64,000 nucleotides of DNA from Bacteroidia bacterium (lineage in GTDB: Bacteria > Bacteroidota > Bacteroidia > 2-12-FULL-35-15): the NCBI GenBank assembly GCA_030654175.1, contig JAURXZ010000048.1:1-64000 (forward strand), in the 5' to 3' direction. Each line of letters begins with the position of its first letter. Positions within the stretch are counted from its first letter, which is position 1. Under the pieces are notes generated by a model. It did no database searches. It saw only the letters and a program-made list of their open reading frames with translations, and was not told where the DNA came from. The position numbers and the translations under genes were made by a program. Positions 1 to 64,000 of this stretch are shown in pieces.

Positions 1-1
1 G

Positions 2-235
2 GTAAAAAAAGAAGAGACTATTGCTGATGCCCCTATAGTTGTTGAAGAAGAAAAAGTTCAGGAGAATAAAGAAACAGTTGTTGCTGAGGTAAAAAAAGAA
101 GAGACTATTGCTGATGCCCCTATAGTTGTTGAAGAAGAAAAAGTTCAGGAGAATAAAGAAACGGTTGTTGCTGAGGTAAAAAAAGAAGAAGCTACGTCTG
201 ATGCCCCTATAGTTGTTGAAGAAGAAAAGACCGTT
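2..235 (+). repeat. 87-bp tandem repeat inside CDS
   Basis: Two near-identical 87-bp units (2-88 and 89-175, one base difference noticed) are followed by a third, diverging unit from 176. Each encodes 29 residues of the type VKKEE...DAPIVVEEEK...ENKETVVAE. The period is a multiple of three, so the frame is kept. The array continues out of the window to the left. Confidence 0.9.
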
Positions 236-3200
236 AACGGTAAAGACACTCTTATTGCTAATGTAAAAACAGTAGAAAACGAGGACACTTCAAAAGAAGC
301 GCTACTTAAGAAAAATCAAGAACTGGCAATGAAAATTGAAGCTTTGGAACAAAAACACAAAGCGCAGATGGATTCCATAGTTAATGCCAGTTGGGGAGCA
401 GATCCTAACCTTGCTGCTGATGAACAAGATATTATGGTTGATTCTGCTAATCTGGAATCCGTTAATGAACAGACCGATACAACTGTAGTTGCTGAAAATG
501 CGGATGAGGAAAATACTTCTGAAAATGGAGAAAACGGTGAACAGTCAGAAATCGTTGCTGATGAAAATGCCGGTTCAGCAGAAGATTCCTTGAGCATGGA
601 AATTAAAAACATAGGTTTGCTTGTAAATTCACGTTTTCCGGATTATGCCCCCCTTATTCATGCGGATGGGAACGTTATGATATTTTCCACCAACAGACCA
701 TTAACTGAAACACCGGCTCCAATAACACCTCCTTCAAAAAAAGGAAAACCACAGAAACTTGAAAACAAAGGGGGAAAAGCAAATATTTACACTTCCTACT
801 ATGATCTTAAAGATAAAAAATGGTTAGCACCAAGAAAATTGGGGCCAACGATCAACCTTCCAGATGTTAACAATTCTGCTATAGCCCTATCAAATGACGG
901 ACAAAAGATGATCCTTTACCGCTATGATGGTAACCAGACTGAAAATGGAGATCTTTTTGAGTCCTCATTAAATGGTGAAGAGTGGTCAAACCCTGTGAGA
1001 TTGCCAGCCTCCATCAATAGTAATGACAATGAAACTTCGGCCAGCATTTCTCCGGATGGAAAAACAATATATTTTGTAAGTAACCGGAAATTAGGAGTAG
1101 GTGAAAAAGACATTTGGTACAGCACACAAGAAAACAACGGAATATGGGGAAATGCTGTAAACATTGGTGAATCCATTAACACCGACAAAGATGAAGAAAG
1201 TGTATTTATTCACCCCAATGGTAATACGCTTTTCTTTAGTTCTAAAGGGCATACTTCTATAGGTGGATATGATATATTTATGTCTGTTTTAGACTCAGCA
1301 ACAGGTGAATGGGGCACTCCAAAGAACCTTGGGAGATCCATTAACACCACCGAGGACGATATGTATTTCACATTAGCTGCCAATGGAAAAAAAGGTTATT
1401 ATTCTTCAGCTAAACCAAACGGAATCGGAGAAAGTGATATTTATAGCGTTGTATTAGGGGCAGACATTATTAAAAAGAACACAACATTAGTAAAAGGTTT
1501 TATTACCGATGAGAACGGGGAAGGTATAAAATCAAAAATTGAAATAATTGACAAATCAACAGATGAAACATTTGGCGTCTTTAATTCAAACAGAATTACA
1601 GGAAAATACCTTGTTTCGCTTCCTACAGGTAAGAAGTACGATCTGAAAATTACTGCCGATGGTTATACCGCATACGTTGTTTCACTTGACATTTCCTTCA
1701 AAACAGGTTATAATGAAATTGTAAAAAATATTGTTTTGGAAACAAAAAACGTATTTATCACCAGCAGGATGTTCAATGAAACCGGAAAACCGATCAGTGT
1801 GATGATTGAGGCAATTGATAAGGGTTCCTTGCAACTGATCGACAAGTCGGAAAGTGATAACGAAGGGTACTCCAAAATTGCTGTTCCTTCCGGAAAAGAA
1901 TTAGATATATTTTTCAGCAAACCGGGTTATTTGTTTCAATCGGTTAATTTATCAATTCCAAAATCTACAGAATTTGAATCAAAAGATCTGAAGAACATTA
2001 CAATGCAAAAAGTGGGAGTGGGCAAAAAAACCGTTCTTAAAGCCATTTCTTTTGACTTCAATCAAACCATACCATTACAAGAATCTTTTTTAGATATCGA
2101 TCGCATCGTTACCTTAATGAAGGATGTGGCTTCCGTGGAAATTGAAATATCAGGCCATACTGACAATGTTGGTTCAAAAAAAGACAATTCTAAACTATCA
2201 AACGAAAGAGCCAAAGCGTTGGTGGATCTCCTTATTAGCAAAGGCATAGACAAGAAACGACTTGAATATAAAGGTTATGGCTCTAATGAGCCCATTGGTT
2301 CCAATGATACGGAATCAGGACGTAAGGCAAACAATAGAACAGAACTCAAAGTACTAAAAGTAGATTTAAAAGCTGAAGAGCTGGCCGAAGAAAAACGCAT
2401 TAAAGAGGCGCCAATAGCTAATACAGTTAGTTTAAAACCAGACGAAACAATTGTTTCCGTTGATGAAAAACAAACGGAGGAAAATAAAGATACAGTTGCT
2501 ATTGCTGATAAAAAGGATGAAAATAATGATGCTCCAATTGAAACCAGAGAAGATAAAACTCAGGAAAACGTAGGAACTATTGCTGAAGATGTAAAAAAAG
2601 ACGAGAACTCGAATGAAATTCCTATAGCTGTAGAAGAAGAGAAGATCCCGGAAAGCAAAGAAAAAGTGGTTGCTGATATTAAAAAGGATGAAAACACAAA
2701 TGATACGCCTGTGGTTGTTGAGGAAGAGAAGATCCAGGAAAACAAAGAAACAGTGGTTGCCGATGTTAAAAAAGATGAAAACACGAACGACACTCCTTTA
2801 GTTAAAGAGGAAGATAATACCCAGAAAAACAAGGAAACAGTGGTTGCTGATGTAAAAAAAGATGATGTTGCTGAACAAAGATATAAGGCACGCCTGGATT
2901 CAATAGTTGATGCAAGTTGGGCAGCTTATGATAACGAACAAGTTCAGGAAAACAAGGAAGCAGAAATAGCTACTGATAAAAAAAACGAAAACACGAATGA
3001 TACCCCAGTAGTTACGGAGGAAGAGAAAATTCAGGAGAATAAAGAAACAGTTGTTGCTGACGTAAAAAAAGACGAAAATACAAATGACACTCCTGTGGTT
3101 GTTGAGGAAGAGAAGACCCTGGAAAACAAAGAAAAAGTGGTTGCTGATGTTAAAAAAGATGATGCTGAACAAAAATATCAGGCACGTCTGGATTCAATAG

Positions 3201-4087
3201 TTAATGCAAGTTGGGGATCTGACCCTAACGAACAAGTTCAGGAAAACAAAGAAACAGAGTTAGCTACTGATAACAAGAATGAAAACACCAATGATACTCC
3301 TTTAATTACAGAGGAAGAGAAAATTCAGGAGAACAAAGAAACAGTGGTTGCTGACATAAAAAAAGACGAAAATACAAATGACACTCCTGTAGTTAAAGAG
3401 GAAGAGAAGGTCCAGGAAAACGAAGAAAAAGTGGTTGCTGACGTAAAAAAAGATGATGCAGAGCAAAAATACCAGGCACGCCTCGATTCAATAGTTAATG
3501 CAAGTTGGGGATCTGACCCTAACGAACAAGTTCAGGAAAACAAAGAAACAGAGTTAGCTAATGATAACAAGAATGAAAATACCAATGATACTCCTGTAGT
3601 TACAGAGGAAGAGAAAATTCAGGAGAACAATGAAACAATTATAGCTGATAAAAAGGAGACAAATAATTCTGGTAATTTTTCCCGCCATACGCTGGAAAGC
3701 TTTGCAACTGATTATAAGGAGAAAAAAACTAAAGCTAACAAAGTGGAAATTATCCATGAAAAGCAAGACCCTGTGGAAGTAGTTGCCGATAAAAAAGAAG
3801 AAACTGCCACCCCTACAGAAGAAGAACAAAATGAGGAAACAAAAGAAGCAACAATTACTGTTAATAAAAATGAAGACTCAGATGCTGCCACAAAAAAAAC
3901 TACAGAAGCAACAAAAAGCACTAACACCAGCACACTTCCGGAGCGTTATAAGGAATTCGACAAAGATGTTAACGGAACTATAACCTATGACGAGATCATA
4001 AAAATGATTGACTCTTTCTTTGATGACTCTCCAAATGTGAAACAGGAAGATATCACCTCAATAATTGATTATTTCTTCTCAGAATAG
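2..4087 (+). CDS. PD40 / CRD / OmpA-family envelope protein with Lys-Glu repeat arm and C-terminal EF-hand (5' partial)
   Basis: The reading frame is open to the left edge, so the true start lies outside the window; the ATG at 329 is internal. Order seen: acidic repeats (2-240), a PD40/WD40-like beta-propeller (about 600-1470, several DG-x-x-hydrophobic-F-x-S blades), two carboxypeptidase-regulatory-like folds (about 1490-1970), an OmpA-C peptidoglycan-binding domain (about 2030-2360, with the GHTDN Asp and ERA Arg retained), a Lys/Glu-rich repeat arm (about 2380-3700), and a canonical EF-hand loop DKDVNGTITYDE (3959-3994), then a tail ending YFFSE. The propeller-CRD-OmpA order resembles the T9SS component PorE, but the repeat arm and EF-hand are not part of PorE as I know it. 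Inferred role: periplasmic or outer-membrane protein tethered to peptidoglycan. The next gene is a shorter paralogue. Confidence 0.85.
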   Translation, partial: VKKEETIADAPIVVEEEKVQENKETVVAEVKKEETIADAPIVVEEEKVQENKETVVAEVKKEEATSDAPIVVEEEKTVNGKDTLIANVKTVENEDTSKEALLKKNQELAMKIEALEQKHKAQMDSIVNASWGADPNLAADEQDIMVDSANLESVNEQTDTTVVAENADEENTSENGENGEQSEIVADENAGSAEDSLSMEIKNIGLLVNSRFPDYAPLIHADGNVMIFSTNRPLTETPAPITPPSKKGKPQKLENKGGKANIYTSYYDLKDKKWLAPRKLGPTINLPDVNNSAIALSNDGQKMILYRYDGNQTENGDLFESSLNGEEWSNPVRLPASINSNDNETSASISPDGKTIYFVSNRKLGVGEKDIWYSTQENNGIWGNAVNIGESINTDKDEESVFIHPNGNTLFFSSKGHTSIGGYDIFMSVLDSATGEWGTPKNLGRSINTTEDDMYFTLAANGKKGYYSSAKPNGIGESDIYSVVLGADIIKKNTTLVKGFITDENGEGIKSKIEIIDKSTDETFGVFNSNRITGKYLVSLPTGKKYDLKITADGYTAYVVSLDISFKTGYNEIVKNIVLETKNVFITSRMFNETGKPISVMIEAIDKGSLQLIDKSESDNEGYSKIAVPSGKELDIFFSKPGYLFQSVNLSIPKSTEFESKDLKNITMQKVGVGKKTVLKAISFDFNQTIPLQESFLDIDRIVTLMKDVASVEIEISGHTDNVGSKKDNSKLSNERAKALVDLLISKGIDKKRLEYKGYGSNEPIGSNDTESGRKANNRTELKVLKVDLKAEELAEEKRIKEAPIANTVSLKPDETIVSVDEKQTEENKDTVAIADKKDENNDAPIETREDKTQENVGTIAEDVKKDENSNEIPIAVEEEKIPESKEKVVADIKKDENTNDTPVVVEEEKIQENKETVVADVKKDENTNDTPLVKEEDNTQKNKETVVADVKKDDVAEQRYKARLDSIVDASWAAYDNEQVQENKEAEIATDKKNENTNDTPVVTEEEKIQENKETVVADVKKDENTNDTPVVVEEEKTLENKEKVVADVKKDDAEQKYQARLDSIVNASWGSDPNEQVQENKETELATDNKNENTNDTPLITEEEKIQENKETVVADIKKDENTNDTPVVKEEEKVQENEEKVVADVKKDDAEQKYQARLDSIVNASWGSDPNEQVQENKETELANDNKNENTNDTPVVTEEEKIQENNETIIADKKETNNSGNFSRHTLESFATDYKEKKTKANKVEIIHEKQDPVEVVADKKEETATPTEEEQNEETKEATITVNKNEDSDAATKKTTEATKSTNTSTLPERYKEFDKDVNGTITYDEIIKMIDSFFDDSPNVKQEDITSIIDYFFSE
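2860..3650 (+). repeat. Long-period (about 294-297 bp) coding repeat with ARLDSIVNASWG motif
   Basis: Three successive modules starting near 2860, 3158 and 3452 each open with an AEQ-(K/R)-Y-x-ARLDSIV-(N/D)-ASW motif and continue with ENTNDTP and VVADVKKD units. The last module is shortened. A fourth related motif (QKHKAQMDSIVNASWG) occurs earlier, at about 350-400. The spacing is 98-99 codons. Confidence 0.85.
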
Positions 4088-5028
4088 TCAGCCTTTTAAT
4101 TTCTATTATCTTCAAAAGTCGATTAAAAAAAGCTGTATTTGATACATTTTAAAACAGGCTGGCAATAATTTATTATCTATAAGATTGCCCTTAATTGCCT
4201 GACCATTTTAAGCCTGATATTCGAATTTCACAACATCTTTTGAAATACCAGCCCTACTCTATTGCCCAAACTCCGGATAAATCGCTAAAAAAGTCAAAAA
4301 AAAGCGCCATTCATAACCTCCTGCCCGATGGTAATGGGCAATTGGGGAATCAAACAGTTGCTGAAATCAGCTAACCAGCAATAAAGCATTTTATATTCAT
4401 ATCTTATCTGTGGTTTGATATCCAAATTGTTTGCAGGCAGTCCATTCATCTTGAGTTGAATAAAATTGAAGAAAAACAACTGGGAAAATTTTTCAATTAT
4501 TGGTATTCCGATTATATTCCTCTTTTCGAAATCATGGGATAAAAAAGAGACAAACGACTGGACGGATCATTTTAAAAAAAGGCGATAAATCGGATGAAGC
4601 TGAAAGAGGAAAATCCGAATAATTAATACTAAATTACTTGTTTTTTTGGGTTTTAATTGCTTATTTTGTAAAATGCGCTTATTGTGAAAACAGCAGTTTT
4701 AACGGGTAAATTTCAAAGAAAATGAAAAGATTTTTCTATTGTTTATTATCTTCTGCTTTTTAAACTATCCGCCAGAAGGGTATTGAATTGAGTTTTAAAA
4801 ATGCGAACATAAACCGTTTTGAAATTAACATACAAGGCAATTATCAGGGGCTTTTTCAAAGATTTTGATTTGACATAGAAACCAGCAAAGAACAAAAAAT
4901 TAGATATCTTAAATTATGGAATTTCAGAATTTATGCATCTATAAATCAAATCCCAAAGGGGGGATAAGAATTTTTTAAAATGACTACGGAGTTTAATCCA
5001 TTAGTTATTTAATATAGTTTTTTAAGTC
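4088..5028. other. 941-bp gene-free gap, possibly decayed coding DNA
   Basis: No convincing gene is present on either strand. An orphan signal-peptide-like start (ATG 4722, encoding MKRFFYCLLSSAF) ends at a TAA at 4761. Scattered fragments around 4500-4620 look like eroded coding sequence, but no domain can be named. The position between two OmpA paralogues would suit a deleted third copy; that is a guess. Confidence 0.3.
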
Positions 5029-7203
5029 ATGAAATTACTCATTTTTACTTTTCTTCATATCTTCTCTTTTTCCCTTTGTGCAGAACAGAAGGATCCATTG
5101 AAAAAAAGTGCTTATATCTCTGGTAATGTATTCGATGAAAACAAGAGCCCAACCAGTGCACATATTGATATTATTGATTTTGAGACCAAGCAGTTGGTTG
5201 AACAATTGGAAAGTAGCAGCACAGGAAGTTTTCGTATTTCGGTATCACAAAAAAACGATTTCATTGTCTACATAAGCAAACCCGGCTATTTATTTCAATC
5301 GGCTTTGGTATCAATCCCTGATTCCATTGGATACGAGAAAAAACTTACTGATATTGTATTAAAAAAATTAGAAGTAGAAAAAAGCACCATCCTGAATAGT
5401 CTTTCTTTTGACTTTTACCAAGCCATTGTGCTGGAGGAATCACGTCCGGATCTGGAACGTGTGATAGCGTTATTAAATGAAAATCTTTCACTCCAGATCG
5501 AAGTTTCGGGATTTACCGACAATATTGGTTCAGTAACTTTCCTTCGAAAACTTACTGAACAAAGAGCTAAATCGGTCGCGGATATTCTACTAAGCAGCGG
5601 TTTTGACAAAACACGAATAAAATATAAGGGCTATGGAGCTTTGCAACCCCTTGGAAGTAATTTTACAGAAGAAGGGCGTCAGCAAAACAACAGGATTGAG
5701 CTTAAAGTGCTAAGTTTAAGTTTGACCGCTAAAAAAGATTCAAAGCAAAAAAAAGGAATTCTTAATGTTATTAAAAAAGAGCCGGATGTTGCTGTTGAAG
5801 AAGACGAAGTTGCTAAATCTGCAATTGAAGATGAAAAAGAAGAGGAAGCTGCTAAATTTGAACAAGAACAGGAAGAATTTAAAGACTCAGTAGAAGTTGC
5901 TTTAAAAAAATCCAAAGACACTTCCAATGTTCGTTTACCTGATAGCTTATCCAGGATCGATTATAAAGGAAAGTTCATTGCGGATAAAAACCCGATGGCC
6001 TTTTCTACCGTTAACCTATTGACCCCTTATGGTGAAATTATAAAAACCTCCAAAACTGATGAAAATGGTGTTTTTGAATTTAAGGATATTGAGTCGGATG
6101 AGGAAGTAACATTTGGATTTGACCTGGAAGAAACAAAAAATTTTAAAAAAATATTTTTGGCCGATACCACAGGCGCTGTCGTTAAAGAACTCGACAAGAT
6201 CAATGGAGAATTCGTATTAACGCTCCTGCCAAGTGAAAAAACTAAATTAGGAAAAGTTTATCTTGTTGATCCACCATTAAAAGCGTTAAAGCCGAAATCA
6301 AAAAATGCCTTTATTATTGGCAGAGTGGTTGATGAGAGCAGCCACCCTATCAAAGCACAGATTGAAGTAATTGATAACAGCACCAACCAGGCAATTGAAA
6401 AGATTCAAAGTGACAGTGAAGGAATGTTTAAAATAACTTCAGCACTTAAAAAAAATTATGATATCACTTTTAATAAATCCGGCTATTTGTTTCAATCAGT
6501 AAGTGTTGTGATTCCTGATTCGGGGGGATATGAAAAAAACTTAGGGGATATTACCTTGCAAAAAGTAGCAGTAGGAAAGAAAATTGTGCTTAACAATATT
6601 TTCTTCGACTCCAATGAATCCACACTGCGAAAAGAATCTTTTTCTGAGTTAGAACGCGCAGTGAAGCTTATGAATGATATGAGTTCTCTTCAAATGGAAA
6701 TATCCGGACACACTGATAATATAGGCTCTTCAAAAAGTAACCGCCAACTATCGGAACTTAGGGCAAAAGCGGTAAAGGATTTTTTGATCAGCAAAGGCTG
6801 TGATAAGGACCGTTTGAAACACAAAGGCTATGGCTCGGGCCAGCCTATTTCCACCAACAATACAGAGATAGGCCGCCAGATGAACAGAAGAACAGAATTT
6901 AAAGTATTAAAAGTTGATATGGCAGCTGAACAGATAGCAAAAGCTAAGCAAATGAAGGACATCAGCACCAGTTCTGATAAACAAAATGAAGACCCCGGCC
7001 TTACGAACGGACAGCAGAAAAAAAGCACTTCCGCAATACCTGTTCCTTTAAAAAATTACGACAAAGACGACAATGGAATTATCTCTTACGCTGAAATAGT
7101 AATTGCAATTGACGCCTTTTTTGAAGAAAATGTCAAAGAGCAAGGCGATAAAAAAGGTGACGATTCTATTTTCGCATTACTTGATTTTTACTTTGAGCAA
7201 TGA
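5029..7203 (+). CDS. Double OmpA-domain envelope protein with CRD folds and C-terminal EF-hand
   Basis: 724 residues. A signal peptide covers about residues 1-18. A CRD-like fold (27-115) leads to OmpA domain 1 (119-230; Asp164 and Arg179 in the peptidoglycan-binding positions). A charged linker (235-300), a beta-sandwich-like segment (310-415), a second CRD (426-512) and OmpA domain 2 (517-630; Asp563, Arg578) follow. Residues 678-689 form a textbook EF-hand loop, DKDDNGIISYAE, and the chain ends FYFEQ. The blocks around SKPGYLFQS are shared by both halves and by the upstream gene, so the pair arose by duplication of a CRD-OmpA unit. Two OmpA domains suggest cross-linking of peptidoglycan strands. 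There is no lipobox and no T9SS tail. Confidence 0.85.
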   Translation: MKLLIFTFLHIFSFSLCAEQKDPLKKSAYISGNVFDENKSPTSAHIDIIDFETKQLVEQLESSSTGSFRISVSQKNDFIVYISKPGYLFQSALVSIPDSIGYEKKLTDIVLKKLEVEKSTILNSLSFDFYQAIVLEESRPDLERVIALLNENLSLQIEVSGFTDNIGSVTFLRKLTEQRAKSVADILLSSGFDKTRIKYKGYGALQPLGSNFTEEGRQQNNRIELKVLSLSLTAKKDSKQKKGILNVIKKEPDVAVEEDEVAKSAIEDEKEEEAAKFEQEQEEFKDSVEVALKKSKDTSNVRLPDSLSRIDYKGKFIADKNPMAFSTVNLLTPYGEIIKTSKTDENGVFEFKDIESDEEVTFGFDLEETKNFKKIFLADTTGAVVKELDKINGEFVLTLLPSEKTKLGKVYLVDPPLKALKPKSKNAFIIGRVVDESSHPIKAQIEVIDNSTNQAIEKIQSDSEGMFKITSALKKNYDITFNKSGYLFQSVSVVIPDSGGYEKNLGDITLQKVAVGKKIVLNNIFFDSNESTLRKESFSELERAVKLMNDMSSLQMEISGHTDNIGSSKSNRQLSELRAKAVKDFLISKGCDKDRLKHKGYGSGQPISTNNTEIGRQMNRRTEFKVLKVDMAAEQIAKAKQMKDISTSSDKQNEDPGLTNGQQKKSTSAIPVPLKNYDKDDNGIISYAEIVIAIDAFFEENVKEQGDKKGDDSIFALLDFYFEQ

Positions 7204-7319
7204 GCTTAAAATTAATTTTGAAGGTATAAATCTGAAAATTTGACTTCTATTTGTCAAAAAAATGATTAAAAGTGGACTTTTTTCATATTCCAATTAGCAT
7301 ATTATTGCATTAATTTGCA

Positions 7320-7327
7320 TATTTTTG
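7320..7327 (+). promoter_or_regulatory. Candidate -7 element of siaB-siaC-siaC operon
   Basis: TATTTTTG matches the Bacteroidota TAnnTTTG -7 consensus 45 bases before the preferred siaB start. No well-spaced -33 TTTG was found, so this is tentative. Confidence 0.3.
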
Positions 7328-7371
7328 ATACTTGCATTGAGAAGTTTTTAACTTTACAAAAAAAAATAATT

Positions 7372-7914
7372 ATGACACAAGTCTCAACCGCTTTTGAGGT
7401 TTACAAATTCATGAGTGAAAAAAACATCCTGATAGCCTTTACTGGTTATTTTGATCATCTTGTGACCACATCGTTATTAAAAAATATTAAAAACAAATTA
7501 AGCGTAATACAATCAGCTACCGGTATCGACAAAAAAGTATACAACATATTAGTAGAAAGCATTGAAAACATAAGCAAATACGCGTCAAGCAGAAATCCAC
7601 ATCAAAATATTGCCATGTTGCTTTTATGTAAATCGGATAATCACTTCACTGTTATAACCGGCAACCATATACTAAACAATGATATCCCTGCATTAAAAGA
7701 AAAACTGGATAAAGTTGCAAGCCTTAGCTCCGCTGAATTAAAAAAGATGTATCGTGAACAAATGCTTTCCAAACGTACCCATGAGAACAGTGCAGGTTTG
7801 GGGATAATAGATATCGCCATTAAATCAGGCAATCAAATAAAATACGATTTTAAACAATTGACAGATCAAACATCATTTTATCTTTTTCAAACAGAAATAA
7901 ATATTCAAAAATAA
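7372..7914 (+). CDS. SiaB-like family protein kinase (DUF6272)
   Basis: 180 residues from the ATG at 7372. A longer frame exists from 7315, but the internal start gives the same length as the second copy at 33703-34248. The protein resembles SiaB, a GHKL-fold kinase that phosphorylates the SiaC regulator in Pseudomonas. Visible hallmarks are the YN-(I/V)-LVE-x-x-x-N helix carrying the ATP-site Asn (about residues 57-67), a TGN segment and a G-L-G-(I/M)-IDIA glycine loop near the C-terminus. Two SiaC-like genes follow after 11 and 83 bases, so kinase and substrates are probably co-transcribed. No SiaA-type PP2C phosphatase or SiaD diguanylate cyclase is nearby. Confidence 0.8.
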   Translation: MTQVSTAFEVYKFMSEKNILIAFTGYFDHLVTTSLLKNIKNKLSVIQSATGIDKKVYNILVESIENISKYASSRNPHQNIAMLLLCKSDNHFTVITGNHILNNDIPALKEKLDKVASLSSAELKKMYREQMLSKRTHENSAGLGIIDIAIKSGNQIKYDFKQLTDQTSFYLFQTEINIQK

Positions 7915-7925
7915 CACAATCATAT

Positions 7926-8327
7926 ATGGATTCGCTTATAATTGAGGCAACTGAAGATTCACCAAAAATAACGTTTGATACGGTATCCAACCGTTTTATG
8001 ATTTCGGGTGAGTCACGTCCTGAAAATGCCGGAAAATTTTACACTCCGGTAATTAATTGGATCGTTAAATATGAAGAAGTACTGTATTCCCGGAAACAAG
8101 ATACAAACGATGATTCTGTGTTGGTTTTTATTTTCAAATTGGATTATTTTAATTCAACATCTGCAAAATATATTATGGATGTATTGTTAATCATAAAAAA
8201 GTTTGTTGACCAGGGTTATAATATTAACATAGAATGGCATTACGATAAACGAGATGATGATATGCTGGATGCCGGTAATGAGTTCTCTGATACTGTTGAT
8301 CTTAAGTTTGATTTTATCGAATACTAA
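7926..8327 (+). CDS. SiaC-like regulatory phosphoprotein (DUF1987), copy 1
   Basis: 133 residues. It has the family layout: an N-terminal IEAT...SP strand, the GESRPENAGKFY motif (about 28-39), the LDYFNSTS segment (72-79) and a W-H-YDKRDDDMLDAG stretch near the C-terminus. In Pseudomonas SiaC the phosphorylated residue is the Thr of an NTSS motif; here the equivalent position is Ser77 (NSTS). It lies 11 bases after the kinase. It is about 70% identical by eye to the next gene, a recent tandem duplicate. The downstream target is unknown; a diguanylate cyclase partner would be inferred from Pseudomonas, but none is visible here. Confidence 0.8.
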   Translation: MDSLIIEATEDSPKITFDTVSNRFMISGESRPENAGKFYTPVINWIVKYEEVLYSRKQDTNDDSVLVFIFKLDYFNSTSAKYIMDVLLIIKKFVDQGYNINIEWHYDKRDDDMLDAGNEFSDTVDLKFDFIEY

Positions 8328-8410
8328 AAACTGATACTACTAAAATTCTAAACATTTAATTTAAAGCCTATTACTCATATTTTCTTTAACATCCTTTATA
8401 TTCCAATAAT

Positions 8411-8812
8411 ATGGATCCTCTTATAATTGAAGCAACACTCGACTCTCCTGCAGTAATATTCAATGCTTCAACTAATCACTTTCTTATTTCAGGTGAATCA
8501 CGGCCAGAAAATGCCGGTAAATTTTATTCTCCTGTAATTGATTGGATCATGAAATTAGAAGCCATGGCCTTTTACCGAAAACAGGAAATGCAAGATGATT
8601 CAACCCTGGTTTTTGTATTTAAATTGGATTATTTTAATTCTACTTCCGCAAAGTATATTTTGGATATACTGTTGATCATAAAAAAATTAAGCGGGAAAGG
8701 CTATAAAACAAAAGTGGAATGGCATTATGATAAACGGGGGGATGATATCCTTGATGCCGGAAACGAGTTCTCTAAAATGATCGATTTGAAATTTGATATT
8801 ATTGCAAACTAA
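8411..8812 (+). CDS. SiaC-like regulatory phosphoprotein (DUF1987), copy 2
   Basis: 133 residues, the same length as copy 1, and alignable end to end without gaps. It keeps GESRPENAGKFY and LDYFNSTS (Ser77 at the presumed phosphosite). Most differences lie in the 50-62 surface segment and the C-terminal ten residues, the sort of change expected if the two copies bind different partners. It is the last gene before a strong terminator. Confidence 0.8.
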   Translation: MDPLIIEATLDSPAVIFNASTNHFLISGESRPENAGKFYSPVIDWIMKLEAMAFYRKQEMQDDSTLVFVFKLDYFNSTSAKYILDILLIIKKLSGKGYKTKVEWHYDKRGDDILDAGNEFSKMIDLKFDIIAN

Positions 8813-8867
8813 TGGCAACTCCTCATTAAATAAGTGCTTACCCATATTTAAAAAAGAATATACATAC

Positions 8868-8906
8868 AAAAGCCTCGTTCTGATCAATGATCAGAACGAG
8901 GCTTTT
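8868..8906 (+). terminator. Rho-independent terminator after siaC copy 2
   Basis: A 19-bp perfect inverted repeat (AAAAGCCTCGTTCTGATCA and its complement) with an A-rich entry and T-rich exit. It can work on both strands, so it would also end transcription of the facing minus-strand small gene. Confidence 0.85.
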
Positions 8907-8981
8907 GCTTTACATGTGCTACTTCAATACTCCCAGCCATTTAGCTGAGCCTATTTAGTAGGCTATTTAGTATTAATAATA

Positions 8982-9167
8982 TTATTGAAGTGTATTCTTT
9001 TCTTTCGCTTCTTTATTAAACTTAGCTTGCATACGTAACCAAACTAGCACCAATGAGCCTATTAACAACCAAAAAAAGATGTTTGGCCCATTACCCAATT
9101 TTTCTACAAGAGTAAATGTCCACTGAAAAAAACTTCCAATACCATTAAAAACATCAGTCATATTCAT
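8982..9167 (-). CDS. Small single-pass membrane protein
   Basis: 61 residues: a short amphipathic start (MTDVFNGIGSFFQWTF), one hydrophobic helix (about residues 29-46) and a charged C-terminal tail (KFNKEAKEKN). Small proteins of this look occur in many Bacteroidota next to DUF6427 and nucleotide-metabolism genes, which fits the divergent DUF6427 gene and purQ here. The function is unknown. An alternative start is Met3. Confidence 0.6.
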   Translation of the reverse strand: MNMTDVFNGIGSFFQWTFTLVEKLGNGPNIFFWLLIGSLVLVWLRMQAKFNKEAKEKNTLQ

Positions 9168-9267
9168 AATTAAAAAAATTTATTGATTGCGGTCAAAAAT
9201 ACAAATTATATTAATAAAACAGCCTTTTTTTTGACTAATTTACTTATGAATAGCAAATCTTTGTGAT

Positions 9268-9309
9268 TTTACGAATCTATGTTCGTTATGTAGCATTCAG
9301 ATTCGTAAA
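9268..9309. repeat. Inverted repeat, 11-bp arms, 20-nt loop
   Basis: TTTACGAATCT at 9268-9278 pairs exactly with AGATTCGTAAA at 9299-9309. It lies between divergent genes, so it is not in a terminator position. The ACGAAT core is like the inverted repeat at 18348-18427. Confidence 0.6.
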
Positions 9310-9342
9310 TTCGTTTTTTTATTCGAAATCTGTAATCAAAAT

Positions 9343-10326
9343 ATGTTAATCCGATTTTTTAAACACAATAATCCTTCCTCGTTTATTCTCCTGCCAATGT
9401 TTGCATTGGTATTATGGATAATCGGCTTTTTTTCAGCGCAAAGTAGTGCGGGAACCTATCACATGCCGGTATACGAGACAGTGGCAAAACCACTCAACAG
9501 CATTCATTTTATTGGCACACTCACCGCTTTCCTTTTAATTATCAGCGGAGCTTTTTTACTCAATTTCATTGTTAATAAATTCGAAATACTTACGAAACCT
9601 TCCTTTCTTCCCGCCTTGTTTTATATTGTTTTTATGAGCATGGACAATGCAATGCTAACCTTACACCCATTTGTGTTTACGAATATCTTTATAATGCTCG
9701 CTGTATACAAATTAGTAAGTTCTTACCAAAAAGACACCGCTTTTTCAAATGCCTTTGATGCAGGTATATTATTATCTATTTCCACACTTTTTTATTTTCC
9801 AAGCATTGTTTTCATACCCTTACTTGGCATTGGATTTATACTTTTCCGCCCTTTTAACTGGCGGGAATGGATCATTTCATTACTTGGTATATTGGTACCC
9901 TATATATTTTTATTCAGCTATTATTTTTTAAACGACACTCCTGATAACTGGCGGAATACTATTGCGTTTTTCCCCGATTTGCCGGAGCAACCAAAACCCG
10001 TTATTTCCAACAGTTTCTATTTTATGCTGGGAATCTGTATATTGATCATTTTCTTTTCATTCAAAAAATTATTTGTCGGGTTTAATGAGGCTTCTCAAAG
10101 AAACAAAAAGGGGATTTCATTACTTCTCTGGTTTTCAGCTTTTGCTTTGTTATCAATATTTATAGCTCCAACAGTATCTATCCAAAATTATTCTGCGTTA
10201 GCAATTCCATCATCTGTTTTTTGTGCCAACTATTTTTTGAAAATTAAAAAGCCATGGTGGGGGGAACTATTGTTCCTTTTGCTACTCGCTTCTATTTTTA
10301 TTAATCACTTTTTCACTCTTTTTTAA
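9343..10326 (+). CDS. DUF6427-type multi-pass membrane protein
   Basis: 327 residues with about nine hydrophobic helices and short loops. The opening, MLIRFFKHNNPSSFILLP, is typical of the Bacteroidota DUF6427 family that sits beside purine or uracil salvage genes; here purQ follows after 84 bases. No catalytic motif is visible and the function is unknown. The FRPFNWREW segment in a cytoplasmic loop is characteristic in my recollection. Confidence 0.65.
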   Translation: MLIRFFKHNNPSSFILLPMFALVLWIIGFFSAQSSAGTYHMPVYETVAKPLNSIHFIGTLTAFLLIISGAFLLNFIVNKFEILTKPSFLPALFYIVFMSMDNAMLTLHPFVFTNIFIMLAVYKLVSSYQKDTAFSNAFDAGILLSISTLFYFPSIVFIPLLGIGFILFRPFNWREWIISLLGILVPYIFLFSYYFLNDTPDNWRNTIAFFPDLPEQPKPVISNSFYFMLGICILIIFFSFKKLFVGFNEASQRNKKGISLLLWFSAFALLSIFIAPTVSIQNYSALAIPSSVFCANYFLKIKKPWWGELLFLLLLASIFINHFFTLF

Positions 10327-10368
10327 ACAATAGCACAACAGGCAATACTCTTTGCATATTTTATTATG

Positions 10369-10376
10369 TATCTTTG
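10369..10376 (+). promoter_or_regulatory. Candidate purQ promoter -7 element
   Basis: TATCTTTG is a perfect TAnnTTTG match 34 bases before the purQ ATG. A TTTG at 10351 is only 14 bases upstream, shorter than the usual spacing. Confidence 0.45.
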
Positions 10377-10410
10377 TAAATATTAAATTCAGTAAAATCA
10401 ATCATTGATT

Positions 10411-11106
10411 ATGAGCAAATTTGGAGTAGTTATTTTCCCGGGATCGAATTGTGATCAGGATATGATTTATGTATTACGTGATATCATGGGGCAGGAAGTG
10501 GTAGAATTATGGCATAAGGATACCGACCTTAAAGGTGCTGATTTTATTATCCTTCCGGGAGGATTTTCTTACGGTGATTATTTGAGATCGGGTGCTATTG
10601 CACGCTTTTCACCTATTATGGAAAAGATCATTGAATTTGCTAACAAGGGTGGTTACGTACTGGGCATTTGCAACGGCTTTCAAATATTATGTGAGGCAGG
10701 ACTGGTTCCGGGTGCTTTACTTCATAACACTGAACGTAAATTTATTTGTAAAAATGTTTTTATAAAAACAGATAATAACGATACATTGATAACTTCAGAG
10801 ATCCCTAAAGGGAAGGCCCTGAAAATACCTATTGCACATGGTGAGGGTAATTTTTATGCTGATGCTGAAACATTAAAACAATTGAACGCAAACGGACAAA
10901 TACTTTTCCGTTATTGTGATGCAAATGGTATCGTTAACGATGCGGCAAACCCAAATGGTGCCAGCGAAAATATTGCTGGAGTTTGTAACGCAAATAAAAA
11001 TGTGTTTGGAATGATGCCACATCCGGAGCGCGCCACAGATGGTCAACTTAGTAATATTGACGGACGCTGGATCTTCGATTCTATTTTAAGTCTTGTAAAA
11101 CAATAA
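10411..11106 (+). CDS. purQ: Phosphoribosylformylglycinamidine synthase subunit PurQ
   Basis: Glutaminase subunit of FGAM synthase, which supplies ammonia for the fourth step of purine synthesis. 231 residues, the usual length for separate PurQ. Visible motifs: FPGSNCDQD at the N-terminus, LPGGFSYGDYLRSGAIAR, the nucleophile elbow GICNGFQIL with its Cys, and the His/Glu pair in MMPHPER near the C-terminus. The ATG at 10411 (MSKFG) is chosen over an upstream TTG. PurL and PurS are not in the window; purT lies about 34 kb away. Confidence 0.95.
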   Translation: MSKFGVVIFPGSNCDQDMIYVLRDIMGQEVVELWHKDTDLKGADFIILPGGFSYGDYLRSGAIARFSPIMEKIIEFANKGGYVLGICNGFQILCEAGLVPGALLHNTERKFICKNVFIKTDNNDTLITSEIPKGKALKIPIAHGEGNFYADAETLKQLNANGQILFRYCDANGIVNDAANPNGASENIAGVCNANKNVFGMMPHPERATDGQLSNIDGRWIFDSILSLVKQ

Positions 11107-11217
11107 AAACAACTCCTCATCTCCTCCCCCTGTGGGAAAAAGAGGAGCCAGGGTTCAAACCATTAAACCGTTTTAGTGCTAAGGTTAGCGGAATCTTTTG
11201 TTACTGATTTTTTACCT

Positions 11218-11373
11218 ATGAAATTGTTAAAAAAAAAGCATTCCTATTTGGTATTAATGGTTACAATTATATTGTTATCCGGATGCTCTTTGTTCAGTAA
11301 GAAAAAAAAATGTGCAGATTGTCCTAAATGGAGCAAAGTTGAAATTCAGAAAGGCCCCAAAAAGCAAATTTAG
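11218..11373 (+). CDS. Small lipoprotein
   Basis: 51 residues from the ATG at 11218. It has a basic N-region, a hydrophobic stretch and a lipobox LLSGC with Cys23, followed by a Lys-rich segment containing a CADC pair. No family is recognised. A longer frame from GTG 11176 would put extra residues before the signal peptide and is disfavoured. Confidence 0.6.
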   Translation: MKLLKKKHSYLVLMVTIILLSGCSLFSKKKKCADCPKWSKVEIQKGPKKQI

Positions 11374-11470
11374 TTGGTTTGTAAAACTCAGCAGGATCCG
11401 GTTCAATTCCTTCGAAACACGAACAAAAGAAGAACAAATTAAAAATACCCTTTTTTAGGTATTGGTTTCA

Positions 11471-11502
11471 TTTCGGAATGGCTGAAGAAAACTGTATTTT
11501 TG
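11471..11502 (+). promoter_or_regulatory. Candidate feoAB promoter
   Basis: TTTC at 11471, a 20-base spacer, then TATTTTTG (TAnnTTTG match) at 11495-11502. Transcription would start almost on the first FeoA ATG (11510), which makes the second ATG (11519) a plausible real start. Confidence 0.45.
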
Positions 11503-11509
11503 TATAAAT

Positions 11510-11758
11510 ATGAAAACAATGTCTAAAAATCTGGCACAGTTGGAAATAGGTCAGAGTGCTATTATTAACTCTTTTACCGACAAGCACATGGCACTTAAAT
11601 TGCTTGAAATGGGCTGTACACCCGGTGAAGTGGTACAACTTGACCGTATTGCCCCAATGGGCGACCCTATCGCTATTCGCGTTTCGGGATATTTGTTGAG
11701 TTTACGTAAAGCTGAAGCTTCTACAATTCTCGTATCGTTACTGGCTGCTAATATCTAA
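11510..11758 (+). CDS. feoA: Ferrous iron transport protein A
   Basis: 82 residues, a small SH3-like FeoA domain that associates with FeoB. The pattern LEIGQSAII...LLEMGCTPGE...DPIAIRVSGYLLSLRK is typical. The stop is 9 bases before the feoB start, in the same frame, so the pair is an operon. An alternative start at 11519 would give 79 residues. Confidence 0.9.
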   Translation: MKTMSKNLAQLEIGQSAIINSFTDKHMALKLLEMGCTPGEVVQLDRIAPMGDPIAIRVSGYLLSLRKAEASTILVSLLAANI

Positions 11759-11767
11759 ATAAAGCGG

Positions 11768-13999
11768 TTGGTGGAAGCGAATCAATCTTTTGTAAATTTT
11801 TCTGATAAAACCTCCTTAAAAGTTGCCTTAGTTGGAAACCCCAACAGTGGCAAATCCACTTTATTCAATGCACTTACAGGCTTAAATCAAAAAACAGGAA
11901 ACTTCCCTGGCGTAACTGTTGATAAAAAATCAGGCGTTGTAAAGCTTAATAGAACGGAGAATCAAGAGCCAAGAGCCGAAATATCCGACAAGTCTCAACT
12001 ATCAACCAGCAACTACCAACCAGCAACCAACAGCACAATAACTGTTGAATTTACAGATCTGCCGGGAACCTACAGTCTTTATCCAAAATCCCTTGATGAG
12101 CACGTTGCTTTTGAAGTTCTTTGCGATCCCAATAATGAAAACCATCCTGATGTTACCATTATAGTTGCAGATGCAAGTAATCTGAAACGGAATTTATTTT
12201 TAGTATCACAGATCATCGATCTGAAAATGCCTGTGATACTTGTTTTAAATATGATGGACCTGGTAGAAAAAGAAGGTGATGTAATTGATTCTATAAGGCT
12301 TTCTGAAAAATTAGGGGTAAAAGTAGTAGGCTTAAGTGCGCGTAACAAAGAAGGCATAGAAACGCTAAAACAAGCATTATTGCAACCATTGCCTGTTCCT
12401 CAGTACGATTTTATTGATATTAAAAAACTGGCACCGGAGCTGATAGAAAAAATTGCTGCCATCGTAAAGGTGAATAGTGATTTTGCTGCCTTTCAAATTA
12501 TTAATAATTTTTCGGAAATAAATTACTTCGATAAACATCCGGATAAAAAAGAGAAAATAGCCGCTATTTTAAATGCTTCTACCGTTGATAGCAACAAGCT
12601 GCAATCGCAAGAAACCGTAGAGAGATATAAAGTGATCAATCGTATTGTTGAGGAATGTATCACTCACAAATCAGCCATTAAAACGGAATCATTCAGCCAC
12701 AAACTGGATAGCATTTTAACGCATCGTATTTGGGGATATTCAATTTTTCTGGTCATATTGTTTTTTATTTTTCAAACTATATTTTTTCTTGCTGCTTATC
12801 CTATGCAATGGATTGAAACTTTATTTGTTTCTTTTTCTAATATTGCAACACAAACCCTGCCTCCGGGCGAATTTACCAACTTACTTGTAAACGGGATCTT
12901 AGCTGGGTTGAGTGGAATAATAGTATTTGTTCCACAAATTGCCCTGTTGTTTGCATTTATCGCCATACTGGAAGACACAGGCTATATGGCACGTGTAAGC
13001 TTTATTATGGACAAGCTGATGCGGAAATTCGGACTGAATGGCCGTTCGGTAATACCACTGGTAAGCGGAGTAGCGTGCGCTATTCCGGCCATTATGAGTA
13101 CACGTACCATGAGTAGCTGGAAAGAGCGGATGATCACCATAATGGTAACTCCACTTATGAGTTGTTCGGCACGCTTACCTGTTTATACACTATTGATCGC
13201 ATTGGTTGTTCCTGAAGGGAAAAGTCTGGGCATTTTCAATTATCAGGGACTTATTTTAATGGCTCTTTACCTGATCGGTTTTTTTGCAGCAATGATGGCT
13301 GCTTTAGTGATGAAGTGGATCCTGCGGTCCCGCGAAAAAAGTTATTTTATTATGGAGCTGCCTGTATACCGCAGCCCTCAATGGCGCACAGTAGGCCTCA
13401 CCATTTACGACAAAGTAAAATCATTCTTGTTTGATGCCGGTAAGATCATACTGGCAGTATCTGTGATACTTTGGTTCTTATCATCTCATGCACCTAGCAA
13501 TCGGTTTGAAGTAATTGAAAAAAAGTATGACAGTCCGGAAATGGCTAAAATATACAATGAAGCTGATCTTCAAGCAAAGATCTCATCTGAACAACTCGAA
13601 GCCTCTTATGCCGGAATACTTGGAAAATCAATTGAACCAGCAATAGCCCCTTTAGGATTTGATTGGAAAATAGGGATAGCATTGGTTACGTCATTCGCAG
13701 CACGGGAAGTATTTGTAGGTACAATGGCTACTATTTACAGTGTAGGTAACGCTGATAACACACAAACACTTCGCGAAAAAATGCAGGCAGAAGTAAACAC
13801 TGTAACCGGCAAACCCCAATTTTCAGTTGCTGTGGGTTTTTCACTTATGATATTCTATGCTTTCGCAATGCAATGTATGAGCACACTTGCCATCGTTTAC
13901 CGGGAAACAAAACATTGGAAATGGCCGGTAATTCAATTCCTTTTTATGAGCGCTTTGGCTTATATTTCCAGCTTTGTTGTTTATCAGCTGCTAAAATAA
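11768..13999 (+). CDS. feoB: Ferrous iron transporter FeoB
   Basis: 743 residues. An N-terminal G-protein domain carries G1 GNPNSGKST (23-31), the NFPGVTV G2 region, G3 DLPG (97-100), G4 NMMD and a G5-like GLSAR. A helical GDI-like segment follows, then a membrane domain with Nramp-like gate motifs. It imports Fe(II) across the inner membrane. There is no ATG before G1: the start is TTG 11768 or GTG 11771. Residues about 62-90, between strands ahead of G3, are an insert rich in Asn, Gln, Ser and Thr (ENQEPRAE..., then STSNYQPATNS) that is not part of ordinary FeoB; see the findings. Confidence 0.95.
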   Translation: MVEANQSFVNFSDKTSLKVALVGNPNSGKSTLFNALTGLNQKTGNFPGVTVDKKSGVVKLNRTENQEPRAEISDKSQLSTSNYQPATNSTITVEFTDLPGTYSLYPKSLDEHVAFEVLCDPNNENHPDVTIIVADASNLKRNLFLVSQIIDLKMPVILVLNMMDLVEKEGDVIDSIRLSEKLGVKVVGLSARNKEGIETLKQALLQPLPVPQYDFIDIKKLAPELIEKIAAIVKVNSDFAAFQIINNFSEINYFDKHPDKKEKIAAILNASTVDSNKLQSQETVERYKVINRIVEECITHKSAIKTESFSHKLDSILTHRIWGYSIFLVILFFIFQTIFFLAAYPMQWIETLFVSFSNIATQTLPPGEFTNLLVNGILAGLSGIIVFVPQIALLFAFIAILEDTGYMARVSFIMDKLMRKFGLNGRSVIPLVSGVACAIPAIMSTRTMSSWKERMITIMVTPLMSCSARLPVYTLLIALVVPEGKSLGIFNYQGLILMALYLIGFFAAMMAALVMKWILRSREKSYFIMELPVYRSPQWRTVGLTIYDKVKSFLFDAGKIILAVSVILWFLSSHAPSNRFEVIEKKYDSPEMAKIYNEADLQAKISSEQLEASYAGILGKSIEPAIAPLGFDWKIGIALVTSFAAREVFVGTMATIYSVGNADNTQTLREKMQAEVNTVTGKPQFSVAVGFSLMIFYAFAMQCMSTLAIVYRETKHWKWPVIQFLFMSALAYISSFVVYQLLK
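11951..12036 (+). repeat. In-frame low-complexity insert in feoB
   Basis: About 86 bases of short imperfect repeats (AATCAAGAGCCAAGAGCC, then CAACCAGCAACTACCAACC) are translated in frame without stops. The style matches the insert in the helicase gene at 56134-56182 and suggests a small repeat insertion tolerated in a surface loop. Confidence 0.55.
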
Positions 14000-14069
14000 A
14001 TACCGCTTAAAGCTGGCACTCATTTTTTAGCCACAAGATCAGTTCCGTTTAACAAATAATTTTTATAAA

Positions 14070-14870
14070 ATGAAAATTCAACATTTATTAATAACACTCG
14101 CATTTACAGTTACACTAACCTCATGCGTTGAAAAGGTGCCTATAACCGGCCGTAAACAATTGAGCATTGTTCAGGAAAGCGAGTTAATAGGAATGAGTTT
14201 AACAGAGTATCAAAAATTTTTATCCACACATCCGGTAGTTCCGGAATCTGATCCCAACGCTCAATTAGTAAAAAAAGTGGGTTTAAAAATTCAGGCTGCA
14301 ACAACTAAATTCATGAGTGAGAGGGGATTGAGCAAAAGGATACAAGGTTATAAATGGGAATTTAATACAATAGCAGATCCGGCAGTAAATGCGTGGTGTA
14401 TGCCTGGTGGAAAAGTAGTGGTGTATACAGGCTTATTGCCGGTAACTCAGGATGAAACAAGTCTGGCCATTGTAATAGGGCATGAAATTGCACATGCCAT
14501 TGCCCGCCATGGTAATGAGCGAATGAGCCAGGGATTGATCGTTCAGGCGGGTGGAATTGCTTTACAAGCTGCACTATCACAAAAGCCGAAAGAAACACAA
14601 AATATTTTTTTACAATCGTTTGGTTTAACCTCTCAATTAGGGATATTAAAATATTCACGTGTTCATGAAAGTGAAGCCGACAAACTTGGACTTGTATTCG
14701 CAGCAATGGCGGGTTATGATCCAAATGCAGCAGTTAGTTTCTGGCAGCGGATGGCTGCTCAAAGCAAACAACAATCAATTGAACTACTTAGCACCCACCC
14801 AAGCGATGAAACGAGAATTGCTGATATCAAAAAGTTTTTACCGGAGGCAATGAAGTATTATGTGAAATAA
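14070..14870 (+). CDS. M48-family metallopeptidase, lipoprotein
   Basis: 266 residues. The signal peptide ends in lipobox LTSC (Cys19), so the protein is membrane-anchored in the envelope. The zinc site is HEIAH (His138, Glu139, His142), followed by HESEADKLG, whose Glu is the third ligand. The family (BepA/LoiP type) handles quality control of outer-membrane proteins. The VPITGRKQLSIV stretch just after the lipobox is typical. It is monocistronic: 70 bases follow feoB, and a gap follows it. Confidence 0.9.
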   Translation: MKIQHLLITLAFTVTLTSCVEKVPITGRKQLSIVQESELIGMSLTEYQKFLSTHPVVPESDPNAQLVKKVGLKIQAATTKFMSERGLSKRIQGYKWEFNTIADPAVNAWCMPGGKVVVYTGLLPVTQDETSLAIVIGHEIAHAIARHGNERMSQGLIVQAGGIALQAALSQKPKETQNIFLQSFGLTSQLGILKYSRVHESEADKLGLVFAAMAGYDPNAAVSFWQRMAAQSKQQSIELLSTHPSDETRIADIKKFLPEAMKYYVK

Positions 14871-14979
14871 TTTTTTAGAAAAATCATTAAGGAGAAGTCG
14901 GTAATCCCTTTTTTTTCATGAATTTTCGGGTTATCATTTCCTCTTTTTGTTGTTTATCCTTCTAGAATAACAAGCAATT

Positions 14980-14987
14980 TACCTTTG
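14980..14987 (+). promoter_or_regulatory. Candidate promoter -7 element before T9SS cargo
   Basis: TACCTTTG matches TAnnTTTG. The nearest TTTG lies 30 bases upstream, too far for a standard promoter. It would give a leader of about 175 bases for the gene at 15168. The 14871-15167 gap holds nothing else I can support. Confidence 0.3.
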
Positions 14988-15167
14988 CTATTTGCAAAAT
15001 GGATGGAACATTAATCTGGTTTTTGTCTAAATTTGAAATATTCAATTTTATTATAGTTTATAATTTGCAAAAAAGAATAAGTAATTGCAAGAATTTACGA
15101 TTATACAAATACATAAGTTGCCCATATAAAAGGGTCGGTGACAATACATTAAAAAAAACTGTCGAGA

Positions 15168-16079
15168 ATGAAGAAATATCTATTAGTTCTGACAATTTTA
15201 CTTCTGACTTTCAAAATGGGAAAGAGCCAGACAAATGTTTATCACCCTTTTCCCGACTCCGGCACAATATGGATTGGAACTTCTTGGTATAATGATGGAG
15301 GAACCGGTCCCTGTGTTGTAACCAATGATTACAACTTATATATTTCCGGAGATACGACTATAGGGATATATTCATATCATAAACTTTATAGAAATGGATA
15401 CATCTCTTCTTTTATGTGCCCACAACCCGGATACTATTATTACGGGGTGTATGCAGGAGCTTTTAGACAAGACAATGCAAACAAAAAAATTTATTTATTT
15501 GAAAACGGAACAGATACTCTTGCGTATGATTTTAATTTAAATGTTGGAGACACCCTTAATTGGACCTGTTTAAGCATCGGATACAATAATTATATTCAAT
15601 CGATCGATTCAGTATTAATCGGGAGCCAATACCACAAAAGATTTTGGCTTAATAATAATTATGCCGCACTGATTGAAGGCGTTGGAAGTACTCTTGGCGC
15701 ATTTGCTCGAATAGCTCCCGCTTTTGAATCTGGCGAAGATTTATGGTGTATAAGAATAAATAATCAAACTGCCTGGTCTTCCTCACAAGTTAACAAATGT
15801 AGTTTAACATCAATAGCTGAAAATTCTATTGCAGAAAATCAAATTTTAATTTCCAATAATCCATTTTCAACTGAGACAACTTTGAGTTCCATTTCTAATT
15901 TAAAATATTCGACCTTAACTGTTTATAATTCATCGGGCCAGCAAGCCAAACAAATGCAAAATATTAGCGGGCAGACAATAACTTTGTACCGAGACAATTT
16001 ACCAAGCGGACTGTATTTTATTCGCCTGACACGAGACAACAAAGTAATTATGACAGGTAAATTGGTAATTACAGAATGA
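15168..16079 (+). CDS. Secreted protein with T9SS type A sorting domain
   Basis: 303 residues. A signal peptide (about 1-20, ending GKSQ) precedes an unrecognised beta-rich body with many Tyr and Asn residues. The C-terminal 80 residues (from about SNNPFSTETT) form a type A sorting domain: the NPF start, VYNSSGQQ, LPSGLYFIRL and a terminal KLVITE strand. It should be exported by T9SS and either anchored or released. The body shows no catalytic motif; the function is unknown. Confidence 0.85.
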   Translation: MKKYLLVLTILLLTFKMGKSQTNVYHPFPDSGTIWIGTSWYNDGGTGPCVVTNDYNLYISGDTTIGIYSYHKLYRNGYISSFMCPQPGYYYYGVYAGAFRQDNANKKIYLFENGTDTLAYDFNLNVGDTLNWTCLSIGYNNYIQSIDSVLIGSQYHKRFWLNNNYAALIEGVGSTLGAFARIAPAFESGEDLWCIRINNQTAWSSSQVNKCSLTSIAENSIAENQILISNNPFSTETTLSSISNLKYSTLTVYNSSGQQAKQMQNISGQTITLYRDNLPSGLYFIRLTRDNKVIMTGKLVITE

Positions 16080-16298
16080 AAGAAGCACCGTCAGCAACAT
16101 TCGCTTGCAATATGGCCGTTAATAGCCAGTCATCATTTAAATTCGCAATAAAAATTGTTGATGATAAAAACATATCGCAGCTGAATAAATTTATTTTTTA
16201 CTTGTTTTTGCCAATGTAATTTTATAATTTCCAATTCAAAAATCGGGCACATCACTGAGCCGACTAATAAACACAACAATAAACTGCAACCAATTTTA

Positions 16299-16916
16299 AT
16301 GAACCAAGTCGACCGTAACCAATCCATTCTCTATAAATACATTCCTGAAAAGGCTGTACCTACTATTTCGGAATGGATATTTAAATTTGATTTTAAGTTG
16401 CGTATCAAAAAAAGTCGTTCTACAAAACTCGGAGATTATCGCCCGCCATTTAATGGAGAAAATCATTTGATCACCATTAATTATGATATGAATAAGTATG
16501 CGTTTTTAATTACGCTTGTTCATGAAATTGCTCATTTATCAAACTATAATAAAAACAAAAACTCGGTGAAGCCACATGGAGAAGAGTGGAAACTTCATTA
16601 TAAATTATTGATGCAGCAGTTTTTAATTCCTGATATCTTTCCGGTAGACGTAATAACAGCATTACGTAAATACATGAATAATCCTGCGGCTTCGAGCTGC
16701 TCCGACATTAATTTGTTACGAATATTAAAAAGATACGACATCCGCCAGGATACCGTTCTATTAGAAGAGTTGCCAATGGGAACTACTTTTCAGTACAATA
16801 AAAGCCGCAATTTTATAAAAGGGGAGCAGGTCAGAAAACGTTTTAAATGCAAAGAAATTAGCACCAACAGGATGTTTTTATTTAACCCACTTACTGAAGT
16901 GGCGGTAATTAGCTGA
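16299..16916 (+). CDS. SprT-like zinc metalloprotease domain protein
   Basis: 205 residues. The zinc motif HEIAH (His75, Glu76, His79) is followed by KPHGEEW, whose His93 is the third ligand, as in SprT/Spartan-like proteins. There is no signal peptide, so it is cytoplasmic. The C-terminal third (YNKSRNFIKGEQVRKRFKC) is typical of the Bacteroidota version and may be a small zinc- or nucleic-acid-binding part. A role in handling DNA-protein crosslinks is only suggested by the distant Spartan relationship. Confidence 0.85.
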   Translation: MNQVDRNQSILYKYIPEKAVPTISEWIFKFDFKLRIKKSRSTKLGDYRPPFNGENHLITINYDMNKYAFLITLVHEIAHLSNYNKNKNSVKPHGEEWKLHYKLLMQQFLIPDIFPVDVITALRKYMNNPAASSCSDINLLRILKRYDIRQDTVLLEELPMGTTFQYNKSRNFIKGEQVRKRFKCKEISTNRMFLFNPLTEVAVIS

Positions 16917-16985
16917 TTTACCGGATTTTTCTGACTTTTAACTAAAAAAAATTCAACAAATCGGGATAACTAGCAGGGTTTTTCT

Positions 16986-16993
16986 TAAATTTG
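16986..16993 (+). promoter_or_regulatory. Candidate promoter -7 element before aminotransferase
   Basis: TAAATTTG matches TAnnTTTG 43 bases before the ATG at 17037. No clear -33 element was seen. Confidence 0.35.
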
Positions 16994-17036
16994 TTTTCCA
17001 GCACAAAAAATAAAAAAATTATTTAAAACATTTTGA

Positions 17037-18329
17037 ATGAGCGCTACTTTATTAGATAAAAACAATGATTTGATTGTATCAAAACTTGCCGAAAATATTA
17101 TTGGATCAGAAATTATAAAACTGGCAGCCGAAGTAAATGAAAAAATAAAAAAAGGAGAGAAAATATACAACCTAACTATTGGCGATTTTAATCCAAAAGT
17201 TTTTCCCATTCCTGCTGAATTAAAACAAGCTATTATCGCTGCTTACGAAGATGATCAGACCAACTACCCGGCAGCTGATGGTATGCTGGAATTGCGTCAG
17301 GCAGTTTCAAAGTTATTGAAAGAGCGGGGTAATTTGGATTTCAAAACAGACGAGATCGTAATTGCCGGTGGTGCCCGACCAATTATTTATGCGATATTCC
17401 GTGCTTTAGTTGATGCTGGTGATACAGTGGTGTTCCCGGTACCATCATGGAACAACAATCACTATACCTATTTGAATAACGCAAAACAGGTATTGCTTGA
17501 AACGTCTCCTTCTACTAATTTTATGCCTACGGCTGCCGATCTAAAGCCTCACATCAGTTCAGCAAATTTAATAGCACTTTGTTCTCCTTTAAATCCAACC
17601 GGTACAACCTTCCGCAAAAAAGATCTGGAAGAAATTTGTGATCTTATTTTGGCAGAAAACAGCTTACGCGCTGTTAAAGGAACCAAGCCTGTATATTTGA
17701 TGTATGACCAGATCTATTGGGCACTTACACACGGTGTTACCAAACATTATGATCCGGTAAGCCTTCGCCCTGAGATGAAAAACTATACTGTTTTTGTGGA
17801 TGGTATTTCAAAGTCCTTAGCTGCAACGGGTGTTCGTGTAGGTTGGGCAATGGGACCTAAAAAGATCATTGAAAAAATAAAATTAATTTTAACCCATGTT
17901 GGTGCATGGGCGCCAAAAGCAGAGCAGGTAGCAACTGCTACCTATCTGAATAATTTAGAAAATTACGATACATTTTTGGGTGATATAAAAACAAAGATCA
18001 ATGATCGTTTAGTTGGTTTTTACAAAGGATTTCAAAGTTTAAAAACGGAAGGTTTTCATGTTGATGCAATTGCTCCGGAAGCAGCAATTTATTTGACAGT
18101 ACAGTTTGCTTTACACGGACAAAAAACAAGTGATGGCAAGGTTTTAAAAACTACTCAGGATGTTACTAAATATATTCTGGATGAAGGAAAAGTTGCTTTG
18201 GTTCCTTTTTATGCATTTGGAGCATCACCTGATTCAAACTGGTATCGCCTGTCGGTAGGGACTTGTAAGCTTGAAGACGTAGAAGGTGTGATCGGAAATT
18301 TACGTTTGGCTCTAAAAAAATTAAGTTAG
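17037..18329 (+). CDS. PLP-dependent class I/II aminotransferase
   Basis: 430 residues, fold-type I aminotransferase. Motifs: YPAADGMLELRQAV near residues 80-94, the CSPLNPTGTTF substrate and cofactor segment, and VDGISKSLAATGVRVGWAMGP with the Schiff-base Lys. The substrate is most likely aspartate or another 2-oxo-acid partner; aspC-like genes of Bacteroidota have this length. It stands alone, with a repeat element after it. Confidence 0.9.
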   Translation: MSATLLDKNNDLIVSKLAENIIGSEIIKLAAEVNEKIKKGEKIYNLTIGDFNPKVFPIPAELKQAIIAAYEDDQTNYPAADGMLELRQAVSKLLKERGNLDFKTDEIVIAGGARPIIYAIFRALVDAGDTVVFPVPSWNNNHYTYLNNAKQVLLETSPSTNFMPTAADLKPHISSANLIALCSPLNPTGTTFRKKDLEEICDLILAENSLRAVKGTKPVYLMYDQIYWALTHGVTKHYDPVSLRPEMKNYTVFVDGISKSLAATGVRVGWAMGPKKIIEKIKLILTHVGAWAPKAEQVATATYLNNLENYDTFLGDIKTKINDRLVGFYKGFQSLKTEGFHVDAIAPEAAIYLTVQFALHGQKTSDGKVLKTTQDVTKYILDEGKVALVPFYAFGASPDSNWYRLSVGTCKLEDVEGVIGNLRLALKKLS

Positions 18330-18347
18330 AAATCAACAAAATAAATT

Positions 18348-18427
18348 GCCACGAATTTCACGAATTAATTTTTTAAAAATATAAAAATAATTTTTACTCT
18401 GTTTTTAAAATTAGTGAAATTAGTGGC
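18348..18427. repeat. 80-bp inverted-repeat element (CCACGAATTTCACGAATT type)
   Basis: The left arm GCCACGAATTTCACGAATTA and the right arm AAAATTAGTGAAATTAGTGGC-like sequence are imperfect inverted copies around an AT-rich middle. The element sits in the gap between the aminotransferase stop and the manC start. Similar sequences are common in intergenic DNA of Bacteroidota, as I recall. Confidence 0.7.
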
Positions 18428-18459
18428 TAATTTTTCAGTTGAGCTTTACAAAAAAGAAT

Positions 18460-19548
18460 ATGAAAAATAATTATTGCGTGATAATGGCAGGCGGCATAGG
18501 AAGCCGCTTCTGGCCAATGAGCAGAACTGCACATCCAAAGCAGTTCATGGATATTTTAGGTACAGGCCAAACGCTATTGCAACAAACATACAACCGTTTC
18601 TTACGCCTTTGCCCAAAAGAAAATATTTATATTGTTACCAACGACTCTTATGTTGACCTGGTGAAAGAGCAGATCCCCGGAATTGCTGATGCTTCTATTT
18701 TAAGTGAACCAATGCGTAAAAACACTGCACCTTGTGTTGCTTATGCCTGCTACAAAATAGCGCAGATGAACCCCGATGCTGTTACTGTAATTGCACCTTC
18801 GGATCATTTAATTACCAAAGAAGATACTTTTGTAAAAGCGATCAAATCCTGCTTTAAAAAAGCTGCAAAAGAAGATTGCCTAGTAACACTTGGTATACGA
18901 CCAAGCAGACCTGACACAGGCTATGGATATATCCAATTTGTAGAATCAGAAGCCAATGAAAGTGATACCCGGATTAAAAAAGTAAAAACATTTACTGAAA
19001 AACCGGATCTGGAAATGGCCAAGTTCTTTTTACAAAGTGGCGATTTCCTTTGGAATTCAGGCATTTTTGTATGGAGCGTAAAAAGTGTTATCAAAGCCTT
19101 TGAAACACATTCACCTGAAATGGCTGCTCTTTTTAAAGAAGGAAATCCTTTTTACAATACCCCTCAGGAAGTTGAATTTATTGCTAATGCTTATACCCGT
19201 TGCAAAAACATTTCAATAGATTACGCCATCATGGAAAAAGCCGAAAATGTTTATGTACGCGCTTCAGTGATCGGCTGGAGTGATTTGGGTACATGGGGTT
19301 CGTTATACGATCATATTAAATGTGATGAAGACAAAAATGCGATAGTTGGTAAAAATGTAATAAACTACAATTCTAAAAACTGTATCGTAAACGTTCCAAA
19401 AGATAAACTGGTTATTCTTCAAGGCCTGGATGGCTATATTGTAGTAGAATCAGATGGTATATTATTGATCTGCAAAAAAGAGGATGAACAGCAGATAAAG
19501 ACTTTTGTGAACGATGTGAAAATAACTAAAGGGGACAAGTTTATTTAA
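18460..19548 (+). CDS. manC: Mannose-1-phosphate guanylyltransferase
   Basis: 362 residues from the ATG at 18460; an upstream TTG at 18439 is less likely. It makes GDP-mannose from GTP and mannose-1-phosphate for surface polysaccharide. The pyrophosphorylase signature MAGGIGSRFWPMSR is at the N-terminus, followed by EPMRKNTAPC, APSDHLI, FTEKPD and WNSGIF. It lacks the C-terminal isomerase domain, so it is the monofunctional type. No other polysaccharide genes adjoin it. Confidence 0.95.
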   Translation: MKNNYCVIMAGGIGSRFWPMSRTAHPKQFMDILGTGQTLLQQTYNRFLRLCPKENIYIVTNDSYVDLVKEQIPGIADASILSEPMRKNTAPCVAYACYKIAQMNPDAVTVIAPSDHLITKEDTFVKAIKSCFKKAAKEDCLVTLGIRPSRPDTGYGYIQFVESEANESDTRIKKVKTFTEKPDLEMAKFFLQSGDFLWNSGIFVWSVKSVIKAFETHSPEMAALFKEGNPFYNTPQEVEFIANAYTRCKNISIDYAIMEKAENVYVRASVIGWSDLGTWGSLYDHIKCDEDKNAIVGKNVINYNSKNCIVNVPKDKLVILQGLDGYIVVESDGILLICKKEDEQQIKTFVNDVKITKGDKFI

Positions 19549-19578
19549 AATTGAGTTCTATTCAGCCTCATTTTTTTT

Positions 19579-19732
19579 ACCACTAAGGCACAAAGAACAC
19601 TAAGATTCACAAAGGTGAATTTTTAAGCACAACTAATATTATTGTAAACAGTACTGATATAAAGATTGTTTAATTTATATTCGCTACTTTTTCTTAGTGT
19701 TTTTTTTGTGTTCTTAGTGCCTGAGTGGTGAA
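19579..19732. repeat. Inverted pair of CACTAAGGCAC repeats with no gene inside
   Basis: The left copy ACCACTAAGGCACAAAGAAC (from 19579) and an inverted right copy (TTCTTAGTGCCTGAGTGGTG, to about 19730) enclose about 70 bases of AT-rich DNA. The repeats belong to the same family as those around the GxxExxY gene (58917-59539). It lies between the converging ends of manC and the gene at 19769. Confidence 0.8.
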
Positions 19733-19768
19733 CTTCCTTTTTTATTATAATAGCTGAATACCCAAAAA

Positions 19769-20470
19769 TTAATAATCACTATAGTCCTTATTCTTTTTTC
19801 CGGTATACGCACCCGAAAAATACAGGATAAACCTCAAGCCAACCATACTCTGCTCTTGGTTCCAGTCAATAAAAAGACTGGCTCCCATTCCCACATCATA
19901 GGTTATTTTTTTTATAATTTCACCTTGAATATATAAGCCGGGCTGATTAAAAGTTCTCTTAACATATTTTGTAGAATCAACTAAGGTAACCTGATTACCG
20001 GTGGAATAGGAAACGCCTAAAAATGCTGCAAAATGATAGTCTTTGTCTTCAAAACGTTTACCATAACCTAAATGCAACTGATAGTTATTATAAGAGCCAA
20101 ATCGCTCACCGGAAAGCAGTATCCCTGATTGAAAATAATTTTTTTTGATATGGAAATTAAAATCAAGGCCGCCTGCAAAACCCAATTCACGTTTATAGGT
20201 TAAATTTTGTTGCCCTCCCCCACCAATGGTCAACCAATTATTATAGTATTGGAATTTTTTATTATCGACCACAAAAATACTGTCCGGGGAATCGTTTTTT
20301 TTTTTGCCTTTTGCGGATCCCGCTTTTTTATCATCCACAGCTTTGTAGCGCTTACCATTAATAATTATTTCGTCTGACGCTTTGGAGGTGTCTGTTTGTG
20401 CGCAAATATGAGTGGCACCCAGGATGGTTGCAACGCAAGAAAGAAATAATATGCAGCACTTTTTTTTCAA
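19769..20470 (-). CDS. Secreted or outer-membrane beta-barrel-like protein
   Basis: 233 residues with a signal peptide (to about residue 24, ICAQ). A polar low-complexity stretch (KKAGSAKGKKKND) is followed by alternating strands rich in aromatics and glycine (YNNWLTIGGGGQQNLTY, FHIKKNYFQSGILL, LHLGYGKRF), which suggests a small outer-membrane barrel. No named family. The last residues (KKNKDYSDY) are not the aromatic end of a classical barrel. Confidence 0.6.
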   Translation of the reverse strand: MKKKCCILFLSCVATILGATHICAQTDTSKASDEIIINGKRYKAVDDKKAGSAKGKKKNDSPDSIFVVDNKKFQYYNNWLTIGGGGQQNLTYKRELGFAGGLDFNFHIKKNYFQSGILLSGERFGSYNNYQLHLGYGKRFEDKDYHFAAFLGVSYSTGNQVTLVDSTKYVKRTFNQPGLYIQGEIIKKITYDVGMGASLFIDWNQEQSMVGLRFILYFSGAYTGKKNKDYSDY

Positions 20471-20611
20471 ATGGAATTATTTAAAAAATAGAAAGGGATG
20501 ATCTTTTTATAGAAAAACGTTATTTGTTATATTTTAAACTTTGAGCACTTCAACCACCAGTAAATAGTGGCACATATAAGCTTTACAAGTTTGAAAATAT
20601 ATTAATTATAA

Positions 20612-20640
20612 CCCTAACAGGGTTTGAAACCCTGTCAGGG
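20612..20640 (-). terminator. Hairpin after fumC (CCCTGACAGGGTTT type repeat)
   Basis: CCCTAACAGGGTTT and GAAACCCTGTCAGGG form a stem with one mismatch just beyond the fumC stop. This palindrome is a widely dispersed repeat, so it may be a mobile hairpin that also ends transcription. Confidence 0.5.
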
Positions 20641-20649
20641 ATTGGTGTT

Positions 20650-22047
20650 TTATTTCATTGAACCACACATCTCTTCAGGTTTCACCCAAAGATCGAATTG
20701 TTCATTGGTTAGGAGACCTAAGCCAACAGCGGCTTCGCGAAGAGTTTTATTTTCTTTGTGGGCCTTCTTTGCAATTTTAGCGGCATTTTCATAACCCACA
20801 TGTGTATTCAATGCTGTAACCAACATTAATGAATTTTCAAGATGTTGTTTCAACACAGGTAAATTAGGTTCAATTCCAACAGCACAATTATCATTAAAGG
20901 AAACGCAAGCATCACCTATTAAACGGGCAGATTGTAATACATTGGCTGCGATCAATGGTTTGAATACGTTCAATTCAAAATGTCCGCTTAAACCACCTAT
21001 TGACACAGCAACATCATTCCCCATAACCTGGGCACATACCATTGTTAATGCTTCAGGTTGTGTAGGATTTACTTTACCGGGCATAATGGAAGATCCAGGC
21101 TCATTATCAGGAATAACGATTTCACCAATTCCGCAACGTGGGCCTGAACTTAACATACGTACATCATTTGCAATTTTCATTAATGCAACTGCAGAACGTT
21201 TTAAAGCACCTGATAATTCAACCATGGCATCATGTGCAGCCAAAGCCTCAAATTTATTTGGTGCAGTAACGAATGGAAGACCTGTAAGTTCTGCAATTTT
21301 TTTTGCAACCAACACATCGTATCCTTTGGGCGTATTTAATCCAGTTCCAACGGCTGTTCCTCCCAAAGCCAATTCACGAACTACTTCCAAAGCATTTTTA
21401 ATGGCACGTATGCTGTTTGTGATCTGCTGTGTGTACCCGGAAAATTCTTGTCCAAGCGTTAATGGCGTAGCATCCATAAAGTGCGTACGGCCAATTTTTA
21501 CAATACTCTTAAAGTCGTCCGATTTTTTTTGCAATGTATTTCTCAGCTTCTCCATCCCCGGAAGTGTAATATCTACAACCTGTTTATAAGCTGCAATATG
21601 CATAGCTGTTGGATACGTGTCATTTGAGGATTGTGATTTATTCACGTCATCATTTGGGTGAATAAATGTTTTTCCTTCACCCAATTTATTTCCAAGTAAT
21701 ACGTGTGAACGATTAGAAACCACCTCATTCACATTCATATTTGACTGTGTTCCTGAACCTGTTTGCCAGATAACCAAAGGGAATTCACTATCCAATTTTC
21801 CTGCAATGATTTCATCACATACCTTTCCTATGATATCTTTTTTATCGGCATCTAAAACTCCTAACTCCTGATTTGCCATTGCTGCTGCCTTTTTCAAATA
21901 ACCAAAAGCATGAATTATTTCTCTGGGCATAGATGCTTCGGGCCCTATTTTAAAATTATTTCGGGAACGCTCTGTTTGAGCACCCCAATATTTATCGGAA
22001 GGTACCTTTACCTCCCCCATCGTGTCTTTTTCAATTCTATATTCCAC
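20650..22047 (-). CDS. fumC: Class II fumarate hydratase
   Basis: TCA-cycle hydration of fumarate to malate. 465 residues if started at the GTG at 22047 ([11 protein letters not shown]), where family members normally begin with M-E-(Y/F)-R-x-E; an in-frame ATG at 22083 would add 12 non-family residues. The signature [11 protein letters not shown], the [14 protein letters not shown] segment and [10 protein letters not shown] are intact. Single gene with a hairpin after the stop. Confidence 0.95.
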
Positions 22048-22186
22048 TTTAATAAGTATTAAGTTATTAGTATTATCGTTCATAAATTTCAGAGGTGAAG
22101 TTACAATTAATCTGTTAAAAAACAGGCGGAGTTATAGAGGAAAACAGTTCCGGATTTCCCCTGTTCAAAAATTTATTTTGATCGAA

Positions 22187-22735
22187 TTAACTTTTATCGG
22201 GGTAGATCCAAAGAGAAATTTTTCCGGGAGCTTTATCAATCGTAAAATCAGTGCTTTCATTACTAAGGTTAATTACTACTTCGCCATACTTCTCCGATTT
22301 AACTGACCAAATGGTAAACCCCATCTGGGCCTGACTTGCTCCAAAATGATCGTCAAAATAAGTTTTGAATTTATTAAAAACCTCGTCTGCATTATCGGCA
22401 TCATTTATAAAAATATCGGAATGAATCTCATTTAAACCCAGCTCATCAAAGTTGTAAGCTATATTAAAAGAACCTTCGGAATCTAATTTATATTCGTAAT
22501 ATAAATACCCTTTATCAGCCTCAATGGGCTTGTTGGCCTCCTTTGACTGAACAAAATTTAAACTGTCCCCGAAGTTAAATCCCCTGAAAACACTTGTATC
22601 GCTAATCATCACCTTTTCGAAGATGGGGCCATACTCTGCAAGTGGCGATTTAGGCTCATTACAAGATGAAATAATGAAAGCTAATAGCAAAAATAAAATT
22701 GCAATTTTTGATTTCTGAATTTTAAAAGAAAACAT
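22187..22735 (-). CDS. Hypothetical lipoprotein
   Basis: About 182 residues from the Met at 22735 (another Met lies 8 codons upstream at 22759). Signal peptide ending in IISSC, then a mature domain of about 155 residues with alternating acidic loops and strands (FNFGDSLNFVQSKE, YLYYEYKLDSEGSFNIAYNF). No family recognised. It lies 25 bases downstream of the exonuclease gene on the same strand and may be co-transcribed with it. Confidence 0.65.
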   Translation of the reverse strand: MFSFKIQKSKIAILFLLLAFIISSCNEPKSPLAEYGPIFEKVMISDTSVFRGFNFGDSLNFVQSKEANKPIEADKGYLYYEYKLDSEGSFNIAYNFDELGLNEIHSDIFINDADNADEVFNKFKTYFDDHFGASQAQMGFTIWSVKSEKYGEVVINLSNESTDFTIDKAPGKISLWIYPDKS

Positions 22736-22784
22736 CCGAGTTAATTTTTGTTGAAACATAAATATTTAAATAATAAAATAAATT

Positions 22785-23483
22785 TTAGGTGTAAATTATA
22801 TTCTTTTCGTCAATCAAACCCTCGCCCTTAAACCTCAACAGAAGCTGAGCAACAGTAATTACATCTTTTTGACAATAGGTTGCAATTCTTTGAATGTCAT
22901 TGTTTTCCCAATATACACGGGCAACATCACTCCCATCAATATCATCTTTGGGTGTGGGAATATTGAAAATATTAGCAAGCAAATTTAGTGACGTATAGTT
23001 TTTATAATCGCCAAATTTCCATAGCTCCATGGTATCCAGATGGTTTATTTCCCAAGGCTTTTTGCCGGCAATATTTAATATCTTCGGAAGTTTAAGTCCA
23101 TTAATGAGAAGACGTCTGCACAAAAAGGGAAAGTCAAATTCTTTACCATTGTGCGCGCACAGTAAATGTTCCTTTTGGTTAAAATGCTCATTGAGTAATA
23201 CAGAAAAATCTTGTAACAATTGTTTTTCATCAACACCGAAAAACGATTTTATCCGAAATGTTTTATCATTAAAAAAACCAACTGAAATACAAACCACCTT
23301 TGCGAACTCCGCATAAATACCAGCTTTTTGATATTGTGTTTCGTAGGTTTCAGCCTGCTGATAGCGAAATTTTGTGTCCCAAAGTTTACGCACATTTTCA
23401 TCCAGATCAGCATATTTATATACCAATGGAACCGTTTCAACATCAAGAAATAAAATAGTCGAAAACTTTATATTTTCTATCAT
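22785..23483 (-). CDS. PolB-like 3'-5' exonuclease (DnaQ fold)
   Basis: 232 residues. The acidic exonuclease residues appear as FLDVETVPL (ExoI), AHNGKEFDFPFL (ExoII, N-x-x-x-F/Y-D) and a late Y-C-x-x-D (ExoIII). This fits the predicted 3'-5' exonuclease family related to PolB proofreading domains (DNA_pol_B_exo2). It has no polymerase domain. It lies 7 bases after the DUF4153 gene on the same strand. Role in DNA or RNA trimming unknown. Confidence 0.8.
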   Translation of the reverse strand: MIENIKFSTILFLDVETVPLVYKYADLDENVRKLWDTKFRYQQAETYETQYQKAGIYAEFAKVVCISVGFFNDKTFRIKSFFGVDEKQLLQDFSVLLNEHFNQKEHLLCAHNGKEFDFPFLCRRLLINGLKLPKILNIAGKKPWEINHLDTMELWKFGDYKNYTSLNLLANIFNIPTPKDDIDGSDVARVYWENNDIQRIATYCQKDVITVAQLLLRFKGEGLIDEKNIIYT

Positions 23484-23490
23484 AACTTAT

Positions 23491-25326
23491 TTATTTACGT
23501 TTTATTAAAACCTTAGCACCAATAGTATTAACATTAATGCTGTCGTTTTCATCAATTACAGCTGAAATTACTGTAAAATTGAACTGTATAGACATTGAAT
23601 CAGTTTCAAAGGGATACAAAAGCTGCTTGTTATCAATTGTATAATTCCCATAACTCTCAGGGTTGTTCTTTTTTAATGTTCTCACAAAACCAACAAGGTC
23701 AATGAAATTGTTCTCCTTATTATTGTCAGATAATTTCAGCTTATTGTTTACCAACTCAAGAAATAAAGTGTCGTTATCAAAAACAACAGGCGTTTTATAG
23801 TCACTGGAATTAATATTATTATAGGCATTAAATTCACAGTAATAATCAAATCCTTTCACATTTATAGTTGTCTGGTCGTATTGCGAATGAATATAAATAT
23901 CCCTTTCGCCTTCACGAGAATAGGAAACATAATTTTCAACGCCCATCAATTCCAGAACAATTTCATTTTTATTAATATAGTTAGATCCTGTTGAATCTTT
24001 ACTTATAAAGATAGAATCCAGATCCTGGGTGAACCAGGGTTGGATCCCATTAAACCCGTGAGTTTTATCCAAATAACTGATAATAGAAGAAATTTTTTCG
24101 GCTCGCTCCCCTTTCAGTAAAGGCTCGGCTTTTTTTATTTTGCCATCAATCAATATCTTTTCATCAGAAATAAACTGCTCCAATCTCCTGATCTGACTGC
24201 GTTCTGAAACACTGAATGCTCCCCACGGTCCGAATGAACTTAAAAATGCGATCACACAAAGCGAAACAGGAATTAGTTTGATATTTTTATTCTTACTTAC
24301 TAAAAAGTACGTAGCAATAATTAACAACCAGAATGCAACTAACAATATAAAATAGCGGTTCTCGGTTATACCATATTGTGAAACCCTTTTAAAAACGGCC
24401 AATCCAAGTAAAATAATCAATGGGTATAATGCGATGTAAAACCAACGATCCACTATTTTTATCCAGGAATTCCCTTCGCGATCTTTTACCGGCCAAATAA
24501 GTAATAATGATAATATTCCTACAACAGAAAACCCTATTACCAGATAAGACACCCATCCGCGTGGAAGTTCCATTGCTATGGCTATCTTAGCACCATAGGC
24601 ATAAAGTATAAATAAGTAAATGGTAACAAGAGGAAGCAAAACAAACTGAGTGAATACTTTTAATCCTTTCGGATAATCAGTGACATCTTCAAGGGCCTGA
24701 GTTTGTTTAGGAACACCTGCAAGAAAAAACCAGGTATTAAAGATTCCGGCTAAAAACCACCACAGATCGGCATAATACTTTGAATTTATTTCAACCTTAA
24801 AAAGTTTATCGATGGCGAGTAATGCCAATGCCAACCCCATATATAAAACACCGGTATATAAACCCGCAGTTAAAAAACGAATAAATAACGATTTGTTAAA
24901 TTGCCAAAAACCATTGGTATGCCTCACATTGATAAAGGGAGCGAAAGAAACTAAGAGATGGAGACCAATTACAAACAGCACAAAACGGGCGGTATCTTCA
25001 AGTCCGAAATCTTTAAAATCAGGCAATACAAAATAGTAGCAAACGATCAGGATCAATGCTAAAACCTTTATTAACAGGCGTTTAAAAACCGGTTGATCTT
25101 TACTTTCAGAATATAATTCAGCTGCTAAAAACAAATTCAAGCCCAAGTAACAACACATAATAACCTTCCATAGGTAGTTTACGTAATTAAGTTTTTCATA
25201 ATCACTATGCATTAAATAAATAGCAATAGCGGTTGCAATAATGGAAGATAATAAGGAGAGGGGGAATCTTTTAATGGTACGTATCGACTCGGTGAAAAAA
25301 CTTTGGAGTGATGGTAGTTTGAACAT
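23491..25326 (-). CDS. DUF4153 membrane protein
   Basis: 611 residues. The N-terminal 370 contain about eleven hydrophobic helices (opening LPSLQSFFTESIRTIKRFPLSLL, typical of DUF4153). The C-terminal 230 are soluble and beta-rich, with paired Tyr/Ser segments, probably on the periplasmic side. The function is unknown. It heads a run of three tightly spaced minus-strand genes. Confidence 0.75.
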   Translation of the reverse strand: MFKLPSLQSFFTESIRTIKRFPLSLLSSIIATAIAIYLMHSDYEKLNYVNYLWKVIMCCYLGLNLFLAAELYSESKDQPVFKRLLIKVLALILIVCYYFVLPDFKDFGLEDTARFVLFVIGLHLLVSFAPFINVRHTNGFWQFNKSLFIRFLTAGLYTGVLYMGLALALLAIDKLFKVEINSKYYADLWWFLAGIFNTWFFLAGVPKQTQALEDVTDYPKGLKVFTQFVLLPLVTIYLFILYAYGAKIAIAMELPRGWVSYLVIGFSVVGILSLLLIWPVKDREGNSWIKIVDRWFYIALYPLIILLGLAVFKRVSQYGITENRYFILLVAFWLLIIATYFLVSKNKNIKLIPVSLCVIAFLSSFGPWGAFSVSERSQIRRLEQFISDEKILIDGKIKKAEPLLKGERAEKISSIISYLDKTHGFNGIQPWFTQDLDSIFISKDSTGSNYINKNEIVLELMGVENYVSYSREGERDIYIHSQYDQTTINVKGFDYYCEFNAYNNINSSDYKTPVVFDNDTLFLELVNNKLKLSDNNKENNFIDLVGFVRTLKKNNPESYGNYTIDNKQLLYPFETDSMSIQFNFTVISAVIDENDSINVNTIGAKVLIKRK

Positions 25327-25347
25327 TGTATGGTTTCAGATATAATT

Positions 25348-25752
25348 TTATTTAATGATCACCCCTTTTTTATTAAGCAAGGGAATAAGAATTAAATTTT
25401 CATCTTTAATTGTTTCAGGTAAAAAAATATATTTTTTATCATACATCACATTTTTGATAAAAAAACTTACCCAAAATTCATTATTCAGTCCAAATACAGT
25501 TTCAACGATCGGCTCAATTTTCTTAAATTCATTTGCCTTTATAACATCCAGGAAATGTCGTAAAATTGATGTTTTTACATTTTCATTATTGAACATTCCG
25601 TAGCCCGTTGAAGTAACCAAAACGCCTTCGATATTTTCATGTTTAAAATTTAACAAATAAACATTCCATTCATCTTCATCCAGTTCATTCTGCTCTTTAA
25701 CAATGGCAACAGCAATATTTTCAACAATTGGGGGAACAATATCTTTCTTCAT
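25348..25752 (-). CDS. Conserved hypothetical protein of Bacteroidota
   Basis: 134 residues from MKKDIVPP. It has the layout of a widespread Bacteroidota family that databases sometimes label a phenylalanyl-tRNA synthetase subunit: WNVYLLN, the VLVTS-x-GYG turn, S-x-LRHFLD and ALNNEFWVSFF-like strands. It is far too short for PheRS and has no synthetase motif, so that label should not be used. Function unknown; it lies 21 bases before the DUF4153 gene. Confidence 0.7.
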   Translation of the reverse strand: MKKDIVPPIVENIAVAIVKEQNELDEDEWNVYLLNFKHENIEGVLVTSTGYGMFNNENVKTSILRHFLDVIKANEFKKIEPIVETVFGLNNEFWVSFFIKNVMYDKKYIFLPETIKDENLILIPLLNKKGVIIK

Positions 25753-25841
25753 ACACAAACAATCTATTAAACCTTTTCACTCAATTAAATGTTCCTACAC
25801 TCTAAAAAAATTCAAAAAATAAAATTTCAAATCCGTAAAAA

Positions 25842-27011
25842 TCAGCTACCGTACATTTCAAGTGCAGCATCAACATAATAAAACACATCTGTTGGATGAT
25901 CCTGGCCGGGTATTTTTTTCTCACGTTTATTACCCAAACGCACCACAACCATATTTAACTTAGGAATGCATAAAATATACTGCCCTAATATACCACGGGC
26001 ATAAAAAATATCATGTCCTTTATAGTTTGGGATCAACCACCATGAATAACCATATTTCGCATTCTTTTTGCCAAAATCATCCATCAGGTCAGCCGGCTTT
26101 ATCGAATTTAAAACATATTCGGTAGAGATCACCTGCTTGCCATTCCATTTTCCGCTATCTAAAAATAATTCGCCAATACGACCAAAATCACGTGCATTTG
26201 AATTGAAACAGCAATATGTTTTTTCCATCCCACCTTCATGGTCGAGACTCCACAATGCATCATTTTTTGCACCGATCGGCTTCCACAATTTTTCAGAAGC
26301 ATAATCACTTACCGTTTTTCCTGTTACTTTTTCAAGAACAAAACCAAGCAATTCGGTATTACCACTCAGATAAGAAAATGTTTTGCCGGGATCAGAAGTC
26401 AATTCATATTTGTAGGTGAGTTCTTTTAAATCGCTTCCATAATAAGCGGCACCGGGATAAGCAAATGGATTTACATAATCTTCGTCAAAGTTAATTCCGG
26501 AAGACATGGTCAACAAATGTTTAATAGTAAGTTTTGCACCCTCACCCTCTTTAAACTCAGGTAAAAAATCCCCCACAGGTTGATCAACATTTTTAATGAA
26601 TCCATCATCAATGGCACAACCAATTAAAATACTTGTAAATGTTTTCGCCATTGAAAACGAGTTGGTATGAGAATCTTCGCCATAACCATCCCAATATTGT
26701 TCGTGCGTAATGGAGTCGTTTTTAATAACTACAAAAGCTATTGTTTCCATTTCCTCAAATTCCTTTTTATGGGATTCCGATATTGCTTTTGAATTGTAAG
26801 CATTCGACAGATTCCACTTTTGAAATGCACCGGCTTTTATTTCCCGATTATCAAAAATGGCATATTCTGAAATATTTGGTCCCGAACGGCCTTTAAAATA
26901 GGTATTTCCAACGGCCTTATATAAGTATGTTTTGCCTGAAACAATAATGAGGAGATTTAAGACCACTAAAATGATGAGAAACCATTTACCGGTTTTTTTG
27001 AGAATTTTCAT
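25842..27011 (-). CDS. Membrane-anchored serine hydrolase (class C beta-lactamase-like fold)
   Basis: 389 residues with one N-terminal hydrophobic helix (about 9-25), so the domain is exported but probably membrane-held. The nucleophile motif is Ser120-Met-Ala-Lys123 (SxxK). The Tyr-containing motif is FSYLSGNTELLG. A GILGQYI strand marks the third motif region. Such proteins hydrolyse peptides or esters; substrate unknown. It stands alone on this strand. Confidence 0.85.
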   Translation of the reverse strand: MKILKKTGKWFLIILVVLNLLIIVSGKTYLYKAVGNTYFKGRSGPNISEYAIFDNREIKAGAFQKWNLSNAYNSKAISESHKKEFEEMETIAFVVIKNDSITHEQYWDGYGEDSHTNSFSMAKTFTSILIGCAIDDGFIKNVDQPVGDFLPEFKEGEGAKLTIKHLLTMSSGINFDEDYVNPFAYPGAAYYGSDLKELTYKYELTSDPGKTFSYLSGNTELLGFVLEKVTGKTVSDYASEKLWKPIGAKNDALWSLDHEGGMEKTYCCFNSNARDFGRIGELFLDSGKWNGKQVISTEYVLNSIKPADLMDDFGKKNAKYGYSWWLIPNYKGHDIFYARGILGQYILCIPKLNMVVVRLGNKREKKIPGQDHPTDVFYYVDAALEMYGS

Positions 27012-27395
27012 ACTTTATCCAATAGTTAAAAAATGTTTAACAAAATTACGTCAATTAATCGTTTAAAAGCAAGAAAAAGCCAAAAAACAGTGATGTAATT
27101 AACACATTTTGTCCTCCTTTTTTTAAATAAATGGGTCATAAAATTCAAAACGTCAAATTTTATTGACGAGGCCGGTTTTTAGGTAGGAAAAACGCTTTTT
27201 TAATAGGGCCCGCTTAAATTTCGGGTAAATGCATCAGCTGCTTAAACCCTTGGCATATATTTCGATGCTTAGGACAGCAGACCAGCACAATTCAGTGCAA
27301 TATAAAACGCACGCATTTCCTGCCGAAGCGATGGCTTTATTGGGGTTACAAAATACTTCCTGAAAATTTAAACAAGCACTATTATTAATTTAAAA
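27012..27395. other. 384-bp gene-free gap
   Basis: It contains one candidate inverted-repeat element (27207-27377, listed separately). The first 190 bases are AT-rich and show no feature I can name. Confidence 0.5.
27207..27377. mobile_element. Possible 171-bp MITE-like element
   Basis: Ends GGCCCGCTTAAATTTCGGG and (complement of the right end) GCTTGTTTAAATTTTCAGG resemble the terminal inverted repeats of the elements at 41997 and 43397. The interior is not alike, so it may be a different member or a chance match. Confidence 0.35.
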
Positions 27396-27623
27396 TTAAT
27401 GCTCCTTTTGTTTTGCTTTTACTGCATCATCTTTAATACTCATGAACAAAAAGACTAAAACCCCTGCTACTGTTAGAAGAAAATAAGTAACATATTCGAT
27501 TCGCCCCGAATCAACCATTGTTCCGGCTACACTATTAGGTTTAGGGTATTCAAGAAAAGCCCAACGGAAAGGGAAAATAAAGACAAGTGCAATAATTATT
27601 ATTGGCATCATTTTTTTTATCAT
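27396..27623 (-). CDS. Small two-helix membrane protein
   Basis: 75 residues: helix about 5-20, a polar loop (YPKPNSVAGTMVDSGRIEY), helix about 45-63 and a Lys-rich tail (KQKEH). No family recognised; coding status rests on the helix pattern and a clean open frame. Confidence 0.5.
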   Translation of the reverse strand: MIKKMMPIIIIALVFIFPFRWAFLEYPKPNSVAGTMVDSGRIEYVTYFLLTVAGVLVFLFMSIKDDAVKAKQKEH

Positions 27624-27757
27624 GATTTCTAATTTTTTGTTGAATAAATCTTTGACTATTTTTTACATAACAAAGATATTTTGAATCAAAAAATTAAAAT
27701 ATGATGTTTCTCAGTTTTTGAACATGATGTTGATCAGTTTTTTTGCAAAACAAAAAA

Positions 27758-28219
27758 TCACCATTTAAAACAAACGGAATAGGTAGGTTTAAACCTCTTT
27801 GTTTTAAAGGATCTTAATGAAAATAAATTTATATGGTTGTTCACACTCCTTTTAACTGTTTTTCGTTTTTTCTTTTTAGAATTATTTGAATGCGCAGGGT
27901 GGGATTTTTTTTTCGAGTCTTTTGATTGAATTTCTATACGATTTAACTTGTGATCATCTCCAAGCTCAGCCAGATCAAGTGCTTCATCCAATTTCTTTTT
28001 TTTATTTATTTGTTCGAATTCATCATCTGCCATTTTCTGATATTTATGACAAGGACAATCAGGATTACGAGGGTCATTCAAATCGAATACCTGTTTATCA
28101 TTACGAGGTTGAGCAAAAGATATCTGAGTAAATAAAAAAAACAAAAGCCCTAACAACCTCCCCTTCCTAAGTAAGGGAGGAGAGGCGTTTAGGGCTCTAT
28201 TTAATTTAACGGTGTTCAT
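27758..28219 (-). CDS. Small secreted Lys-rich protein with repeat-derived N-terminus
   Basis: 153 residues. The predicted signal peptide ends at SFAQ (about residue 37). The N-region (residues 8-24, ASPPLLRKGRL) is the translation of the palindromic element at 28146-28196. The mature part has CPCHKY and a very basic tail. No family named. It is 36 bases after the alpha-2-macroglobulin stop on the same strand, so the two may be co-transcribed. Confidence 0.5.
   Translation of the reverse strand: MNTVKLNRALNASPPLLRKGRLLGLLFFLFTQISFAQPRNDKQVFDLNDPRNPDCPCHKYQKMADDEFEQINKKKKLDEALDLAELGDDHKLNRIEIQSKDSKKKSHPAHSNNSKKKKRKTVKRSVNNHINLFSLRSFKTKRFKPTYSVCFKW
28146..28196. repeat. Palindromic repeat inside a coding start
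   Basis: Outer arms AGCCCTAA and TTAGGGCT bracket an inner imperfect palindrome CTCCCCTTCCTAAGTAAGGG. This kind of CCTCCCC...GGGGAGG hairpin is usually intergenic; here it overlaps codons 8-24 of the gene at 27758-28219. Confidence 0.7.
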
Positions 28220-28255
28220 TTTTTTATTCTTTGTTTCTCAAATGGTGATGGATCT

Positions 28256-31200
28256 TTACCCTTTTTTAATTGTTACTTTTTCCATTCCACTCCAGGTTTT
28301 GAATTCATTTGTATAATACAAGTAGGCTGAAGAAGCTGGTGCATCATACACTCCCGGCATTTCTGCTTTCAGGTCCAGATTGATCTCTTTTATTGCATTG
28401 GGAGCCATTCCGCGATAATATACCGCAATATTATTCCCAACTATTTCATAATAATCAAACACTTTCTTTTCCTGCAACTCTTTTAATTGCCAAGGTTGAA
28501 CAGTAAATCCTGCAGGAATTCCTATGATAGCCATTGTGCTTGGCACCTCTTCACTTTTTTTGTTTGTGATGGTTGCAGTCATTCGAACTGTTTCACCAAC
28601 ACTTGCACTTTTTGTAGCCAGTTTTGTTTTCAGATCAATAGCACAAAGACCATCACTTACAGGTAACGTTGTACTCCAGTTTAATGAAATTGAATAAGGT
28701 AGCGGGGTTTTCACACCAAGGTATTTTACTTTCACATCATGCTTACCTTCACCTTTAATAAACTCTTCCATTCCATCAATTACAATTGCGCCTTTTTCGC
28801 CTGCTTTGTAGGATCTTTCAGCAACTTTTTTTCCATCCACATAGATCTCAACCGTTCCGGCCTCACTTGTTTTTTTGCTGGCCTTAGCGTATTCAGTAAG
28901 TGCTTTCAAAGCTAGTATTGTTCCTTGCGTGCTGCTGAATACCCCAGAACCACTACGTGATCCAACAAGATACTGAACAGCAGTAGATAGAGCACTTGTA
29001 TTTTTACCTGAAGTTTTTAATATTGCTAAGATCCCTAGCGATGTTGTTTCAATTGTTAATGACTGACCCTGAGAATAGGTGATGGAATGGGTTGTACCGG
29101 TCCAGCTTCCGTTCTTATCCTGTTTGGAGATCAACATATTCATTGCATCATCACCTTTTTTAACATCATTTAATTTATAAGCGGCATTGGCCATCATCGC
29201 AAGCATATATGGGTCTTTTGTTTCCGTTGCTTTTTTGTAAGATGTTTCAAATTCCTTTTTGATATCTGTGTATCCCGCTTCAGCAAGAGCATACACCGTG
29301 TAAGCATTTAAAATATCATCACTGATCCTTCCGAAATCATGGTAAGCATGTTTTTCTTTTGTAAATCCACCTTTTCCATCTTTGTGGCTCATCAACCATT
29401 CTGAAGTACGGTCAAGCATTTTTTGATCCACATCAGCACCTGCTTTTTTCATGTCCACAAATTCCATGATGCCATAAGCAGTTAAACCTTCGTGAGCAGG
29501 TGAAGCGCCAAACCATTCGTATCCTTTTTCTTTTGTTTCAAAAGTTGTAAGACGTTTGTAACCTCTGTTCAACAGATCACTAGCATAACTGATCGTTTTT
29601 GTATCCTTGCTATCCGTTGATTTCAAATAATCCAATACCATTGCATTCGGATAAGCAGTACATGATGTTTGTTCAAAACAACCATAAGGTTCTGATAAAA
29701 TCCCTGCAACACCTTTCATAAGATCATTCACCACATTTGGATATGCTGTAAAACTGGCCTTCAACGAACCATTTACCACTTTATTCATTTCGAAAGAAAA
29801 TTCTTTTTCTATTTCCTGTCCAGAGAATGAAGCATTAACCGGAAAACCTTTAGGAGAAATTTTTATTTTTTGAACAAACGCATCGCCCAAACCACAAGCT
29901 TTAAAAGAGATATTGAATTCGCCATAACCGATCTTATCAAGCACTTTATAGTCAAGATAAATTGTTTTGGCTTTACCCGGCATAATTATCTGGGCAGAAG
30001 GAATCTCTACCAGCGCTTTTAATCCATCGGGTGAAACAATACTCAACACACCACCAAGAGGTTTGTCTGTGTTATTTTTCAATGTCAAGGGAATAGATAC
30101 ATTATCTTCAGTTGCAACTTCTACCGGAATTTTTGTTGTCATTGCAAAAGGCAATTGGGTGAAAAAAAATTTTTCTGTTCTCCCGATTGTTCCGTCAGTT
30201 GCAATGCCTTCAATAGTTGTACGGAATGAAGTAATATCATCAGAAGCAAAAAACTCTACTGTTTTTATTCCCGTTCTATCCACTTCGATATTCGGATTCC
30301 AATAAATAGTATTACGAAAATCTGTTCTGGTTTCTACATTTTCCTGTTTGCTATAATCAGGACTGGCAAATTCGCGGGCACGGAAATAGATCATTCCATT
30401 TCTTTGCTGAACATTTTGATCTTCCTCCATGTCAGGTTCTTCCATTTTAAATCTGTCTGCTCTGAAATCCATCGCTCCTGATGCAATATCATCTCCATTA
30501 TGGCTGCTTTTTTCTTTAGCTAATTTAGCCCCATCAGCATTTTTTAGAATATCCTGTTTTACAACTGCCTCCACAATGGGTGCTGGGGCTTGTGCGTTTC
30601 CTTTTTTATTTTCACCGGCTTTCATTCTCGCAATTTTCATTGGCCTTTTTTCTTCTTCGTCTTTTGGCATCGCTTTTCTTTGCACTGCTCTTCCCATTCC
30701 GGCAGGTGCTTCCATTACCATGTCATCTAATTGTGAACTTGACGAAGCACTTGGAAAGTTATTACGATCATAATAATTTTGATCATACATATACATCACC
30801 AACTCATGATTATAATTTTGAACATACTGAGCTTGCGGAGAATAACCTGTTGCTGAATAGGCCAATGTTACCGGTGTTGACAGGTCAAGTTTATTAAAAA
30901 TAAATTTCCCGTTCTCATCTGTTTGAAATTCTCCCTGGTTATTTATTTTTATTTTTGCACTTGAGATCGGTTTCCCTGTTGTTGCATCTAAAATAGTTCC
31001 GGCTACAATTGCTCTTTCACCCTGATAAGCAACATGAGGCAAATTATCATTCATCATTTTTTCCCAAGTGAATCTTCTCCAACCGGCAGTCAGCAATAAA
31101 TAATCTAATGCAAGATCGGCTTTGGGTTCTTTGTCATTAAAATAAAATGCAGGCTCTTCTACTTTTCCTTTTATATCCTGCTGTAATAAAAGTTGCGACA

Positions 31201-32704
31201 AGATATTTCCTGATTTATCATCTGCAAAAGAGATCAGCTGATCATTCACCACCGACAAGGAAAGGTTTGCTGGCATTGGCATTCCGCGTTCATCTTTCAC
31301 GCTCAATGTCATTTTCACTTTTTCTCTAGGAAGGTATTTTTCTTTATCCGTTTTAACACTGATGCTTAATTGTTTGTCTTTATTTACAAATGTTAATCGC
31401 TCGGAACGAGGAATTCCTTTGGAATCAAACAATGTTATTTGTGAAACACCTGTTGGGAAATTTGCTGTTGGAAATACAATTTTATTTATTCCTTTTTTTG
31501 CATTTACAGCTGTGGAATAATACACTTTCCCTCTTACTTGCGCTACCACTGATAATTCTTCTGTTTCAGTAGTATTAATATTTACAGAGATATCGCCTGT
31601 TTTTGAATTATCGATATTCATAATATATCCTCGCGACAAGGCCTCCGGCAAACTGAATGTTTCTGTGATCCCTTCAGGCTTTGTTATTTTAACGCTATAT
31701 TTTTCGTTAGGTTGAGGATTAAATTTGAATGCTCCCATTCCCTGGTGAAAACTGCTGAATGTAGCTATTTGTGTTCCTTTTTCGGTTACTACAATTCCTT
31801 CTACATCAGCAGGTTTATCAAATTCATTCAAGGCACGAAAAGCAACATTACTTTCCAAACCATTTACCAGATCACCACCTTCGGGATAAAGCGCAAATTT
31901 TATTTTATTTAAAACAATTGGTATGGAACGAGAAATACTTTCGGTACTTCCATTATAATCGATCATTATATTAAGAAGGCCATCATTGGTTTTCAGATCT
32001 TTTGGAAGATTAAATTTAAGATATTTGATACCTTCCTCGTCTGTAACCTCTGCTTTTGCAAGTAGTTGCTTGCCATCCAGATTTGCTACAAATTTTATAT
32101 TATAATTACTAAGTGGTTTGTTCTCGTTAGTATTCAATTCTAATTTAGCAATCACTTCATCACCTGCACCAAATGCTTTTTTCTCGAAATCCAATTTCAT
32201 TTTTAAATTTGGCAGAACGATATCCTGCACCTGGAGGTCTTTTTCAAAAACATTATCAAGGCCTTCATTCTTCATCCAGTTGGTATAGGCGCGAACTTTG
32301 TACATTCCACCTAAAGCTTCTGCATCCAAAACAAAATCACCGGCAGCAACTCCATTTTTTGCGATCAGGTTAATACTTTTTTCAACTGTTCCTTTTGGAT
32401 TTAAAAACTCTACATGAACAATATCACTTTTTTGTGATGCTTTCATTGTTTCGCCTTCCCTCACATAAGCAGTAAGCCAAATATTATCGCCCGGCTCATA
32501 AAATGGCTTATCAAATTGAACGTAAATTCTATCTTCGGGTGCTTGCTTACTATACGTTGATAATTTGTTTTTTATTGAACGGATAAGATCATTTTCCGTC
32601 ATTAATTGGTAATAGTTGGCCGGGGCCATCCAAGCTACCAAGGCCAACATTGCAATGCTTATGCTTGCTAGTGGCACTATTCTGTTTAATTTTGTATTTC
32701 TCAT
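28256..32704 (-). CDS. Alpha-2-macroglobulin family protein
   Basis: 1482 residues from the Met at 32704 (MRNTKLNRI); an upstream Met at 32746 is less likely. A single N-terminal hydrophobic segment marks export. MG2-type domains open the chain (FDKPFYEPGDNIWLTAYVR), a carboxypeptidase-regulatory insert follows (VAGTILDATTGKPI...), then the A2M core and the thioester motif GCFEQ (Gly1008-Cys1009). The latter lies in the alpha-alpha barrel, which is followed by a receptor-like terminal domain. Such proteins trap proteases in the periplasm. No pbpC partner gene is adjacent. Confidence 0.9.
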   Translation of the reverse strand: MRNTKLNRIVPLASISIAMLALVAWMAPANYYQLMTENDLIRSIKNKLSTYSKQAPEDRIYVQFDKPFYEPGDNIWLTAYVREGETMKASQKSDIVHVEFLNPKGTVEKSINLIAKNGVAAGDFVLDAEALGGMYKVRAYTNWMKNEGLDNVFEKDLQVQDIVLPNLKMKLDFEKKAFGAGDEVIAKLELNTNENKPLSNYNIKFVANLDGKQLLAKAEVTDEEGIKYLKFNLPKDLKTNDGLLNIMIDYNGSTESISRSIPIVLNKIKFALYPEGGDLVNGLESNVAFRALNEFDKPADVEGIVVTEKGTQIATFSSFHQGMGAFKFNPQPNEKYSVKITKPEGITETFSLPEALSRGYIMNIDNSKTGDISVNINTTETEELSVVAQVRGKVYYSTAVNAKKGINKIVFPTANFPTGVSQITLFDSKGIPRSERLTFVNKDKQLSISVKTDKEKYLPREKVKMTLSVKDERGMPMPANLSLSVVNDQLISFADDKSGNILSQLLLQQDIKGKVEEPAFYFNDKEPKADLALDYLLLTAGWRRFTWEKMMNDNLPHVAYQGERAIVAGTILDATTGKPISSAKIKINNQGEFQTDENGKFIFNKLDLSTPVTLAYSATGYSPQAQYVQNYNHELVMYMYDQNYYDRNNFPSASSSSQLDDMVMEAPAGMGRAVQRKAMPKDEEEKRPMKIARMKAGENKKGNAQAPAPIVEAVVKQDILKNADGAKLAKEKSSHNGDDIASGAMDFRADRFKMEEPDMEEDQNVQQRNGMIYFRAREFASPDYSKQENVETRTDFRNTIYWNPNIEVDRTGIKTVEFFASDDITSFRTTIEGIATDGTIGRTEKFFFTQLPFAMTTKIPVEVATEDNVSIPLTLKNNTDKPLGGVLSIVSPDGLKALVEIPSAQIIMPGKAKTIYLDYKVLDKIGYGEFNISFKACGLGDAFVQKIKISPKGFPVNASFSGQEIEKEFSFEMNKVVNGSLKASFTAYPNVVNDLMKGVAGILSEPYGCFEQTSCTAYPNAMVLDYLKSTDSKDTKTISYASDLLNRGYKRLTTFETKEKGYEWFGASPAHEGLTAYGIMEFVDMKKAGADVDQKMLDRTSEWLMSHKDGKGGFTKEKHAYHDFGRISDDILNAYTVYALAEAGYTDIKKEFETSYKKATETKDPYMLAMMANAAYKLNDVKKGDDAMNMLISKQDKNGSWTGTTHSITYSQGQSLTIETTSLGILAILKTSGKNTSALSTAVQYLVGSRSGSGVFSSTQGTILALKALTEYAKASKKTSEAGTVEIYVDGKKVAERSYKAGEKGAIVIDGMEEFIKGEGKHDVKVKYLGVKTPLPYSISLNWSTTLPVSDGLCAIDLKTKLATKSASVGETVRMTATITNKKSEEVPSTMAIIGIPAGFTVQPWQLKELQEKKVFDYYEIVGNNIAVYYRGMAPNAIKEINLDLKAEMPGVYDAPASSAYLYYTNEFKTWSGMEKVTIKKG

Positions 32705-32891
32705 GGCTGTGGGGGTTTTTAATTTGTTTTTGCCTAAGAGATGCAAGGAGTTTTAGTATTCCATAAAAAATATTCTTTTTTTTTTGAATGGGTAGATTTT
32801 AATTGGAGGGGGATATTGAGAACTTACGCTTTTTTAATAATCGTAAAAGCTGTATTAACACAAAAACAAATAGTGTTTCATACAAAAACGA

Positions 32892-33040
32892 ACTGTGTGT
32901 TTTTCTTTTGTCTTGATACCCTTCGGCAAGCTCTGGGCAGGCGCCAGAAACAAAAAATCAAGACGGCAAAATTTCTCCACACAAGCCACACACCATCGTT
33001 TGCCGTCATAGCTCACGCGCCTTTTCATAAATTTATTTAT
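32892..33040 (+). repeat. Dispersed repeat, copy 1 (ACTGTGTGTTTTTCTTTT family)
   Basis: Homologous to 57716-57840 in the same orientation: both start ACTGTGTGTTTTTC and end GCTCACGCGC-x-x-TTTCATAA-x-TTTATTT. This copy has about 25 extra GC-rich bases in the inverted TCTTGA...TCAAGA part. Confidence 0.75.
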
Positions 33041-33080
33041 AGTAATCAAAGGTGAACTATAAGATCCAATGATTATGCCT

Positions 33081-33139
33081 GCGTTAGGGATTGCAGTGGA
33101 AATCCTTTTCTGTTTAGAAAAGATTGAAACGAAAAGCCC
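33081..33139 (-). repeat. GGGCTTTCCGCT repeat, inverted copy
   Basis: Its complement reads GGGCTTTTCGTTTCAATC...GCAATCCCTAACGC and matches 51146-51207 and 36058-36127. Confidence 0.75.
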
Positions 33140-33141
33140 GA

Positions 33142-33208
33142 CACTTTTTACCTCACCCCTTAATCCCCTCTCCAATTGGAGAGGGGGTTGGGGGTGAGGT
33201 AGAAAGTG
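33142..33208. repeat. Long palindrome (CCTCACCCC type)
   Basis: The arms CACTTTTTACCTCACCCC and GGGGTGAGGTAGAAAGTG enclose an inner CCCCTCTCCAATTGGAGAGG hairpin. This is a typical dispersed palindromic element. Confidence 0.75.
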
Positions 33209-33232
33209 GAACGCCCAAAACTCTATAAAAAC

Positions 33233-33264
33233 AAAAGAGCCCCATATTACTATGGAGCTCTTTT
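33233..33264 (-). terminator. Rho-independent terminator of the siaB-siaC operon
   Basis: AAAAGAGCCCCAT pairs with ATGGAGCTCTTTT. On the minus strand it is followed by a T-rich run, 46 bases beyond the siaC stop. Confidence 0.75.
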
Positions 33265-33309
33265 ACTATATCCCGATAAAACCGGGCCTAATGAGTGATC
33301 TCAATAAAA

Positions 33310-33690
33310 TTAATCAACCACCTGAACCATTTTAAATGGCACATTAATAATTGCCTGGTAATCTTCTCCCGCTTCTAACATATCTTCATCATCTTCTTCG
33401 TAATACCAGTTGATAACTACTTTACTTCCTCCTTTATTGATGCCTTCCAGTTTCTTGAATACATCTAAAATACATTTTGAAGAGCTTGTATTAAAATACT
33501 CTAACTGAATGTTAACATTAGTTTCAGTCTGTGGTTTACTTGCGTATCTTTCCAACAAATCTACTATTGGCTTATAAAACTCAATAGAATTTTCAGGAAT
33601 TGAACGCCCTTTAATTTCTAAAAAACCTTTTGCTGTATCAAAATTAACAGTTGGTGTTTTTGGTGTTCCTTCAATTGATATTGCTTCCAT
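33310..33690 (-). CDS. SiaC-like regulatory phosphoprotein (DUF1987), copy 3
   Basis: 126 residues. It keeps the IPENS-x-EFY motif, and the phosphosite segment LEYFNTSSSK carries Thr68, the same residue type and even the same number as the SiaC phosphothreonine reported from Pseudomonas (from memory). It ends W-YYEEDDEDMLEAGEDY. It is clearly more diverged from copies 1 and 2 than they are from each other. It follows its kinase gene after 12 bases. Confidence 0.8.
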   Translation of the reverse strand: MEAISIEGTPKTPTVNFDTAKGFLEIKGRSIPENSIEFYKPIVDLLERYASKPQTETNVNIQLEYFNTSSSKCILDVFKKLEGINKGGSKVVINWYYEEDDEDMLEAGEDYQAIINVPFKMVQVVD

Positions 33691-33702
33691 ATAATCTACG
33701 TT

Positions 33703-34248
33703 TTATTGTGAAATATTAATATTTAAACTAAAAAATGAGTAATTATCGTCAACCGGAGTAAAATGAAACTGAAGTTTACCACCTGTTTTACGTGCGATGT
33801 CAATCATACCCAAGCCACCTCCGCCTTTTAATGACATTTCACCGTTATTCAAAACTGCTTTATAGTATTCTTTTAATTCTTCTTTGCTCAGTAAGTTTAT
33901 GTCCTCCAATAGCTTTTGTAAGTTTGGAATGTTTTCATTTTTAATATAATTGCCGGTAATAATATTATACTGACCATCAATTTTACCGATCATAAAAATC
34001 GCTGAACGAATCTTATCATCCTGATTCGGGGACATCTCGTCCATGTGATGGTAAAGGTTTTGAAGACATTCAACCAGCACATTATAAACCTTCTTTTTAA
34101 CTTTAGGTTCTTCCTGCCAATTGTCCAGCTTCGCTTCCATTATTTGCAGAATAGAGGTAAGCAAGTCTGATGTAATATCTCCTTTAAAAGAGAGCATAAT
34201 ATTATTTTGCTCCATTTTATCGTAGAAACCATATATATCTAACACCAT
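33703..34248 (-). CDS. SiaB-like family protein kinase (DUF6272), copy 2
   Basis: 181 residues. YNVLVECLQNLYHHMD supplies the conserved Asn of the GHKL ATP site, followed by ITGNYI and the glycine loop GGGGLGMIDIARKTGG. Its loop is more canonical than in the copy at 7372. Promoter and terminator around it define a two-gene operon with siaC copy 3. No phosphatase gene is adjacent. Confidence 0.8.
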   Translation of the reverse strand: MVLDIYGFYDKMEQNNIMLSFKGDITSDLLTSILQIMEAKLDNWQEEPKVKKKVYNVLVECLQNLYHHMDEMSPNQDDKIRSAIFMIGKIDGQYNIITGNYIKNENIPNLQKLLEDINLLSKEELKEYYKAVLNNGEMSLKGGGGLGMIDIARKTGGKLQFHFTPVDDNYSFFSLNINISQ

Positions 34249-34702
34249 AAAATGCTTTTTTAATTAATGAAGCCTGTAATCCTGAATAATTAATTACGCA
34301 AATATATACATAAGTTTAATTAAACAAACAATTACTGCTTTTATTTCTGCATTTTATAAAAATATATTTTCAAAACCTTTGCCATTGTAACTGAGCTTTT
34401 TATCTCTCAACAATTGCTTCTTTTCAACGTAAAAAAAGGTAAACTTTATTAATTTTATTTACAAATAGTGCAGTTTAAAATGCTTTGAACAAAATTGCTT
34501 TTTTATTCAAAAAACATCAAAACCCAAGAACCTAAAAAAAAGATCCAAATATCTATAAAATACATCAAACAATCTACTCTAATTGCAAATAAATTTTACA
34601 AATAAATTAATTTAATGAAATAAAAACAGATTTCTTATGGATATTTTCAATTTTAGTCCTCAGAAAAATGAACATAAAAAGCCTACAAAAAGAATAGGAA
34701 TT
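34249..34702. other. 454-bp gap between siaB and der
   Basis: Very AT-rich. It holds the siaB promoter near 34299-34328. The rest up to the der stop shows nothing I can support. Confidence 0.6.
34299..34328 (-). promoter_or_regulatory. Promoter of the siaB-siaC operon (copy 2)
   Basis: On the minus strand TTTG (34328-34325), an 18-base spacer and TATATTTG (34306-34299) match the Bacteroidota -33/-7 consensus, 51 bases before the siaB ATG. Confidence 0.6.
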
Positions 34703-36007
34703 TTATTTCTTTCTCATAAAAATCTGAATAGGAACACCCGCCAAATTAAATTGCTCACGCATCCTGTTTTCAAGAAAACGAATATAGGCTTCGGTCACAT
34801 ATTGGGGAAGATTGCAATAAAATGCGAAAGTAGGAGCATGTGTTGGCAACTGATTAATAAATTTAATTTTCACATGCTTTCCTTTAATTGCTGCAGGTGG
34901 CTGGTTTTCAACAATTGGCAACATCACATCATTTAGGTGACGGGTTTTAATTGTTTGAACGCGATTAGCACATACCTCTTCGGCAATTTCCACGGCTTTT
35001 AAAACACGTTGTTTGGTTATTGCGGAGGTAAATATAATTGGCACATCACGGAAAGGGGCTAATTTCTCCCGAATTTTTTCTTCGTATTCTTTGGTGGAGT
35101 TGGTTGTTTTTTCAACCAAATCCCATTTATTTACCACTATTACAATTCCCTTACGGTTAGTTTCGGCCAAACGGAAAATGTTAATATCCTGAGCTTCCAA
35201 ACCTAATGTTGCATCAATTAAAAGTAAGATCACATCGCAATCTTCAATAGCACGAATAGAGCGCATTACCGAATAAAATTCCAGATCTTCCTCTACTTTT
35301 GACTTTTTACGGATCCCGGCAGTATCAATTAATAAGAAATCATGACCGAAGGCGGTATACCGCGTATTTATAGAATCCCTTGTGGTACCTGCAATGTCAG
35401 TAACAATATTACGTTCTTTACCAAGCAGCGCATTAATAAATGATGATTTGCCAACATTTGGACGGCCAACAATAGCAAACTTAGGAATGTTTAATTCTAC
35501 CTCTTTAAAATCAGCGTCAAGTACTTTTACCACTTCATCTAAAAGTTCACCTGTTCCACTTCCGCTTATAGCAGAAATGTTATACGGTTCACCCAGTCCT
35601 AATGAATAAAACTCGCCCGACATACCTTGTCTAACAAAATTATCAACCTTATTAGAAACAACAAATACTTTCTTTTTACCTCTTCTTAAAATATCAGCCA
35701 CTACCTTATCATCTTCGGTGATACCTTCCGAAACATCAAGCACAAACAAGATAACATTTGCCTCTTCAATGGCTAATTTCACCTGCTTACGAATTTCACC
35801 TTCAAAGATATCATCCGACCCTTTTACGTACCCTCCTGTATCTATCACAGAAAATTCTAATCCATTCCATTCCGATTTCCCGTAATGCCTGTCGCGTGTC
35901 ACCCCTGATTCCGCATCAACTATCGCTTTTCTGCTTTCCGTTAAACGATTAAAAATTGTCGATTTCCCTACATTCGGACGTCCTACTATTGCTACTATAT
36001 TTGCCAT
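34703..36007 (-). CDS. der: Ribosome biogenesis GTPase Der (EngA)
   Basis: 434 residues, essential tandem-GTPase acting in 50S subunit assembly. G domain 1 has [14 protein letters not shown] (from residue 8), DTGG and NKVD. G domain 2 has [25 protein letters not shown] and NKWDL. A KH-like C-terminal domain ends FMRKK. Era lies upstream on the same strand; the 197-base gap between them holds a repeat. Confidence 0.97.
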
Positions 36008-36057
36008 TTTAATTTAAAAATTTCTATTATAATTATTGGGGCGCGCCCTTCGGGCCG

Positions 36058-36127
36058 GGCTTTCCGCTACAATCTTCTCCGATAAAAAAAACCGGAGAAG
36101 GATTTTCGCTGCAATCCCTCACGCAAA
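36058..36127 (+). repeat. GGGCTTTCCGCT repeat, copy in der-era gap
   Basis: GGGCTTTCCGCTACAATC, a hairpin middle (CTTCTCCG/CGGAGAAG) and GCTGCAATCCCTCACGCAAA. A GC-rich palindrome (GGCGCGCCCTTCGGGC) precedes it. Confidence 0.75.
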
Positions 36128-36204
36128 CATTTGAAACCTAAAGCCTTTTATCGTGACATCGAAAAGTTTAAATCTAACAATTTGAAAATCAGCACATCAG
36201 CACA

Positions 36205-37086
36205 TTAACTAGAGTAGCCAAAACGCTTTAGTTGATTATCACTATCACGCCAGTCTTTATTTACTTTTACGAATAGTTCAAGGAACACCTGTTTTTGCAA
36301 AAAGGTTTCCATATCCTTACGAGCGTCAGTACCTACTTTTTTAAGCGCTTTCCCTTGATGTCCGATGATAATACCTTTTTGTGAATCACGTATCACTAAT
36401 ATTTCGGCACGTATCTTTACTATTTTTTCTTCTTCTTTAAATGATTCTATAACCACCTCCACCGAATAAGGAATCTCCTTTTTATAGTTCATCAATATTT
36501 TTTCACGAATGATCTCAGAAATAAAGAACTTTTCAGGTTTATCCGTTAACTGATCTTTGGCGTAAAACCCAGGCCCTTCAGGCAAAAGGGCCAGTATGCG
36601 ATCAAATATATAGCTTACATTAAATTTTTCAAGTGCCGAAACAGGTATTACTTCCGCATTCGGAACCTCTGTTTTCCAGTACTGCACCTTTGTTTCTAAC
36701 TGATCCTGAACAGCCAGGTCAATTTTGTTTACAAGCAATAGCACAGGCACCTTCGCATTTTTTATTTTATGAAGAACCTGCTCTTCAATTTTAATATCTT
36801 CAAAAATATCGGTAACAAAAAGCATTATATCGGCATCAGTAATTGCAGTATATACAAAATCCATCATGGATGCCTGCAACTTATAATTGGGCTTTAATAC
36901 CCCAGGGGTATCAGAATAAACAATTTGAAAATCCTCACCATTCACAATTCCCATGATCCGGTGGCGGGTAGTTTGTGCTTTTGACGTAATAATTGACAGG
37001 CGTTCGCCCACTAAAACGTTCATAAGTGTAGATTTACCCACATTGGGACTTCCTATAATATTCACAAAACCAGCCTTATGCACCAT
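36205..37086 (-). CDS. era: GTPase Era
   Basis: 293 residues, 16S rRNA-binding GTPase for 30S maturation. GSPNVGKSTLMN (G1), TTRHRIMG (G2), DTPG (G3), NKID (G4) and VSALE (G5), then a C-terminal KH domain with the motif EILVIRDSQKGIIIGHQGKALK. The usual length. Confidence 0.97.
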   Translation of the reverse strand: MVHKAGFVNIIGSPNVGKSTLMNVLVGERLSIITSKAQTTRHRIMGIVNGEDFQIVYSDTPGVLKPNYKLQASMMDFVYTAITDADIMLFVTDIFEDIKIEEQVLHKIKNAKVPVLLLVNKIDLAVQDQLETKVQYWKTEVPNAEVIPVSALEKFNVSYIFDRILALLPEGPGFYAKDQLTDKPEKFFISEIIREKILMNYKKEIPYSVEVVIESFKEEEKIVKIRAEILVIRDSQKGIIIGHQGKALKKVGTDARKDMETFLQKQVFLELFVKVNKDWRDSDNQLKRFGYSS

Positions 37087-37110
37087 TTAATAAAATGTTA
37101 ATAAAATTTA

Positions 37111-37142
37111 TTTGGAGTACAAAGAAACAAAATATATCTTTG
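37111..37142 (+). promoter_or_regulatory. Promoter of the tRNA-fMet gene
   Basis: TTTG (37111-37114), a 20-base spacer and TATCTTTG (37135-37142), followed by GCACTCC. This is a full -33/-7 Bacteroidota match; the tRNA starts about 110 bases later. Confidence 0.65.
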
Positions 37143-37255
37143 CACTCCCAAAAGAAACGACATAGAGCTGTATTTATTCTATGATTTAGTGTTTAAGGGG
37201 TGATTAAAAAGTAATAAAAAGTTAAAATAGACGTTATATATTAATAAAGATATAT

Positions 37256-37328
<73 letters not shown>

Positions 37329-37337
37329 CTGAAGATG

Positions 37338-37369
37338 ACGGCAACAGAAAATTTCTGTTGCCGTTTTTC
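37338..37369 (+). terminator. Rho-independent terminator after tRNA-fMet
   Basis: ACGGCAACAGAAA pairs with TTTCTGTTGCCGT (37352-37364), followed by a T run. It starts 10 bases after the tRNA end. Confidence 0.9.
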
Positions 37370-37451
37370 TTTTCCCCCCTTCGAAAACCCATTTAATTTA
37401 CGAAGTTGTAGGGTAAATCCGAAACTTGCTTTAAATTTACCTGAAAGAATC

Positions 37452-37485
37452 TTTCAATGTTGTCACTATAAGATCCGTATGTTTG
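37452..37485 (+). promoter_or_regulatory. Candidate promoter of sensor kinase operon
   Basis: TATGTTTG (TAnnTTTG match, 37478-37485) with a TTTC 22 bases upstream, 42 bases before the kinase ATG. Confidence 0.35.
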
Positions 37486-37526
37486 ATATGGGAGAAACCA
37501 TATTAAGTACCTCAAAATAATTCAGT

Positions 37527-39806
37527 ATGAGCACAACAAAAACTTTAAGTTCAACAAAAAAGCCTGCTTTAGCCGGATTTTTGGTGTTTGTTGCTTTACT
37601 TGTGATAACACAGTATCTCTCTTATCAACGGTATCTTATTAACTCTGCTGCACAACAGCGAGAAATATCCAATGTGGCAAGCGCAGCAAAAGAGCGTTTG
37701 CGCACTTCCCTCAATTATAGCTTTGCAGCTACGAAAACACTGGCCTTTATTGTTGAAAGATACGGAGATCCCGAGGACTTTGATGCAATAGCAAAGAATC
37801 TTCTTGAAACCAGTAAATTCATTGATGCAATACAACTTGTGAAAGGAGGGGAAATAATTAAGGTTTATCCCTTGCGTGGTAATGAATCAGTAATTGGTTA
37901 TAACATTTTACAAGATACTACCACAAACAAAGAAGCCTTGAAAGCAATAGAAAAAAATAAATTATTTTTTTCCGGACCATTTGAATTGAAGCAGGGTGGA
38001 ATGGGAGTTGTTGGCAGACAGCCGATTTTTAAGGAAAATGAATTTTGGGGTTTTGCGGCAGTAATAATTAAACTCCCTACACTATTACAAGCTGCGGGCA
38101 TTGAAAATAATGAAAATAAAGATTACGAATTTCAGTTGTCAAAAATCAATCCCAATACAAACAAGGAAGAATTCTTTTTACCGAATGCTGAAAAATTTAA
38201 TAAAGGGCATTTTGAGGTGTTGCAGGTCCCTGATGGCGAATGGAATTTATATGTTAAACACCGAAATAATGATACCTTAAATTTATCATTAGCCTTTGTT
38301 CTTTTAGGGGTTTTATTGGCAATAACAGGAGGTAGATTTACCTGGTATTTTATGCGTCAACCATACATATTAAGTAAATTGGTTAATGAAAAAACACAAC
38401 AGCTGCAGGATAGTGAAAACAATTTCTCTACCACGCTTGCCAGGATCTCTGATGCTTTTGTTTCTTTGGATACTAATTGGCGCTATACCTATATGAATCA
38501 AAAAGCCGGGGAACTTTTTGACCGTGACCCTAAAAAAATGGTTGGTAAAAATATCCGGACAGAATTTCCGGAGGGTATTGGACAACCTTTCCAAATAGCC
38601 TATGAAAAAGCGATGAGAGAGCAGAAGTATGTTCAGATTGAAGAATATTATCCGCCTTACAATAAATGGTTTGAGAATAATATTTACCCTTCTCCAAGCG
38701 GATTATCTATTTACTTTAAGGATATAACTGAAAAAAAACAAGCTGAAGAAAAGATCAAAGCAAGTCAGGAGCAATTGCAGTTGATCTATGATTCGGTGTC
38801 GGATTCCCTGTTTTTAATTGATGTATTACCGGAAGGCCGGTATAAAATCATCTCCATAAACAAATCATTCATCCGTTCAACCGGATTAAGCAATGAACAG
38901 GTGTTGAATAAATATATTGATGAAATAATACCTGAACCTTCTCTTCAGATTGTATTAAAAAATTATGCTAAAGTAGTACGAAAAAAACAAATTGTTGAAT
39001 GGGAAGAAACCACGTCTTACCCTACTGGTGTTAAAACCGGGATGGTATACATGAGTCCTGTTTTTAATGAAGAAGGGGAATGTATTCAATTGCTCGGAGT
39101 CGTGCATGATATAACAGAGCAAAAAATGGCGGAAACTGAAATTCTGGCCATGAATGAACAATTAAGAAACCTTTCGGGACACTTACAAAATATCCGTGAA
39201 GAAGAGCGTACACATATTGCCCGCGAGATCCATGACGACCTGGGGCAGCAACTTACCGGGTTGAAATTTGCTTTAACAGCATTAAAAAACAAAAATGAAA
39301 AAGAACTCCATTTAACTTTGGTGACAGAAAGGACAAACGATATGATCGAGATGGTCAATACAGCTGTTGTTTCAGTGCGCAGAATAGCAAAGGAGCTTCG
39401 GCCAAGTGTGCTTGACGATCTTGGCCTGGAAGCCGCTATTGAGTGGCATGCAAAAGAATATGAAGAACGCACCGGAATAAAAACTAACCTTGAATCAAAA
39501 CTGGAGGACCAAAATTTTTCTAAAGATATTAATACCGCAGTTTTCAGGATCTTTCAGGAATCACTTACCAATATTACAAGGCACTCAGAGGCAAATGAAG
39601 TAGATGTAAAAATTTTTATTCAAGAAAATAACCTCGTGCTGTTGATCATTGATAATGGTATAGGTATTACAGATGAACGAAAAAACAATCGGTCTTCATT
39701 GGGTTTATTAGGAATGAACGAGCGGGCTACTTATCTTGGTGGCACATTTACAATAGAAAAACACCTGAATGGTGGTACCATTGTTACCGTAAAAATACCC
39801 ATATAA
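37527..39806 (+). CDS. CHASE-PAS-PAS sensor histidine kinase (NarL-partner type)
   Basis: 759 residues. TM helix 1 (about 15-33), a periplasmic CHASE-like sensor (about 40-245), TM helix 2 (about 250-272), two PAS domains (about 295-410 and 420-535), a HisKA_3 dimerisation helix with His569 (AREIHDDLGQQL) and a HATPase_c domain (ITRHSEANEV, IIDNGIGI, GLLGMNERA). HisKA_3 kinases pair with LuxR/NarL regulators, and such a gene follows after 2 bases. The signal sensed is unknown; CHASE domains often bind small ligands. Confidence 0.9.
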   Translation: MSTTKTLSSTKKPALAGFLVFVALLVITQYLSYQRYLINSAAQQREISNVASAAKERLRTSLNYSFAATKTLAFIVERYGDPEDFDAIAKNLLETSKFIDAIQLVKGGEIIKVYPLRGNESVIGYNILQDTTTNKEALKAIEKNKLFFSGPFELKQGGMGVVGRQPIFKENEFWGFAAVIIKLPTLLQAAGIENNENKDYEFQLSKINPNTNKEEFFLPNAEKFNKGHFEVLQVPDGEWNLYVKHRNNDTLNLSLAFVLLGVLLAITGGRFTWYFMRQPYILSKLVNEKTQQLQDSENNFSTTLARISDAFVSLDTNWRYTYMNQKAGELFDRDPKKMVGKNIRTEFPEGIGQPFQIAYEKAMREQKYVQIEEYYPPYNKWFENNIYPSPSGLSIYFKDITEKKQAEEKIKASQEQLQLIYDSVSDSLFLIDVLPEGRYKIISINKSFIRSTGLSNEQVLNKYIDEIIPEPSLQIVLKNYAKVVRKKQIVEWEETTSYPTGVKTGMVYMSPVFNEEGECIQLLGVVHDITEQKMAETEILAMNEQLRNLSGHLQNIREEERTHIAREIHDDLGQQLTGLKFALTALKNKNEKELHLTLVTERTNDMIEMVNTAVVSVRRIAKELRPSVLDDLGLEAAIEWHAKEYEERTGIKTNLESKLEDQNFSKDINTAVFRIFQESLTNITRHSEANEVDVKIFIQENNLVLLIIDNGIGITDERKNNRSSLGLLGMNERATYLGGTFTIEKHLNGGTIVTVKIPI

Positions 39807-39808
39807 AT

Positions 39809-40441
39809 ATGAGAGTTTTAATTGCAGATGACCATGCCATTGTTCGGAAAGGATTAGCTCAACTGATCCGGGAAGAGTTTCCGCATTCAGAAATACTGGA
39901 AGCAGCAAATAGCCCGGAGGTTCTCGAAAAAGTAAAAATCGGGATTTTTGACGCTATCTTAATTGATATTTCCATGCCCGGCCGTAATGGCCTTGAAACG
40001 CTAAAGCAAATACGTGATTTCGGCATTAAGGCCCCCATACTGGTAATAAGTATGCATCCTGAAGAACAATATGCAGTAAGAGTTTTAAAAGCAGGAGCAT
40101 CAGGCTTCCTGAATAAAGACAGTGCCACAGAAGAGCTGATCACAGCCTTTCATAAGGTAATATCCGGCAAAAAGTATATTAGTGCTTCGCTGGCCGAAAA
40201 AATGGCAGAAAGGTTTGAAAGTTCTTCCGAAAAACCATTAAGCGACCTTCTGTCAGACCGTGAACTGCAGGTGCTGCAGTTAATTGCTTCCGGCAAAACC
40301 GTTGGTATTATTGCCGATGAAATTTCATTGAGTGTAAACACCATTAGTACGTACCGTGCTCGAATCCTCGAGAAGCTCAACCTGGCCAACAATGCAGAGC
40401 TTATGCGCTATGCCTTAGACAATGGCTTGATACAATTGTAG
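39809..40441 (+). CDS. LuxR/NarL-family response regulator
   Basis: 210 residues. Receiver domain with acidic pair Asp7-Asp8, phospho-acceptor Asp53 (LIDISMPG) and a conserved Lys in FLNKDS; a C-terminal LuxR helix-turn-helix (about 145-205; LSDRELQVLQLIASGKT, ISLSVNTISTYRARILEKL). Almost certainly the partner of the kinase just upstream (2-base gap). Confidence 0.95.
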   Translation: MRVLIADDHAIVRKGLAQLIREEFPHSEILEAANSPEVLEKVKIGIFDAILIDISMPGRNGLETLKQIRDFGIKAPILVISMHPEEQYAVRVLKAGASGFLNKDSATEELITAFHKVISGKKYISASLAEKMAERFESSSEKPLSDLLSDRELQVLQLIASGKTVGIIADEISLSVNTISTYRARILEKLNLANNAELMRYALDNGLIQL

Positions 40442-40526
40442 TACAAACCATTACAAGCTTTTAACGCTTTCCACTAATTTATCATTTATTTTCCTTCCGT
40501 TACTTTGAGGTACTAATTAAAGTACT

Positions 40527-40943
40527 ATGGTCCCTATTGAACAAACACTTACAGTTTTTTCTGTTGATGATTCAGAAATTGTTTACAAAAGCATCAAGAC
40601 TCTTCTCCTTGAAACAAAAAACATATTGTGGGCGGGGCATGCACTTTCCTTACATGATGCATGTCTCCAGATTGATAAAAAAAATCCGAATGTAGTTATT
40701 CTTGATATCCAATTGAGAGAAGAAAGCGGTTTTGAATTTTTAAAATATTTAAGCAAGAATCATCCTGCTATTGTAGTAATAATGTTCTCTAATTTATCAT
40801 CAATGCCATATCGCGAAAAGGCTATGGAACTTGGTGCAAAATATTTCCTGGACAAATCGACTGAATTCGAAAAAATTCCGGAAATTTTAACTGAATTAAT
40901 AAATAATATGCCCCCGGTGCATCGGTTCAGACTCTCAATTTAA
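40527..40943 (+). CDS. Stand-alone receiver-domain response regulator
   Basis: 138 residues: a receiver only, with Asp14-Asp15, acceptor Asp60 (VVILDIQL), a Ser in FSN and Lys in FLDKS. No output domain. A possible second target of the kinase at 37527, or a phosphate sink. It sits 85 bases after the NarL-type regulator. Confidence 0.85.
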   Translation: MVPIEQTLTVFSVDDSEIVYKSIKTLLLETKNILWAGHALSLHDACLQIDKKNPNVVILDIQLREESGFEFLKYLSKNHPAIVVIMFSNLSSMPYREKAMELGAKYFLDKSTEFEKIPEILTELINNMPPVHRFRLSI

Positions 40944-40995
40944 AGGAAGGTTTCAAACTGGACTATCTTATAAATTTTAATTTACTCTAAAAAAA

Positions 40996-41223
40996 ATGAA
41001 AAAACTAATATTCCTTATTGTCTTATTCTTTTCTTATGCATTTAGTGCACAAGAGAACAAAACCAAATCAACGGAAAATAAAAAAACCACTTCGGTGGAA
41101 GTTAAAAAATTGGAAGATGTGAAAATGCCTGAGGATGCAAATAAAGACAAAAGCAAGATCAATGAAAAGGCAAAAAGTGAAAATCTTGAAAAAGAAATTT
41201 ACAATTTGATAACCATAAAGTAA
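40996..41223 (+). CDS. Small secreted Lys/Glu-rich protein
   Basis: 75 residues: signal peptide (to about 18, AFSAQ), then a highly charged segment of KTKSTENKK and KLEDVK type. No family. A -1 shift near 41200 would open a second frame continuing FDNHKVKNLEIEKK for 17 more codons to a TGA at about 41257, so the C-terminus may have been changed by a frameshift. Confidence 0.5.
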   Translation: MKKLIFLIVLFFSYAFSAQENKTKSTENKKTTSVEVKKLEDVKMPEDANKDKSKINEKAKSENLEKEIYNLITIK

Positions 41224-41402
41224 AAAATCTTGAAATAGAAAAGAAGGCAAAAAGATGAAATAATTATCACTGCCATTTTAAAAATTAACTCTCAAACACC
41301 AGGTATTAAGAACTCTTTAGCTTATAACGTTACGAAACGACTTACAAAATATATTTCGGAGTCGGCAAAAAATGTCGAACAGAGGAAACTAAACACAAAA
41401 GC

Positions 41403-41777
41403 ATGAAAAAGGAATGTAAAATATTTATAATTGAGCCGGAGCGTATCATTGGGCTCGAACTTCAATTGCAGTTAGAAAAAAATGGTTACTCTGTTTTTCA
41501 GTCTCACTCTATAGTTGATATAGAAACTTTTGAGGACAGCGTCTCGGCAAATATAATAATTATAGATACCGACAAAGAATGTTCCTATAATCAGGAACAA
41601 ATAGAGAAAATCCTAAACCGTCCGTGGCTTTCAGCCATTTGCATAGGTACCGACAAACAAAAAATGAAAGAAAAGGAATATAAAGGAGTGAACATCATTG
41701 GCGCTTTTTTAAAACCGTTTGACACTAAAGAAATATTAACGCTGGTGGATAAATATAACGGCATTGGTGAAAACTAA
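41403..41777 (+). CDS. Degenerate receiver-like protein
   Basis: 124 residues with the receiver fold pattern: FIIEPERIIGLEL, a strand ending IIIID (Asp55), a C-terminal FLKPF (Lys104) and a closing helix. The acidic pair is replaced by Glu11/Glu13 spaced by Pro, and the switch Thr/Ser segment is altered (CIGTDK). It could bind phosphoryl groups weakly or act as a phosphorylation-independent partner. It is followed by a terminator. Confidence 0.65.
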   Translation: MKKECKIFIIEPERIIGLELQLQLEKNGYSVFQSHSIVDIETFEDSVSANIIIIDTDKECSYNQEQIEKILNRPWLSAICIGTDKQKMKEKEYKGVNIIGAFLKPFDTKEILTLVDKYNGIGEN

Positions 41778-41796
41778 CCTTCTATTTAATACTAAC

Positions 41797-41831
41797 AAAA
41801 GCCGATTCTTCTTTGAAGAGTCGGCTTTTTT
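41797..41831 (+). terminator. Rho-independent terminator of signalling cluster
   Basis: AAAAGCCGATTCTTC and GAAGAGTCGGCTTTT form a 15-bp stem with one G-T pair around TTT, followed by T-rich sequence. Confidence 0.9.
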
Positions 41832-41996
41832 GTTTTTTTTAATGTTGCAAGTTTTTTTTTAATCTTCCTTCCTAATTTCTATTTTTTTGTATTATTCCCT
41901 AGATTCTCGAAATAATAATCTTTCTGAATCATCATTGCGAAAAATTAACCTCAAAGTGGGATAAAACGAATACTCCTTTTCCGGAGTTATAATAGA

Positions 41997-42181
41997 GGCC
42001 ATTTAAATTTTATTTAAATGAATAACAATATTGCTTATTGAAGCTAACGTACTTTCATCGACTCCGTTTGAAATGACAATGCGCACTATCGTTTCGAGCC
42101 CTCGGACTCAGCTCAGGACAGGCTCAGTCGAGAAATCGTGGGGTAGGCTGGAAATTGTTTTGAATAAAATTTAAACAGGCC
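41997..42181 (+). mobile_element. 185-bp MITE-like element, copy A
   Basis: Terminal inverted repeats: left GGCCATTTAAATTTTATTTA, right TGAATAAAATTTAAACAGGC. Homologous over its length to 43397-43577 in the same orientation, including AATAACAATATTG and GACTCCG-x-x-x-GAAAT-x-ACAATGCGCAC-like blocks. No coding capacity. Confidence 0.75.
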
Positions 42182-42292
42182 CAATCTATAATGGCACATT
42201 TTTTTGTGCTTTCTATTTAATGATACAAGAATTTAACCTTGACGATTCACATTATTGATTTGGGTATTTAAATCATGATTTAATTTTAATAA

Positions 42293-42844
42293 ATGAAAAC
42301 TCTAAAAAAAACTTTTATGATAATTACAATACTGTTAGTTGCTGCCATTGGTTTCTTATGGTATATGGGCACATTTGGAAGTGTTAAAGCAGAAGAAAAA
42401 GAAGAAGGCGGATATACAGTTGTTGGAAAGGAAGTTATCGGTCCATATTCGAAAGTAGGGCAACATATAAGTGATGTAGATACCAGAATGAAGGAACTCG
42501 GAATAATTTCCACCAAAGGATTTGGCATTTATTATGACGATCCAAAAACGACTCCTAAGGAGAAGTGTCGCAGTTTAGTTGGAAACATTCTTGACGAAAA
42601 AGATTTTAACAGGAAAAGTGATATACAGTCGAAAGGATTAAAAATTGATTCAATTCCCAAAGCAATGTCATTAGTTATCGAATTTCCTTTAAAAAACATG
42701 ATGTCGTATATGATCGGACCAATGAAAGCTTATCCGGTATTTTCAAAAATTATAGAGGAGAAAAAATTGAAACCCGGTCTGACCTTTGAAATATATGATC
42801 CCGCTGCAAAAAAAATAACATTTGCAATGCAATATACATTGTAA
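42293..42844 (+). CDS. Membrane-anchored GyrI-like (TEX264-like) domain protein
   Basis: 183 residues: one N-terminal helix (about 7-25), then a GyrI-like ligand-binding fold with GPYSKVGQHISDV (51-63), GFGIYYDDPKTTPKEKCRS (76-94) and a final FEIYD strand. The GIYYDDP...C-R pattern is shared with the eukaryotic protein TEX264 and its bacterial relatives. The fold binds small molecules; the ligand is unknown. It lies, with the VKOR gene, between two MITE-like copies. Confidence 0.7.
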   Translation: MKTLKKTFMIITILLVAAIGFLWYMGTFGSVKAEEKEEGGYTVVGKEVIGPYSKVGQHISDVDTRMKELGIISTKGFGIYYDDPKTTPKEKCRSLVGNILDEKDFNRKSDIQSKGLKIDSIPKAMSLVIEFPLKNMMSYMIGPMKAYPVFSKIIEEKKLKPGLTFEIYDPAAKKITFAMQYTL

Positions 42845-42922
42845 AACCCTTTAAATACAAGCATTTTAGATCAAAACAAAATAAGAAAGCAAAAAAATTA
42901 CTTTTATTAAAATCAAATCATT

Positions 42923-43330
42923 ATGGACTCAACATTAAAATTGCTGATCGTAATTATTAGTATTGGAATTCTAAATACAATTTATTTATCATATCATACT
43001 TTCACGCATAAAATGGTAGCTTGTTTTTTCTTTCCAAAAGAATGGTGTGAAAAGGTGCAAAAAAGCAATTATAGCCGAACTTTTGGTATTCCTAATTCTT
43101 ACCTGGGCCTTTTGATGCTCACATTAATTCTTCTATTTACGTTGATGTATTCAAACGGGACACTTTCTTTTGTCCCGGCCTTTATTGTTATAGCTGCGGG
43201 GTTTCTATTTTCAACTTATTTCCTCTATATACAAGCGTTTGTGCTGAAAGCATTTTGCACATGGTGCGTACTGTCTTTTTTTGTTTTTACTGCACTGTTC
43301 ATAACAGGATGCACTGTGCTCTTTTTTTGA
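42923..43330 (+). CDS. Vitamin K epoxide reductase (VKOR) family protein
   Basis: 135 residues, four hydrophobic helices. The CTWC redox pair near residue 113 is the quinone-side active site. The periplasmic loop cysteines lie in the VACFFFPKEWC stretch (two Cys), followed by the SRTFGIPNSYLGL helix start typical of the family. VKOR passes electrons from thiols to quinone, replacing DsbB in disulfide formation. No fused thioredoxin domain; a separate partner would be needed. Confidence 0.85.
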   Translation: MDSTLKLLIVIISIGILNTIYLSYHTFTHKMVACFFFPKEWCEKVQKSNYSRTFGIPNSYLGLLMLTLILLFTLMYSNGTLSFVPAFIVIAAGFLFSTYFLYIQAFVLKAFCTWCVLSFFVFTALFITGCTVLFF

Positions 43331-43396
43331 AAAATTTAATGTACAACGTTTTTAAGAATTCAGGATTCCGGAAGGATCTTCGTGAAATTTTTTAGA

Positions 43397-43577
43397 GCCT
43401 GTTTAAATTTTAACTCAAGAATAACAATATTGCTGAATAATGCCAACGCATCTTTCGCGACTCCGCTCGAAATAACCATGCGCACAGTCATTTCAGGCCA
43501 TTCAACTCTGCTCAGAACAAACTCAATGAAGAAACGGTGTGAAAGCTAGAAACGGTTTTGAATAAAATTTAACAGGC
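43397..43577 (+). mobile_element. 181-bp MITE-like element, copy B
   Basis: Ends GCCTGTTTAAATTTTAACTC and TTGAATAAAATTTAACAGGC are inverted repeats of each other and match copy A at 41997-42181. It reaches to 14 bases beyond the kbl stop, so it could also act as the 3' end of kbl transcription. Confidence 0.75.
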
Positions 43578-43590
43578 TTTCAATCTGAAA

Positions 43591-44781
43591 TTATTTTTTT
43601 ATCACACCTAGCATTCTACCCACTTTTTCAAAGGCTATTAATGCTTTATCAATATGTTCTTTTTCGTGCGCAGCAGAAAGTTGAACACGAATACGTGCCT
43701 GCCCTTTTGCAACAACAGGATAAAAGAAACCGGTAACATAGATCCCTTCCTCTAATAATTTAGAAGCGAATTCCTGTGCTAATTTTGCATCATACAGCAT
43801 TACGGGAACAATAGCTGAATCGCCATCTTTAATTTCCAGTCCTACTTTTTTAATTCCTTGTTTAAAATAGTTTACGTTCGATTCTAATTTATCGCGCAAA
43901 GCAGTAGTTTCACTTAACATATCCAACACGGCAATAGAAGCACCTACAATATGAGGAGCCAGGGAATTGCTGAATAAATAAGGGCGGGATCGTTGACGTA
44001 ACATCTCCACTATTTCTTTTTTAGCGGATGTAAAGCCCCCCATAGCGCCACCAAGTGCTTTCCCCAATGTACCTGTAACTATATCCACACGGTGCATTAC
44101 ATTTTTCAACTCAATGGTTCCTCTTCCTGTTTTTCCAATAAAGCCACTAGCATGGCTTTCATCTACCATCACCATTGCATTGTATTTATCGGCCAGATCA
44201 CAGATCTTATCCAACGGGGCAACAAAACCGTCCATTGAAAAAACACCATCCGTAACAATTAACCGGAAACGCTGTTTTTGAGCGGCCTTCAGCTGTTCTT
44301 CCAGATCTTCCATGTTGCAATTTTTGTAACGATAGCGTTGTGCTTTACATAAACGAACCCCATCAATAATGGAAGCATGATTTAATTCATCAGAGATAAT
44401 TGCATCCTCTTCACCAAGCAAAGGCTCGAATACCCCGCCATTTGCATCAAAACAGGCTGCGTATAAAATAGTATCTTCCTGCCCAACAAACTTGGCAAGC
44501 TTTGCTTCCAGCTCTTTGTGAATATCCTGTGTTCCACATATAAAACGAACGCTGCTCATACCATAGCCATGCCTATCCAGTGTTTTATGAGCGGCTTCAA
44601 TTACTTTGGGATGAGAGGATAAACCAAGATAATTGTTAGAACAAAAAACAATCACTTCTTTTCCGTTTACCTTCACCACTGCACCCTGTTCTGTAGTTAT
44701 AACACGTTCGCGTTTAAAAAGGCCTGCCTCTTCAATAGTGTTTAATTCTGTCTGCAAATGATCTTTAAAATTTCCGTACAT
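43591..44781 (-). CDS. kbl: Glycine C-acetyltransferase (2-amino-3-ketobutyrate CoA ligase)
   Basis: 396 residues, PLP enzyme of the alpha-oxoamine synthase group that interconverts glycine plus acetyl-CoA and 2-amino-3-oxobutyrate in threonine breakdown. Motifs: [38 protein letters not shown] and [15 protein letters not shown] with the catalytic Lys. No tdh (threonine dehydrogenase) gene adjoins it. Divergent from purT. Confidence 0.95.
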
Positions 44782-44916
44782 AACTATATAAATATTAGAT
44801 GTTAGATTTATAAAAAAGTCAAAAGAGAAAGAAGTTAAAAGTCAAAAAAAGTTACCGCTTTTCTTTTGAATTTAAAACTTTAGGACCTTTTAACTTAACT
44901 TAGTATTTGAGTAAAG

Positions 44917-44924
44917 CAAAAGTA
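44917..44924 (-). promoter_or_regulatory. Candidate kbl promoter -7 element
   Basis: On the minus strand TACTTTTG matches TAnnTTTG, giving a leader of about 130 bases to the kbl start. No -33 element was found at good spacing. Confidence 0.3.
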
Positions 44925-44958
44925 TAGAAATTTTACCTTAATTTGTGATAGTTTTAAA

Positions 44959-46134
44959 ATGAAAGACATGAAAAAAATAATGCTGCTTGGTTCAGGTGAA
45001 CTGGGGAAAGAATTTGTAATTGCTGTAAAACGTTTGGGACAATATGTTGTGGCTGTTGATTCGTATAATGATGCACCCGCGCAACAAGTAGCCGATGAAC
45101 GCGAAATAATCAATATGCTGGATGGGAATGAACTGGATAGAGTTGTTGCTAAACACAAGCCCGATATTATTGTTCCGGAAATAGAAGCTATCCGAACAGA
45201 GCGCTTTTATGATTATGAAAAACAAGGTATAAAAGTAGTACCCAGTGCAAGAGCCGCAAACTTTACGATGAACCGTAAAGCGATACGTGACCTGGCGGCA
45301 AAAGAATTAGGATTAAAAACCGCTAAATATGAATATGCAAATAGCCTGGAAGAATTAATCTCCGCTGTAAAGGTTGTTGGAATGCCCTGCGTTGTTAAGC
45401 CATTGATGAGCTCATCCGGAAAAGGACAATCAGTAATTAAAACAGAAGGTGATATTCAAAAAGCCTGGGATTACGCCCAATCAGGCAAACGTGGCGATCA
45501 TACAGAAATAATTGCTGAAGCATTTGTAAAATTCAATTCGGAAATCACATTGTTAACGGTAACGCAAAAAAACGGAAATACATTATTTTGTCCGCCAATC
45601 GGCCACAGGCAAGAGCGTGGAGATTACCAGGAAAGCTGGCAACCTGCAGAAATAGATCCTGCACATTTAAAAGAAGCACAAACAATGGCCGATAAAGTTA
45701 CCAAAGCATTAACCGGTGAAGGCTTATGGGGAGTCGAATTTTTCCTTGCAGATGACGGGGTTTATTTTTCTGAATTATCACCCCGTCCGCACGATACAGG
45801 TATGGTGACGCTTGCAGGCACACAAAATTTTTCTGAATTTGAATTGCATGCCCGTGCGGTTTTAGGGTTGCCAATCCCTGAAATAACATTAGAACGTGTT
45901 GGCGCCAGTGCGGTTATATTGGCAGATAAAGAAGGAACACTTCCATCCTATACAGGAATTGAAAATGCGATGAATAATAAACTAAGTGACATCCGTGTTT
46001 TTGGAAAACCTGTTACAAGACCCTACCGCAGGATGGCTGTAGCATTAACATACGACAAAGTGGGAAGCAATGTGGATGCAGTAAAACAGCGTGCAATTGA
46101 AATTGCAGGAATGGTGAAAGTAGAATCGAAATAA
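44959..46134 (+). CDS. purT: Formate-dependent phosphoribosylglycinamide formyltransferase (PurT)
   Basis: 391 residues, ATP-grasp enzyme using formate to convert GAR to FGAR in purine synthesis. Motifs: [10 protein letters not shown] at the N-terminus, [45 protein letters not shown] and [10 protein letters not shown] at the C-terminus. The start may be ATG 44959 or 44968. FeoB aside, the window has purQ at 10411, so both are single scattered pur genes. Confidence 0.95.
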
Positions 46135-46177
46135 ATTAATATGCCCGAGTAACATTTTTGTAATCCATCTGATCATT

Positions 46178-47221
46178 TTGCCAATAGCCATTAACATACA
46201 AGAGTTTTTAGAATTATCGAAACTACATCCGGTACTGGATGTTCGTAGTCCGGGGGAATTTGAATACGGACATATTCCCGGGGCACATACGTTGCCTTTA
46301 TTTTCAGATGAAGAACGCGCTATAGTTGGAACCGCCTATAAACAGGTCAGTCGCGAAAGCGCTGTTAATAAAGGCTTAACGTTTTTCGGGCCAAAAATGA
46401 AGGAACTGGCAGATGCTGCAAAAAAAATAAACAGCGGAAATACATTTATTGTGCATTGCTGGCGCGGTGGTATGCGAAGTGCCAGTGTAGCATGGCTATT
46501 GGAGTTATATGGCCATAAAGTGTATCTTCTTCGCGGAGGATACAAATCATTTCGAAAAGCGGTGCTTGAAAGTTATAATGATGAAAGAGAAATTTTAATT
46601 TTAGGAGGCAGAACAGGATCCGCGAAAACATTAATTTTAAAGGAATTTATTAAGCTGGGGGAACAGGTTATTGATCTGGAAGCATTGGCGCATCATAAGG
46701 GATCATCCTTTGGCGCATTAGGTGAAAAGCCTCAGCCTTCGCAGGAAATGTTTGAGAATGAATTATTTTCCCATCTCCATAAAACCGATAAAAATAAAAC
46801 AGTTTGGTTAGAAGATGAAAGTGGTATGATTGGTAGCAGGGCCATTCCAAAATTGTTTTATGAAAAAATGAGGGGCAGCCGTACTTTTTTTCTTGACATT
46901 CCATTTGAGTTACGACTCAACTATTTAAATGAGGAATATGGAAAATTTGATTCTGAAGATCTAAAAAATGCTATCTCACGGATCACAAAAAAACTTGGGG
47001 GACTGGAAACCAAAACTGCACTTGAAGCAATTGATACAGGAGATACAAAAGCAGCCTTTGAAATATGTTTAAAATATTATGATAAAACGTATGATTATGG
47101 CAAAAATAAACGTGAGCCTAAAACCGTTGTCATTTGCCCTTTTGATGCTTTGAATATTGAGGGTATTGCGAAGGAAATAATTAAAATGAGCAGTTCGAAA
47201 ATTAACCACATAGAAAGATAG
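46178..47221 (+). CDS. mnmH: tRNA 2-selenouridine synthase
   Basis: 347 residues. An N-terminal rhodanese domain (VLDVRSPGEFEYGHIPGA; active-site HCWRGGMRS) is followed by a P-loop domain (GGRTGSAKT). Converts 2-thiouridine at the tRNA wobble position to 2-selenouridine using selenophosphate. No ATG fits in frame near the domain start; the TTG at 46178 is the likely initiator. No selD is in the window. Confidence 0.9.
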   Translation: MPIAINIQEFLELSKLHPVLDVRSPGEFEYGHIPGAHTLPLFSDEERAIVGTAYKQVSRESAVNKGLTFFGPKMKELADAAKKINSGNTFIVHCWRGGMRSASVAWLLELYGHKVYLLRGGYKSFRKAVLESYNDEREILILGGRTGSAKTLILKEFIKLGEQVIDLEALAHHKGSSFGALGEKPQPSQEMFENELFSHLHKTDKNKTVWLEDESGMIGSRAIPKLFYEKMRGSRTFFLDIPFELRLNYLNEEYGKFDSEDLKNAISRITKKLGGLETKTALEAIDTGDTKAAFEICLKYYDKTYDYGKNKREPKTVVICPFDALNIEGIAKEIIKMSSSKINHIER

Positions 47222-47346
47222 AAAAACAAACAGCTCCGAAAGCAATGGTTTATATAGCTTTTTCCTTTTTAGCTAAAAAATCTATCCGTTTCCTACGTTT
47301 ACTCTTTTTAAAAATTTACTATTAAATGTGAGTTAAAAAAACTGCC

Positions 47347-50300
47347 TTACCTCACAATTGTAACGTTCCCGGTATAGTGATAACTTTCATTCTTGTTATC
47401 TGTAAATGTTACAACATATACGTAAACATCCTGAAGAGCAATTTTAGTTCCTTTGTTTGCCTTACCATTCCAACGCTCATTAATGTCTTTGGTAGCAAAT
47501 ATCCTATCTCCCCAGCGATCGTAGATAGACATTTCAAATTCAAAAATATTTTCTCCTTTAACATAAAATTCATCATTGATACCATCCCCATTTGGAGAGA
47601 AGGAATTTGGTATGTAAAAAGTAATTTCGGGATTAATAACAAAACACAATTGATTAGTATCCACGCATCCTGCATTATTACTGATCGCTAGTGTTACACA
47701 ATAGGTGCCTGCTTCAGCGTATGCATGTGATGGATCAGTTAAGCTGCTTGCATTATTCAACGTATCCTGAGCATCACCAAAATCCCAACTCCATGAACTT
47801 GCTCCGGTCGAATTATCAGTAAAAGAAATATTTGCTTCAAGAATACCAACAGAAAGCGGTGCCGTAAACTGTGCAACAGGAAAAGGATCCAGGGTGATCA
47901 AATTAACATTTGTAAAGGTTGCACTGCAACCATTTGAGGTAGCAATTGCTAACGTAATAGAATACTGCCCTTGTATGTCGAAACAATGCTGTGGATGCTG
48001 ATCAACTGATATTCCACCATCACCAAAATCCCAATTCCAGCTTGTAATATTACTGCCTATTGAATTTGATGCATCTGTAAATGTTACACAAAACGGTTCG
48101 CAACCTGAAATAATATCTGCATTAAATACTATTTCGGGTAAGGCATTTACCGTTACTGTAGCAATTGCTGAACCTAAGCAACCACCGCTTGTACCCGTAA
48201 CTGTATAGGAAGTTGTGGTTGTTGGAGTATCCGTTATGAGATCTGTATCTGATCCGTTTGACCATAGATACGTTACAGCACCTGAAGCAGAGAGTGTTGC
48301 TGTTTCACCTGAACAAATAGTTGCAGAATTTACGCTGATTGCCAAAGCATCGCCAACGGTAACAATAGCAATGGTGTTGCCGGAACACCCACCACTAGTA
48401 CCTGTAACGGTATATGAAGTTGTGGTTAATGGAGTATCTGTTATTGAATTATCCGTAGAACCAGTCGACCACAAATAAGTAGTTGCTCCGGAAACAGTTA
48501 ATGTTGCTGTCTGTCCGGCACAAATACTGGTTGAATTTACTGTAATGGCTAAGTTATTTCCAACTGTAATAGTAGCAACAGCAGTACCGGAGCATCCTCC
48601 GCTGGTTCCTGTAACTGTATATGAAGTTGTAGCGGTGGGAGATTCCGTTATTGAATTTGTTGCAGCGCCTGTTGACCACAGATAGGTTGTACCACCGGAA
48701 GCACTTAATGTTGCTGATTGTCCGGTACAAATTGTTTCGGAATTTACTGTGATCGCCAGCGCCCCTCCTACCGTAACAGTAGCAACAGCAGTACCAGAGC
48801 ATCCACCACTAGTCCATGTTACAGTGTATGAAGTTGTAGCAGATGGAGACTCTGTTATTGAATTTGCAGTAGCACCAGTTGACCATAAATAAGATGTACC
48901 GCCTGTAGCACTTAATGTTGCGGATTGTCCGGTACAAATTGTTTCTGAGTTTACAATAATCGGCAAAGCCCCTCCCACAGTAACAGTAGCAACAGCAGTA
49001 CCGGAACAGCCTCCGCTGGTTCCTGTTACCGTATATGTTGTTGTGGTAGCAGGAGATTCTGTTATTGAAAATGTAGTGGCACCTGTTGACCATAGATAAG
49101 TTGTTCCACCAAAAGCACTTAATGCGGCTGATTGTCCTGCACAAATTGTTTCGGAGTTTACTGTAACAGCCAAAGCGCTACCTACAGTGATAGTAGCAAC
49201 AGCAGTACCGGAGCACCCTCCGCTGGTTCCTGTTACAGTGTATGAAGTTGTAGCAGATGGAGATTCTGTTATTGAACTTGCCGTAGAGCCATTTGACCAC
49301 AGGTAAGTTGTACCACCAGCAGCAGTTAATGTTGCTGATTGTCCGGTACAAATTGTTTCGGAATTTACAGTAATTGCTAAAGCCGCTCCCACAGTGACAG
49401 TTGCAACAGCAGTACCGGAGCATCCTCCGCTAGTACCCGTTATAGTATATGAAGTTGTGGTAGCAGGAGATTCTGTTATTGAATTTGATGTAGCACCCGT
49501 TGACCATAAATATGTTGTACCACCACTTGCGGTCAATGTTGCAGACTGTCCGGTACAAATTGTTTCGGAGTTTACTGTAATGGCCAAAGGACCGCTAACA
49601 GTGACTGTAGCAATAGCAGTACCGGAGCAGCCTCCACTGGTACCTGTAACGGTATATGATGTTGTGGTTGTTGGTGATTTTGTTATTGAACTTGCTGTAG
49701 CGCCTGTTGACCACGAATAAGTTGTACCACCACTCGCAGTCAGGATCGCATTTTGTCCTGCACAAATAGTTTGTGAATTCACCGTAACAGTGAGCCCTGA
49801 ACTTGCAACAAGTGTTTCTGTTGCTGTTTGTGTGCAGCCATTAGAGCTTGTTACTGTAACAGTATAAGTCCCGGCACAAAGTCCGGAAGCGGTTGCAGCG
49901 GTGCCACCTGAAGGTGCCCATGAATAAGTATACGGAGCATTCGCTCCTGATGCCACTACCGTGGCTGTTCCATCACATGTACAGCTTGGATCTATTGAAC
50001 TTGAATTAAGTACTAATGGGGTTAATGCTGTACAAGAATTATTCATAGCGCTTATCCATGCCGCATTTGCAGCGTTATTGGCTGAGCCCGGAGTTTGATT
50101 TCCTGAAGTTGAAACTCTTGCCCAATTCGCCTGATTACTTGGAACATTATTAACCGAATTGGTCATATAAGCAACCATAGCACTAGAGGGTCCACTAAAA
50201 TAAATATCTGAGTTTGTTGTGTTGTTTCCCCAACTGACTGAGAAAACCTCATTCCCAGAAGGACTTATCGTTTGAAAAGAATCATCCCCATTGGCCATTG

Positions 50301-50799
50301 CAAGACTCCCCCAACTGCCACAGGCACTGAAACCTGTAGTTGGATACGTTGCAGTAGTAGTACTTGGTAAGGATACATTTTCCTCTAAAAGAGTACAATT
50401 ACTAATCGGAAAAACTAATTTGCAATTGCCATCCGACATTGAAATATCATCCGAAGGAATACTGGCATTGATATCGGCATCATTATAAATAACAATAAGA
50501 GTTCCAATTGGGATACATGACCAAAAAGCAGTGCTTTTAAAACGGATAGAACCCTGGGCAATTCCTGTTCCCACACCTGTTGCGTGGTTTCCGTTATTAT
50601 CATCAATATAATACCCTCTCAGATCCATACAAGGGATCGAACTGCAGGTTGCTGTACCAACAACCAATAGTTCTACGAATTCCTTTGAACCAGTAGGACC
50701 TTGCGAAACTTCATTAATAATTAATTGGGCTTTGGAAAAAGGAAGGAGCGTAATAAGAAGAGTAAGGAGAAGTAGAACTTTTCTAATTTTAACAACCAT
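47347..50799 (-). CDS. Large secreted repeat protein with lamin-tail, Ig-like, PKD and T9SS type B domains
   Basis: 1150 residues. Signal peptide (about 1-25), a lamin-tail-like domain (LIINEVSQGPTGSKEFVELLVV, to about 230), one degenerate repeat, eight 69-residue beta repeats (see repeat entry), two PKD-like domains (WNWDFGDGG and WSWDFGDAQ, about 920-1055) and a gliding-motility-type C-terminus (FYIPNSFSPNGDGINDEF...IYDRWG) that is the type B T9SS signal. Each repeat has a conserved TIC and GGC Cys pair that could form a disulfide. Likely a surface adhesin or matrix protein; no enzyme motif. Confidence 0.9.
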   Translation of the reverse strand: MVVKIRKVLLLLTLLITLLPFSKAQLIINEVSQGPTGSKEFVELLVVGTATCSSIPCMDLRGYYIDDNNGNHATGVGTGIAQGSIRFKSTAFWSCIPIGTLIVIYNDADINASIPSDDISMSDGNCKLVFPISNCTLLEENVSLPSTTTATYPTTGFSACGSWGSLAMANGDDSFQTISPSGNEVFSVSWGNNTTNSDIYFSGPSSAMVAYMTNSVNNVPSNQANWARVSTSGNQTPGSANNAANAAWISAMNNSCTALTPLVLNSSSIDPSCTCDGTATVVASGANAPYTYSWAPSGGTAATASGLCAGTYTVTVTSSNGCTQTATETLVASSGLTVTVNSQTICAGQNAILTASGGTTYSWSTGATASSITKSPTTTTSYTVTGTSGGCSGTAIATVTVSGPLAITVNSETICTGQSATLTASGGTTYLWSTGATSNSITESPATTTSYTITGTSGGCSGTAVATVTVGAALAITVNSETICTGQSATLTAAGGTTYLWSNGSTASSITESPSATTSYTVTGTSGGCSGTAVATITVGSALAVTVNSETICAGQSAALSAFGGTTYLWSTGATTFSITESPATTTTYTVTGTSGGCSGTAVATVTVGGALPIIVNSETICTGQSATLSATGGTSYLWSTGATANSITESPSATTSYTVTWTSGGCSGTAVATVTVGGALAITVNSETICTGQSATLSASGGTTYLWSTGAATNSITESPTATTSYTVTGTSGGCSGTAVATITVGNNLAITVNSTSICAGQTATLTVSGATTYLWSTGSTDNSITDTPLTTTSYTVTGTSGGCSGNTIAIVTVGDALAISVNSATICSGETATLSASGAVTYLWSNGSDTDLITDTPTTTTSYTVTGTSGGCLGSAIATVTVNALPEIVFNADIISGCEPFCVTFTDASNSIGSNITSWNWDFGDGGISVDQHPQHCFDIQGQYSITLAIATSNGCSATFTNVNLITLDPFPVAQFTAPLSVGILEANISFTDNSTGASSWSWDFGDAQDTLNNASSLTDPSHAYAEAGTYCVTLAISNNAGCVDTNQLCFVINPEITFYIPNSFSPNGDGINDEFYVKGENIFEFEMSIYDRWGDRIFATKDINERWNGKANKGTKIALQDVYVYVVTFTDNKNESYHYTGNVTIVR
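48140..49796 (-). repeat. Eight 207-bp tandem repeats in T9SS cargo
   Basis: Period 69 codons, eight copies end to end. Core features: VNSETICTGQSATL, GGTTYLWSTGAT, SITESP, TSYTVTGTSGGCSG, then ATVTVG. Copies 2-6 are nearly identical; the outer ones (1, 7 and 8) differ most, as expected for internal gene conversion or unequal crossing-over. Confidence 0.95.
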
Positions 50800-51145
50800 A
50801 TTAAAACTTCTCTTTAAAGTTAATATTTTGAATGTGTTAATCTATACGTTTTTTCCGGTGGCAAATTTACTCCTTTTTTACCAGCATTACCGAAGTTAAA
50901 ATTATTGTTTTGTTAGCTAATTGTTAACTTTTTGGGAATATGATAGTAATGTCGTAATTCTTGTTAAAACAACAGCACTAAACACAGCTTTAACTATTTG
51001 ATTTTAAACATATTAACAATAAATAGTTAATACTAAAATCTGTTGACGCATTTAGATACTATAATAAAATAATATGCCTGATTTATTGTGTTTTCGGTTC
51101 AACAAGTTTATTTGGGCGTTCCCCTTTCTTAAACAAGAAAGGGGC

Positions 51146-51207
51146 GGGCTTTCCGCTTCAATCTTTTCTAAACAGAAAAGGATTTACGCTGCAATCCCTA
51201 ACGCAAA
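51146..51207 (+). repeat. GGGCTTTCCGCT repeat, third copy
   Basis: GGGCTTTCCGCTTCAATC...GCTGCAATCCCTAACGCAAA, with the hairpin CTTTTCT/AGAAAAG. Preceded by CCCCTTTCTT...AAGAAAGGGG, another hairpin. Confidence 0.75.
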
Positions 51208-51273
51208 TTATCCTGAGCAATTTCATTTCGAGCTGAATCGATGAAAATTCTCCTGAGTTCGATTAACATTCAT

Positions 51274-51442
51274 GGCTAAAGCCTTATAATAATGGGTTCT
51301 TTGGTTAAACCCACGTCTTAAAAGACGTGGTTATTATTCCCGCCTAAATGGTAATTGCTATTTGATTAGCTTAGGCATCGTTTTTTATAACCACGGTCTT
51401 CAGACCGTGACTGAAATGTGTTTATTTTATTGGGCTTTAGCC
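51274..51442. repeat. REP-like block with two perfect hairpins
   Basis: Ends GGCTAAAGCC (51274) and GGCTTTAGCC (51433) are inverted. Inside, CCACGTCTTAAAAGACGTGG (51311-51330) and CACGGTCTTCAGACCGTG (51392-51409) are perfect palindromes. The style is that of REP elements moved by RAYT transposases; no RAYT gene is in the window. Confidence 0.7.
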
Positions 51443-51507
51443 TTGATTTTTATTGTTTTATTAATCGAACCCAAGTTATTACAGTTCTTTGAGGATTGCT
51501 ATAAAAC

Positions 51508-51546
51508 AAAAAAACGAAGCCTTCTAAAGACTTCGTTTTTGAATTA
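51508..51546 (-). terminator. Terminator of the NHL-repeat gene
   Basis: AAAACGAAG and CTTCGTTTT form a stem. On the minus strand it is followed by a T run, 27 bases past the stop. Confidence 0.7.
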
Positions 51547-51572
51547 TTTTTAATTTGAGTTAATTCGCTGCT

Positions 51573-52895
51573 CTATTCAACTATAAGCTTACCAGTACCA
51601 ATGATATTATTGTTTTGGGAGATCTTATAAAAATAAATACCATTTGGTAGATCTCCTCTTTCAATAACTATTTGCTGAGCAGAAACAGCGCTTTTTACTT
51701 CTATTTCTTTTCCGGTTAGATCATACATCAAAAAATTTATTTTCTCTTTTCCTTTATTTCCATTTATTTTAATTGTTGTAGAAGTGCTAAAAGGATTAGG
51801 AGAAACCTGTATGCCAATTTCTTGCTGTGGTTTACTGTTTACAGAAGCTACAACAGGCAGCTCAATTTTTCTAATTACCCTGTTCACCCAATCAGATACT
51901 AATAGATTTCCATCCAAACTCATTATAACATCAATTGGCTTACCTAATCTTGCAACAGCAGATGCACCATTTACATTTCCGGAAGTATGCGGAATCCCGG
52001 CAACAGTAGAAACGCTTCCTTGCGTATCAATTTTCCTCACCGTATAATCAAATCTACCGGCAACGTAAACGTTCCCAACATTATCTGTAGTTAAGCCTTT
52101 GGGGAAATAAAATTGAGCAGCTGTACCCGGACCATCCGAATGACCTATTACGCCCGTACCGGCATAAGTACTCATTGTACCATCTGGAAGCACCTTTCTA
52201 ATTGCTGAATTGCCCTGATCGCTTACATAAAAAACATCATTCAATTTGTCGTATGCAATTGCAATAGGGAATGATAAGTCGGCAGATGCGCCTATTCCAT
52301 CAACAAACCCAGTTTTACCACTTCCAACAAAAGTGCTTACATTGCCCTGGCTGTCGATCTTTCTGATCATGTTATTACCGGGATCGGCAACGTATAAATT
52401 CATTGCGTTATCAAAACACATATAATTCAGGTAATCAAATTGTGCTGCTGAACCACTTCCATTTACAAATCCTTTCTCACCACTTCCAGCGAAGGTTGTT
52501 ACCTTACCCAAATTGTCAATTTTCCGTATTACGAAATTTGAATTATCAGAAATATAAATATTATTAAAATTATCTACTGCTATTCCTAAAGGATTGTTGA
52601 ATTGCGCATTTGCCACATTTCCATTTACAAAACCTGAAGTCCCGGTTCCTGCGAAAGTGGTCACATTGCCTGCTGCATCGATTTTCCGTATTCGATGATT
52701 TGCAGCATCACAAATTAATAAATTTCCTCTTTTATCATACACCATTTGCTCAAGTCCCGAAAACTGAGCGGTTAAAGCCGGACCATCGATAAATCCATTA
52801 ACACCGGAACCGGCAAATGTGGATAGTGTTTGTGCTTGCAGACTAATGGAGGTAAACATAATTGCAGCAACTACTGATAGTATATTTGTTTTCAT
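51573..52895 (-). CDS. NHL-repeat protein with T9SS type A sorting domain
   Basis: 440 residues. Signal peptide (1-22), then six NHL beta-propeller blades of about 55 residues, each with the pattern TFAGSG-x-x-GF-(V/I)-DG...AQF and N-x-IRKID; together they should close a propeller. The C-terminal 80 residues (VSPNPFSTSTTI..., LTGKEIE, LPNGIYFYKI, ending KLIVE) are a type A T9SS domain. A secreted or surface binding protein; ligand unknown. Confidence 0.9.
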   Translation of the reverse strand: MKTNILSVVAAIMFTSISLQAQTLSTFAGSGVNGFIDGPALTAQFSGLEQMVYDKRGNLLICDAANHRIRKIDAAGNVTTFAGTGTSGFVNGNVANAQFNNPLGIAVDNFNNIYISDNSNFVIRKIDNLGKVTTFAGSGEKGFVNGSGSAAQFDYLNYMCFDNAMNLYVADPGNNMIRKIDSQGNVSTFVGSGKTGFVDGIGASADLSFPIAIAYDKLNDVFYVSDQGNSAIRKVLPDGTMSTYAGTGVIGHSDGPGTAAQFYFPKGLTTDNVGNVYVAGRFDYTVRKIDTQGSVSTVAGIPHTSGNVNGASAVARLGKPIDVIMSLDGNLLVSDWVNRVIRKIELPVVASVNSKPQQEIGIQVSPNPFSTSTTIKINGNKGKEKINFLMYDLTGKEIEVKSAVSAQQIVIERGDLPNGIYFYKISQNNNIIGTGKLIVE

Positions 52896-53088
52896 TTTGC
52901 TGTTGTCGGTGATTATAGTGCTGACTCCGCACTTTTTTTGACAAAGTAATATTTTAGTATCTCTACAAATTGAATTCCTTAAAATTAATTATTAATTCAT
53001 TATACAATGCATATGCTAAAGGTAATGCATAGATTCAAAATTTCAAAATTCTTTGCAGGAAATTATCTACCCGCTTAACAAAGCTCAT

Positions 53089-54285
53089 TTAAGCACTTTG
53101 ATCAAAATCTATTTGGTCGGAGCTATCAATTTTCTTTAATGGTTTCTCAATGGGTAATGTAAAATAAAAAGATGAGCCCTCTCCTTCTATACTTTCTACC
53201 CATATCTCACCATCATTTTTTTCTAAAAAACCTTTTACCAATAACAATCCAATTCCAGCCCCTTTATCTTCTTTTCTTGCTTCCGACAGTGAGCTCATTT
53301 GCGGAGTAAAAAGTTTCTCCATTATCTCTTTTGACATTCCAATTCCAGTGTCTTTTATCTGAATTACTATTTTATCCTCTACACTTTTAGCTGAAATCGA
53401 TACTGTCCCTCCTGGCTTAGTATGTTTAATAGCGTTAGAGACAATGTTTTGAATAACAGAAAGCAACATTTTTCCATCTGCAAAAACGCTCGTATTCTCC
53501 CCAATTTCATGATGAAGATTTATTGCACTTAAAGATGCAGTCTCATTCAATGTGTTAAAAACCTTCTGAACGTATTGGGAAAGTTCAATTTTCTTTGGAG
53601 AAAACACCTCGGATGCATATTTTATTCTCGCCCACTCCACCAGGTAGTCTAACATATTTAATTCATCATTTGATGATTTATGAAGGAGGTCGAGCATTTC
53701 TTTTACTTTGCCAGGCTCCATCTTTCCAAAATTCGATCTCAAATAGTTAGTTATTCCAATAATTCCGGTTAATGGACTTCTTAAATCATGTGAGAGTATA
53801 GCAAGAACGCTCTCTTTGTGGGTATTAAGATCTTCCAGTTCTTTTACATATTTTTTTATGGCGTCTTCCGATTTCTTTCTCTCCGTTAAGTCTCTTAGAA
53901 TTTTAACATAACCTAACATCTCTCCATCTATCCCGATGAGTGGGAATACCAGGCCATACGCATAAAACTTGCTTTTGTCCTTACAAATATGCCATCTGTT
54001 ATCAGTTGCTCTCCCTTCCTTTGATGCTACTTCGATCTCGTTTTGGGGAATACCATTCTGGATATCTTCGTCAGTAAATATTATATTGAAATGTTCGCCT
54101 ATAATTTCGTCTACTTCATAACCAAATATTTTTGTTGAACCGGAACTCCAGCTGTTAATGATCAACTCTTTATCCAGCGTAAAAATTGAATAATCCTGCA
54201 AGCTATCTATTATCTGGCTATAAAATTCAGCAGTGGGTATATATTTACTTTTAAGAATTTTAGAATTACTTTGCTCGTTTCCCAT
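53089..54285 (-). CDS. Cytoplasmic PAS sensor histidine kinase
   Basis: 398 residues from MGNEQSN (Met at 54285); a longer frame from 54357 has no support. One PAS domain (about 20-135, with GYVKILRDLTERK at its end), a HisKA dimerisation domain with His166 (LSHDLRSPLTG) and HATPase_c (NIVSNAIKH, DTGIGM, GAGIGLLLVK). No transmembrane helix, so it senses an internal cue such as redox state or a ligand. No regulator gene adjoins it. Confidence 0.9.
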   Translation of the reverse strand: MGNEQSNSKILKSKYIPTAEFYSQIIDSLQDYSIFTLDKELIINSWSSGSTKIFGYEVDEIIGEHFNIIFTDEDIQNGIPQNEIEVASKEGRATDNRWHICKDKSKFYAYGLVFPLIGIDGEMLGYVKILRDLTERKKSEDAIKKYVKELEDLNTHKESVLAILSHDLRSPLTGIIGITNYLRSNFGKMEPGKVKEMLDLLHKSSNDELNMLDYLVEWARIKYASEVFSPKKIELSQYVQKVFNTLNETASLSAINLHHEIGENTSVFADGKMLLSVIQNIVSNAIKHTKPGGTVSISAKSVEDKIVIQIKDTGIGMSKEIMEKLFTPQMSSLSEARKEDKGAGIGLLLVKGFLEKNDGEIWVESIEGEGSSFYFTLPIEKPLKKIDSSDQIDFDQSA

Positions 54286-54444
54286 TAGTTTTTTTATAAA
54301 AAAAGTATAAATTTTATGTTTATTGTCTTGTAAATTCAAGAAACAATAACAACTCAAAGGTACGAAAAAGATTGCACAATAAGGGATACAGCATATTTAT
54401 TCGGATAAATTTCAATAAACGCAAAAACATCCCATAAAAAAAAG

Positions 54445-54452
54445 TAAATTTG
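54445..54452 (+). promoter_or_regulatory. Candidate helicase promoter -7 element
   Basis: TAAATTTG matches TAnnTTTG 35 bases before the ATG. No -33 element was seen. Confidence 0.35.
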
Positions 54453-54486
54453 TAAATAACCTAAAAAACATCCCATCAACGTTACC

Positions 54487-56979
54487 ATGTCGAAGAATTA
54501 TTTAGATGAATTAAACCCTGTACAACGCAAAGCAGTTGAATGTACCGAAGGCCCTGTAATGATCATTGCAGGTGCGGGTTCCGGCAAAACGCGTGTACTT
54601 ACTTATCGTATCACCCACCTTATAAAAAAAGGTGTCGATCCTTTTAATATTTTATCGCTCACATTTACCAATAAGGCAGCGCGTGAGATGAAAGAACGTA
54701 TTGCCAAAGTGGTAGGTACAAGTGAATCAAGAAACATCTGGATGGGCACCTTTCACTCGGTGTTTTCACGGATATTACGCAGTGAAGCGGAGAAACTTGG
54801 CTATCCTCAGAATTTCACCATTTATGATACTGATAATTCCAAAAGCTTAATAAAAGCAATTTTAAAAGAGCAGGGCCTCGATGATAAGGTATATAAACCC
54901 GGTATGGTTTTGTCGCGCATTTCTGCTGCGAAAAATAATTTAATTTCTGCACAAGCCTACCAAAATGATAAACAGGCCTTGGAAGAGGACCGTCAGGCAG
55001 CAAAGCCCAAAATGGGCCTTATCTATCAGATCTATGCTCAACGTTGTTTCAAAGCAGGTGCAATGGATTTTGATGATCTGTTATTTAATACCAATATTTT
55101 ATTGCGTGATTTCCCTGCGGTATTACATAAGTACCAGCATAAGTTCAAATACATCATGGTGGATGAGTACCAGGATACTAACTTTTCGCAATATGTAATC
55201 ATTAAACAGCTTGCCGCTGCATACCGCAATATATGCGTAGTTGGTGATGATGCACAAAGTATTTACGCATTCCGTGGCGCCAATATTCAAAACATTTTCA
55301 ATTACGAAAAAGATTATCCTGAGCTAAATATATTTAAACTGGAACAAAATTATCGTTCTACAAAAATCATTGTAGGGGCCGCTAATACTGTTATTTCTAA
55401 AAATAAAGAACAACTCAAAAAAAATGTTTTTACAGAGAACATAGAAGGCGAGCTTATTAAGGTAATGAAAACAGAATCGGATAATTCCGAAGGAAATTTT
55501 GTTGCCAGTTCCATTTTTGAAACAAAGATGAATGAGCAGGCTCATAACCGCGAATTCGCTATTCTTTACCGTACCAACGCACAATCACGTGCTATGGAGG
55601 AAGCGCTGCGCAAACAAAATATTGCTTATCGTATTTTTGGTGGTTTGTCGTTTTATCAACGTAAAGAGATCAAAGATCTATTGGCTTATTACCGCCTTGC
55701 GATCAATAGTAATGATGAAGAATCCTTAAAACGTATCATTAATTATCCTGCACGTGGAATTGGAGATACTACTATTGACAGAATTATTGTTGCCGCAAAC
55801 GACCATAACATAAGCCTTTGGAGGGTGATTGAAAATATCAACGAGTTTGACATTGGTTTAAATTCAGGAGCCAAAGCAAAAGTGGATGAATTTACTGTGA
55901 TGATAAAAAGTTTTTCTGCAATGCTTCAAACACATAGTGCGTATGACCTGGGGCAATACATAGCAGTTCATTCCGGCATCCTGAGAGATCTTTATGCTGA
56001 TAAATCACCGGAAGGAGTTAGCCGTCATGAAAACATTCAGGAATTACTAAACGGATTAAAAGAATTTACTGAAAGTGAAATTGATATAAATGATATTGGA
56101 GCTGAGATTACCACTGAGAAACAAGATGCGGGGGATGAGAATCAAGAATTAAGAATCAAGAATCAAGAAGCAGAGGAACAAGAGCTTAAGGAATCAGGTA
56201 TTGACACTGCAATTAATGGATTGTTATTTTCTTTCGATGAACAAAAGTCTGACATTGAAGAACCAACCGCTGAAATAACAAGCACGACTCCCACACTAGA
56301 TCTGTTTATGCGGGATATTGCATTAATGACCGATGCGGATAAAAAAACAGAAACTGAAGAAGACAGAAATAAAGTTTCTTTAATGACCATACATGCTGCA
56401 AAAGGCCTGGAATTCCCTTATGTATATGTTGTAGGTTTGGAAGAGAATTTATTCCCTTCACAAATGTCGTTAACTGAAAGAGCAGACCTGGAAGAGGAAC
56501 GCAGATTATTTTATGTTGCCATTACCCGTGCCGAAAAACGTGTAACCCTCTCCTACTCTACTACACGATACCGCTGGGGGAATTTAATTTATTGTGAACC
56601 AAGCAGGTTTATTGAGGAAGTGGATGCGAAATATTTAGACATGCCAACAGAAAGCAGCAGCCGGTTGTTTGGTAATGAAGAATATTCAAGCAAGCCGAAA
56701 CAATATAGCACTAAACCTAAAGAGACCTTTGTACAGCGGCCTGTTGTTGGAAAAAATCTGGTTAAAATTAATTCTGCTTCAAAAAACACTTCAGATTTTG
56801 ATACCGAAAGTTTAAGGAGTTTACAAGTGGGTATGGAGGTAGAGCATGATCGTTTTGGAAAAGGTAAAGTAATAAATATGGATGGCGATTTCCCTAATAA
56901 TAAAACTACTGTGTTTTTTGAAGGTGTTGGACAAAAACAATTATTAATAAAATTTGCGAAACTGAGGATTGTGGGGTAG
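54487..56979 (+). CDS. UvrD/PcrA-family DNA helicase
   Basis: 830 residues, SF1A 3'-5' helicase. Motifs: I (GAGSGKTR), Ia (TFTNKAAREMKERI), II (VDEYQDTN), III (VVGDDAQSIYAFRGA), IV (LEQNYRS), V (TIHAAKGLEFPYVYVVG) and VI (ERRLFYVAITRA). The acidic region about 540-620 ahead of motif V contains an insert with ENQELRIKNQEAE (about 549-566) that ordinary PcrA lacks. The C-terminal domain (VGMEVEHDRFGKGKVI) is the usual Tudor-like RNA-polymerase-binding fold. Role: excision repair and clearing of stalled transcription or replication. Confidence 0.95.
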   Translation: MSKNYLDELNPVQRKAVECTEGPVMIIAGAGSGKTRVLTYRITHLIKKGVDPFNILSLTFTNKAAREMKERIAKVVGTSESRNIWMGTFHSVFSRILRSEAEKLGYPQNFTIYDTDNSKSLIKAILKEQGLDDKVYKPGMVLSRISAAKNNLISAQAYQNDKQALEEDRQAAKPKMGLIYQIYAQRCFKAGAMDFDDLLFNTNILLRDFPAVLHKYQHKFKYIMVDEYQDTNFSQYVIIKQLAAAYRNICVVGDDAQSIYAFRGANIQNIFNYEKDYPELNIFKLEQNYRSTKIIVGAANTVISKNKEQLKKNVFTENIEGELIKVMKTESDNSEGNFVASSIFETKMNEQAHNREFAILYRTNAQSRAMEEALRKQNIAYRIFGGLSFYQRKEIKDLLAYYRLAINSNDEESLKRIINYPARGIGDTTIDRIIVAANDHNISLWRVIENINEFDIGLNSGAKAKVDEFTVMIKSFSAMLQTHSAYDLGQYIAVHSGILRDLYADKSPEGVSRHENIQELLNGLKEFTESEIDINDIGAEITTEKQDAGDENQELRIKNQEAEEQELKESGIDTAINGLLFSFDEQKSDIEEPTAEITSTTPTLDLFMRDIALMTDADKKTETEEDRNKVSLMTIHAAKGLEFPYVYVVGLEENLFPSQMSLTERADLEEERRLFYVAITRAEKRVTLSYSTTRYRWGNLIYCEPSRFIEEVDAKYLDMPTESSSRLFGNEEYSSKPKQYSTKPKETFVQRPVVGKNLVKINSASKNTSDFDTESLRSLQVGMEVEHDRFGKGKVINMDGDFPNNKTTVFFEGVGQKQLLIKFAKLRIVG
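56134..56182 (+). repeat. In-frame low-complexity insert in helicase gene
   Basis: GAGAATCAAGAATTAAGAAT is followed by similar AATCAAGA units, translated as ENQELRIKNQE. Same composition and style as the feoB insert at 11951-12036. Confidence 0.5.
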
Positions 56980-56981
56980 AA

Positions 56982-57057
56982 TGCCCACGCATACACTTCG
57001 ACAAGCTCAGTGTGACATCGCGCGTTGTCAGTCTGAGCTTGTCGAAGACTGTGGGCC
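56982..57057. repeat. Hairpin CTTCGACAAGCTCAG element
   Basis: CTTCGACAAGCTCAG (56996) and CTGAGCTTGTCGAAG (to 57047) pair perfectly, with outer GCCCAC/GTGGGC arms. Widely dispersed hairpin in many bacteria; here it directly follows the helicase stop and may also terminate its transcript. Confidence 0.8.
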
Positions 57058-57098
57058 GGCATATTTTAGTTTTAATTAAACATTATTAAATTCTATCA

Positions 57099-57656
57099 AT
57101 GAAAAAAATAAAATACTTTTTCTTATCACTCTTTTCAAAAAAATATATCAAAGGAAAACCAAGTAATTCAAGTGCTCCAATGACGACAAAATCATTTTAT
57201 GATTTTACGATGAAATCAATTGAAGGTAAAGATATTCCCTTTTCTATTTATAAAGGCAAAAAAGTATTGGTTGTAAATACAGCATCGGAATGCGGCTACA
57301 CTCCACAATTTACTGAATTGGAAGAGTTACATGAAAAACATAAAGATAAAGTGGTGTTACTTGGCTTTCCTGCAAATAATTTTGGTGGTCAGGAACCGGG
57401 AAGTAATGAAGAAATTGCAACCTTTTGTCAGCGGAATTTTGGTGTAACCTTTCAACTATTTGAAAAATCTGAGGTGAAAGGCCCAAACCAAAACCCTTTA
57501 TACCAATGGCTTACACATAAAGATCAAAATGGATGGAATGATACAGCTCCCAGCTGGAACTTCTGTAAATATTTAATTAATGAAAAAGGAGAGTTGGTGA
57601 AATTTTATTCTGCGGGTGTAAGTCCTATGAGTGATGAGATTTTGAAAGAGTTGTAA
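57099..57656 (+). CDS. Glutathione-peroxidase-family peroxidase
   Basis: 185 residues. Peroxidatic Cys65 (NTASECGYTPQ), Gln99, Trp153 and Asn154 form the usual tetrad. The extra Cys110 in FCQRNF suggests the thioredoxin-dependent type, in which a second Cys resolves the first. An N-terminal extension of about 27 residues, partly hydrophobic, may be a weak membrane anchor; a start at Met28 would remove it. Confidence 0.9.
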   Translation: MKKIKYFFLSLFSKKYIKGKPSNSSAPMTTKSFYDFTMKSIEGKDIPFSIYKGKKVLVVNTASECGYTPQFTELEELHEKHKDKVVLLGFPANNFGGQEPGSNEEIATFCQRNFGVTFQLFEKSEVKGPNQNPLYQWLTHKDQNGWNDTAPSWNFCKYLINEKGELVKFYSAGVSPMSDEILKEL

Positions 57657-57715
57657 TAACTTCTTTATTTGCTTCTATTTTAAATTAAGTAATAATTCAA
57701 TTTAGAATTTCAAAA

Positions 57716-57840
57716 ACTGTGTGTTTTTCTTTTTTCTTGAAAAAAAGAAACAAAAATTCAAGAACAAACGATTCCTCCACACAGGCTACACTACATCGCG
57801 TTTGTTTAAGGCTCACGCGCGGTTTCATAAGTTTATTTTT
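57716..57840 (+). repeat. Dispersed repeat, copy 2 (ACTGTGTGTTTTTCTTTT family)
   Basis: Partner of 32892-33040. Contains the TTCTTGA...TCAAGAA inverted pair, TCCACACAGGCTACACTACA and the GCTCACGCGC end. Fills most of the gap after the peroxidase gene. Confidence 0.75.
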
Positions 57841-57883
57841 TCGTATTAAGTAAATTTACAGTAAACTGTTGCTATTGGCTGTT

Positions 57884-58900
57884 TTATTTTCTGCTCAGCA
57901 CCATATTCTTCAATGCTTCTATCCATTTGGGATGATCATTTAAACTTTCCACGAGGGTTATTTTTTCACCACCATGTTCCTTGAAGATCTCGTTGTATTC
58001 CGTTCCTATTTCATAAATAGTTTCTAAACAATCTGAAACAAAAGCAGGTGAAAAAACTAACATTTTCTTTTTGCCTTCTTTTGCTTTTTGTTCTACTACC
58101 TTATCGCTGTAAGGCTTTATCCATTTATCATTCAAACGTGATTGAAAAGTACTCTCATATTTCCCTTCCGGAATATTTAATCGTTTTACTAACTGACGTG
58201 TTGTTTCAAAACAATTGGCACGGTAACAATAGTGATTGTCTTTGGTAATGGAATCGCAGCAACTAGCCAGATTACAAGTATTTGCACCATAGTGTGCCGA
58301 ACCTTTCAAGATGTGGCGCTCGGGCAAACCATGATAACTGAAAATAAAATAATCGTAATCGTCAAAATTATATTTTTTTGCAACCTCCACGCAAGCATCA
58401 ATAAAATCGGGATTATCATAAAATTTTGAGATAATTTCAACGGACGGAGTTACCTCCCATTTACCGATAATACGAAGAGCCTCTTCAACAGATGAACCCG
58501 TGCTTGATGATGCATATTGAGGATACAAAGGGATCATAATGATCTTTTGTACCTGGGCTTCACGTAGTTTGTTCAATGCCGATTCCATACTCGGACTTTG
58601 ATAACGCATCCCCAATTCAACTGCAAAGGAATCACCTAAAGCTTTTTGTAATAGCGTTTTTACTTTAACACTATTTGTTAAAAGGGGCGATCCTTCTTTG
58701 GTCCAGATATGCTGGTATAGCTTCGCTGACTTAGGTGCCCGAAATGGCACAATAATACCATTCACCAGTAAAAAACGACCAATAGGATTGATATCGATCA
58801 CACGAGGATCATTCAAAAATTGTGATAAATATTTTCTAACATCCGAAGTTTTTGGGCTGTCGGGTGTTCCAAGATTTATAAGTAGTACGCCTGTTTTCAT
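57884..58900 (-). CDS. hemH: Ferrochelatase
   Basis: 338 residues, last step of protohaem synthesis: insertion of Fe(II) into protoporphyrin IX. Motifs LLINLGTPDSP at the N-terminus, PLYPQYASSSTGSS, FSYHGLPERH with the catalytic His, and FSPAFVSDCLETIYEI. Four cysteines in CNLASCCDS and CYRANCFET are unusual but occur in several bacteria. Single gene. Confidence 0.95.
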   Translation of the reverse strand: MKTGVLLINLGTPDSPKTSDVRKYLSQFLNDPRVIDINPIGRFLLVNGIIVPFRAPKSAKLYQHIWTKEGSPLLTNSVKVKTLLQKALGDSFAVELGMRYQSPSMESALNKLREAQVQKIIMIPLYPQYASSSTGSSVEEALRIIGKWEVTPSVEIISKFYDNPDFIDACVEVAKKYNFDDYDYFIFSYHGLPERHILKGSAHYGANTCNLASCCDSITKDNHYCYRANCFETTRQLVKRLNIPEGKYESTFQSRLNDKWIKPYSDKVVEQKAKEGKKKMLVFSPAFVSDCLETIYEIGTEYNEIFKEHGGEKITLVESLNDHPKWIEALKNMVLSRK

Positions 58901-58916
58901 AATATTTTTTTTATTT

Positions 58917-59539
58917 CACCACTAAGGCACTAAGAACACTGAGATACACTAAGTTTTTTCAACATTTTGAGAGACCGTTTTCATTTCACATTTTTTCATC
59001 ACTAAGGCACGGAGAACACCAAGATACACTAAGTAAAGTTTTTTCAACTGATTTCTTAATCATTAAAAAAGAAAAAGATTCATTCTATTCACCCTCGCGG
59101 CAAGAATGAAAAGCTCTGCGATACTAAAGGAACTAAGCCATCATGAACAATATTTTCACAATGAAAATTTATCAGTAATCCTTTAGGTTTATTTGTTAAT
59201 TTTAAGTACGAAAGTAATTGAGCTTTAAATACAGGCAAAATAATCTCAACTGATTTTAATTCAACAATTACAAGATCATTTACTAATAGGTCCAATTTTA
59301 AAGACCCACCTAATTGTTTTTCTTTATAAATTATTGGTACAACAATCTGTGATGAAACTTGTAAACCTGCTGATTTCAATTCATCAATCAAACAAACTTC
59401 ATAAACAGATTCTAAGAGACCAGGTCCAATGTGCTTATGTACTTCAATAGCGCATCCTACAATTTTATATGCTATATCATTTATATACTTCTGCGTTACC
59501 ATCTCAGTGTATCTTAGTGTTCTTAGTGCCTTAGTGGTG
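58917..59539. mobile_element. Inverted-repeat cassette carrying a GxxExxY gene
   Basis: Two direct 37-bp copies of the CACTAAGGCAC repeat (58917-58953 and 58997-59033) lie on the left and one inverted copy (59503-59539) lies on the right. The right copy begins one base beyond the gene's start codon. The inverted copy differs from the first left copy at only 2 positions. No transposase is encoded. Confidence 0.7.
59089..59502 (-). CDS. GxxExxY family protein (PD-(D/E)XK fold)
   Basis: 137 residues from the ATG at 59502. The family motif appears as GLLESVYE (G-x-x-E-x-x-Y). The nuclease-like core is KLDLLVNDLVIVELKSV, with Asp and E-x-K in the PD-(D/E)XK pattern. The frame extends upstream to 59586, but that extension is translated repeat and overlaps lpdA, so it is rejected. 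Function unknown; members are common near such repeats. Confidence 0.85.
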   Translation of the reverse strand: MVTQKYINDIAYKIVGCAIEVHKHIGPGLLESVYEVCLIDELKSAGLQVSSQIVVPIIYKEKQLGGSLKLDLLVNDLVIVELKSVEIILPVFKAQLLSYLKLTNKPKGLLINFHCENIVHDGLVPLVSQSFSFLPRG

Positions 59540-59546
59540 TATTTTG

Positions 59547-60950
59547 TTAAATATGCAACGCACGTTTCCCTGTTGCATCCAAACACGCTTCTTTAAAAGC
59601 TTCTGTGTATGTAGGGTGTGCATGGCTCATACGTGAAATGTCTTCGGCACTGGCACGGTATTCCATGGCAACAACTGCTTCGGCTATCATATCGGCAGCA
59701 CGAGGGCCAATGATGTGTACGCCTAATATTTCATCGGTTGCTTCATCTGCCAATACTTTTACAAAACCATCTGTATCCATTGATGCACGGGCTCTTCCAC
59801 TGGCCTTGAAAGGAAAATTACCTGCTTTATATTTTTTGCCCTGCTCTTTTAATTGCTCCTCGGTAAAGCCAACAGCAGCTACTTCCGGCCATGTGTAAAC
59901 CACTCCCGGAATTAAATTATAATCAATGTGTGGTTTTTGTCCTGCAATAATTTCTGCTACAAAAGTCCCTTCATCTTCTGCTTTGTGGGCAAGCATTGCA
60001 CCTTTAATCACATCGCCAATTGCATAAATGCCTTGTACATTGGTTTGTAAATGTCCGTCCGTTTCAATTTTACCACGATTATCAATTTTTACTCCGGCTT
60101 TATCTAAACCTAAATTATCAGTATACGGTTTACGGCCAACGGAAACCAGGCAATAATCACCTTTTAATTCAACCTTTTCTCCTTTTGCATTATCAGCTGT
60201 TACCGTTACTTCTTTCCCCTTAGTTGTTACACCGGTAACCTTATGATTAAGATAAAACTCAAAGCCTAATTTTTTTAAACTTTTCAGTAACTCTTTACCT
60301 AATGCAGTATCCATGGTACTGATGATCCCGCCTGTAAATTCGAGTACGGAAATTTTAGAGCCTAACCTTGCGTATACCGAACCCAATTCCAAACCAATTA
60401 CACCACCACCAATGATCACCATATGTTTAGGAATTTCAGTTAATTCAAGCGCTTCTGTGGAAGAGATAATTCTCTTTTTATCTATCTCAATTCCCGGTAA
60501 TGATGCAGGTTTTGAACCTGTTGCAATAATCGTTTTCACTGATTCAATTTGTGTTTTTTTTCCATCTGCACCTGTAACTTCAATTGTGTTTTTATTTACA
60601 AATGAACCATGACCATTAAAAACAGTGATCTTATTCTTCTTCATTAAAAAATTAATTCCATCAGAGGTTTGTTTTACTACATCACCTTTGCGCTTTATCA
60701 TTTGTTTGAAATTAATTTTCAGATCCTTTATTTCAATACCATGCTCGGTAAATGAATGTGTGGCATTGTAATAATGTTCTGATGAATCTAATAATGCTTT
60801 GGATGGAATACAACCCACATTCAAACAAGTGCCGCCAAGGGTATTGTAACGCTCGATAATGGCTGTTTTCATACCCAATTGTGCGCAACGAATTGCCGCC
60901 ACATAACCACCAGGGCCTGAACCTATAATTGTAACATCAAATTTTTCCAT
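59547..60950 (-). CDS. lpdA: Dihydrolipoyl dehydrogenase
   Basis: 467 residues, FAD-dependent E3 of 2-oxo-acid dehydrogenase complexes. FAD site GSGPGGYVAA, redox pair Cys42/Cys47 (GGTCLNVGCIPSK), NAD site GGGVIGLELGSVYARLG, and the active His in HAHPTYTEAFKEA. Single gene; complex subunits E1/E2 are not in the window. Confidence 0.97.
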   Translation of the reverse strand: MEKFDVTIIGSGPGGYVAAIRCAQLGMKTAIIERYNTLGGTCLNVGCIPSKALLDSSEHYYNATHSFTEHGIEIKDLKINFKQMIKRKGDVVKQTSDGINFLMKKNKITVFNGHGSFVNKNTIEVTGADGKKTQIESVKTIIATGSKPASLPGIEIDKKRIISSTEALELTEIPKHMVIIGGGVIGLELGSVYARLGSKISVLEFTGGIISTMDTALGKELLKSLKKLGFEFYLNHKVTGVTTKGKEVTVTADNAKGEKVELKGDYCLVSVGRKPYTDNLGLDKAGVKIDNRGKIETDGHLQTNVQGIYAIGDVIKGAMLAHKAEDEGTFVAEIIAGQKPHIDYNLIPGVVYTWPEVAAVGFTEEQLKEQGKKYKAGNFPFKASGRARASMDTDGFVKVLADEATDEILGVHIIGPRAADMIAEAVVAMEYRASAEDISRMSHAHPTYTEAFKEACLDATGKRALHI

Positions 60951-60966
60951 TGTATTTTTATTGTTA

Positions 60967-61055
60967 AAGTATTATGTATTAAGTATTTTGTATTAAGTAC
61001 TATGTATTAAATATTATGCCCAAGTATTATAGTACATAATACATTGTACTTTATA
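60967..61055. repeat. 14-bp AT-rich tandem repeat with inverted half
   Basis: Units AAGTATTATGTATT, AAGTATTTTGTATT and AAGTACTATGTATT follow one another (60967-61008), then two diverged units, then complementary sequence (TAATACATTGTACTTTATAC), so the block can fold on itself. It fills the gap between lpdA and lnt. Confidence 0.7.
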
Positions 61056-61059
61056 CTTA

Positions 61060-62652
61060 CTACTTTCTTATAATTTTAAATCGTAAAAACCATGAGTATA
61101 AGATCAGGAGCAAAGATAGATACATTGCCGCCCGACCAATATAATCGCCAAAACGGGTATAAAACGTCTGATCGTTATTTAATTTAATTTGTGTTTTTAT
61201 AACTGCCGGAACCCACCAATTGGTTGCTTGTTGTATTTCTCCTTTGTCGGTAATAACACAGGAAATGCCTGTATTTGCTGACCGTACAATATACCTTCGT
61301 GTTTCAATAGCTCTTAATGCTCCATATTTTAAATGCTGTTTATAACCGGGAGTATCGCCCCACCAGCCGTCATTGGTAATGATCGCAATAAACTGAGCTC
61401 CGTTTTTAACATATTCAGATACGTATTCGCCATACACACTTTCATAACAAACCACCGGGGCTGCTTTTATTTTGCCATCTGTGGAAACGAACACACTGCG
61501 CTCATCCTGCGTACCCAAACTTCCTGTTGTTCCACCCAGATCGATGGCCAATTTTCCGAGATACTTAAAAATAAAAGGGAAAGGCATTTTTTCTACACCC
61601 GGCACTAACTTCGATTTATGATAGATCTGGATCAGACTGCTGCTGTCTATTTGCAGGGCGGTGTTGTACGAATCATAATAGCCCTCCTGGCTTCTGAATT
61701 TCCTTGCTGTTGAAGATAAAGCCTCGTCCGGTTGGTAAACCTTGGCTGTTGAAGCACCAATAATAATTTTAAGTTTGGGATACGGTTTTAAGAACTCCTT
61801 TAACGTTTTAATGCTGCTACTTTGTATCAACTCCCCCTCCCAGAATTCCTCTGTTAAAGCTGTTTCCGGAAAAACCAAATAATCGGTAGTGGTATCTGTT
61901 TGTTGTGAAGCAAGTTGCAACATTTTTTGTAATTGCACTTCATAACCGGATATAAATTTCTCGTTATAGGGATCAATATTAGGTTGAACAATTACAACAT
62001 TTGTTTCAGCTTTCAAGTCAACATGAAAAGCCAAAATTATGTACGAAATTAAAATAGGTAGCGCTATTAAAGCTGCCAGTCCAATGATCTGTTTTTTTGA
62101 GAACCGAAAACCAAAATCCGAAACTATTTTAAAAATGAAGCAATTGGTTATAAGCACCCATAAGCTTCCTCCAAAAACACCTGTATATTCGTACCATTGA
62201 ATCCAATTGAGCGTGGGAGCAAAACCATTACCCAAAGTAAGCCAGGTCCAGGTCAAATCCCAATCGAGGTGTAAAAATTCAAAAGTGATCCAAAAGCTGA
62301 TGAATACCAGGCTTCCCCATTTTTCACCTACCCGTGTTTTTACTTTATGAAATAACATAAAAGTAATGGTCATCAATAATGCATTGCATCCTATAGCCAT
62401 TGCTGCACCACCAAAAGAAGCATTCTTCACCCACCAGGTTGTTAAAACATTCCAGGTAAAAAACGTTAAATAGCTACAGGCAAAAAGAGTGAGTGTTTTG
62501 TATTTATCCGGATTTTTAAATATAGCATGTTCTGCCATTAAGAGCGGTACAAATGCGATAAATAATAAAGGAACAAAGCCATGAGGAAACCAACCAAAAG
62601 CCAGTAATAAAGCACTTAATAAGGAGAGTAAAAAAAGCTGATAGGTTTTCAC
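61060..62652 (-). CDS. lnt: Apolipoprotein N-acyltransferase
   Basis: 530 residues, about seven membrane helices then a nitrilase-fold domain. Catalytic triad Glu263 (FPETAL), Lys348 (HKSKLVPGVE) and Cys402 (VCYES). It adds the third acyl chain to lipoproteins at the inner membrane. Usual length. The window has several lipoproteins (11218, 14070, 22735) as plausible substrates. Confidence 0.95.
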   Translation of the reverse strand: MKTYQLFLLSLLSALLLAFGWFPHGFVPLLFIAFVPLLMAEHAIFKNPDKYKTLTLFACSYLTFFTWNVLTTWWVKNASFGGAAMAIGCNALLMTITFMLFHKVKTRVGEKWGSLVFISFWITFEFLHLDWDLTWTWLTLGNGFAPTLNWIQWYEYTGVFGGSLWVLITNCFIFKIVSDFGFRFSKKQIIGLAALIALPILISYIILAFHVDLKAETNVVIVQPNIDPYNEKFISGYEVQLQKMLQLASQQTDTTTDYLVFPETALTEEFWEGELIQSSSIKTLKEFLKPYPKLKIIIGASTAKVYQPDEALSSTARKFRSQEGYYDSYNTALQIDSSSLIQIYHKSKLVPGVEKMPFPFIFKYLGKLAIDLGGTTGSLGTQDERSVFVSTDGKIKAAPVVCYESVYGEYVSEYVKNGAQFIAIITNDGWWGDTPGYKQHLKYGALRAIETRRYIVRSANTGISCVITDKGEIQQATNWWVPAVIKTQIKLNNDQTFYTRFGDYIGRAAMYLSLLLILYSWFLRFKIIRK

Positions 62653-62668
62653 ATCATTAATTTGGTCG

Positions 62669-62676
62669 CAAAAGTA
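62669..62676 (-). promoter_or_regulatory. Candidate lnt promoter -7 element
   Basis: On the minus strand TACTTTTG matches TAnnTTTG, 16 bases before the lnt ATG. A CAAA (TTTG on minus) 29 bases further is too distant to count. Confidence 0.35.
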
Positions 62677-62736
62677 CGAAAGTTTTAGCTTTTGTCAGAA
62701 CTAACCAAACATTCAGGAGATATTATACTAAACAAA

Positions 62737-63810
62737 TTATTTTTTATTAATATCCACTTTAATGGAGAACACATTGGAATACAATGCTACTGATTGATCG
62801 CCAATATCAGTTAAGGCATAATCAATGGTAACAGACTTAATACGAACACCTATACCGATATTGGGCTGAAAGGTTTTGATTTTTTGACCCACAGCATCGG
62901 TATATGCCTGATAATTGCCAAGTCCGGCCCTTAAAAACACCAAATTCATGTAAGATGCCTCAAGGCCAATATGAGGGTCAATGCTAATGGCTTTGCTCTT
63001 GATCATTACGCTGCGTTTGCCATCAAACGTTGCATCCAGATTCAGTTCGGCAAGTAATGACATTTTGGGTGAAAAGTCGAATTTACGAGCTCCACCCAAT
63101 AATAATTTGGGCAGTGTAATTTCCACCGAATTTTCGGGAATTTCATTGCCGGTAGCTACAAACACAGCTTTTGTTTCTTCCGAAAGGTTATAGGTCCAGG
63201 CATTAAATGTAGAAGTAACATCCCTTGCCATAGCAGCAAATTTCCATTTTTTGTAATCATACTGAGCACCTGCATCAATCCCGAAACCCCATGAACCTGC
63301 AAAACTACCAACCCTTCTGCGAATAACTTTTGCATTGGCTCCCAAACGTAATCCGGGAATCTTCAATGTTTTTGCGTAAGAAACTATAAAGGCAAAATCT
63401 GTGGCAGAGAATGTCGTGATGCGGTTATAATCAACATTCCCATTCGAATTGATCAATTCAGTAGTATTAGGAATATCATCCACACCAAAACGAATAATAG
63501 TGACACCGAGTACACTTGAGCTGTCTAAACGGGTTGCATAAGCACCGTAATCATATTTGGCAATGCCTGCAAAATATTCGCTATGCATCAGCGCCACCTG
63601 GTGTTGATTGCCTATACCCAATAATCCTGCGGGATTCCAATAGCCGGCAGTAACATCATTTGCTGATGAAATGTAGGAATTAGACATGCCCAAAGCTCTT
63701 GCACCAACACCAACATTTAAAAACTCATTACTGTATTTAGGAGCTTGTGCAAAGGCATTTAAGCAAATGCTTATTATAATGGTTATTGATAAAAAATATT
63801 TTTTAGTCAT
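62737..63810 (-). CDS. PorV/PorQ-family outer-membrane protein (PorV2-like)
   Basis: 357 residues with a signal peptide (to about 22, AFAQ). The FadL-like barrel begins VGVGARALGMSNSYISSANDVTAGYWNPAGLL, a clear PorV-family signature. The family includes the T9SS shuttle PorV; this version, with no C-terminal T9SS tail, fits PorV2. It suits the T9SS cargo in the window. Separate transcript from lnt (84-base gap). Confidence 0.85.
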   Translation of the reverse strand: MTKKYFLSITIIISICLNAFAQAPKYSNEFLNVGVGARALGMSNSYISSANDVTAGYWNPAGLLGIGNQHQVALMHSEYFAGIAKYDYGAYATRLDSSSVLGVTIIRFGVDDIPNTTELINSNGNVDYNRITTFSATDFAFIVSYAKTLKIPGLRLGANAKVIRRRVGSFAGSWGFGIDAGAQYDYKKWKFAAMARDVTSTFNAWTYNLSEETKAVFVATGNEIPENSVEITLPKLLLGGARKFDFSPKMSLLAELNLDATFDGKRSVMIKSKAISIDPHIGLEASYMNLVFLRAGLGNYQAYTDAVGQKIKTFQPNIGIGVRIKSVTIDYALTDIGDQSVALYSNVFSIKVDINKK

Positions 63811-64000
63811 AATAGGTTATAAAATTAAACTAAATAATGGTTCAGCCAATTTTTTAATATCTAATTTTTCAGTCCTAAAAAGGTTTGAAAACGTAGCAGA
63901 AGTTTTCAAAACGTATTTTTTTAATTCTTATTGCTTATTTTTTTAAGGTTTTCTAACAAACCAGCGGAAATGCGAATTCCTTATGAATTGTATCGGCTTG
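63811..64000. other. 190-bp right end of window
   Basis: AT-rich upstream region of the porV2-like gene. Frame 63686-63946 is a shadow of it. Nothing else was recognised. Confidence 0.5.

Follow-up and report, generated by a model that had tools for sequence, protein, structure and literature searches.

A GxxExxY nuclease gene between inverted arrays of short repeats suggests a minimal mobile element that recurs over many bacterial groups

Introduction

Why should a small nuclease gene lie, closely bracketed by copies of a short repeat, in the gap between lpd and hemH? The gene belongs to the GxxExxY family, a common nuclease family whose role has so far been unknown, and which is carried by 74 of the 148 genomes sampled from the phylum and by all 36 genomes of the genus in question. 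The window analysed here is a stretch of 64,000 nucleotides from a Bacteroidia bacterium (contig JAURXZ010000048.1), and its relevant features are the following:

57884 to 58900, minus strand: hemH (ferrochelatase)
58902 to 59554, no strand: whole element, between lpd and hemH
58917 to 58953, plus strand: outer 3' arm, unit spacing 8, 9, 10
58997 to 59033, plus strand: inner 3' arm, unit spacing 8, 9, 10
59089 to 59502, minus strand: GxxExxY gene, 137 aa, PD-(D/E)XK nuclease family, likely start ATG at 59502
59503 to 59539, minus strand (inverted): 5' arm, four CACNNAG units, spacing 8, 9, 10, abutting the start codon
59547 to 60950, minus strand: lpd (dihydrolipoyl dehydrogenase)
19579 to 19730, no strand: gene-less inward-facing pair of the same arm type as the GxxExxY element

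A preliminary description of this DNA had proposed that two direct repeat copies on the 3' side and one inverted copy at the start codon bracket the gene, and that the upstream extension of the reading frame is translated repeat. Both proposals were confirmed, the copies lying as listed and the frame traversing the 5' arm. In all three arm copies, four CACNNAG units follow one another with their starts offset by 8, 9, and 10 bases, and the outer inverted pair of the element comprises 52 nt with 83% complementarity. The word by which the repeat had been described, CACTAAGGCAC, is present (with at most one mismatch, five occurrences in the window, against a mean of 0.63 and a maximum of 4 over 100 shuffles), but it is only one variant, and other GxxExxY genes bear different versions of the arm. 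The second 3' arm looks like a local duplication, because the orthologous element in genome G008 (91% identity over the matching stretch) has a single 3' arm. Taken together with the surveys reported below, the locus points to a minimal mobile element of an undescribed kind, which has a nuclease as its only gene and recurs over many bacterial groups.

Two further structures were seen in the window. Between lpd and the next gene (60966-61066) lies a gene-less inverted pair with GTATTAAG-type units, which resembles the repeat class of four-helix-bundle genes, and a near-perfect palindrome (CCTCACCCC...GGGGTGAGG) is found at 33142-33208.

The GxxExxY nuclease

The window protein passes the curated cut-offs of the GxxExxY / PDDEXK_3 family, with E 1.1e-39 and 135.4 bits against TIGR04256 (cut-off 35), and E 3.2e-37 and 127.9 bits against PF13366 (cut-off 22). 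The E...D...ExK active-site residues that define membership of the PD-(D/E)XK superfamily are present: E31, D71, E81, and K83 do not vary among 57 sequences, in which Q95 and Y99 are nearly invariant, and the catalytic E, D, E, and K are conserved in 99, 98, 99, and 100 of 100 copies from the genus. We take this pattern to match the RecB/Cas4-like PD-(D/E)XK site. Genus copies have a median pN/pS of 0.17 over 64 pairs, with a maximum of 0.278, and these ratios therefore indicate that the protein is under purifying selection.

A sequence search of the PDB (query A1) returned no match up to E 5. An AlphaFold2 model of the window protein (mean pLDDT 95.6) gave 4ic1 as its best Foldseek match (E 0.013), with no match at 0.001. 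With VIA-align, the nearest solved fold was SSO0001 (4ic1; Z 9.2), presumably a member of the Cas4 family, and Hjc (1gef) was aligned with Z 6.7, a value that according to the tool may reflect just a common arrangement. Hjc is a small archaeal junction resolvase, and the GxxExxY nuclease is similarly small, with RecB/Cas4-like motifs.

Inverted flanks across the family

For the survey of the family, 80 GxxExxY loci were taken from named records; they span many phyla and include two from archaeal MAGs. Three loci near contig ends were dropped, leaving 77. Each gene was given a flank score, the best inverted match between its 250-base flanks, with a threshold of at least 18, and 180 ORFs of 80-250 aa within the same loci served as controls. 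The threshold was reached by 55 of the 77 GxxExxY genes and by eight control ORFs, two of which are 23S_rRNA_IVP four-helix-bundle genes; the control ORF L171:7279-7551 has no Pfam match. In the genus of the window, 88 of 100 intact copies reached it, these places having been hand-picked among the matches listed, with rows containing stops and short fragments omitted; in the phylum and genus surveys alike, the family loci were the best-scoring ones rather than random draws. The 22 multi-phylum loci and 12 genus loci below 18 count against the reading as an element. Judged by these flanks, the arm-bracketed layout is the usual one for the family, as the preliminary description had anticipated, and the possibility it had raised, that the repeats occur as often beside other genes of this size, is contradicted by the control ORFs.

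Could such scores arise by chance from AT-rich intergenic flanks? The flanks are indeed largely intergenic, and some control ORFs score as well. Against this compositional explanation, which we regard as having almost no chance of being correct, left and right flanks paired across genomes of the genus reach 18 in only 6.4% of cases, and reversed-pattern controls gave 0 or 1 match per strand in all listed genomes except G081 and G162. An earlier null, pairing flanks across loci, was inflated by shared repeats and was replaced by the control ORFs and the cross-genome pairings. As to orientation, GxxExxY genes point the same way as both neighbours in 38 of 63 loci, compared with 118 of 231 other genes there, and no bias is claimed (both-same versus both-opposite, Fisher p 0.79).

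Architecture of the arms and their tie to the protein

An arm consists of at least two copies of a unit of about 7 bp, CRCNRAG or a lineage-specific relative, spaced by about 8-11 bp. Many variants occur within the genus, among them CACTAAG, CACATAG, CACAGATT, CGCAGATT, and ACGAATA. The survey by exact word that had been proposed thus needs amending: most sampled genes of the family are flanked by inverted arms, but CACTAAGGCAC alone would miss most cases because the arm sequence varies by lineage.

The two arms of a locus are matched in their geometry. Of the 33 loci that have two or more CRCNRAG units in each flank, 30 show a first linker of the same length in both arms, where random pairing would give 13.1 (0 of 5000 permutations). 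Over 70 arm-to-arm comparisons, in which the array of one flank was projected onto the opposite flank whether or not the motif recurred there, mismatches between the arms amount to 6% at the constant positions of the units, 20% at their variable positions, and 54% in the linkers, the last figure being one that shifted registers could inflate. The units thus look like spaced binding sites.

The arms also vary with the protein. Across phyla, arm similarity correlates with protein identity (54 elements, 1060 pairs; rho 0.387; 0 of 1000 within-phylum permutations), with phylum labels assigned from record titles and with five same-genus loci and loci scoring under 17 left out. The closest cross-phylum pair, L139/L149, is 91% identical, which could be due to transfer or to misbinning. 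Within the genus (90 elements, loci under 17 omitted), the correlation holds for pairs from different genomes with dissimilar outer flanks (3766 pairs; rho 0.445; 0 of 500 permutations) and for paralogues at different sites of one genome (136 pairs; rho 0.481; 0 of 500), a different site being defined by blastn on the retrieved flanks, which extend to no more than about 450 bases on each side. As far as these alignments tell, the arms track the protein lineage, both across phyla and between apparently unrelated sites in a genus. Covarying arms across lineages would offer a natural specificity code for a compact sequence-specific nuclease.

Dispersed arms in the genome of the window

The arms are also found away from the gene. 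The longer arm pattern matches 40 sites in the genome of the window, compared with one match for the reversed control. Arm sites lying within 200 bases of a neighbour form 14 pairs, of which 13 face inward and none outward, and the sole same-direction pair is formed by the two 3' arms of the window element. This genome holds 13 gene-less inward pairs of the window arm type and a single gene cassette of that type.

Loss of the gene from a cassette was considered as the origin of most of these pairs and rejected. For 11 of the 12 pairs examined that could be compared, loop similarity is near that of shuffled loops (mean 9.7 versus 8.8, best 16 versus 14), and the best match between the GxxExxY gene and any loop has E 0.23; the loops being little alike and little like the gene, most of the gene-less pairs are not evident deletion copies. 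One blastn alignment (71%) covers the arms and loop of both the pair at 19.6 kb in the window and a pair on contig C27. The nearest relative shows no clean empty site corresponding to the 19.6-kb site.

These dispersed pairs bear on a purely regulatory explanation, in which the protein would bind the 5' arm as an operator, the 3' arm would act as a terminator, and nothing would move. Such an arrangement would fit a 5' arm that abuts the start codon and units that resemble spaced binding sites. It sits poorly with an excess of gene-less pairs over gene cassettes of the same arm type, and with arms that accompany the protein lineage to other sites, so that we hold it to be improbable.

Gene and repeat class across genomes and families

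Another explanation makes the gene a passenger: the arms would be ordinary palindromic repeats spread by another enzyme such as a RAYT, and GxxExxY genes would just inhabit the loops. Y1 genes are indeed present in 106 of the same 148 phylum genomes, and their number correlates with that of the arrays. When array counts (which include overlapping triples) are compared with gene content, GxxExxY is found in 34 of the 35 genomes with at least three triple-array matches and in 40 of the remaining 113. The GxxExxY-array correlation, 0.676, lies above the highest value, 0.604, of 5000 within-family permutations. Counting against the reading as an element, the correlations of Y1 (0.421; permutation maximum 0.401) and of four-helix-bundle genes (0.522; 0.487) also exceed their own permutations, albeit at lower values, and 22 of the 74 gene-bearing genomes have no CRCNRAG triple array, for which other unit variants may be responsible. 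In a joint rank regression on arrays, t is 7.1 for GxxExxY, 0.7 for Y1, and 1.6 for the four-helix-bundle genes, and two array-rich genomes, G036 and G065 (17 and 14 arrays), have no Y1 match. Genomes G013, G060, and G090 have 143, 100, and 94 triple-array matches (overlaps counted) and 7, 4, and 12 GxxExxY genes among the matches listed.

The passenger explanation can also be confronted with the flanks of other gene families, each motif class having been defined after viewing the loci of its own family, so that the test lies in its absence from the others. Loci shorter than 3150 bases were dropped from these four-family comparisons, and a few contig-end loci have roughly placed gene ends. GxxExxY-class arrays face inward on both flanks in 42 of 77 GxxExxY loci (33 CRCNRAG and 9 xATTAAG, with no overlap) and in 19 of a further 29, and they occur on both flanks in 0 of 26 GIY-YIG, 0 of 27 Y1, and 0 of 30 four-helix-bundle loci. 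Conversely, a loose REP motif is found on both flanks in none of 106 GxxExxY loci, and on one flank in 10. The other three families reach a flank score of at least 18 in 10/26 (GIY-YIG), 14/27 (Y1), and 13/30 (four-helix-bundle) loci, with other repeat classes, compared with 1 of 44 control ORFs when the four sets of loci are combined; motifs of their own class lie on both flanks in 5/26, 7/27, and 4/30 loci, respectively. Since the arms in addition track the protein between paralogues of one genome, the passenger explanation appears unlikely. The idea that the protein recognizes its repeat, put forward in the preliminary description, gains from this class specificity, from the covariation, and from conserved units separated by free linkers, all of which are consistent with recognition.

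Gain, loss, and insertion sites

Occupied and empty sites, whose comparison the preliminary description had called for, were found in relatives at two junctions. In the genus of the window, 24 hemH-lpd junctions were read. Four are tight, with 6-14 bases including the lpd stop codon, and four, counting that of the window, hold a GxxExxY gene. In two others (L042 and L052), a GIY-YIG gene confirmed by Pfam lies within an inverted repeat of another kind, and a third, L053, looks by eye like a broken relative. Seven contain an inverted repeat but no intact gene, the repeat being equalled by 0 or 1 of 200 shuffles, and one of these, L057, includes an apparent GxxExxY fragment by eye; in six longer spacers, no significant inverted repeat was detected.

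In Flavobacterium, where 120 of 121 genomes matched the query, GxxExxY lies at the hemA-hemC junction in 12 of the best-matching 30 loci. Among 20 further junctions, picked mostly for short gaps, 13 have an overlap of the hemA stop and the hemC start, TAATG (12 by pattern and L343 by eye). Arm-like remnants are seen in L331, L347, and L348, and in L314 and L323 the arms are present and the gene is absent. L057, L314, and L323 look like gene-loss forms, and any gene loss at hemA-hemC would not have been a clean excision, because the arms persist in L314 and L323. A search of plasmids for GxxExxY gave eight records; on a Sphingomonas plasmid the gene lies between fabD and fabG, and on a Bacteroides plasmid it follows radA.

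In several of the Flavobacterium hemA-hemC loci L310-L322, a gene-less CATATAAG-type inverted element is tandemly multiplied; this element occupies the junction at which other species hold GxxExxY.

A search for target-site duplications at free offsets in 126 elements revealed none beyond the shuffled level, with exact 5-mers in 37, against 35.9 when shuffled, and exact 6-mers in 21, against 14.0 (shuffled maximum 28). Fixed-offset 2- to 4-mers inside the arms are enriched (e.g. 23 versus 6), which is read as arm symmetry, and the exact junctions of the element could not be defined from the 126 elements compared. The lack of a detected duplication would suit a homing nuclease that cuts empty junctions or solo arms and whose gene is copied in by repair, the arms serving as target and homology only. 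The PD-(D/E)XK membership of the protein and the recurrence of the gene at hemA-hemC point the same way. By contrast with a fixed homing site, the arms vary widely among lineages, and one lineage occurs at apparently unrelated sites; we consider homing of this kind a possible but rather doubtful explanation.

A nuclease that may act on its own arms

Comparison among loci and genomes identifies the gene and its arms as a specific, co-inherited unit present at many sites, accompanied by gene-less pairs and encoding a strongly constrained active site. The explanation that we favour, and judge to be reasonably probable, is a widespread REPtron-like mobile element whose sole gene encodes a nuclease that would act on its own arms. 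The preliminary description had spoken of a possible minimal mobile system without a transposase. Empty sites speak for movement as such, and so does the presence of one gene-arm lineage at sites that appear unrelated, but that the protein is the mover is what we infer. Several results weigh against the favoured explanation: the loops of gene-less pairs in the genome of the window are mostly unlike one another, the arms outlast the gene at hemA-hemC, and the junctions of the element lack precision.

The units of about 7 bp would be the recognition sites of the nuclease. Inverted arms are able to fold into hairpins or cruciforms, and branched or single-stranded DNA is a substrate for nucleases of related fold; the arms of the element may likewise extrude as a hairpin or cruciform, the nuclease would bind the unit array and cut at the arms or at a target, and repair by the cell would then copy the element in without a target-site duplication. 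Gene-less arm pairs would be carried in trans by the nuclease, much as RAYT is believed to carry REPINs. At tight gene junctions, an insertion would be tolerated because no reading frame is broken. A mobile element could then be built from one 0.4-kb nuclease gene plus its putative binding sites, which would give a common nuclease family a job and a candidate substrate, and would explain a class of short inverted repeats.

Relation to known systems

The closest parallel is the REPtron (REPIN with RAYT), with which the GxxExxY element shares a single small gene for DNA processing enclosed by inverted copies of the repeat family that belongs to it, further copies scattered in intergenic DNA, and a patchy spread (PMC6006769). 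The dispersed inward pairs in the genome of the window and the arms that track the protein extend this likeness. The two systems differ in their protein, RAYT (TnpA-REP) being a HUH/Y1 transposase and the GxxExxY protein a PD-(D/E)XK nuclease (TIGR04256), and in their repeats, the REP being a GT[AG]G-footed hairpin and the GxxExxY arms spaced unit arrays; in the loci tested, the two repeat classes do not mix on both flanks.

Bacterial MITEs are short, gene-less, bounded by inverted repeats, and located in intergenic DNA, and a target-site duplication is expected for them. The gene-less GxxExxY pairs are likewise short, intergenic, and bounded by inverted repeats. Unlike MITEs and classical insertion sequences, GxxExxY elements have no detected target-site duplication, and the only candidate parent of the gene-less pairs encodes a PD-(D/E)XK nuclease. 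PD-(D/E)XK homing endonucleases are small selfish nuclease genes of the same superfamily located in an intron or intein, whereas the GxxExxY gene is outside any intron or intein and is bracketed by its own inverted arms. 23S rRNA intervening sequences with an S23 four-helix-bundle ORF are also small selfish elements with one ORF (PMC4990558); they differ in protein family and in site, GxxExxY insertions lying between protein genes. Among the open-licence PMC papers listed, no description of such a GxxExxY-arm element was found; mentions of GxxExxY were incidental, TIGR04256, IPR026350, and PDDEXK_3 added none, and REPIN combined with GIY-YIG returned, by title, restriction-enzyme papers only.

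Whether the GxxExxY element exemplifies a general, undescribed principle is to us an evenly balanced question. Several unrelated small families (GxxExxY, small GIY-YIG, and S23-type four-helix-bundle proteins) would then, like RAYTs, each have a distinct inverted-repeat class and lie between its copies, spreading themselves together with gene-less copies. If so, a large part of the short inverted repeats in Bacteroidota and other genomes would be footprints that these systems have left.

Other small genes within inverted repeats

Four-helix-bundle genes (TIGR02436 / 23S_rRNA_IVP; L267-L296, L164:498-878, and L202:8617-8979) often lie between inverted arrays, with units of 7-8 bp such as GATTTGAG or AGCTATTAG. 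Small GIY-YIG genes are found within inverted repeats of a GAGC...GTCGA class in L207-L236, and the GIY-YIG genes at the hemH-lpd junctions of two congeners (L042 and L052) lie in repeats of this class as well. By eye, the cassette of L052 sits inside a CACAGAG-like inverted pair.
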